NCBI RefSeq assembly: GCF_022842045.1 | Contig: NZ_JALHQI010000030.1 | Coordinates: 1 to 36,453 of the forward strand | DNA length: 36,453 nt | Source of the DNA: Arenimonas sp. | Lineage (GTDB): Bacteria; Pseudomonadota; Gammaproteobacteria; Xanthomonadales; Xanthomonadaceae | Direction: 5' to 3' | Shown here: positions 1 through 36,453 of the stretch, piece after piece | Position numbering within the stretch: position 1 is the first letter of the stretch | How the letters are laid out: each line of letters begins with the position of its first letter | Translations under genes and position numbers: made by a program | Notes under the pieces: model-generated | Told to the model about the DNA's origin: nothing | Databases searched by the model: none | What the model saw: the letters and a program-made list of their open reading frames with translations, nothing else

Positions 1-421
1 GGCGCGCGAACAGGTCGCGGCGGCGTTCGGCCTCGCGGGTGGCCTGGGCCAGCCGGGCCTCGGCCTCGCGCAGCGCGGCCTGTGCCTGCGGGCGGGTGGA
101 CTGCTGCAGCTGGGCGAGGGCCGCCTCGGCCTCGCGCACGGCGGCCTCCAGGTCGTCGGCCCGCAGCACGGCCAGCACATCGCCCGGCTGCACCACGTCG
201 CCTTCCTCCACCCGCCGCTCCAGCATTACGGCGGTGACCGGGCTGCCCACCTGCGCCCGCGATACCGCCGCCACCCGGCCGGTGGCGACCACGGTCTGCA
301 CCAGCGGACGGGCCGTGACCTCGTAACCGTCGAGCACCGGGCCGCGCAGGGACTGCAGGCCGGACCAGGCCAGGGCGACGGCGACCAGAGCCAGCGCGGC
401 GAGGACGAGGGGGCGCTTCAT
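1..421 (-). CDS. HlyD-type efflux membrane fusion protein, N-terminal part
   Basis: Periplasmic adaptor subunit of an efflux or ABC export system, cut by the window edge; about 140 N-terminal residues are visible. The ATG at 421 is followed by MKRP and a hydrophobic stretch of about 18 residues (signal anchor). Next come the first half of a lipoyl/barrel-sandwich domain (VVATGRVAAV, then EEGDVVQPGDVLAVL) and an Ala/Glu/Arg-rich coiled-coil start (EAEAALAQLQQ). This order is typical of RND or MacA-like adaptors. It is transcribed away from oleB, and the shared 161-base gap holds a palindromic repeat pair. The transported substrate cannot be told from this fragment. Confidence 0.85.
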   Translation of the reverse strand, partial: MKRPLVLAALALVAVALAWSGLQSLRGPVLDGYEVTARPLVQTVVATGRVAAVSRAQVGSPVTAVMLERRVEEGDVVQPGDVLAVLRADDLEAAVREAEAALAQLQQSTRPQAQAALREAEARLAQATREAERRRDLFAR

Positions 422-478
422 GGACGGGCTCCGGAGTGTGCTCCGCCGAGGATAGCGACTCGCCCGGTGATGCCGGGA

Positions 479-563
479 AAAAATGTACCAGGTTCATCTA
501 TCCGGCCGGGATCGCCCGGCTTTGCCTGCCTCCGGCCCGAATAAATGAACCTGGTACATTTTT
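479..563. repeat. Inverted pair of REP-like palindromes (BIME-like hairpin)
   Basis: Bases 479-501 and 541-563 are inverted copies matching at 22 of 23 positions. Each arm contains the core ATGTACCAGGTTCAT or its complement. The 39-base loop between them is GC-rich and partly self-complementary. Each arm is itself an imperfect copy of the AAATGAACCTGGTTCATTT palindrome found elsewhere in the window. The pair sits between the divergent fusion-protein gene and oleB, and its right arm ends only 20 bases before the oleB start. Confidence 0.8.
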
Positions 564-568
564 CCTCG

Positions 569-574
569 TAGAAT
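569..574 (+). promoter_or_regulatory. Putative -10 box of oleB
   Basis: TAGAAT lies 8 bases before the oleB ATG, so transcription would begin at or just before the start codon (leaderless or nearly so). There is no good Shine-Dalgarno sequence. A -35 box would fall inside the right arm of the palindrome pair, where only TGAACC is seen, a poor match to TTGACA. Confidence 0.4.
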
Positions 575-582
575 CCGGGCCC

Positions 583-1512
583 ATGAACCAGACCACCCTC
601 AGCGCCGAACAGGCCCGCGTCCTCGCCAAGGGTCCGTTCCCGGACTACCCCTTCACCCCGAAGTCCTTCGTGCACCCGAACGGCCTGACCCAGTCCTACC
701 TGGACGAGGGCGAGGGCGACCCGGTGCTGATGCTGCACGGCAACCCGTCCTGGTCCTACTACTGGCGCCACCTGGTGCTGGGCCTGCGCGAGGACTACCG
801 CTGCATCGTGCCCGACCACATCGGCATGGGCCTGTCCGACAAGCCCGACGACACCGCCTACAGCTACACCCTGCGCAGCCGCATCCAGGACCTGGACCGC
901 CTGCTGACCCACCTCGACCTGGGCGACGACCTCACCCTGGCCGTGCACGACTGGGGCGGCATGATCGGCTTCGGCTGGGCGCTCAAGCACGGCGCCCGCA
1001 TCAAGCGCCTGATCATCCTCAACACCGCATCCTTCCCGCTGCCGGCCAACAAGCCGCTGCCCTGGCAGCTCAAGCTGGGCCGCGACTACAACCTCGGCGC
1101 GCTCGCCATCCGCGGCTTCAACGCCTTCGCCGCCGGCGCCACCCGCCAGGGCGTGGTGCGCAAGATGCCCGCCGACGTGCTCAAGGCCTACGAGGCCCCG
1201 TACGACAGCTGGAAGAACCGCATCTCCACCCTGCGCTTCGTGCAGGACATCCCGCTGGCGCCGGGCGACCGCGCCTGGGACCTGGTCGAAGAGGCCGGCA
1301 AGCGCCTGGCTTCGTATGCCGACCGCCCGGCCTACCTGGGCTGGGGCCTGCAGGACTTCGTGTTCGACCACCATTTCCTGAAGGGCTTCGAGGAAGCGCT
1401 GCCGCGCGCCGAGAAGCAGGTGTACGAGGACGCCGGCCACTACGTGCTCGAGGACAAGCACGAAGTGCTGGTGCCGCGCCTGCGCGACTTCCTCGACCGC
1501 AACCTGCTGTGA
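583..1512 (+). CDS. oleB: OleB, beta-lactone decarboxylase (alpha/beta hydrolase)
   Basis: Last enzyme of bacterial long-chain alkene synthesis: it removes CO2 from a cis-beta-lactone to give the cis-alkene. The family is related to haloalkane dehalogenases. The 309-residue protein has the oxyanion motif HGNP (52-55), the nucleophile elbow VHDWGG with Asp123, a likely acid Asp258 (GLQDF) and catalytic His286 (AGHYVLED). ATG 583 gives a natural N-terminus (MNQTTLSAEQ); the frame is open further upstream, but that part is repeat DNA. One base separates its stop from oleC. In Xanthomonas, OleB, OleC and OleD form a large multienzyme assembly. The call rests on the motifs plus oleC and oleD alongside; alone it would read as haloalkane dehalogenase-like. 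Confidence 0.93.
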   Translation: MNQTTLSAEQARVLAKGPFPDYPFTPKSFVHPNGLTQSYLDEGEGDPVLMLHGNPSWSYYWRHLVLGLREDYRCIVPDHIGMGLSDKPDDTAYSYTLRSRIQDLDRLLTHLDLGDDLTLAVHDWGGMIGFGWALKHGARIKRLIILNTASFPLPANKPLPWQLKLGRDYNLGALAIRGFNAFAAGATRQGVVRKMPADVLKAYEAPYDSWKNRISTLRFVQDIPLAPGDRAWDLVEEAGKRLASYADRPAYLGWGLQDFVFDHHFLKGFEEALPRAEKQVYEDAGHYVLEDKHEVLVPRLRDFLDRNLL

Positions 1513-1513
1513 G

Positions 1514-3184
1514 ATGACGGCGGCCTGCAACATCGCCGCCGCGCTGCCGCGGCTGGCCGCCGAGGCGCCCGACCGCATCGCCATGCGCTGCCCGGGCTCG
1601 CGCGGGCCCGGCGGCTTCGCCCGCCACGACCTCACGCTCAGCTACCGCGAACTCGACCAGCGCTCCGACGCCATCGCGGCGGGCCTGGCGAAGCGCGGCA
1701 TCGGCCGCGGCACCCGCGCGGTGGTGATGGTGCGGCCCTCGCCCGAGTTCTTCCTGCTGATGTTCGCGCTGTTCAAGGCTGGCGCGGTGCCGGTGCTGGT
1801 GGACCCGGGCATCGACAAGCGCGCGCTGAAGCAGTGCCTGGACGAAGCGAAGCCCGAGGCCTTCATCGGCATCCCGCTGGCGCAGTTCGCGAGGCTGCTG
1901 CTGCGCTGGGCGCCGTCGGCGCGCACGCGCATCACCGTCGGGCGCCGCTGGTTCTGGGGCGGCGCGACGCTGGCCGACGTGGAAGCGAGCGGCGCCGGCG
2001 CGGGCCCGCAGCTGGCCGACACTGCGGGCGATGACGTCGCGGCGATCCTGTTCACCTCCGGCTCCACCGGCGTGCCCAAGGGCGTGGTCTACCGCCACCG
2101 CCATTTCGTCGCCCAGATCGACCTGCTGCGCGAGGCCTTCGGCATCCAGCCCGGCGGCGTGGACCTGCCCACCTTCCCGCCGTTCGCGCTGTTCGACCCG
2201 GCCCTGGGCCTGAGTTCGATCATTCCCGACATGGACCCGACGCAGCCCGCCAAGGCCGACCCGCGCAAGCTGCTGCACGCGATGCAGGCCTTCGGCGTCG
2301 ACCAGCTGTTCGGCTCGCCCGCGCTGATGAAGGTGCTGGCCGACCACGGCCAGAAACTCGACGGTCTCAAGCGCGTTACCTCCGCCGGCGCGCCGGTGCC
2401 CGCCGACGTGGTGGCGCGCATCCGCGCGCTGCTGCCGGACGACGCGCAGTTCTGGACGCCCTATGGCGCCACCGAATGCCTGCCCGTCGCCGTGATCGAA
2501 GGCCGCGAGCTGCAGTCCACGCGCGAAGCCACCGAACACGGCGCCGGCACCTGCGTCGGCCGCCCGGTGCCGCCGAACGAAGTGCGCATCATCGCTATCA
2601 GTGATGAAGCCATCGCCGACTGGTCGCAGGTGCAAGTACTGGGCGCCGAAGCGATCGGCGAGATCACCGTCGCCGGCCCCACCGCCACCGACGAATACTT
2701 CAACCGCCCGCAGGCCACCGCGCTGGCGAAGATCCGCGAGACCCTGCCCGATGGCAGCACGTGCGTGGTGCACCGCATGGGCGACCTCGGCCGCTTCGAT
2801 GCCGAGGGCCGGCTCTGGTTTTGCGGCCGCAAGTCGCATCGCGTGCGCACGGCGCTGGGCAACCTGTACACCGAGCAGGTCGAGCCCGTGTTCAACACCC
2901 ACCCCGAAGTGGCGCGCACCGCCCTGGTCGGCGTGGGCGAGAGCAGCGACCAGCGTCCGGTGCTCTGCGTCGAGATGGCGCCGAACCTGCCGATGTCAGA
3001 GCACGAGCGCGTGCTCGACGATCTGTATCGCCTCGGCATGGGCTATGTGCACACCGCCCGCATCCAGGATTTCCTGATCCATCCGGGCTTCCCGGTGGAC
3101 ATCCGCCACAACGCCAAGATCGGCCGCGAGCAGCTGGCGGCCTGGGCCGCCAAGCAGCCGCGCGTGGCGCCGAGGAAGGCATGA
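1514..3184 (+). CDS. oleC: OleC, beta-lactone synthetase (AMP-forming family)
   Basis: ANL-superfamily enzyme that uses ATP to close a beta-hydroxy acid into a beta-lactone. The 556-residue protein shows the P-loop [11 protein letters not shown] at 180-190, the A5-type motif WTPYGATE at 314-321, and the hinge-region motif MGDLGRF at 422-428 with the ribose-binding Asp424. The start ATG follows the oleB stop by one base, and its own stop overlaps the oleD ATG (ATGA), so the genes are probably translationally coupled. Older annotations call this family acyl-CoA synthetase; the neighbours make OleC the better name. Length is normal for OleC. Confidence 0.93.
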
Positions 3185-4182
3185 AGGTACTCGTGACCGG
3201 CGGCGCCGGCTTCCTCGGCCAGGCCCTGTGCAAGGCGCTGCAGGCCGAAGGCCACGACGTCACCAGCTTCCAGCGCAGCCACTCGCCGGCGCTCGAGGCG
3301 ATGGGCGTGCGCCAGGTGCGCGGCGACCTCGCCGACGCCGCGGCGGTGCTCGCCGCCTTCGAAGGCCAGGACGCGATTTTCCACAACGCGGCCAAGGCCG
3401 GCGCCTGGGGCAGCGTGGAGAGCTATTTCAGCGCCAACGTCACCGGCACGCGCAACGTGCTGGCGGCGATGCGCGCGCACGGCATCGCGCGGCTGGTGTA
3501 CACCTCCACGCCCAGCGTCACCCACAGCGGCCGCACGCCGGTGGAAGGCGGCGATGAGGACGGCACGCCCTACGGCGAGCATTTCCAAGCGCCATATCCG
3601 GCCACCAAGCTCATCGCGGAAAAGGAAGTGCTGGCCGCGAACGACGCCACGCTCGCCACCGTCGCGCTGCGTCCGCGCCTGATCTGGGGCCCGGGCGACA
3701 CCCAGCTGCTGCCGCGCCTCGTCGAACGCGCGAACGCGGGCCGCCTACGCTTCGTCGGCGGCGGCCACAACCGCATGGACACCACCTACATCGACAACGC
3801 CGCGCAGGCGCACGTCGATGCGTTCAAGGCGCTGGCGCCGGGTGCGCCCTGCGCGGGCAAGGCCTACTTCATCTCCAACGGCGAACCGCGGCCCGTGCGC
3901 CAGATCGTCAACGACATGCTGGCCGCGGCCGGCGTGCCGCCCGTCACCGGCAGCGTGCCGTATGCGGTGGCCTACGCCGCAGGCGCCGTGCTTGAAGCCG
4001 TCTGGACCTTGCTGCGCCTCAAGGGCGAGCCGCCGATGACGCGCTTCCTCGCCGAGCAGCTTTCGACGCCGCGCTGGTACGACATTTCCGCCGCCCGCCG
4101 CGATTTCGGCTACGTGCCCAAGGTGTCCACCGCCGAAGGCCTGGCGCGCCTGGCGGCCTGGTGGCGCGCGGGCGCTCGCTAG
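3181..4182 (+). CDS. oleD: OleD, 2-alkyl-3-oxoalkanoate reductase
   Basis: NADPH-dependent reductase of the extended SDR (epimerase) type. It turns the OleA product, a 2-alkyl-3-oxoalkanoate, into the beta-hydroxy acid used by OleC. In the 333 residues, the Rossmann glycine motif TGGAGFLG lies at 6-13 and the catalytic YxxxK is Tyr139-Lys143 (YPATK). The ATG overlaps the oleC stop by four bases. It closes the ole operon; the next gene starts 125 bases later. 3-beta-HSD-like steroid dehydrogenases share this fold, but the position after oleB and oleC settles the role. Confidence 0.93.
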
Positions 4183-4307
4183 TTCCGCGTGAAGGCGAGT
4201 CTAAACCGCGCCTGAGGACGATCCCGCGCTTAACACCGGGGTCAGGAAGCGGGGGCTAGGGTCGGGTTGCCCATCAGAGGCATCCCCCCAATAACAGGAG
4301 AGCAACC

Positions 4308-4463
4308 ATGCTCCATTACGCGCTGATCTTCCTCGTGGTCGCCATCATTGCGGCCGTCCTCGGTTTCGGTGGCCTGGCCGGCATGGCTGCCACGATCGCC
4401 AAAGTCCTGTTCGTGGTCTTCCTCATCCTGGCGGTCGTGTCCTTCCTCAAGAAGGCAACCTGA
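4308..4463 (+). CDS. DUF1328 small membrane protein (YtjA family)
   Basis: A 51-residue protein starting [20 protein letters not shown] and ending SFLKKAT. Two hydrophobic helices (about 5-25 and 29-47) are joined by a glycine-rich turn (GFGGLAGMA), which matches the short DUF1328/YtjA family of inner-membrane proteins of unknown function. A clear ribosome site, AGGAG at 4296-4300, lies seven bases before the ATG. Members of this family are often stress-inducible, but no stress promoter was recognised here. It stands alone between oleD and ubiJ. Confidence 0.88.
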
Positions 4464-4494
4464 CGGTTCATCCCCGGGCATCACGCCGGATGGC

Positions 4495-4500
4495 TAGAAT
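4495..4500 (+). promoter_or_regulatory. Putative -10 box of ubiJ-ubiB
   Basis: TAGAAT is followed by six bases (GGCGGC) and then the ubiJ ATG at 4507, so the predicted transcript would be leaderless. No convincing -35 box was found. The same hexamer at a similar distance precedes oleB. Confidence 0.4.
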
Positions 4501-4506
4501 GGCGGC

Positions 4507-5142
4507 ATGACGCCTGCCGCCTCCCCCTTCGACGCCCTCAAGCCCCTGGCCGGCCGCGCGCTGGAACTGGCGCTCAACCGACTGGTTGCCCTCGATCCCG
4601 ACACCGCCGGGGCGCTCACGCGCCTCGGCGGTCGTCGTATCGGCCTGGCGCTGGAGGCGCCGCCGGTGGCGCTCGACATCAAGGTTCACGAAGGCCGGCT
4701 GCAGGTGGGCCCGCCCACCGACGAGCCCGACCTCGGCATCCGCGCCACGCTCTCGGGCGTGCTGTCCCAGCTTCCCTTCTTCCGCGCCAGTGGCGCGCCG
4801 CCGGTCGGCAAGGTCCGCATCAACGGCGACGCCGAGCTGGCGCGCACGCTGCAGCATCTCGCGCAGCGCTTCGATCCTGATTTCGAGAAGCCCTTCGCCG
4901 ACCTGCTGGGTCCGGTCATCGGCCCGCAGGTGGCGCGCGTGCTGGGCGAGGCGCTGAAGGCCGGCGGCGAATTCGCCCGCGGCTTCAGCCGCGACACCGT
5001 CGACTACCTCACCGAGGAATCGCGCGATCTGGTCGGCAAGGCCGAGCTCGCCGCCTTCCACGATGACGTCGATGACCTGCGCGATCGCGCCGAGCGCCTG
5101 CTCGCGCGCTTCGCCCGGATCGACGCAGGGCAAGGCGCGTGA
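4507..5142 (+). CDS. ubiJ: UbiJ, ubiquinone biosynthesis accessory factor (SCP2 domain)
   Basis: Lipid-binding scaffold of the soluble ubiquinone-biosynthesis complex. The 211-residue protein has an SCP2-like sterol-carrier fold in its first half ([20 protein letters not shown], later [15 protein letters not shown]) and a helical C-terminal tail, as in E. coli UbiJ. Its stop overlaps the GTG start of ubiB, matching the conserved ubiJ-ubiB pair. The usual ubiE neighbour is absent; a DUF1328 gene stands upstream instead. A -10-like TAGAAT lies six bases before the ATG. Confidence 0.9.
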
Positions 5143-6824
5143 GCGCGGTCGGCCTGGTGCGCGGCGGCTCGCGCGGTGTCACCGCCACGCTGCGCGCCGT
5201 GGGCATCGCCCGCGTGCTGCTGCGACACCGGCTCGACGATTTCCTGCGCGATACCGCCTTCCGGCGCTGGCTGTGGCTGCTCAAGCCGATCACCCCGGCG
5301 CGCGAGGCGGCCGACCTGCCGCGTGGCCAGCGCCTGCGCCACGCGCTGCAGGAGCTGGGCCCCATCTTCGTGAAGTTCGGCCAGGTGCTGTCCACCCGTC
5401 GCGACCTGCTGCCGCCCGACATCGCCGAGGAACTCACGCTGCTGCAGGACCGCGTCGCGCCGTTCCCGGGCGAGGATGCGCGCGCGCTGGTCGAGGCCGC
5501 GCTGGGCAAGCCGGTCGGCGAGATCTACGCCGAGTTCGACCTCACGCCGCTGGCGTCCGCGTCGATCGCGCAGGTGCACGCCGCGCGCTTCCACGACGGC
5601 CGCGAGGTGGTGGTGAAGGTGCTGCGCCCCGACATCCGCGCCCGCATCGACGCCGACATCGAACTGCTGCGCACGCTCGCCGCGCTGGCCGACCGCCACC
5701 ACCCGAACGCCGAGAAGATCCGCGCGCAGGAAGTGGTCTCGGAGATCGCCGCCACGCTGTACGCCGAGCTGGACCTGCAGCGCGAGGGCGCCAACGCCAG
5801 CCAGATGCGCCGCACCTGGCAGGGCAGCGACGACCTGTACGTGCCCGAGGTGTTCTGGGACTACAGCACCGAGACCGTGCTGACGATGGAGCGCGTGCGC
5901 GGCATCCCGTCCGACGACATCGCCGCGCTCGACGCCGCCGGCATCGACCGCAAGGCCCTCGCCGCCAAGGGCGTGCGCGTGTTCTACGCGCAGGTGTTCC
6001 GCGACAACTTCTTCCACGCCGACGCCCACGCCGGCAACATTTGGGTGGACGCGACGCGCCAGGCCAATCCGCGCTACATCGCCATCGACTTCGGCATCGT
6101 CGGCCAGCTCGACCGCCGCGACCAGTACTACCTGGCCGAGAACTTCATGGCGATCTTCCAGCGCGACTACCGCCGCATCGCCGAGCTGCACATCGAGGCG
6201 GGCTGGATGCCTTCGCACATCCGCATCGACGAGCTCGAGGCGGCCACGCGCGCCGTCTGCGAGCCCTACTTCACCCGCCCGCTGAGCGAGATCTCGCTGG
6301 GCGAGGTGCTGGTGAAGCTGTTCAAGACCGCGCAGCGCTACGAGCTCACGCTGCAGCCGCAGCTGATCCTGCTGCAGAAGACCCTGCTCAACATCGAGGG
6401 CGTGGGCCGCCTGCTCGACCCCAAGCTCGACATCTGGGCCGAGGCGCGGCCGGTGCTGGAGAAGATCCTGCGTGAGCGCTACAGCCCCGCCACGCTGGGC
6501 GCCGAGTTCCGCAAGCGCCTGCCCGAGCTGATCACGCACGCGCCCGACATGCCGCGACTGCTGCACGACTTCCTGGCCCAGCAGGTGCGCGGCCAGCACA
6601 GCATCAACATGCGCAGCGAAGACCTCGCGGAACTGGCGCGCATTTCCAAGGCCGGCCAGCGCCAGACCATCTACGCCATCCTCGGCACCGGGCTGATGGT
6701 GGTGGCCGCGGTCCTCGTCGGCCTCGAAGCCGGCGGCCCGCGCCTGCTCGGCATCCCGGCCGCAGCCGGCATTGCCGGGCTCGGCGCATTCGCGGCATTC
6801 CTGGCGGCCTGGCCGCGTCGCTAA
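5139..6824 (+). CDS. ubiB: UbiB, ubiquinone biosynthesis protein kinase-like ATPase
   Basis: Membrane-anchored atypical kinase of the ABC1/ADCK/UbiB family, required for coenzyme Q biosynthesis. In 561 residues it shows the family signature KFGQ (79-82), the alanine-rich nucleotide loop ASASIAQ (from 139) in place of a Gly-rich loop, ATP-site Lys160 (VVVKVL), the catalytic HADAHAGN (293-300) and the metal-binding DFG (317-319). Two hydrophobic C-terminal helices (about 507-555) anchor it in the inner membrane. The GTG start overlaps the ubiJ stop by four bases. Length and motifs agree with the family. Confidence 0.95.
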
Positions 6825-6868
6825 GCCATCGCGCTGGCGTCGACGCGCCGGCGTGACCTGCCGCGACG

Positions 6869-6895
6869 GACGGCCCCGGCATCACCGGGGCCGTC
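6869..6895. terminator. Bidirectional hairpin between ubiB and the M23 peptidase gene
   Basis: Perfect 11-base stem GACGGCCCCGG/CCGGGGCCGTC with a five-base loop (CATCA), placed between two convergent genes. It has no long T-run, only TCTGCATT after the stem on the plus strand, so termination strength is uncertain. Confidence 0.65.
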
Positions 6896-6900
6896 TGCAT

Positions 6901-8442
6901 TCAGGGGCAGCCGAGCCCGCGCGTCGTGTTGAGCTTGTCCAGCTGCAGGATCTGCGTGCCGCTTTCGCCGCTGAGTTCGATCGTGGCGCGCTTGCAGGTC
7001 TCGAAGATCAGCTTCGCCGTGCCCCACACGCGGCTGGCCGGCGCCGGGAAGGTCTGGAAGCCGCCGCCGTCGAGCACGTACATGTCGATCGTCACCGGCA
7101 CGTCCCAGGCGAAGGCCGCGGCACCCGGGTTGAAGTCTCCGTAGAGCCACAGCTGCTCGCCGTCGTTGTGGTAGCCGTAGAAGTACAGCAGGAACCGGTT
7201 CTCGTTGACCATGTCCAGGTTGAAGCCCTGGCCCGGCGTGCCGGTGTTGTACCAGCTGCCGGAAAGGTCGACCGGGAACGCCGTGGCCGCGGCCGGCGTG
7301 GCGTCGGCGACCTGGAAGCTGTGGCGCGTGGTCACGCCCTGGTAGGTGGCCTCGAACGCCCACAGCCCGTGCGGCGCATTCGACGGCAGTGCGAAGTTCC
7401 AGTACCACCAGGCACCGGCGTAAGTGGTGCTGGCGGTCTGGTTCCAGCTCGAGAACACGCTGCCGTCGGGACGCAGCACGCGGTACTGGGTGCTGGTGCC
7501 GCTGACCTGGTCGCGGTAGCCGGCCATCACGCTGAAGCTCTCGCCAGGCACAAAGGTGTTCTTGAAGTTCGGCGTGTCCACCGTGCTCGGGCAGCTGGCC
7601 ATCTGCGGCGGCGCGCCGTGGGTGGAGAGGCGGTTGATGCGCGAGTCGTGGTAGGGCCGTGTCTCAGCGTAGGTCATGGTCGGGCTGGCGTTGCAGGCCC
7701 CGGCGTGCGGCTCGATCACCGCGGCGCCGACGGCATTGCTGGCGCGGAACTCAAGGTGCAGGTGCGGCCCGGTGGAAATGCCGGAACTTCCCACCTTGCC
7801 CAGCGGCGTGCCGGCCGGCACCGGCGCGCCGATTGGCAGCGAGGTGACCGAGCCGTTCTTCATGTGCAGGTAGCGCGCCACCGAACCGTCAGCGTGCTGG
7901 ATCACCACGTAGTTCGGCGTGTCCGGCGCGTTCAGCGAGCAGGAGCGGTCATTGTTGCCGTCGCCCTTGGCCACCAGTGTGCCGGGCGCCGCGGCCAGCA
8001 CGTCCACCGCGCCGGCGTCCATCAGCGTCCACGGGAAGGGCCAGATGAAGTAGTCGATGCCGCGGTGGTTGTAGCCGCCGGTGGTGTCGTAGGTGCGGGT
8101 GCCGCAGGTGTAGTCGAGCAGCTGGTTCGGGAACGCGGCGTTGAGGTCCACGAAGTTCGAAATGCCGTGCCATTGTTTCCCGGCGCCGTTCACCGGCCCC
8201 AGCGGCCAGAGCATGCCGCTCACCGCCTGCGTGCGCGGCGCCACGGCCTTGCCGCTGCGCTGCAGCGCGTCGAGGTTCTGGTTCACTTCGTCCACCAGGC
8301 GGCGATCAAGCTCGGGCGAGACGTGGTCGGCCATGTCGGCGGCGGTGAGGTGGCCGCCGCCATCGGGCGGGCGCGCGGTGCTGGTGCCGGCGAGCATGAG
8401 GCAGGCCAGGCCGGCGAGCAGGCGAGGTGTGGTCATCTTCAT
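6901..8442 (-). CDS. Secreted M23-family metallopeptidase with C-terminal beta-rich domains
   Basis: 513-residue exported zinc peptidase of the LytM/lysostaphin type, expected to cut peptidoglycan cross-links or glycine-rich peptides outside the cell. A lipoprotein-like or Sec signal (LLAGLACLMLAGTSTA) opens the protein. The M23 core holds the zinc ligands HRGID (His126, Asp130) and HLHLEF (His227 and His229), with YLHM at 191-194. Residues 290-400 form a second domain, and the end carries a repeat type common in xanthomonad secreted proteins (GSWYNTGTPGQGF, then YGYHNDGEQLWLYG). ATG 8442 was chosen because AGGGGA lies just before it; a further in-frame ATG is at 8436. The gene is convergent with ubiB. 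Confidence 0.9.
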   Translation of the reverse strand: MKMTTPRLLAGLACLMLAGTSTARPPDGGGHLTAADMADHVSPELDRRLVDEVNQNLDALQRSGKAVAPRTQAVSGMLWPLGPVNGAGKQWHGISNFVDLNAAFPNQLLDYTCGTRTYDTTGGYNHRGIDYFIWPFPWTLMDAGAVDVLAAAPGTLVAKGDGNNDRSCSLNAPDTPNYVVIQHADGSVARYLHMKNGSVTSLPIGAPVPAGTPLGKVGSSGISTGPHLHLEFRASNAVGAAVIEPHAGACNASPTMTYAETRPYHDSRINRLSTHGAPPQMASCPSTVDTPNFKNTFVPGESFSVMAGYRDQVSGTSTQYRVLRPDGSVFSSWNQTASTTYAGAWWYWNFALPSNAPHGLWAFEATYQGVTTRHSFQVADATPAAATAFPVDLSGSWYNTGTPGQGFNLDMVNENRFLLYFYGYHNDGEQLWLYGDFNPGAAAFAWDVPVTIDMYVLDGGGFQTFPAPASRVWGTAKLIFETCKRATIELSGESGTQILQLDKLNTTRGLGCP

Positions 8443-8527
8443 GGCATTCCCCTGGTTTCCCGGCGCCATCCTACGCCAGCGCCGCGACCATGCGAAAATC
8501 GCGCCCCCGCTGTCCGGACCCGCCGCC

Positions 8528-9262
8528 TTGACGCTCGCGCTGCCCGTAATCCTCGCCGATGACCAGATCGCGGTGGTCAACAAACCCGCCGGGTTGATGG
8601 TGCACGACAGCGCCCTGGCCCGCGGCGAAACCGACTTCGCCGCCGACCGCCTGCGCGAGCAGTTCGGCCGCCCCGTGTTCCTGGTGCATCGCTTGGACCG
8701 TGCCACCAGCGGCTGCCTGCTGCTGGCCTTCGACCGCGACAGCGCCTCGGCGCTGGGCAAGGCGCTGATGTCGCAGGACTTCGGGAAGGACTACCTGGCC
8801 GTGTGCCGCGGCTGGCCCGAGCCGGCCGAAGGCGTGATCGACCATCCGCTCGACGGCGGCCCCGGCAAGCCGCAGAAGAAGCCGGCGGTCACGACGTACG
8901 CGCGCCTGGCCACCGCCGAACTCGAGATCCCCAGCGCCCAGCACCCGACCTCGCGCTACGCGCTGCTGCGCTGCACGCCGCAGACGGGCCGCTTCCGCCA
9001 GATCCGCCGCCACCTCAAGCACCTCCACCACCACCTGATCGGCGACAGCAGCCACGGCGACGGTCGCCACAACCAGGCCTTCCGCAGGATGGGCGTGCAC
9101 CGGATGCTGCTGCACGCGTACCGGCTGAGCTTCCCGCATCCGCTCGATGGCCGCCGCATCACGGCCATCGCCCCCGGCGATGACGAGTGGAACCGCGCGA
9201 TGGCACGGCTGGGCTGGTCCGACGAGATGGCGACCGCGCTGCAGCCACCGTCGGCTACCTGA
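8528..9262 (+). CDS. truC: TruC, tRNA pseudouridine(65) synthase
   Basis: RluA-type pseudouridine synthase closely resembling E. coli TruC, which modifies U65 of tRNA(Asp) and tRNA(Ile). The 244-residue protein shows NKPAGLMVH (18-26), the catalytic motif HRLDRATSG with Asp57, and the family-specific block [20 protein letters not shown]. No in-frame ATG fits the N-terminus; the TTG at 8528 places [18 protein letters not shown] as in the family. It has no S4 domain, as expected for TruC. Confidence 0.88.
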
Positions 9263-9273
9263 ACAAGCCCGCC

Positions 9274-9304
9274 TTGGCCAAGCACCCGCGGCAGCGGCGA
9301 TAAT
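9274..9304 (+). promoter_or_regulatory. Putative promoter of tdk
   Basis: TTGGCC (9274-9279) and GATAAT (9299-9304) are 19 bases apart. If the -10 is right, the ATG at 9303 lies within it and cannot be the start, which supports the TTG at 9333 and a leader of about 20 bases. Confidence 0.35.
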
Positions 9305-9332
9305 GGCCCTTCGCACGCCCCGGACCACCGCC

Positions 9333-9962
9333 TTGGCCAAGCTATATTTCTACTACTCGGCGATGAACGCCGGAAAGACCACCACGCTGCTGCAGAGCGC
9401 GCACAACTACCACGAGCGCGGCATGCGCACGCTGATCCTCACGCCGCGTCTGGACGACCGCTACGGCGAGGGCGTGGTGGCCTCGCGCATCGGCCTCAAG
9501 GCCCGCGGCACCATCTTCGGCCGCGACGACGACCTGCTGGCCATGGTGCGCGACGACATCGCCGCGCGCGGGCCGCTGCACTGCGTGCTGGTGGACGAGG
9601 CGCAGTTCCTCTCGAAGCGTCAGGTCTGGCAGGTCACCGAGATCGTCGACCGCCTGAACGTGCCGGTGCTGGCCTACGGCCTGCGCACCGACTTCCGCGG
9701 CGAACTGTTCGAAGGCAGCCAGTACCTGCTGGCCTGGGCCGACAACCTGGTCGAGATCAAGACCATCTGCCACACCGGCCGCAAGGCCACGATGGTGCTG
9801 CGCGTGGACGAGAACGGCCGCGCCATCTCCGACGGCCCGCAGGTGGAGATCGGCGGCAATGAGCGCTATGTTTCGGTCAGCCGCGGCGAGTTCAAGAAAG
9901 TGATGGCGGGCGAGGGCGTGATCGACCTGCAGCAGCCGCAGCTGCCGTTGGGTGAGCAATAG
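9333..9962 (+). CDS. tdk: Thymidine kinase
   Basis: Type II thymidine kinase (209 residues), phosphorylating thymidine with ATP in the salvage pathway. It has the P-loop SAMNAGKT (9-16), the DEAQ motif with catalytic Glu89, the substrate lasso [19 protein letters not shown], and [12 protein letters not shown] near the end. Compared with E. coli Tdk, the zinc cysteines are missing: KTICFCGRKA becomes [10 protein letters not shown], and the later Cys/His pair reads SRGEF. The TTG start (9333) gives the family N-terminus [11 protein letters not shown]; an in-frame ATG at 9303 would add ten atypical residues. Confidence 0.92.
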
Positions 9963-9968
9963 GGACGA

Positions 9969-12779
<2,811 letters not shown>

Positions 12780-12792
12780 GGGTCGCCCGGGC

Positions 12793-13356
12793 TCAGCCCT
12801 GCAAGGCGGCCAGCAGGAACATGCGGGCCTTCTGCCAGTCGCGGCGCACGCTGCGCTCGGAGCGTTTCAGCAGGCCGGCGATCTCGGTCTCGGACAGGCC
12901 GGCGAAGTAGCGCATCTCGACCACCTGGGCCAGGCGCGGGTCGAGGTCGTGCAGCTTGTTCAGCGCGACATCGAGGCCCAGCATGTCCTCGTCCAGGCGC
13001 ATGCCGCCGCCGGCGTCCTCGGGCAGGTCGGTGACGCGGTGCAGGTCGCCGCCGCGCTTCACGGCCATGCGCTGGCGGGCGTAGTCCACCACCACCGAGC
13101 GCATGGCGCTGGCGGCGTAAGCGAAAAAGTGGGCGCGGTCCTCGAACTCGGCTTCGGCGCGGCCGGCCAGCTTCAGGTAGGCCTCGTGCACCAGGGCGGT
13201 GGTGTCGAGCGTGTGGCCGTGCTGCTGGCCGCCCAGCTGGCGCCGGGCCATGCCGTGCAGCTCGCGGTAGAGCGTGGCCAGCACCCGGTCGAGCGCCGAC
13301 TTGTCGCCGCCGCGCGCGGCACTGAGCCACTGGGTGATGTCAGCCGTTTCGTTCAT
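12793..13356 (-). CDS. ECF sigma factor linked to Ser/Thr kinase (ECF43-like)
   Basis: 187-residue sigma-70 family regulator with only domains sigma2 and sigma4. Sigma2 includes HTLDTTALVHEAYLKL (48-63) and FFAYAASAMRSVVVDYAR; sigma4 is the helix-turn-helix EMRYFAGLSETEIAGLLKRS near the end. The usual acidic DAED at the start of region 2.2 is DTTA (51-54), so negative charge is lost and two threonines appear. In Vibrio EcfP such a change goes with activation by phosphorylation from the neighbouring kinase PknT. The kinase gene follows directly. No anti-sigma factor gene is nearby, consistent with this mode of control. Confidence 0.9.
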   Translation of the reverse strand: MNETADITQWLSAARGGDKSALDRVLATLYRELHGMARRQLGGQQHGHTLDTTALVHEAYLKLAGRAEAEFEDRAHFFAYAASAMRSVVVDYARQRMAVKRGGDLHRVTDLPEDAGGGMRLDEDMLGLDVALNKLHDLDPRLAQVVEMRYFAGLSETEIAGLLKRSERSVRRDWQKARMFLLAALQG

Positions 13357-13390
13357 GGTTCCCCGGGTCCCGTCTGCGCGGGCTGGGGAG

Positions 13391-13396
13391 ACTATA
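13391..13396 (-). promoter_or_regulatory. Possible -10 box for the sigma-kinase operon
   Basis: Read on the minus strand the site is TATAGT, about 35 bases before the sigma gene ATG. No matching -35 box at 16-18 bases was recognised, so the site may belong to an alternative sigma factor or be chance. Confidence 0.3.
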
Positions 13397-13413
13397 GCCC
13401 AAGCCGGGCGGCG

Positions 13414-14226
13414 TCACCGCTGACAGCGGGAACACCAGGCGGTAGCGCGATTGCCCATCCGCCCATCCTTGATCGGCCTTCCGCAGGCCTTGCAGGGCTC
13501 GCCCTCGCGCCCGTACACGAACAGTTCCTGTTCGAAATAGCCGGGCGCCCCGTCCGGGCTCAGGAAGTCGCGCAAGGTGGTGCCGCCGCGGGTGATGGCG
13601 TGGGCGAGGATGGTCTTTACGGCCGCGGCCAGCCTGCCGTAGCGGTCGCGGCTCACGCTGCCGGCCGCGCGGCCCGGGGCGATGCCGGCCTGGAACAGGC
13701 TCTCGGCGGCGTAGATGTTGCCCACGCCGACCACGATCGCCTGGTCCATCAGGAAGGCCTTCACCGGGGCCTTGCGGCCGCGGCTGCGCTCGAACAGGTA
13801 GTCACCGTCGAAATCGTCCGACAGCGGCTCGGGGCCGAGGTGGGCCAGCAGCGCGTGGGTCTCGCCGGCCGGCTGCCAGAGCAGGCAGCCGAAGCGGCGC
13901 GGGTCGGTGAAGCGCAGCACCCGGCCCGAGTCCAGGGCCAGGTCCACGTGGTCGTGGGTTTCGACCGGGGTGCGGGCCGGCAGCACCCGCAGCATCCCCG
14001 ACATGCCCAGATGCAGGACGGCGCTGCCGGGGGCGGTGTCGAGCAGCAGGTATTTCGCACGGCGGCGCACGGACAGCACCGATTGCCCCGGCAGCTCGCG
14101 CGCCACCTCGGGCGGGATCGGCCAGCGCAGGTCGGGGCGGCGCAGCACCACGCCGGTGATGCGGCGGCCTTCCACGTGCGGGGCCAGGCCGCGGCGGGTG
14201 GTCTCGACTTCGGGCAGTTCGGGCAT
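13414..14226 (-). CDS. mutM: MutM, formamidopyrimidine-DNA glycosylase
   Basis: Base-excision repair enzyme that removes 8-oxoguanine and other oxidised purines and nicks the site by beta/delta elimination. The 270-residue protein begins [14 protein letters not shown], giving the catalytic Pro2 and Glu3 after Met removal. It has a conserved lysine in [10 protein letters not shown], the HLGMSG loop, the H2TH region ([17 protein letters not shown]) and a C-terminal zinc finger of two Cys-x2-Cys pairs (CKACG and CSRC). It reads away from the large MscK-like channel gene. Length and motifs are normal. Confidence 0.97.
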
Positions 14227-14301
14227 GGCGGCATTGTAGTTCGCGGCCGGGCGAGGCCCGCGCGAATTGCCGGTTCAGTGGGGCAGGGCTAGCCTAGGCC
14301 G

Positions 14302-17300
14302 ATGCGCCCCCACCCTCGCCCTGACTCGTCCCGCCTGCTGGCGCCCCTCCTGCTGCTGGCCCTGGCGCTGCCGGGCGCTGCGGTCGCCACGCCCCCGGGC
14401 CCCGCCGACCTGCTGCGCACCGCGGCCGAAACCCTCGCCGACCCGCAGGCCAAGGCCACCAATGACGCCCTGGATGCCGCCGCCGAGGCGGATCGTGAGG
14501 CCGCCGCCCTGGCCGAACGCCTGGCCGCGCTGCGCGCCGAGGCCGCGAATGCGCCCGCGCGCAGCCGCGAGCTGACGGCGCAGCTCGAAGTCGACCGCCA
14601 GCAATCCCTTCGCGAATGGCAGGCGCGCCTGCCCGCGCGCGCCGACGTCGAGACGCTGGAGATCGCGCTGGAACAGGAGCGCCTGGCGGCCGAACAGCTG
14701 CGCAGCCAGATCGAAACCCTCGCTACTGAAATGGCCGCGAGCTTCGCCCAGCCCGCGCGCAGCGGCCAGGAGCTGGCCGCGATCCAGTCGCGCCTGGACG
14801 AACTGGCGCAGCCGGCCGCCCCGACGGACGGCGAGCCCGACCCGCTGGTGCGCGCCCGCGCGCTGCGCAACGCCGCCGAGCGCCGCAAGCTCACCGCCGA
14901 CCTGGCGCTGCGGCAGGCGCAGCAGGACCTGGCCGCCACGCGCCAGCGCCTGCAGGAACTCGAATTGCGCGCGCTGCGCCACCGCCTTGCCTTGCGCGAG
15001 CCGCGCCTGGCAGTGCTGCAGCGGCGCATCGCCGACCTGGGCCGCGAGGAGCTCGCTGGCCTGGCGGAGCAGCTCGTGGCGCAGGCCGACGCGCTGGCCA
15101 CGCAAGACCCGGCCGTCGCCGAGGCCGCGCGCGTCAATCGCGCGCTCGGCGAGGAGCTCGTGGAAACCAACGAGGACCTGGCCCGCCAGCGCAGCGAGCT
15201 GGTCGGCGAGGAGGAGGCGCTGGCGCGTGACCTCGCGGGCCTGAAGGACGCCCGCACCCGCCTGGAGCTCGGCGGCCAGAGCGAACAGGTGGGTACCTGG
15301 CTATGGGCCGAGCTGCGCCGGCTGGAGCCCGAGGCGCGGCTCAACGATCGCCTCGATGAAATCCGCGAATCCCTCGGACAGCTCCGCCTGCGCCTGATCA
15401 CGCTCGGCGAACTGCAGCGCGAGCTGGCCGACCTGCCCAACGCCGTGCGCACGCTGCGCCGCTTGGCACCCGGCAGCGAGGAGGACGCGCCGGAAGCTGC
15501 GGAAACCGCGCAGGACCCGCTGCCCGCATTGCTGGAGCAGCGCCGCGACCTGGCCGGCCGGCTCGAGCCGTTGATCTGGCGCCACGTCGCGGCGCTAGAG
15601 CAGTCCGAACGCAGCCTGCAGGCCCGGCTCGACGCCAACATTGCGCTGCGCACCACGCTCGACCGCCACCTGTTGTGGATCCGCAGCCATCCGCCGGTCG
15701 GCGGCGACTGGCTGGCCACCGTGCCGGCCGGCGCGCAGGACCTGGTGAAGCCTTCGCGCTTCGCCACTACCGCGATGCTGGTGCAGCGCGATTTCGCCGA
15801 GCGGCCGCTGGCCTACCTCGCCGCACTGCTGCTGGTGGCCGGCCTGTTCGTGCTGCGCCATCGCGCACCGGCGCGCCTTGAAGCGCTGGCGCAAGCCGTG
15901 CGCCAGGTTCGCCAGGATCGCTACCGCCGCACCTTCGAATCCCTGGCCTGGACCGTGGCCGGCGCGGTGCCCGGCGCGGCCGCGCTGTTCGCGTCGGGCA
16001 AGTTGCTGCAGGGCGTGGGCGACAGCGGCAAGTACAGCGATTCGCTGGGACTCGCGCTGCAGGCGCTGGCCCTGCCGGCATTCACGCTGGCCTTCCTGGC
16101 CTGGCTGGTGCGCGAGCGCGGGCTGGCGCACGCGCACTTCCGCTGGACCAAGACCCGCCGCGAGGCGCTGGCGCGCTGGCTGCCGAAGGCGAGGCTGGTG
16201 CTGTTGCCGCTGTACTTCGTGGTGGCGCTGTCCTTCATCCGCAACCAGGAACTGGCGATCTCGGTGCCGGGGCGCATCGCGATCGTCATCGCCAGCCTGT
16301 TCTCGGCCTGGGTGATGTGGGACCTGCTGCAGCCGGCGCGGCTGTGGCACATGCGCGGGCACGACCCGGAGCCCTCGGGCGCCCGGCGCGTGCTGCGCGC
16401 GCTGGTGCCGACGGTGCTGGTGGCGATGGCGCTGCTGGCGCTCGATGGCTACGTGTACTCGTCGGCGATCCTGCTCGATGCCCTGTTCGCCAGCGTGGGC
16501 ACGGTGACGGCCGTGGCCGTGCTGCACGGGCTGCTGGCGCGCTGGTTCCTGCTGGGCGAACGGCGGCTTGCGCTGCATCGCCAGGACCAGAAGCGCGAGG
16601 CGGCCGCGCAGGCCGCGGCGGAAGGCACGGCCGACGCCGAGGATGGCGGCGAGGCGGTGCCCACCGATCTCGAACCCGAGATCACGCTGGAGACGGTGAA
16701 CGCGCAGAGCCGGCGCCTGCTGCGCGCGTTCAAGCTGACGCTGCTGGTGGTGGGCCTGGCCTGGGTCTGGGCCGACGTGCTGCCGGCGTTCGCGCGCTTC
16801 GACGAGATCGCGCTCTGGCACGTCAGCGACACCGCCGAGGACGGCAGTTCGGTGCAGGTGGCGGTGACGCTGATGGCGGTGCTGCTGGGGCTGCTGGCGC
16901 TGGCGCTGACCTTCGTGGCGGCGCGTAACCTGCCGGGCCTGCTGGAGATCGGCCTGCGCTCGCGCGCCAACATCGATGCCGCCTCGCGCTACGCCATCAC
17001 CAGCGTGGCGCGCTACGCGATCGTGCTGTTCGGCGTGGTGCTGGGCCTGGGCCTGCTGGGACTGCACTGGGGCCAGCTGCAGTGGATGGCGGCGGCGCTG
17101 ACGGTGGGCCTGGGCTTCGGCCTGCAGGAGATCTTCGCCAACTTCGTGTCGGGCCTGATCCTGCTGTTCGAGCGCCCGTTCCGCGTGGGCGACGTGATCA
17201 CGGTGAACAATCTCGACGGCACCGTGACCCGCATCCGCACCCGCGCCACCACGATCCTGGACTTCGACAACAAGGAAATCGTCGTCCCGAACAAGACCTT

Positions 17301-17706
17301 CATCACCGGCCAGCTGGTGAACTGGACGCTGAGCGACGAGACCACCCGCATCACCATCAAGGTGGGCGTGGACTACGGCACCGACCCGGCGCTGGTGCAC
17401 AGGCTGCTGCTGCAGGCCGCGAACGAGAACTCGCGCGTGCTGCAGGACTGGCCGCCGCGCAGCTGGCTGCTGGAGTTCGGCGCCAGCACCCTCGATTTCG
17501 AGCTGCGCGTCTTCGTGGCCGCCATGACCGACCGCCTGGCGGTGCGCAACGAAATCAACATGCGCCTGATCGAACTCTTCCACGAACACGGCATCGCCTT
17601 CGCCTACCCGCAGCTAGACGTCCACGTCCGCGACCTGCCCGAGAGGCCAACGCAGGCGCGCACGGTGGAGGACCCGCGCGACCCCGGTGCGGCGGCGCGC
17701 GGCTGA
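14302..17706 (+). CDS. Large mechanosensitive channel, MscK/KefA-like
   Basis: 1134-residue inner-membrane channel of the MscS superfamily, releasing solutes on osmotic downshock. It begins with a signal peptide (LLAPLLLLALALPGAAVA), then about 450 residues of Ala/Leu/Glu/Arg-rich periplasmic coiled coil. Several membrane helices start near residue 507, and a charged loop rich in Glu, Asp and Ala lies at about 770-800. The MscS module begins near 890: the pore helix (about 922-945) contains AAALTVGLGFGLQEIFANF, followed by the beta domain (FERPFRVGDVITVNN, then VVPNKTFITGQLVNW). This layout matches MscK, MscM or YbdG-like relatives; which paralogue it is cannot be decided. The ATG at 14302 fits the signal peptide. 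Confidence 0.9.
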   Translation: MRPHPRPDSSRLLAPLLLLALALPGAAVATPPGPADLLRTAAETLADPQAKATNDALDAAAEADREAAALAERLAALRAEAANAPARSRELTAQLEVDRQQSLREWQARLPARADVETLEIALEQERLAAEQLRSQIETLATEMAASFAQPARSGQELAAIQSRLDELAQPAAPTDGEPDPLVRARALRNAAERRKLTADLALRQAQQDLAATRQRLQELELRALRHRLALREPRLAVLQRRIADLGREELAGLAEQLVAQADALATQDPAVAEAARVNRALGEELVETNEDLARQRSELVGEEEALARDLAGLKDARTRLELGGQSEQVGTWLWAELRRLEPEARLNDRLDEIRESLGQLRLRLITLGELQRELADLPNAVRTLRRLAPGSEEDAPEAAETAQDPLPALLEQRRDLAGRLEPLIWRHVAALEQSERSLQARLDANIALRTTLDRHLLWIRSHPPVGGDWLATVPAGAQDLVKPSRFATTAMLVQRDFAERPLAYLAALLLVAGLFVLRHRAPARLEALAQAVRQVRQDRYRRTFESLAWTVAGAVPGAAALFASGKLLQGVGDSGKYSDSLGLALQALALPAFTLAFLAWLVRERGLAHAHFRWTKTRREALARWLPKARLVLLPLYFVVALSFIRNQELAISVPGRIAIVIASLFSAWVMWDLLQPARLWHMRGHDPEPSGARRVLRALVPTVLVAMALLALDGYVYSSAILLDALFASVGTVTAVAVLHGLLARWFLLGERRLALHRQDQKREAAAQAAAEGTADAEDGGEAVPTDLEPEITLETVNAQSRRLLRAFKLTLLVVGLAWVWADVLPAFARFDEIALWHVSDTAEDGSSVQVAVTLMAVLLGLLALALTFVAARNLPGLLEIGLRSRANIDAASRYAITSVARYAIVLFGVVLGLGLLGLHWGQLQWMAAALTVGLGFGLQEIFANFVSGLILLFERPFRVGDVITVNNLDGTVTRIRTRATTILDFDNKEIVVPNKTFITGQLVNWTLSDETTRITIKVGVDYGTDPALVHRLLLQAANENSRVLQDWPPRSWLLEFGASTLDFELRVFVAAMTDRLAVRNEINMRLIELFHEHGIAFAYPQLDVHVRDLPERPTQARTVEDPRDPGAAARG

Positions 17707-17730
17707 GCCCGGTCACGGCCCACAAAACAA

Positions 17731-17759
17731 AAGGGCCCGCCGTCCAGCGGCGGGCCCTT
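17731..17759. terminator. Strong bidirectional terminator
   Basis: A 12-base perfect stem (AAGGGCCCGCCG/CGGCGGGCCCTT) with loop TCCAG lies between the convergent channel and subtilase genes. An A-rich run (CACAAAACAAAA) precedes it, giving a U-rich tail for the minus-strand transcript; on the plus strand it is followed by TTCC. Confidence 0.85.
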
Positions 17760-17776
17760 CCTGTGGAGCGGGTCGC

Positions 17777-20245
17777 TCAGCGCAGCGCGAAGCGTGCTGC
17801 TGCGGCCGCGTAGTCGGCGCGACTGACCTCGGTCTCCGGGCCGAAGCTCGCCTGCAGCGTCGGCTGCAGGTCGAACGGGCCCTGTACCAGGCGGAAGGTG
17901 GCGGGGATCAGGCCCGCATCAAGCGCCAGCTGCACATAGCCGCGCAGCGCCGCCGGGATCTTGTCCTGGTCGGCCAGCACGTAGCGCGTCCCGTCGAAGG
18001 CGACCGTCACATCGCCGGTGTGGGCGCGGGCCGCATCCTGCAGGCCCAGGCTCTGCACCAGCACGTAGGCCAGCCGGTCGCGGCGGACGGTCCCGGTCGG
18101 GCCGAACCGGCCCTGCGCATCGGCGCCCAGCAGCGGGTCCTGGCGCTGGAAGGCGTCGCGCAGCACGCCACCGCGCCCGCCGACCGCTTCGGCGAACGGA
18201 TACAGCGGCGACAGCGGGTCTACGTCCGGGAAGGTGGCGCCAGCGATGGGGTCGGACTGGCGCACGCCCATGCCCATCACCAGGAAGTCGGCCAGCTCGG
18301 CACGCAACAGCTTGGCGTCCGGGCGGTAGCGGCCTTGCGCGTCGGCGTCGAGCAGCCGGGCGCTGACGCCGAACTCGACGAACCCCCGGGCCGGGTGGCC
18401 GTCCACGTCATTGAGGCCGACGTAGCCGTCGGTACGGATCTGCTTGATGCGCGCAACCACCGTGTCCGGCACGCCGTAGCCGTTGGTCAGCTGCGCCGGG
18501 TCAAGCGAGGCTCCCGAGAGACCGCCGATGCCGCGCACCGAGAGCGTCCAGCTGCCTGGGACGCCGGGCGCGGCCACCGCGATGTTCGGGCCAAGCACCG
18601 GCAACGAGACGCCGGAACCGTAGCGCTTGCCGTTCGGGTCGGTCAGCACCAGGGCCACCGTGTTGTCGCTCACGTTGGCACTGGCGTTGACCAGCGTCAC
18701 GCCCGCGGGCACATGGAAACTGACGGAGCCCGCATTGCCCACCGGGCTGAAAGGCACGCTCACCTGTTCATTGCTGGCCACCGACGTCATTGCCCGGGCG
18801 TTGAAAGTCCGGCGGGCGTTCACCGTCTGCCCAAAAGCGCCGAGGTCGAATGCGGCTTGGACCGCGGCATGGGCGTTTACGTAGCCCGCGCCGGCCTCCC
18901 AGGGGGCGCGGCCCGTCAAGTTGGTCGAGGTTTCCTGCAGGATCTGCTTCACGCCGCGCCAGTCGAGCGACGGATTCGCCTGCAGCATCAGGGCGACGAT
19001 GCCCGACACGTGCGGTGCGGACATCGACGTGCCCGACTTGCGGCTGTAGTAGACGGCGTCGGCAGCGCCGATCTCCCCGATCTCCGACTGGAGCGACAGG
19101 GCGTCGAGCGGGCCACCGGCGGCGCGTGTCGAGTAGATGTTCGCGCCAGGAGCGGTCACGGTTGGCCGGTCTTCCCAGCGCAGCACTTCACCGTCCACGA
19201 CCACCTCGCCGCCACGGCCGTTTTCGCCACGGGACGAGAAGGAGGCCAGGCCGCCTTGCTTGTCGCCGGCCGCGACGGTGATCACCCAAGGTGCCTTCTT
19301 GAACTGGCCGGTGATGGTGCCTTCGCCCGGGCCGGAATTGCCGGCCGAGAACACCACGACCACGCCACGGTCCGCCAGCGCCTTGGTGGCGACGTTGGTC
19401 GGGTGGTCGGGATTGAAGTCCGTGCCGGTGTCCGATGTCTGGCCGAAGGAGTTGGACACGACGCGGATGTTGTAGCGCGACTGCTGGCTGAGCGCGTAGT
19501 CGAAGCCGCCAAGCGTGTCGAGGATCAACAGTCCGGCGCCCGAACCATAGCCCACCAGGTCGGCGCCCGGGGCGACGCCCTCGAACTTGCCGCCGGGAGA
19601 AGCCGCGCCGGTCGCACCGACGATGCCGGCCACGTGCGTGCCGTGGCCGCCCGCGATGTCGGTGTTGGGCACGTTCTCCGTGCGCGTCACCGGCAGCAGG
19701 CCGGACACCGAGCGCAGGTTGGTCTGGGCCGCCACGTTCTGGACCACGTGGCGCGGGAAGGTCAGGTCCGGATGGGTGCCGTCGATGCCGGAGTCATTCA
19801 CGAGCACCGCCACGCCGCGGCCGCTGATGGGCATCCCGTTCTTGCGCAGGGCCGGGTCACGGCGAAGCCGGTCCACGCCGGTCAGTTCGGTGGCCTCATG
19901 GTTCTCGTACTGAAGCTCGGCGTTGAGCCAGATCGAACGGACGTCATCCCAACGGTCCAGCTGCAGTACCTGGGCCTGGGTCGCGACCACGCCGGCCATG
20001 GGCAGCGATTCGAGCGTGATCCCGTTGAGCCCCAGGGCCAGCAGGCGATCGCGCTGGGCGGACGTCAGGGGCCCGTTCCCATCGAACGTGACGATGACCT
20101 CCCGGGCGGCGTCGAACTGGCCGTCGGCGATCAGCGCCTCGAGGTTGGGGTCCAGCGAGGCCGCCAGCGCGGCCGGGGTGAGGCCGAGCAGGGCGGCCGG
20201 CAGGGCGGCTGCGAGTGCGGTGCGGTACAGACGGGTTCGGAACAT
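17777..20245 (-). CDS. Secreted S8 (subtilisin-like) serine peptidase with SLH-like C-terminus
   Basis: 822-residue exported protease. A signal peptide ([18 protein letters not shown]) is followed by a propeptide-like region (about 30-130). The catalytic domain has Asp151 ([12 protein letters not shown]), His201 ([10 protein letters not shown]), oxyanion Asn303 ([10 protein letters not shown]) and Ser407 ([12 protein letters not shown]). A beta-rich domain follows at about 490-600. The last 220 residues resemble S-layer homology repeats: [20 protein letters not shown] with [16 protein letters not shown], then [17 protein letters not shown] with [16 protein letters not shown], then a weaker third unit ending [10 protein letters not shown]. 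Such repeats could bind the cell envelope. The ATG at 20245 gives a clean signal peptide. Confidence 0.9.
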
Positions 20246-20415
20246 GGGTCAAGCTCCACGGGAACGGAACAAGCAGCATCGGCCTCACCCGCGCCGGAAC
20301 CTACTCGGCATTACACCCACGGCCACGGGAGGGAAAACCCCCAGCGGCGGTCCGAGGCGGCGACGGGATGGCGATGGCGCTCGCAGTGCCTGGGCCGGGC
20401 CGGCTCCGACACCAG

Positions 20416-20440
20416 GAAGTGAACCTGACCCCGTTTTCCG
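20416..20440. repeat. Solitary REP-like sequence before the SDR gene
   Basis: Bases 20416-20435 read GAAGTGAACCTGACCCCGTT, continuing TTCCG; the complement contains GGGGTCAGGTTCACTT. This resembles the GGGTC-containing repeat class that is frequent between genes in Xanthomonadaceae, as far as can be recalled. No inverted partner is visible here. It lies in the 229-base gap between the divergent subtilase and SDR genes. Confidence 0.45.
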
Positions 20441-20474
20441 GGACAATGCGCGCCCCTTGCCGTGCTTCCCGGAC

Positions 20475-22025
20475 ATGAACCAGCCCACGCCCCTGCCGCC
20501 CGCCCTGGCCGGCGATGACCTGATCGAGCGCCTGCGCGCCGCCGCCGACCTGCTGGAGGCGGTGGCGGCGAACCGCGACGTGCTCGAGGCGCTGCCGATG
20601 CCCGAGCAGAAGCGCCTGAAGGCGGCCGTGCACAGGTTCCACAACCCGGACCCCATCGACCACCGCAAGCTGCGTCGCGAGAAGAAGCGCGCCCAGGTGC
20701 GCGAGAAGAACGCCCACGACGACGCCGTGCTCAACGCTACCGGCATCCGCGAGCTGCGCAGCAAGCCGGTGTTCACCACCCCGAACTACTTCCCGCCGTC
20801 GCAAAAGCCCGTCGACCACATCACCGACGAGCCCGCGCGCGAGACCATCGAGCCGCAGCACTGCTACGTGTGCAAGGAAAAGTACACGCGCATCCACCAC
20901 TTCTACGACCAGATGTGCCCGGCCTGCGCCGACTTCAATTTCCACAAGCGCACCGAGACCGCCGACCTCACCGGCCGCGTTGCGCTGCTCACCGGCGGCC
21001 GCGTCAAGATCGGCTATCAGGCCGGCCTGAAGCTGCTGCGCGCCGGCGCCTCGCTGATCGTCACCACGCGCTTCCCGCGCGACTCGGCCGCGCGCTACGC
21101 GGAAGAACCCGACTTCGCCGAGTGGGGCCACCGGCTTGAAGTGTTCGGCCTGGACCTGCGCCATACGCCCAGCGTCGAGGCCTTCTGCCAGACCCTGCTG
21201 GCCACGCGCGACCGGCTCGACTTCATCATCAACAACGCCTGCCAGACGGTGCGCCGCCCGCCGGCGTTCTACGCCCACATGATCGCCGGTGAAACCGCCG
21301 CGCACTCCGACATGCCCGAACACGTGCGCAAGCTGCTGGGCAGCTACGAAGGCCTGCGCGGCTACGACATCGTGCCCGACGGCAACGCGCTGGTGCACGA
21401 TGCGGCCGCCGCGCCGGGCCTGGTGCGCGCCGCCGAACTGTCGCAGGTGCCGCTGCTGGCCGAGGAGCTGCTGGGCCAGCAGCACCTGTTCCCCAAGGGC
21501 CGCCTGGACGCCGATCTGCAGCAGGTGGACCTGCGCGGCCGCAACTCCTGGCGCCTGCAGATGCACGAGGTGCCGTCGGTGGAGCTGCTGGAAGTGCAGC
21601 TGGTGAACGCCATCGCGCCCTTCCTGATCAATGCGCGGCTGAAGCCGCTGATGCTGCGCACGCCCGAGCGCGACAAGCACATCGTCAACGTGTCGGCGAT
21701 GGAGGGGCAGTTCTACCGCAACTTCAAGACCACCCGGCACCCGCACACCAACATGGCCAAGGCCGCGCTGAACATGATGACGCGCACCTCGGCCGCCGAT
21801 TACCACGGCGACGGCATCCACATGAACGCGGTGGACACCGGCTGGGTGACCGACGAGGATCCGCTGGAGATCGCCGAGCGCAAGACCCGCGAGGAGCGCT
21901 TCCACCCGCCGCTGGACATCGTCGATGGCGCGGCGCGCATCGTCGATCCCATCATCGACGGCTTCAACACCGGCACCCACGTCTGGGGCCAGTTCCTGAA
22001 GGACTACCGCCCCACCGATTGGTGA
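20475..22025 (+). CDS. SDR-family oxidoreductase with N-terminal zinc-ribbon-like insert
   Basis: 516-residue protein whose substrate is unknown. Residues 1-160 are not part of the SDR fold: a helical stretch rich in Lys/Arg ([17 protein letters not shown]) and two Cys-x2-Cys pairs (Cys130/133 and Cys148/151) in [19 protein letters not shown], likely to bind one zinc ion. The Rossmann part starts near 168 ([20 protein letters not shown]) and has FIINNACQT, the Ser motif NVSAMEGQF and [11 protein letters not shown]. At the usual YxxxK position the sequence reads TNMAK (Thr425-Lys429); an upstream YRNFK could serve instead. Sequence conservation with SDRs is otherwise good. It is monocistronic. 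The ATG at 20475 follows a REP-like sequence; the frame extends upstream but with no sensible start. Confidence 0.85.
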
Positions 22026-22364
22026 GCGCCTCCTGTGGGAGACCGGGCCAGGGCAGCACCAGCCAGCCCTGGCCATAGAACAGGAAGTAAAGCCCGAAAC
22101 GCAGCACCGGCCACAGCGCCCGGATGAAGAGTTCGTGGACCGGGTTCTTCATCGGGTCGCCCGGGATCATCAGCCGCTGGCCACGATGGCGGGCCGAGTC
22201 TGTGACCGGCGGGCGGGGCCATTACCCATGGGCCGAAGCCGGAAAGACTTGCTTGGACGATGGTCTGATTCGTCGGGGAAACGCGCGGCCAAGCATGGTC
22301 GGCGGCACCCGACGCGGGTAACCTTGAGCCAGGCAGCGTGCGGCCACCGGCCGCAGGAGTCCCC
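22026..22364. other. 339-base gap between the SDR gene and acs
   Basis: No certain gene. On the minus strand an ATG at 22170 (or 22152) opens a short hydrophobic reading frame: MIPGDPMKNPVHELFI, then ALWPVLRFGLYFLFYGQGW, running into the end of the SDR gene. It has no Shine-Dalgarno sequence and matches no family known to me. A small inverted repeat (GATGAAGA at 22122-22129, TCTTCATC at 22145-22152) lies in it. The rest is probably the acs leader; no confident promoter or sigma-54 site was found. Confidence 0.4.
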
Positions 22365-24323
<1,959 letters not shown>

Positions 24324-24332
<9 letters not shown>

Positions 24333-24349
24333 ACCAGGGTCATTTGCAT
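24324..24349. repeat. Palindromic REP copy overlapping the acs stop
   Basis: CAAATGAACC-A-GGGTCATTTG (24326-24346), imperfect by one base pair. It supplies the TGA of acs on the plus strand and the TGA of the broken RAYT on the minus strand. Confidence 0.8.
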
Positions 24350-24883
24350 TGCCTGCCGCGGTGGCGCAAGCCCGCGGGATGCCCCAGGACTTGCTCGACG
24401 CTGGCCTGGAATGCCGCTGAACCCCAGGCGCGGCCCTGCTGGGTGTAGCGGCGAAGCTGGTCGCGGTCGTCGTCGCTGATGCCCGCGGCAACGAGCGCCG
24501 AGTAGGCCCGCTGCCGGACCAGGGGATCCTTCGCCGGGTCGGAAGTAGCGTTCGGAATCGATGAGGCAGGAGCGGAAGCGACCCTCCCACAGCGTGCCGG
24601 TGCGTTCATGGCGGGCGTTGAAGTAGCGGACGTAGCGGGTGCCGAGCTGCTGCATCATCCGGCGTGTGGCGCCGTCCTCGGCTGCCGTCACCAGGAGATG
24701 GACATGGTTGTTCATCAGCACGTAGGCATGGATCGCGCAGCCGTGTCGCTTGGCGGCCTGCCCTAGTTCGTCCAGGGACTGCCGGTAATCACCTCTGTGC
24801 CGGAAGCACGCGCATCGGTCCACGCCCCGTTGGATGATGTGCTTGGGCGTGTGGGCGATATCGAACCGGGATTGTGCTGGCAT
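24340..24883 (-). pseudogene. REP-associated tyrosine transposase (RAYT), disrupted
   Basis: Remnant of a Y1/HUH transposase of the TnpA-REP family, which handles REP hairpins. From ATG 24883, residues 1-114 are intact: HTPKHIIQRGVDR, the HUH motif NNHVHLL (His60, His62), GTLWEGRFRSCLIDSERYF. At about 24541 the frame jumps to another frame that encodes the normal C-terminus (DPAKDPLVRQRAYSALVAAG, then QGRAWGSAAFQASVEQ). What should join them, the helix with the catalytic tyrosine (YIxxNPVRA block) and the following WSSYR region, is missing. This is an out-of-frame deletion, so no active enzyme can be made. It is flanked by palindrome copies at 24326 and 24976. Confidence 0.9.
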
Positions 24884-24955
24884 CTGCGGGCTCCGCTGGC
24901 GAGTTGGCGCCAGTCTGTCCCGCGGTGCACGCGCAGGCCCTGCGCCATCCACTCA

Positions 24956-25007
24956 GATCCTCGTGCGAAACCAGCAAATGAACCTGGTTCATTTATGTGC
25001 GAGGATC
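24956..25007. repeat. Palindromic REP copy upstream of the RAYT and protease genes
   Basis: Perfect core AAATGAACCTGGTTCATTT at 24976-24994, nested inside an outer inverted repeat GATCCTCG (24956-24963)/CGAGGATC (25000-25007). It lies about 90 bases before both the RAYT start (minus strand) and the alpha-lytic-type protease start (plus strand). Confidence 0.85.
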
Positions 25008-25093
25008 GGGGTGCCGGGCCCGCCCCGCCTGCTGACCAGACGCCCCCACGGCAGGTCCTGCGCCTTCGATCTTTTCTCGACAGGAGTAAGCAG

Positions 25094-26287
25094 ATGCGTA
25101 AGTTCGCCACCTGGGCCAAACGCGGCCTCATCGTTCTCTCCCCCCTCGCGCTGTTCGCCGCGATGTCCGCTTCGGCGGCGCCGCACGAGAACAGCGTGCC
25201 GGCCGCCGTGCGCGAGGCCCTGCAGCGTGACCTCGGCCTCGCCCCGGGCCAGCTGGCCCAGTATCTGAAGGTCGAGCGCCAGGCGCTGCAGCTCGAGCGC
25301 CAGCTCGCCAATGCGCAGGGCGACCGTTTCGCCGGCAGCTGGCTCGAGCGCAAGGCCAACGGCCATTACCAGCTGGTCGTGGCCAGCACCTCGCTGCAGC
25401 CTCAGCGCGGCCCCGCCGACACGGAGATCCGCAGCGTGCGCCACAGCCTCGCGGCGCTCGGTGAGTCCAAGCGCGAGCTCGATAAGCTGACGCAGCGCGG
25501 CGCCAGGGCCCCGCACGGCGTGTACGGCTGGTTCGTGGACGTGCGCAACAACAGCGTCACGGTGAACATCGCGCCGGGCGGCGAGCAGGCGGCCGTCGAC
25601 TTCGTCGCCGCCAGTGGTGCCGACGCCGGCACCGTGCGCTTCGAGACCATGGCCTCGGCACCGCGCCCGCTGGCCACGCTGCAGGGCGGCAGCGAGTACC
25701 TGTCCAACGACGGCAGCAACTACTACTACTGCTCGGTCGGCTTCGCCGTCACCCGGCAGGGCGCACAGGGCTTCGCCACCGCGGGCCATTGCGGCGCGGC
25801 GGGCGACCGCGTCTTCGTGGCGGTCAACCGCCGCACCGTGAGCCAGATCGGCGCCTTCGCGGCGTCCAACTTCCCTGGCGCGGACCGCGCCTGGGTGCAG
25901 GTGGACAATAACCACACGCTGCAGCCGGTGGTGGATGGCTACAGCGGAAGCGACATCGTTGTGCGCGGCAGCACCGAAGCACCGATCGGCGCCGCCGTCT
26001 GCCGTTCGGGCCGCACCACGGGCCTGCATTGCGGCGTGATCGAAGCCAAGAACGTCACCGTGCAGTACCCGGGCGAACAGGTGAACGGCCTCACCCAGGT
26101 CAAGGTGTGCGCCGAGGGCGGCGACTCCGGTGGTTCGTTCATCACCAGCCCCGGCCAGGCCCAGGGCGTGCTCTCGGGCGGCAACTACAGCTGCAAGGGC
26201 AAGCAGGCGAAGCTGGCCACCAGCTACTTCCAACCGATCATCCCGCTGCTGCAGGCCTACGGCCTGACCCTCACCACCACGCCCTGA
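25094..26287 (+). CDS. Alpha-lytic-type serine endopeptidase precursor (S1E)
   Basis: Secreted chymotrypsin-fold protease made as a pre-pro form. At 397 residues it has the same length as the Lysobacter alpha-lytic protease precursor and closely follows it from end to end. The signal peptide is GLIVLSPLALFAAMSASA; the pro region (about 30-210) acts in the homologue as a folding chaperone (REALQRDLGLAPGQLAQYL, VDFVAASGADAGTVRFE). The mature domain carries His232 (TAGHCG), Asp264 (GADRAWV) and Ser345 (GGDSGGSF), with VRGSTEAPIGAAVCRSGRTT. Paired cysteines are present. The ATG at 25094 has AGGAG upstream at 25082-25086. It is probably used to digest other organisms' proteins or cells. Confidence 0.95.
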   Translation: MRKFATWAKRGLIVLSPLALFAAMSASAAPHENSVPAAVREALQRDLGLAPGQLAQYLKVERQALQLERQLANAQGDRFAGSWLERKANGHYQLVVASTSLQPQRGPADTEIRSVRHSLAALGESKRELDKLTQRGARAPHGVYGWFVDVRNNSVTVNIAPGGEQAAVDFVAASGADAGTVRFETMASAPRPLATLQGGSEYLSNDGSNYYYCSVGFAVTRQGAQGFATAGHCGAAGDRVFVAVNRRTVSQIGAFAASNFPGADRAWVQVDNNHTLQPVVDGYSGSDIVVRGSTEAPIGAAVCRSGRTTGLHCGVIEAKNVTVQYPGEQVNGLTQVKVCAEGGDSGGSFITSPGQAQGVLSGGNYSCKGKQAKLATSYFQPIIPLLQAYGLTLTTTP

Positions 26288-26312
26288 TGCAAAAGCGGTA
26301 CCGGGTTGCCAG

Positions 26313-26333
26313 CAAATGAACCTGGTTTATTTG
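26313..26333. repeat. Palindromic REP copy at the end of the cytochrome b561 gene
   Basis: CAAATGAACC-T-GGTTTATTTG, one pair off perfect. On the minus strand its AAATAA supplies the final Lys-stop of the cytochrome b561 gene; on the plus strand it starts 25 bases after the protease stop. Confidence 0.8.
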
Positions 26334-26857
26334 TCGTGTGCCATCGATTCGAAGACGCCGTCGCGGCGGACCCAGGCGTGGTACAGGGCGCCGGAGAGAT
26401 GCAGCAGGATCAGGCCGAAGAAGGCGTAGCCCAACGCGCCGTGAGCGCAGCGCAGCCACGAGTAGAGTGCGGCGTCCTGCGGAGCCAGCGCAGGCAGCAC
26501 AAAGCCGCCGGGCAGCGCCACGCCGTAGCCGCCGGCCGAGGACATCGCCCAGCCCAGCAGCGGCATCGCGAACATCAGCGTGTACAGCAGCACATGCGAT
26601 GCGCGGGCGACGCGCGCCTGCAGCGCCGGCACCGAATCCGGCAACGCCGGCGCCGGATGGCGCCACCGGTGCCACAGCCGCCAGGCGGCCAGCACCAGCA
26701 CCAGCAGGCCCAGCGGCCGGTGCAGCGCCAGCAGCCACGGCCGCGCCTCCAGCGAAGCCACCATGCCCACGCCGATGAAGATCATCGCCAGGATCATCGC
26801 CGCCATCGCCCAGTGCAGCCAGCGCGCGGTGCGGTCGTAGTGCGTTTTCGTGGACAT
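26327..26857 (-). CDS. Cytochrome b561 family protein
   Basis: 176-residue di-haem b membrane protein, passing electrons from quinol or to a periplasmic partner. It has four hydrophobic helices, with candidate haem ligands His15 (RWLHWAM), His46 (LLALHRPLG), His88 (ASHVLLYTLMF) and His139 or His153 (RCAHGALGY, LLHLSGALYH). Its ATG shares one base with the stop of the upstream catalase-like gene (TGATG), so the two are co-translated. Catalase-like protein next to cytochrome b561 is a recurring pair, and the cytochrome probably feeds electrons to it. The stop codon lies in a palindromic repeat. Confidence 0.9.
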   Translation of the reverse strand: MSTKTHYDRTARWLHWAMAAMILAMIFIGVGMVASLEARPWLLALHRPLGLLVLVLAAWRLWHRWRHPAPALPDSVPALQARVARASHVLLYTLMFAMPLLGWAMSSAGGYGVALPGGFVLPALAPQDAALYSWLRCAHGALGYAFFGLILLHLSGALYHAWVRRDGVFESMAHDK

Positions 26858-27921
26858 CAGTGGGCCTCCCCGGCCGCGGCGCGCTCGCGCTGGCGGCGGT
26901 TGAACGACACCGCGTAGGCCGCGGCACGCGCCGCCAGCACCGGATCGGCCGACGCGGCGATGCCTTCCGGCAGGATGGTCGGGTCGAAGTTGATGTCTCG
27001 GCAGTTGCCGTCGGCCTCGGCGTACGCGCGCTCGAGCACGAAGGTACCCGCGGCCACGCGCGTGCGGTCTTCGGGCCAGGGCTGCGAAGGGTTCTCGATG
27101 GGGTCGCCGTCTTCGGCCAGCGTCACGGCCAGCGTCCAGCGCACCGGGCCGGCGGCCAGGCGCGTGGCTAGCTCATCGGCCAGGTAGCTGGCTTCGGCCG
27201 CCTGGCGCTGTTCGGCCGGGAAGTCCTCGAACGGCGCCTGCGGCACGAACGACCAGCGCACGTGGCGCGCCTCGCCGGCGGCATTGGTGAATCGGAAAGC
27301 ATGCACGCCGTTGTAAGCGGTATTCGCATAGCTGCTGGACCAGGGCGCCGACTGCGCCCAGGCCATGAAGTTGGCAATCTCGGGGTGGCGCTCGGCGAAG
27401 GCCTTCTGTTTGGCCGGGTCGGGCTTACCCGTGGCCGGATCGGGCCGCGAGGCCAGGATCTGTTCGGCGAAGGCCTGCGGCGTCGACACCGCGAAGAAGG
27501 GGAAGCTGTTCATCGCCAGCCGCCACTGCTGCCCGTCGTCGGTGTCGAGCTGCAGCGCCAGGCTGCGCACGCGCGCCATGGCCTCGGGGCCGTTCGGGTC
27601 GCCTCCGCCGATGGACATGCGGCCCACCGCCGGGGTGCGCGCCTGGCTGAAAACGCGCGCCTTCGACAGCGCCGCGCCTTCGGGCGTGGGCTCGAAATAG
27701 CCGGCCACGCACACCCCGCGCGCATGCGCCCGCCGGAACCCGACGAAGGGCTTGCCGTTCTCGATGGTGTCGACCAGGCGCGGTGCCGTCACGCGCGCCG
27801 GCGTCAGCCAACCGGCGGTCCAGGCCAGCGCCGCGGCCAGGCCGCCCACCACGGCGGCAATGCCCAGGAACGGGAGCAAAGGGCGCCAGCGCGGCGGGGC
27901 AGGGGGCAGCGGTTCGTTCAT
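26857..27921 (-). CDS. Catalase-related peroxidase (SrpA-like)
   Basis: 354-residue haem peroxidase of the small catalase-core family. An N-terminal hydrophobic segment (LLPFLGIAAVVGGLAAALAW, about 14-35) acts as signal anchor, placing the protein in the periplasm. Catalytic His66 lies in GFRRAHARGVCVAGYFEPTP. The core has MSIGGGDPNG, MNSFPFFAVSTPQAF and NGVHAFRF, and the likely proximal Tyr is in RAAAYAVSFNRRQRE near the end. Unlike true catalases it lacks the NADPH and C-terminal domains, so organic hydroperoxide reduction is likely. ATG 27921 is the only good start. It is first in an operon with cytochrome b561. Confidence 0.9.
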   Translation of the reverse strand: MNEPLPPAPPRWRPLLPFLGIAAVVGGLAAALAWTAGWLTPARVTAPRLVDTIENGKPFVGFRRAHARGVCVAGYFEPTPEGAALSKARVFSQARTPAVGRMSIGGGDPNGPEAMARVRSLALQLDTDDGQQWRLAMNSFPFFAVSTPQAFAEQILASRPDPATGKPDPAKQKAFAERHPEIANFMAWAQSAPWSSSYANTAYNGVHAFRFTNAAGEARHVRWSFVPQAPFEDFPAEQRQAAEASYLADELATRLAAGPVRWTLAVTLAEDGDPIENPSQPWPEDRTRVAAGTFVLERAYAEADGNCRDINFDPTILPEGIAASADPVLAARAAAYAVSFNRRQRERAAAGEAH

Positions 27922-27980
27922 GACGGTACTCGCGATTCGGACAAGAAAGTAAGCCACACCCCCCCGTTGGCCGCAGGTGA

Positions 27981-28005
27981 ATCAAATGAACCTGGTTCAT
28001 TTGAT
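27981..28005. repeat. Perfect palindromic REP copy
   Basis: Two 12-base arms ATCAAATGAACC and GGTTCATTTGAT around a single T. It lies between the divergent catalase-like gene and the CPBP gene, 60 bases before the former. Confidence 0.85.
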
Positions 28006-28088
28006 TGGGCCGGGACCATGGGCACACGAATCCGGCGGCCGGGTTCACCTAGGATCGGGCAAGGCCCGCGCCGCGGGTCCCATGGCCG

Positions 28089-28979
28089 ATGAAGATGAAC
28101 CTGGTACCGCTATTACGACGCCTGTGGCAGGTGCTGCGCCAGCTGCTCCTGGCCATGGCCCTGGTCGTCGGCACCGCCCTGGCGTTCCGGTTCCTGCTGT
28201 ACCCGGCGGTGCTGTGGGCCTTCGACCCGGGTCCGGTGGTCGCTACCCAGGTCAAGCGGTTTGGCATCCTGGTGTTCGCCACCGTGGGCTACTGGCTTTA
28301 CATGCGCTACGTGCGCAGGCGACCGGCCATCGAGCTGCGGCCGGCGCCGGTCGGGGCCGCGCTCGGCGGGCTGGCGGGGGCCGGGCTGATTGGCCTGGCG
28401 CTGCTGCCGCTGTTCGCGTTCGGCGCCTATGCGGTGACCACGCAGCGGGGATTCCAGCCGGGCTTGCTGGAAATCGCGGGCTTCCTGTTCGTGGCCGCGA
28501 TGCTCGAAGAGCTGGTCTATCGCGGCGTGCTGTTCCAGACGCTCGAGTCGGCCTGGGGCACGGTGCCGGCGCTGTGGCTGCAGTCGCTGGTGTTCGGCGT
28601 CGCCCACCTCGAGAACGTGTTCGCGCTGAACGGCAGCGGCTGGGACCTGGCCGCCACCGTGCTTTCGGTGACCCTGCTGGGCGCGATGTGGACGCTGCTG
28701 TTCGTGCTCACGCGAAACCTTTGGATCTGCGGGCTGAACCACTTCGCCTGGAACTTCACCATCCTGTGCAGCGGCGTGCCGCTGTCGGGCATCGAGGACT
28801 GGCGCGCGCAGGCGCCGATCGAAACCGCCTACCGCGCACCCGACTGGCTCACCGGCGGCCTGTTCGGTCCCGAGAACTCGGCGGTGACGCTGGTGTTGGT
28901 GGGCCTGGCGGTGGGCGGCATGCTTCAATGGGCCGCGAAGCACGCCCGTCTCAGGCCCGCCCCCGCCTCCGCCGCATGA
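28089..28979 (+). CDS. CPBP-family intramembrane metalloprotease
   Basis: 296-residue membrane protein of the type II CAAX protease (Rce1/CPBP, Abi) family. Several hydrophobic helices surround the motifs EExxxR (Glu140-Glu141, Arg145 in MLEELVYRG), FGVAH (His173) and NHFAWN (His218), the expected metal-site residues. Substrates in bacteria are mostly unknown. Start choice is open: ATG 28089 (MKMNLVP) or ATG 28095. The second lies in GATGAACCTGGTACC, which looks like half of the repeat palindrome, so the gene start may have been reshaped by it. Confidence 0.85.
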   Translation: MKMNLVPLLRRLWQVLRQLLLAMALVVGTALAFRFLLYPAVLWAFDPGPVVATQVKRFGILVFATVGYWLYMRYVRRRPAIELRPAPVGAALGGLAGAGLIGLALLPLFAFGAYAVTTQRGFQPGLLEIAGFLFVAAMLEELVYRGVLFQTLESAWGTVPALWLQSLVFGVAHLENVFALNGSGWDLAATVLSVTLLGAMWTLLFVLTRNLWICGLNHFAWNFTILCSGVPLSGIEDWRAQAPIETAYRAPDWLTGGLFGPENSAVTLVLVGLAVGGMLQWAAKHARLRPAPASAA

Positions 28980-29169
28980 GCCGCGCCCCACAGCGCGGTC
29001 CATGAACCGCACCTCCAGCGCCTGCGAAGGATCGTCGGGAATCGCGCCCAGGAACGCGCGCAGGCTCGCCGGCTTCGCGCAGGGCCTGCCTTCGGTCGCC
29101 GAGCCACGCCACGCCGGACAGCAGCCCGACGTAGACGAGCGACACCAGCAGCACCCCGCCTGGAATCAC
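28951..29169 (-). pseudogene. Remnant of a symporter-type sensor histidine kinase N-terminus (tentative)
   Basis: A GTG at 29169 with GGGAGGGG just upstream opens MIPGGVLLVSLVYVGLLSG, then VAWLGDRRQALREAGE. This is very like the first helix of hybrid sensor kinases that begin with a sodium/solute-symporter domain (CrbS/NahK type). After about 35 residues the resemblance stops and the frame runs into the end of the CPBP gene. A different frame reads FLGAIPDDPSQALEVRFMDR, suggesting a second fragment or a frameshift. It may instead be a genuine small membrane protein. Confidence 0.35.
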
Positions 29170-29206
29170 GGCCCCTCCCCCGCGAATCAGCGCCCCCGGA
29201 GTGAAG

Positions 29207-29233
29207 TAGCAAATGAACCAGGTTCATTTGCTA
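29207..29233. repeat. Perfect palindromic REP copy
   Basis: Two 13-base arms TAGCAAATGAACC and GGTTCATTTGCTA around a single A. The outer TAGC/GCTA differs from the ATC/GAT of the copy at 27981 but stays complementary. Confidence 0.85.
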
Positions 29234-29490
29234 GACCAAAGTCGAAGGCGGGCGGGACATGAACGCGGGCCCGTCGCTCACAGGCACGTAACGGACGCCG
29301 GCCGGCAAGGCGCGTACCGTCGGTCTTGCGCTACGACGCAAGGTCGTAACGGCCACTCAGCCGCGCCGCAACACCCTTCCTTACTCCGCACTGAGCCCCC
29401 CGCCCCTGCCCCCGCAGGGGTCACGGCGTCTGCCGTCCCGGATCCGCCCCCGCGGATCCACCCCCGCGGATCCACCCAGAAGGAATCCCC
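29234..29490. other. Upstream region of the fasciclin gene with short repeats
   Basis: No gene seen. It contains a 6-base-stem hairpin CTTGCG/CGCAAG (29325-29342) and a tandem of a 14-base unit, GATCCGCCCCCGCG (29441-29454), GATCCACCCCCGCG (29455-29468) and a partial third copy (29469-29476), just before the fasciclin ribosome site AAGGAAT. Confidence 0.6.
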
Positions 29491-30018
29491 ATGACCAACC
29501 ACACCTCCCCCTCGACCCCGGTCGCCGCCAAGGCCGCCCCGGCCACGATGAACCTGATCGACACTGCCGCCGCCAACGGCAGCTTCAAGACCTTCGGCAA
29601 GGCGATCGAGCAGGCCGGCCTGGCCGACTCGCTGCGCGCGACCGGTCCGTTCACGGTGTTCGCCCCCACCGACGCCGCGTTCGACAAGCTGCCGGCCGGC
29701 AAGCTCGAAGGCCTGATGAAGCCGGAGAACAAGGATGAACTCGCCGGCATCCTCAACTACCACGTCGTGAAGGGCAGCCAGTCGGCGGCCACCATCGGCA
29801 AGTGGGATTCGGCGCGCACGCTGCAGGGCCAGTCGGCCCCGATCAAGATGGCCGACGGCAAATGCTGCGTGGACGGCGCCAACGTCACCCAGGCCGACAT
29901 CGCCACCAGCAACGGCGTGATCCACGCGATCGACAAGGTGAACCTGCCGACGGCGCTGGCGGCGGAAGCCAAGGCCGACGGCACGCCGTCCAAGCCTGCG
30001 GTGCCCACCAAGCAGTAG
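29491..30018 (+). CDS. Fasciclin (FAS1) domain protein
   Basis: 175-residue protein with one FAS1 domain (about 20-155), an adhesion-type fold. Motifs are NLIDTAAANGSFKTFGKAIE, GPFTVFAPTDAAFDKLP, LAGILNYHVVKG and, near the end, SNGVIHAIDKVNLP. The N-terminus (MTNHTSPSTPVAAKA) is Ser/Thr/Pro/Ala-rich and has no recognisable signal peptide, so the location is unclear. AGAAGGAA lies before the ATG. A Lys/Pro/Thr tail follows the domain. It stands alone, between palindrome copies at 29207 and 30121. Confidence 0.9.
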   Translation: MTNHTSPSTPVAAKAAPATMNLIDTAAANGSFKTFGKAIEQAGLADSLRATGPFTVFAPTDAAFDKLPAGKLEGLMKPENKDELAGILNYHVVKGSQSAATIGKWDSARTLQGQSAPIKMADGKCCVDGANVTQADIATSNGVIHAIDKVNLPTALAAEAKADGTPSKPAVPTKQ

Positions 30019-30032
30019 CGCTGCGAAACCGG

Positions 30033-30064
30033 GCGGCGGCGGGGGAGTCCCCCCCGGCCGCCGC
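30033..30064 (+). terminator. GC-rich hairpin after the fasciclin gene
   Basis: GCGGCGGCGGGGG pairs with CCCCCGGCCGCCGC with one bulged base and a five-base loop, 15 bases after the stop. There is no T-run, so it is at best a weak intrinsic terminator. Confidence 0.45.
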
Positions 30065-30120
30065 ATTCGCGGCAACCCGCGAGACGGGCGTGACGTACGT
30101 CCGCGTAGGGTGCCAGAACC

Positions 30121-30145
30121 ATCAAATGAACCGGGTCCATTTGTT
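30121..30145. repeat. Palindromic REP copy, degenerate
   Basis: ATCAAATGAACC-G-GGTCCATTTGTT: two mismatched pairs compared with the perfect copies. It lies just upstream of, and touching, the proposed -35 box of the SRPBCC gene. Confidence 0.75.
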
Positions 30146-30172
30146 GCCTGGGCGCGGGGCTGCCGTCAAAAT
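30144..30172 (+). promoter_or_regulatory. Putative promoter of the SRPBCC gene
   Basis: TTGCCT (30144-30149), 17 bases, CAAAAT (30167-30172), then the ATG six bases later. This predicts a leaderless transcript; the -35 box overlaps the end of the palindrome by two bases. Confidence 0.45.
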
Positions 30173-30178
30173 CGGGGC

Positions 30179-30667
30179 ATGCCCGTTACCTGCCACGCCG
30201 AACGCTCGCTCCCCTGCCGCCCCGAAGTCGCCTTCGCGCTGGCCACCGACCCGGACCGCTTCCCGACCTTCTTCACCGGTTTCGGGCCGATCCCGGCCGT
30301 GCGCGGGATCCGGCTGCACTCGCCGCTGGCGGTGGGCAGCCAGCGCCGCGTGCACAACGCCGACGGCACCGTGCTCAGCGAGCGCGTCATCGCCCATGAC
30401 CCGCCGGTGCGCCACGCCTACACGCTCAGCGGCTTCCGGCCGCCGTTCGCGTGGCTGGTCACCAAGGGCGAGGCCAACTGGACCATCACCGGCCACGAGT
30501 TCGGCTCGCGCGTGCGCTGGGACTACGAGTTCGAACTGACCCGCCGCTGGCTGTGGCCGGTCGCCGCGCTGGTGCTGAAGCTGTTCATGGCCCGCGCGAT
30601 GCACCGCTGCCTGAAGAACATGTCGCGCGCGCTGACGACCCCCGACCCGGCCCCTGGCAAGCCCTGA
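30179..30667 (+). CDS. SRPBCC-family protein
   Basis: 162-residue START/polyketide-cyclase-like protein with the usual opening (CHAERSLPCRPEVAFALATD), a middle HNADGTVLSERVIAHDPPVR and a long C-terminal helix (LVLKLFMARAMHRCLKNMSR). The fold binds a hydrophobic ligand, which is unknown here. Its stop overlaps the ATG of the following broken sterol desaturase gene (TGATG), so they were one operon. Confidence 0.8.
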   Translation: MPVTCHAERSLPCRPEVAFALATDPDRFPTFFTGFGPIPAVRGIRLHSPLAVGSQRRVHNADGTVLSERVIAHDPPVRHAYTLSGFRPPFAWLVTKGEANWTITGHEFGSRVRWDYEFELTRRWLWPVAALVLKLFMARAMHRCLKNMSRALTTPDPAPGKP

Positions 30668-31373
30668 TGGGCGAGTGGCTCCTGCTGGCGATGGCGCCCG
30701 TGTTCCTGGGCTTCATCGGCTGGGAGGCCTGGCACTGGCACCGCCGCGGCGTGCCGCACTACAGCCTGCGCGACACGCTTTCCAACGCCGCCCTCGCATT
30801 GATGCACCAGGCGGCCGACGCCGTGCCCACCACCGCATCCGCTGGATGTGGGCCTCGCACGTGGTGCACCACTCCTCGGAGCGGCTGAACCTGTCCACCG
30901 CGTTCCGGCAAAGCCTCACCTACCCGGTGTCGGGCATGTGGATGTTCTGGCTGCCGCTGGCCTTGCTCGGGTTCTCGCCGCCGCACATCGTGATCGTGGT
31001 GGCGATCAACCTGGGCTTCCAGTTCTTCGTCCACACGCAGGCGGTGGGGAAGCTGGGCTGGCTGGAAAAGGTGTTCAACACGCCCTCGCACCACCGCGTG
31101 CACCATGCGCGCAACGGCAAGTACATCGACCGCAACTACGCCGGCGTGCTGATCGTCTGGGACAAGCTGTTCGGCAGTTTCGTCGAAGAGGACCTGGACG
31201 TCCCCTGCGAGTACGGCATCGTCAAGCCCGTGCGCACCCACGACCCGCTCACGCTCACCTTCCACGAGTGGCGCGACATGCTGCGTGACGCGGCGCGGCC
31301 GCAGTCGCTGCGTTCCCGGCTGGGGCAACTGTTCGGGCCGCCGGAAAAGGCGCATTCGCAGGGTCCCACCTAA
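30667..31373 (+). pseudogene. Sterol desaturase/fatty acid hydroxylase family, disrupted
   Basis: Member of the di-iron membrane hydroxylase superfamily, broken by an internal deletion. From ATG 30667, 52 residues are normal (MGEWLLLAMAPVFLGFIGWE to LSNAALALMHQAADA). At about 30822 the continuing homology moves to another frame: HHRIRWMWASHVVHHSSERL, then FVHTQAVGKLGW, NTPSHHRVHHARNGKYIDRN, and a regular end at 31373. About 50 residues are missing, including two helices and the first histidine box (FHRxSH), and the frame is shifted, so no working enzyme is expected unless the sequence has an error here. Confidence 0.85.
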
Positions 31374-31561
31374 GGTCGTATTGACGCCGCCGCGGGCCAG
31401 AAGGCGCGCGTGGCCGCGGCCAGCGAGGCGTCGCGCTTCGCCGAGGTCGGCCCGTGCGATTTGTTCGGTGCGTGCGCTCACCGGCTTCCCGCTGCCGATC
31501 CCGCGCCAGGAGCTGGCCCTGGCCTGGCTGTCGCTGTCGCGGGGGTGACGGCGGACAAAAG
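31374..31561. other. Gap after the desaturase remnant
   Basis: No gene can be supported. One frame ends with VRALTGFPLPIPRQELALAW at a TGA (31546-31548) and looks protein-like, while the bases before it read better in another frame (GQKARVAAASEASRFAEV). This could be a decayed gene end but matches nothing I recognise. Confidence 0.3.
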
Positions 31562-31586
31562 AAAACCCGCCACGCGGGCGGGTTTT
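31562..31586 (-). terminator. Intrinsic terminator of rpmB-rpmG
   Basis: A 10-base perfect stem AAAACCCGCC/GGCGGGTTTT with a five-base loop, followed on the minus strand by CTTTTGTCC. It sits 28 bases after the rpmG stop. Confidence 0.9.
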
Positions 31587-31613
31587 CCTGGAACTCCACG
31601 CAGGAGGCAAGGC

Positions 31614-31778
31614 TTACTTGATCTTGCCTTCCTTGTACATCACGTGCTTGCGGACGACGGGATCGTACTTCTTGATCTCCATCTTGCCCGGGGTGGTCTT
31701 CTTGTTCTTGTCGGTCGTGTAGAAATGACCGGTGCCGGCCGAAGACGTCAGGCGAATCTTGTCGCGCTTGGAAGCCAT
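31614..31778 (-). CDS. rpmG: Large ribosomal subunit protein bL33
   Basis: 54-residue ribosomal protein of the 50S subunit. It starts [20 protein letters not shown] and continues [20 protein letters not shown], then [14 protein letters not shown]. It lacks the zinc-binding Cys pairs of the C+ form, so it is the zinc-independent type. AGGAGGAC lies before the ATG. Cotranscribed after rpmB with a 13-base gap. Confidence 0.98.
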
Positions 31779-31791
31779 GGTTCAGTCCTCC

Positions 31792-32028
31792 TCAGATCTT
31801 TTCGCCGCGGGCGCGGAGATCGGCGAGCACGGCGTCGATGCCGTTCTTGTCGATGGTGCGCAGGGCGTTGGCGGAAACACGCAGCTTCACCCAGCGGTTC
31901 TCCGAGGCTACCCAGAAGCGGCGCTCGTGCAGGTTGGGAAGGAAACGGCGGCGGGTCTTGTTGTTGGCATGCGAGACGTTGTTACCCGTCATCACTTTCT
32001 TGCCGGTCACTTGGCAAACTCGACTCAT
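31792..32028 (-). CDS. rpmB: Large ribosomal subunit protein bL28
   Basis: 78-residue 50S ribosomal protein: [20 protein letters not shown], then [20 protein letters not shown] and a C-terminal helix ending ARGEKI. First gene of the rpmB-rpmG operon, the order usual in proteobacteria. AGGAGT is found before the ATG. A well-matched promoter lies about 175 bases upstream, leaving a long leader. Confidence 0.98.
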
Positions 32029-32202
32029 GGTGCAACTCCTGGGTCAGGACTGGCCACCCATAGCCCGGGCGGCGGCGGCCCCGCGCGGCTGGCCCGAAGG
32101 CCCGGCAGGCGCATGCGATGCGGGATGTTGCAGACGCTCCGCCAGGGACCGGAATCGCACTTCCGGGGCCAGGGCCGAGGGCAGGTGCGGAGCGAGCCGC
32201 GC

Positions 32203-32231
32203 ATTATGCCTTCGCCGGCAAGCACTTACAA
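32203..32231 (-). promoter_or_regulatory. Promoter of rpmB-rpmG
   Basis: Read on the minus strand: TTGTAA (32226-32231), a spacer of 17 bases, CATAAT (32203-32208). Transcription should start near 32196, giving a leader of about 165 bases before rpmB, long enough for autogenous control, though no known ribosomal-protein leader motif was recognised. Confidence 0.65.
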
Positions 32232-32240
32232 CTCCGGGGA

Positions 32241-32582
32241 TCATTGTCCCTGCGCGGCCCGGTCCCGGCGCCAGCCGCGGTGGCGGATGTCGAGGTTGAG
32301 GCTGTAGGCGGCGGTCAGGGTGGGGAAGAGGTTCTGGAGGACCCCCACCGAGTCCTGCTTGGCCGAGAACATGAAATAGCTCAGGGTCATCAGGGCGCCG
32401 GCCAGGCTCATGTACCAGAACACCCGCGGGATCACCGGCTTGCCGGCGCGGCGGGACGCGATGAGCTGGACCACCCAGCGCCCGCCGAACATCAGCGCGC
32501 CGGTGTAACCCACCAGCTTCCACGGGGTGACGTGCAGGCCGGTCCAGTCCAGGCACATCAGTTCCTGGTTCATGAAGCTCAT
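32241..32582 (-). CDS. LAB_N-domain small membrane protein
   Basis: 113-residue protein with three hydrophobic helices and the features of the lipid-A-disaccharide synthase N-terminal (LAB_N) family: TPWKLVGYTGALMFGGRWVV, QLIASRRAGKPVIPRVFWYM, SLAGALMTLSYFMF. These proteins occur beside polyprenol-phosphate glycosyltransferases and may help handle or flip the lipid-linked sugar. Its ATG overlaps the stop of the GT2 gene (ATGA). An in-frame ATG nine bases later (32573) is possible. Confidence 0.85.
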   Translation of the reverse strand: MSFMNQELMCLDWTGLHVTPWKLVGYTGALMFGGRWVVQLIASRRAGKPVIPRVFWYMSLAGALMTLSYFMFSAKQDSVGVLQNLFPTLTAAYSLNLDIRHRGWRRDRAAQGQ

Positions 32583-33304
32583 GGCAACTCCCTGACGCTC
32601 GTGAGTTGGTTGCGCTTGATCAGCCAGGCCACGCCGACCAGGTCGCGGATGCCAACCAGGGCGCGGCCCAGGTTGGTGTACTTGGACTGCCCAGCGCCGC
32701 GCGGGCGGTGGTTCACCGGCACGCTGACCGTGCGCCAGCCGGCGCGCTGCATCAGCGCGGGCAGGTAGCGGTGCATGTGGTCGAACCACGGCAGCTCGAG
32801 GAAAGCCTCGCGCTCGAACAGCTTGGTGCCGCAGCCGGTGTCGGGGGTGGCGTCGCGCAGCAGCCGCGAGCGGATGCCGTTGGCCCACTTCGAGGCCCAC
32901 TTCTTGCTGCCGCTGTCCTGGCGGTTCGTGCGCCAGCCGGCGTAGAGCTTCACGTCGGGCGGGCCGGCGTCGCGCGCCGCCAGCAGCCTGGGCAGGTCGG
33001 CCGGGTCGTTCTGGCCGTCGCCGTCCAGGGTGGCGACCCAGGGCGCGCGGGCGGCGCGGATGCCGGTGCGCAGGCCGGTGCTCTGGCCGCACTGGCGAGC
33101 GTGGCTGAGCACGCGCAGTTCCGGGCAGCGGGCCTTGGCGGCCTGCAGTACGGCCAGGGTGTCGTCGGTGCTGTGGTCGTCGACCACGATTAGTTCGAAG
33201 GCGAGGTGGCCGCGCAGCGCGGCGACGACTTCGTCCACGAGCCCGGGCAGGTTGCCGGCCTCGTTGAAGGCGGGGACGACGACCGAAACAAGGGGTGGCG
33301 ACAC
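32579..33304 (-). CDS. GT2 glycosyltransferase, polyprenol-phosphate mannose synthase-like
   Basis: 241-residue family 2 transferase moving a sugar from a nucleotide donor to polyprenyl phosphate on the cytosolic face. It has VSVVVPAFNEAGNL (6-19), the nucleotide site VVDDHSTDDT (40-49), the metal-binding DGDGQNDP (94-101) and a C-terminal stretch RGAGQSKYTNLGRALVGI typical of DPM1/ArnC-like enzymes. It lacks C-terminal membrane helices of its own; the overlapping LAB_N gene supplies a membrane partner. The GTG at 33304 starts directly at the conserved SPPLVSVVVP. Sugar specificity is unknown. Confidence 0.9.
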   Translation of the reverse strand: MSPPLVSVVVPAFNEAGNLPGLVDEVVAALRGHLAFELIVVDDHSTDDTLAVLQAAKARCPELRVLSHARQCGQSTGLRTGIRAARAPWVATLDGDGQNDPADLPRLLAARDAGPPDVKLYAGWRTNRQDSGSKKWASKWANGIRSRLLRDATPDTGCGTKLFEREAFLELPWFDHMHRYLPALMQRAGWRTVSVPVNHRPRGAGQSKYTNLGRALVGIRDLVGVAWLIKRNQLTSVRELP

Positions 33305-33354
33305 GTTGGCGGCTTTGGGCCCGGGGCCCGCGGGGAAGGGGCCGCCATTATGGC

Positions 33355-33388
33355 GGGCCTTACATTAAGAAAATCTTATGTAAGGCCC
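33355..33388. repeat. AT-rich near-perfect hairpin between parB and the GT2 gene
   Basis: GGGCCTTACATTAAGA pairs with TCTTATGTAAGGCCC around an AAA loop, with one bulged T: about 15 base pairs. A second small palindrome, CCGCCAT/ATGGCGG, adjoins it at about 33342-33355. It lies 15 bases after the parB stop, so it may end the parAB transcript, or it may be an operator for the GT2 gene. Confidence 0.75.
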
Positions 33389-33402
33389 GGGCAAGGCCGC
33401 TT

Positions 33403-34317
33403 CTACTGACCGCCGCGTAAACGCTCGAGGATGCCGTCGAGGGTATCGAGCCCGTGGTAGCTGATCACCAGCTTGCCGCGGCCGCCGCGGCCGTGCTGCA
33501 CGGCGACCTTGGCGCTGAGCTTTTCGGACAGCTCGCGCTCGAGGGCGGCGATGTCGGCGTCGATCTTCTTGCCGTTGGGCTTGGCCGGCTTCTTCGAGGG
33601 AATCTGGCCCTTGCCCAGCAGCTGGGCGCGGCGCTCGACCTCGCGCACCGACCAGCCCTCGGCCACGGCTTCCTTCGCCAGCGCCAGCGCCGCCTGCGGG
33701 GCCAGGGTGAGCAGGGCGCGGGCGTGGCCCATTTCCAGCTGCTTGGTCTCGAGCAGCTCGCGGATGCCGTCGGGCAGCTCGAGCAGGCGCAGAAGGTTCG
33801 ACACCGCGGCGCGCGAGCGGCCCACGGCCTCGGCGGCCTGCTGGTGGGTAAGGCTGAATTCGTCGATCAGGCGGCTCAGGGCCTGGGCCTCTTCCAGCGG
33901 GTTGAGGTCTTCGCGCTGGATGTTCTCGATCAGCGCCATGGCGATCACGGCGCGGTCGTCGACCTCGCGCAGCACCACCGGCACGTCGCTCAGGCCGGCC
34001 TGGGTGGCGGCGCGCCAGCGGCGTTCGCCGGCGATGATCTCGTAGCGGGGCTGGCCGTCCTTGCCGGTGCCGATCTCGCGGACCACGATCGGCTGGATCA
34101 GGCCCTGGGCCTTGATGGATTCGGCCAGCTCGGTGAGCTTGGCCGGGTCCATGCCGGTGCGCGGCTGGTACTTGCCGGGCTGCAGGTGGTCGATGGGCAG
34201 GCTGCGCAGGCCTTCGCCCGGCGCCGCCGCGGATTCGGCGACGGGCGCCGCGCCTTTGTTGCCCGTGCCCAGCAGGGCCTCCAGGCCGCGGCCGAGGCCG
34301 CGCTTCTTGGTGCTCAT
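33403..34317 (-). CDS. parB: ParB, chromosome-partitioning CTPase/DNA-binding protein
   Basis: 304-residue ParB/Spo0J protein that loads at parS and slides as a CTP-bound clamp. It begins with the short ParA-stimulating Arg/Lys-rich tail (KKRGLGRGLEALLG), followed by the N-terminal domain with the CTP-binding GERRWRA (97-103) and ENIQRE (131-136). The parS-reading helix-turn-helix is at about 158-178 (THQQAAEAVGRSRAAVSNLL), and the dimerising C-terminus at 250-304. Its ATG overlaps the parA stop. No parS site was found in the window. Confidence 0.96.
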   Translation of the reverse strand: MSTKKRGLGRGLEALLGTGNKGAAPVAESAAAPGEGLRSLPIDHLQPGKYQPRTGMDPAKLTELAESIKAQGLIQPIVVREIGTGKDGQPRYEIIAGERRWRAATQAGLSDVPVVLREVDDRAVIAMALIENIQREDLNPLEEAQALSRLIDEFSLTHQQAAEAVGRSRAAVSNLLRLLELPDGIRELLETKQLEMGHARALLTLAPQAALALAKEAVAEGWSVREVERRAQLLGKGQIPSKKPAKPNGKKIDADIAALERELSEKLSAKVAVQHGRGGRGKLVISYHGLDTLDGILERLRGGQ

Positions 34318-35096
34318 GCCGACTCCTTCAACAGCTTTTTCTCGCGCCGCACGATCTCGCCGGCCAGCCCCAGGTAGGCGATGCCGCCGCGCGAGGCGCG
34401 GTCATAGCCGACGATGCTCTGGCCGTGGCTGGGCGCCTCGGCCAGGCGCACGTTGCGCGGGATGATCGAGCGGAAGACCTTGTCGCCGAAATGCTTGGTG
34501 AGCTCGCCCGAGACCGCGTTGGCGAGGTTGTTGCGCACGTCGAACATGGTCCGGACGATGCCCTCGATCTCCAGCGCCGGGTTGAGCTTGCCCTTGAGCG
34601 CGTTGATGGTGTCCACCAGCGAGCTCAGGCCCTCGAGCGCGAAGTACTCGCACTGCATCGGCACGATCACGCCGTCGGCCGCGGCCAGGGCGTTGAGGGT
34701 GAGCAGGGACAGCGAGGGCGGGCAGTCGACGATGATGTAGTCGTATTGGTCGCGCACGGCGGCCAGCGCGGTCTTGAGCCGCTGCTCGCGGGCCGACTCG
34801 TCCATCAGCCGGATTTCGGCGGCGGTCAGGTCGATGTTGCCGGGCAGCAGGTCGTAGTTTTCCGGGGTGGTGACGATGGCGGCGCTGGCGGGGCACTCGC
34901 CCAGCAGCACTTCGCAGCTGGAGTTCTCCAGCTCGCGCTTGTCCACGCCCGAGGCCATGGTGGCGTTGCCCTGCGGATCCATGTCCACCAGCAGCACCTT
35001 GCGCGGGACCGCGGCGAGCGCGGCGGCCAGGTTCACGGCGGTGGTGGTCTTGCCCACGCCGCCCTTCTGGTTGGCGATGGCGATGATGCGGCCCAT
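34314..35096 (-). CDS. parA: ParA, chromosome-partitioning ATPase
   Basis: 260-residue Walker-type ATPase that moves ParB-parS complexes over the nucleoid. It has the deviant Walker A KGGVGKTT (11-18) with signature Lys11, DMDPQGNAT (Walker A'), and VDCPPSLSLLTLNAL (Walker B). The ATG at 35096 is preceded by CCAGGAGTC; the frame is open further upstream but codes nothing alike. It lies between rsmG and parB in the conserved order rsmG-parA-parB. Confidence 0.97.
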   Translation of the reverse strand: MGRIIAIANQKGGVGKTTTAVNLAAALAAVPRKVLLVDMDPQGNATMASGVDKRELENSSCEVLLGECPASAAIVTTPENYDLLPGNIDLTAAEIRLMDESAREQRLKTALAAVRDQYDYIIVDCPPSLSLLTLNALAAADGVIVPMQCEYFALEGLSSLVDTINALKGKLNPALEIEGIVRTMFDVRNNLANAVSGELTKHFGDKVFRSIIPRNVRLAEAPSHGQSIVGYDRASRGGIAYLGLAGEIVRREKKLLKESA

Positions 35097-35167
35097 GCAG
35101 ACTCCTGGCGCCGGTCGCGGTGACCGGGGGTTGGTGGCGCGGATCGGGCCGTGGCCCGAACGGGGGA

Positions 35168-35815
35168 TTATGCCGCCTGCGGCGGGTCGCGGGTGATCGT
35201 GACCAGGTGGCGGTCGCCGGCCAGGCCCGGGACCGCCAGCGGCTGCACCGAATCGAGCCGCCAGCCGGGCGGCAGCCCCGCCAGCTCGGCCTCCGGGTAC
35301 TGGCCCTTCATGGCCAACAGCCGGCCCCCGGGCGAAAGCAGGTGGCCGCCGACCTGCAGGATGCCGGCCAGGGTGTCCATGGCGCGGGCGGTGATCTGGT
35401 CGTACTGGCCGGGTTCGTCCACGGCCTCGGCGCGGGCATCGAGCACGCGCACGTTGTCCAGGCCCAGCTGGCGCACGGCCTCGCGCAGGAACCGGCACTT
35501 CTTGCTGATGCTCTCGACCAGGGTGACCTGCAGGCCCGGCACCGCCAGCGCCAGCGGGATGCCCGGCAGGCCCGGGCCGGTGCCCAGGTCGGCCAGCTGG
35601 CCCGGCTGCACGTGCTTCCACATCGACAGCGAATCGAGTAGGTGCTTGGACAGCATCTCGCGCGGGTCGCGGATGGCGGTGAGGTTGTAGGTGTGGTTCC
35701 AGCGCTCGAGCAGGGCCAGGTAGTCGAGCAGGCGCCCGGCCAGCGGCTGCGCCGGCAGGCCCAGTGCGACGAGACCCGATTCAAGTTCGGGAAGCAAATG
35801 CGAAAGCGGATTCAT
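35168..35815 (-). CDS. rsmG: RsmG, 16S rRNA (guanine-527-N7) methyltransferase
   Basis: 215-residue SAM-dependent enzyme (old name GidB) methylating N7 of G527 in 16S rRNA. It has the SAM-binding loop [17 protein letters not shown] (about 74-90), [25 protein letters not shown] and [14 protein letters not shown] 35815 gives the family N-terminus [15 protein letters not shown]; an upstream in-frame ATG at 35896 would translate repeat DNA ([12 protein letters not shown]) and is rejected. Loss of this gene gives low-level streptomycin resistance in other bacteria. Confidence 0.96.
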
Positions 35816-35833
35816 GCCCGCCATTGTCGCGGC

Positions 35834-35917
35834 AAAAAAGGGGTCGGAGTAAATATTTGTTTGAAACGGGCAGGCGAGCCGAGCCGTTTCAAGCAAATAT
35901 TTACTCCGACCCTTTTT
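35834..35917. repeat. Long REP-type inverted repeat upstream of rsmG
   Basis: Bases 35834-35869 and 35884-35917 form a nearly perfect 34-base hairpin (outer part AAAAGGGGTCGGAGTAAAT, inner part GTTTGAAACGG) with a 14-base loop. The GGGTCGGAG heart resembles the GGGTC repeat class of Xanthomonadaceae and is unrelated to the AAATGAACC palindrome. It fills the gap between rsmG and the gene before it. Confidence 0.85.
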
Positions 35918-35923
35918 CGGCCT

Positions 35924-36349
35924 TCAGGCGGCGTGGAGGGCGGCGCGGATGACGCGCAGGCCCATGGCGCCGATGCGGCGGTTGATCTCGGCCTTGAACT
36001 GATCGACGGCGGGGGTGGGCAGGCTGGCCAGCACGTCGCGGGCCTGGTCGGTGACCAGGGCGTCGACCCGGTCGAGGTCGGCGCCGGCCTGGGCCGGGTC
36101 GAGGATCTGGTAGTAGAGCTCGGCGTGCGCGCCCTGCTCGGCGGGAATGTCGAGGTGGTGGCCGATCAGGCAGACCGGCTGGCCCAGCTGGTCCAGGCCC
36201 GGCACGGTCCAGCGCCAGCCGGCGCCCAGGGCCCGCACGAAGCGCCCGAACCGATGCACCGTGACCACGCAGTTGTCGGGCACCCGCCGGAAACCGGTGA
36301 GCCAGGCCAGGGAGGCCAGGGGCAGGGGAAGCGGCAGCAGCGGGCTCAT
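35924..36349 (-). CDS. Short SPFH/stomatin-like protein
   Basis: 141-residue protein with an N-terminal hydrophobic helix (SPLLPLPLPLASLAWLTGF) and the opening of an SPFH domain: RRVPDNCVVTVHRFGRFVRA, GAGWRWTVPGLDQLG, then a strand AELYYQILDPAQA and a helix ending at AALHAA. Full stomatins have 250-300 residues, so this is a short form or has lost its coiled-coil tail. The ATG at 36349 or a TTG at 36358 could start it. It lies upstream of rsmG on the same strand, separated by the long inverted repeat, which begins seven bases after its stop. Confidence 0.65.
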   Translation of the reverse strand: MSPLLPLPLPLASLAWLTGFRRVPDNCVVTVHRFGRFVRALGAGWRWTVPGLDQLGQPVCLIGHHLDIPAEQGAHAELYYQILDPAQAGADLDRVDALVTDQARDVLASLPTPAVDQFKAEINRRIGAMGLRVIRAALHAA

Positions 36350-36453
36350 GATTGCCAACGGGATCGGGGGGTTAGGAAGTTTTGCTCAAGCATAACCTCC
36401 GAAACGTGACTGGTTTCACAATACGGACAGGCCGGGCTTGACGGCCCGGGGCG

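Follow-up and report, generated by a model that had tools for sequence, protein, structure and literature searches.

The window, a stretch of 36,453 nucleotides from Arenimonas sp., contains eight full copies of the palindrome AAATGAACCNGGTTCATTT (19-mer starts at 481, 543, 24327, 24976, 26314, 27984, 29211 and 30124, all given on the plus strand), and 100 shuffles of the window yielded none. Every full copy announced in a preliminary description of this DNA, including an inverted pair, is present within 4 bases of the position given there, with 0-3 mismatches to its core depending on the strand. The inverted pair lies upstream of a gene at 583-1512; its left palindrome (481-499) is of subtype b, AAATGTACC-A-GGTTCATCT, its right one (543-561) reads AAATGAACC-T-GGTACATTT, and positions 474-568, which include both, are predicted to form one long hairpin (z -8.1 in RNA folding against shuffles). 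The copy at 24327-24345 gives acs its TGA stop, and we read it, together with the exact copy at 24976-24994, as the two end-repeats of a transposase remnant. The copy at 26314-26332 lies in a convergent gap, where it provides the stop of the minus-strand gene at 26327-26857, and is immediately preceded by the remnant of a subtype-c end, GCGGTACCGGGTT (26295-26307, plus strand). Counterparts in A. metalli exist for the copies at 27984-28002 (in a divergent gap, with arms GAATC/GATT), 29211-29229 (arms TAGC/GCTA) and 30124-30142 (in a tandem gap), the last counterpart being more decayed. A half-copy previously placed at 28094 is a related sequence, but it carries five mismatches to the core and makes better sense on the minus strand, from 28110 to 28091, as a subtype-c end GCGGTACCAGGTTCATCTTC that overlaps the start of the gene at 28089-28979. 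Subtype a has the form CAAATGAACC-N-GGTTCATTTG and subtype c the form GCCGTACC-R-GGTTCATTTT. With gene boundaries taken from a simple in-house gene caller and the RAYT remnant counted as a gene, a copy is present at six of the seven that fall from 24.3 to 30.2 kb, as the earlier wording 'nearly one per gene boundary' implied. A search of Rfam gave no match in the window at the gathering score.

Between the copies at 24327 and 24976, on the minus strand at about 24340-24883, lies a decayed RAYT (an HUH Y1 transposase). Its NHVH part is open, its C-terminal piece stands in a different frame, and the YIELNP catalytic-tyrosine motif was not seen in the remnant. It matches PF01797 (E 1.1e-9) and NF047646 (E 7.4e-10, under that model's cut-off), and the NCBIfam RAYT model fell short of its cut-off in each of the two proteins scanned. 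Intact orthologs occupy the same slot downstream of acs in three relatives, and the repeats beside them, a comparison the preliminary description had proposed, are of the same inverted end type: GAACCAGGTT-type terminal repeats flank the gene on both sides in G023 and G011 (ends 823 nt apart) and in G021, as 24327 and 24976 do here. The remnant is 71-72% identical to these three over 114 amino acids and at most 67% identical to 16 others, and it clusters with the three in a tree of 18 RAYTs (FastTree local support 0.97). The subclass 2.1 motifs NH[VY]H, W[EQ] and YIELNP are present in L066, L079 and L080; for L080, which has a C-terminal tail of about 100 amino acids, a Pfam scan at E up to 0.1, which bears on the C-terminal helix-turn-helix domain expected of that subclass, returned Y1_Tnp alone.

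Terminal repeats were assessed in the 20 of 51 RAYTs with NH[VY]H and Y-x-x-NP motifs; 25 of the other 31 hits had no HUH frame by simple text search, six had other motifs, and two below-cut-off PF01797 hits (G022:C9 and G009:C199) were left out. An inverted end-repeat was found in 17 of these 20 group-1-like RAYTs (scores 17-46, with none of 400 shuffles reaching 17). The GAACCAGGTT end type is limited to the three acs-locus orthologs, and the other 14 carry different ones. In six relatives acs ends in TGA without a palindrome and, in five, is followed by a response-regulator-like frame; in A. metalli the frame after acs has Response_reg and GerE domains. Four PF01797 hits were found in A. 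metalli, none with such an end inside flanks of about 1.5 kb, and a cognate RAYT was not found among them. Two species with more than 40 copies each have a dead RAYT at the acs locus or none there.

A genome-wide search for the core, allowing up to two mismatches, found 46 places in 3.08 Mb, 27 of them exact, and the reversed control found none. Two contigs hold 17 of the 46 (nine on C9 and eight on C30). The copy table of 48, which left out one copy adjoining a run of N, places 38 copies between genes against a null of 7.9%: 12 between convergent, 21 between tandem and 5 between divergent genes. The 3' ends of genes are favoured, with 21 of the 38 lying no more than 10 nt from a stop codon (null 15.1%, P 1.2e-8) and the palindrome's own TGA serving as the stop in 11 cases. 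C and G flank 40 of the 48 copies, making a 21-mer, CAAATGAACCNGGTTCATTTG, and two pairs lie in frame inside coding sequence, in hrpA and icmF. Across the genus, 7 of 27 genomes have matches to the palindrome, the richest holding 46 and 44 copies; among other genomes of the family and order, 2 of 34 have one two-mismatch match each.

Pairs have an inverted polarity. All ten pairs of this genome have complementary centres and eight follow the order A then T, with spacers of 3-45 nt in nine pairs and 93 nt in one. Among the listed neighbouring pairs of A. metalli, in which two sites appear twice, 20 of 26 have complementary centres, and the other six lie mostly in clusters of three. A single copy here corresponds to a pair in A. 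metalli at L043, L045, L051 and two C9 sites; the opposite case is limited to L050, a site at which A. metalli additionally carries other DNA. In two syntenic stretches the two species have 7 of 10 comparable sites in common and no movement was seen, suggesting that the family may now be inactive; copies in these synteny-chosen stretches show several core changes. In both hrpA and icmF, both ends are of subtype a here and of subtype c in A. metalli. At six A. metalli subtype-c sites the corresponding slots of this genome are varied: two are occupied by another inverted-repeat (hairpin) family, one holds a remnant, one looks empty (facing element C44:81196 of A. metalli, and imprecise), one has a subtype-a copy next to a gap of N, and one could not be aligned.

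The earlier claim that the outer arms differ between copies yet stay complementary is borne out at 27984 and 29211; at 24327, 24976, 26314 and 30124, pairing does not continue past the core-adjacent C/G. Beyond the window, arm covariation is real but uneven. A. metalli has 19 exact full subtype-c pairs; in 18 of them, all but C11:124457, 267 of 306 arm cells are paired against a permutation value of 159.7 +/- 15.0. Among the 27 singles of this genome, covariation comes mainly from six, and a weak excess persists once the six longest runs are removed (84 of 210 cells against 69.9; 80 of 5,000 permutations). Twelve A. metalli singles exceed permutation in run length (10 of 10,000 as high) and show no excess of paired cells (42 of 120 against 36.0; 1,082 of 10,000 as high). 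Between orthologous copies complementarity is not maintained: 80 arm changes break pairs and eight are compensatory, several of the eight in copies of unlike subtype and one, at L052 3076 (A-T to G-C), clean and in place. At the core-adjacent base five of six orthologous changes are compensatory, all five in subtype switches. RNA folding gave z values of -4.5 at 29211, -2.9 at 24976, -2.5 at 27984 and -8.5 at L043, and folds no better than shuffles at 24327, 26314 and 30124, three of the six window singles that were folded. The proposal that covariation reflects a fold that matters is retained in part, in that a hairpin was probably relevant when copies were made or repaired; given the ratio of 8 to 80, covariation is no evidence of a present role in the host.

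It is very improbable that the 21-bp CAAATGAACCNGGTTCATTTG is a transcription-factor dimer site serving a regulon of about 40 genes. A dyad that is almost perfect around a single free central base, together with the frequent C/G flanks, suits such an operator, but only 5 of the 38 intergenic copies are divergent and 12 are convergent, copies lie within hrpA and icmF, subtypes vary among species, and the family is linked to a RAYT; on three of these counts, the orientation of the genes, the copies in coding sequence and the link to a RAYT, we reject an operator. The cores of orthologous copies did appear less altered than their centres, as purifying selection would predict, but copies in both genomes were picked by core match, so we set this biased excess aside. 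What the preliminary description named as favouring an operator, few copies that are all upstream of genes and have no RAYT link, did not arise. More plausible, though doubtful, is a selected RNA element, a 3'-end hairpin that would terminate transcription or block 3' exonucleases and, where genes converge, would do so for both directions. The strong stop-codon bias, the very good folds of 29211, 24976, 27984, the 474-568 pair and L043, and the filling of the same slot by a different inverted repeat opposite two of the six A. metalli subtype-c sites could all reflect an effect on mRNA 3' ends. Against this, half of the folded window singles do no better than shuffles, arm breaks between orthologs far outnumber compensations, and insertion bias with purging would yield identical positions. 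Termination in particular is rejected, since within 24000-30500 none of the copies sits on a terminator-like site and the Rfam search gave no match in the window at the gathering score.

Slightly better placed, and still tentative, is quasi-palindrome correction, in which hairpin-templated mutation would have perfected palindromes in place without selection or transposition. Arms that agree within copies and differ among them, the concerted difference at hrpA and icmF, and the compensatory changes at the core-adjacent base are all consistent with it. However, correction from the inner half would not supply the bounding G and C of the subtype-a 21-mer, and new copies cannot arise by this route. 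It is also conceivable, although unlikely, that old copies were rewritten in place by a RAYT-type enzyme or by hairpin-templated repair, both ends switching between subtypes c and a together, as in hrpA and icmF, and that some gene 3' ends are slots that keep a hairpin while the repeat family changes.

We consider it most probable, at roughly 85%, that a RAYT of the TIRYT type (subclass 2.1-like, group 1) spread REPIN-like miniature elements whose end-repeats are these palindromes. Weighing against this are the absence of observed movement, the dead or missing acs-locus RAYT in the two genomes richest in copies, the lack of a cognate RAYT among the A. metalli hits, the six A. metalli pairs whose centres do not match, the sub-cut-off NCBIfam hits, the missing GTAG foot and the restriction of the end-repeat comparison to 20 of 51 RAYTs. 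The family is extragenic, dispersed and palindromic, as canonical REPs are, and its inverted doublets form one hairpin with compensatory arms, as REPINs do. The REP origin that the preliminary description drew from the remnant holds insofar as the remnant and three intact orthologs are flanked by such ends, but these are not canonical GTAG-tagged REPs: a GT[AG]G foot occurs in 2 of the 96 eight-base flanks of the 48 copies against 384 of 9,600 random 8-mers from the same loci, which is no excess. They fit TIRs and TIRYTs instead. In the sections available to us, Di Nocera et al. 2013 (PMC3733652) report a self-complementary TIR family in S. maltophilia K279a and state that many, but not all, TIRs bear GGGGWSAS. 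As in the TIRtrons/TIRYTs described there, inverted non-GTAG repeats flank a RAYT-like gene (in three intact orthologs and the remnant) and are dispersed singly and as dimers, and at least one arm carries GGGGWSAS in 11 of 17 Arenimonas RAYT ends. Unlike many TIRs in that account, the palindrome family lacks GGGGWSAS, and its likeness is to the description of TIRs rather than to TIR sequences. Our data extend what those sections cover by tracing the RAYT locus downstream of acs over four species and the copies over two. Bertels and Rainey 2011 (PMC3116915), in the portion available, describe inverted doublets that form hairpins, as here, find compensatory hairpin changes to be common and propose singlets as doublet remnants. 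The REPs of Pseudomonas belong to the GTAG kind (PMC3733652, same sections) and go with other RAYT groups, whereas the ends here are each nearly perfect palindromes accompanied by a RAYT of YIELNP type. According to the excerpted text of Quentin et al. 2018 (PMC6006769), most TIRYTs fall in subclass 2.1 of TnpA-Y1, or Bertels group 1, and no REP-like sequence was found by subclass 2.1 genes. The intact orthologs have the NHVH, W-E and YIELNP of that subclass; unlike in that survey, as excerpted, a dispersed palindrome family accompanies one such RAYT.

Under this transposase-based reading, the inverted pair looks like the complete unit, a palindrome usually centred on A, a variable spacer and a palindrome usually centred on T, with the polarity of the RAYT gene's own two ends, and singles look like collapsed remnants. 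The HUH enzyme would act on single-stranded hairpins of a pair by cutting and rejoining them, and insertions would have survived chiefly at tolerated places, above all stop codons. The RAYT would later have decayed in this species; it is absent from the acs site in A. metalli. Copies would thereafter have been inherited vertically. Many pairs probably lost one repeat and the spacer to become single palindromes. The pairing of arms may stem from copying or repair of the two as a single hairpin, and is now decaying in most singles.

As a bacterial repeat the palindrome family is of a known kind, and it probably does not act as a regulatory switch. For a RAYT group that has received little study it provides a natural series, with intact transposase and ends in three species and a gene dead or absent at the locus in two. 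It also reveals where such elements survive, at stop codons and at in-frame positions in two enzymes, and indicates that copies can persist after their transposase. Rewriting in place, if true, would mean that existing copies are converted and not only new ones added. Additionally, these findings counsel caution: where dispersed repeats show arm covariation, a function for the host does not necessarily follow.

The palindromes in the window belong to a genuine family of dispersed elements, RAYT-linked terminal repeats together with REPIN-like pairs, whose transposase has decayed. The core AAATGAACCNGGTTCATTT lies at 481, 543, 24327, 24976, 26314, 27984, 29211 and 30124, and 100 dinucleotide-shuffled windows gave no match with up to three mismatches, bearing out the preliminary description of a dispersed palindrome family. 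In the genome-wide search that it proposed, copies with up to two mismatches were not few: the organism's genome (G000; 3,082,973 bases, 126 contigs) holds 46 places, 27 of them exact, and a reversed control pattern matched nowhere in it. Contigs C9 (nine copies) and C30, the window (eight), total about 100 kb, yet carry 17 of the 46; a profile search of the genome found no RAYT match on C9, despite its nine copies. Among named genomes, in a search that may exclude records of the window's own genome, exact copies occur in 24 stretches, 17 from Arenimonas (16 from A. metalli CF5-1 and one from an Arenimonas MAG) and seven with one match each in unrelated genomes. At up to two mismatches, 7 of 27 genus genomes matched (46, 44, 15, 14, 11, 8 and 4 copies); beyond the genus, two of 34 family and order genomes had one two-mismatch match apiece.

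The suspected link to a RAYT is supported, as a remnant lies between the copies at 24327 and 24976 and its orthologues are bounded by ends of the same kind. PF01797 has three matches in the genome, one being this remnant (24557-24841, minus strand). A DNA search with window 23000-31400 recovered intact RAYTs downstream of acs in three congeners (G011, G021 and G023), bounded by subtype-d ends, a tandem TGAACCAGGTTGATTTTATTGAACCAGG present at up to three mismatches in these 3 of 27 genus genomes. In G011 and G023 these ends are separated by 823 nt, versus 649 nt for the copies around the remnant. NHVH, WEGR and YIELNP are all present in the intact proteins; the window frame is broken after ...SERYF, its C-terminal part lies in another frame and YIELNP was not seen in it. 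The remnant is 71-72% identical to the three intact orthologues over 114 residues, versus at most 67% (that one over 60 residues), and next 58%, to the other 16 RAYTs, and in a tree of 18 it clusters with the acs-locus orthologues (local support 0.97).

Among 20 group-1-like RAYTs from the genus, 17 lie between inverted repeats (scores 17-46; 0 of 400 shuffles reached 17), and GGGGWSAS occurs in at least one arm of 11 of these 17. GAACCAGGTT ends are limited, among the 17, to the acs-locus orthologues. A RAYT or remnant of the GAACCAGGTT type is known from at least four of the seven copy-bearing genus genomes and from none of the 20 copy-free ones, a lower bound because 31 of 51 RAYT matches fell outside the end-repeat test. 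At the A. metalli acs locus, RAYT is absent.

A response-regulator-like frame follows acs in A. metalli (where it matches Response_reg and GerE) and in G010, G011, G021 and G023, all congeners. In the window no such gene was found in the stretch from acs to the protease gene (24347-25090). The space separating those two genes is taken up by two palindromes and the RAYT remnant alone, and copy 24327 therefore probably marks a deletion junction, the response-regulator-like gene having probably been deleted next to a RAYT end-repeat. In A. metalli the acs gene closes with ...CGC TGA, whereas its counterpart here closes with ...CGC CTC AAA TGA, of which the final two codons are palindrome.

Subtype a (CAAATGAACC-N-GGTTCATTTG) and subtype b (AAATGTACC-A-GGTTCATTT; window 481/543) occur in both this genome and A. 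metalli. The core of subtype c (GCCGTACC-R-GGTTCATTTT) has 23 forward and 19 reverse exact matches in A. metalli; other genus members have 0-2 each, and this genome has none. At four loci read, G010 and the further congener G020 carry AAAATGTACC-N-GGTACATTTT or near it, and the core covaries between species, the A-T pair of subtype a being T-A in this form. Hairpins of subtype c occupy about 20 A. metalli sites, and the stem of most of them contains TGAGAC; a cognate RAYT for them was not found in that draft genome.

This genome has ten neighbouring pairs, 22-112 nt apart, all with complementary central bases, and A precedes T in eight, the polarity of the RAYT ends. Centres are complementary in 20 of 26 pairs listed from fetched A. 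metalli loci (two sites entered twice); the other six are mostly neighbours inside three-copy clusters. A pair in A. metalli faces one palindrome here at loci L043, L045 and L051 and at two C9 sites, the single at L045 having an imperfect centre that resembles a deletion scar; the opposite occurs once, at L050. Singlets have been proposed as doublet remnants (PMC3116915); the pattern fits that proposal, and we infer that pairs become singles.

The preliminary description read covariation of the outer arms as a sign that the folded or dyad form matters. For 27 singles of this genome (28, minus one dropped for an N), pairing beyond the 21-mer palindrome was seen in 127 of 270 arm cells, versus 93.7 ± 7.3 with right arms permuted, a count that 0 of 10000 permutations reached. 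Most of this comes from six singles; without them the count is 84 of 210 versus 69.9 ± 6.2 (80 of 5000). In 12 A. metalli singles, 42 of 120 cells pair versus 36.0 ± 4.4, with 1082 of 10000 permutations as high. Full subtype-c pairs there (18 of 19) have 267 of 306 cells paired across 17 inner positions, versus 159.7 ± 15.0 (0 of 10000), yet arms of different copies agree at just 8.5 of 17 positions; thus covariation is strong in complete elements. Across 25 orthologous copies from this genome and A. metalli, 80 changes in arm cells break a pair versus 8 that compensate. For the base that adjoins the core, compensatory changes prevail 5 to 1, each of the five in a copy that is subtype a in one species and subtype c in the other. 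Covariation is therefore better explained by hairpin copying or repair than by lasting selection at each site.

Genes were called by a codon-usage script rather than taken from a curated annotation. On these calls, 38 of the 48 copies with up to three mismatches are intergenic, versus 7.9% of all positions in those loci. Convergent, tandem and divergent intervals hold 12, 21 and 5 of the 38, and 21 are no more than 10 nt from a stop codon versus 15.1% of intergenic positions (P = 1.2e-8, each pair counted as two copies); in 11 cases a TGA belonging to the palindrome serves as the stop. In-frame pairs within hrpA (TIGR01967, 1414 bits; locus L034 1134-5180) and icmF (NF045497, 1610 bits; locus L056 1262-4798) encode QMNQVHL...NEPGSF or near it, and both insertions are common to A. 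metalli, as subtype c there. Stop codons from REPs, REPs beside 3' ends and REPs within genes have been described (PMC3733652).

In two syntenic stretches (window 23.0-31.4 kb and C9 13-33 kb), 7 of 10 comparable sites are common to this genome and A. metalli. The element is present in A. metalli at window 27984, 29211 and 30124 and C9 15004, 17086/17117, 24942 and 26540, and absent at window 24327 and 26314 and C9 29676; the comparable set excludes 24976 and C9 13987, neither comparable on both sides; opposite the latter, a subtype-c pair sits on the edge of a contig. Of the A. metalli subtype-c sites, six were looked up in this genome: at two of them another inverted repeat fills the slot, one holds a remnant, at one two stop codons meet at a junction that looks empty, one has a subtype-a copy beside an N gap, and one cannot be aligned. 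Loci L207 and L213 (contigs C18 and C29) hold dispersed-looking inverted repeats (TGTGGGAGGGACGTCAGTC..., CTGTAGGAGGGCCTTCAGGCC...) in A. metalli subtype-c slots; a relative roughly 28 nt long, at locus L171 1642-1670, recurs exactly in A. metalli.

Other RAYT end types are also visible in the window. A second terminal-repeat pair at 35831-35922, with 39-nt arms GGCAAAAAAGGGGTCGGAGTAAATATTTGTTTGAAACGG that are 90% complementary, resembles the end-repeat of A. metalli RAYT L068 (GGGGTCAGAGTAAATTTCTGTTTGAA). A lone GGAAGTGAACCTGACCCCGTT at 20415-20435 is of the type that forms the end-repeats at RAYTs L062, L064 and L078, and three RAYT families are therefore matched by similar end-repeats in the window.

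PMC3733652 describes TIRtrons and TIRYTs, among them a self-complementary family in S. maltophilia; Quentin 2018 assigns most of those TIRYTs to subclass 2.1, for which the part of that paper available (PMC6006769) reports no REP-like sequence. The Arenimonas family was not found in open-access titles and abstract starts among the matches listed. Thus, RAYT-linked palindromes are a kind already known, and this family of them is, as far as these searches go, new.
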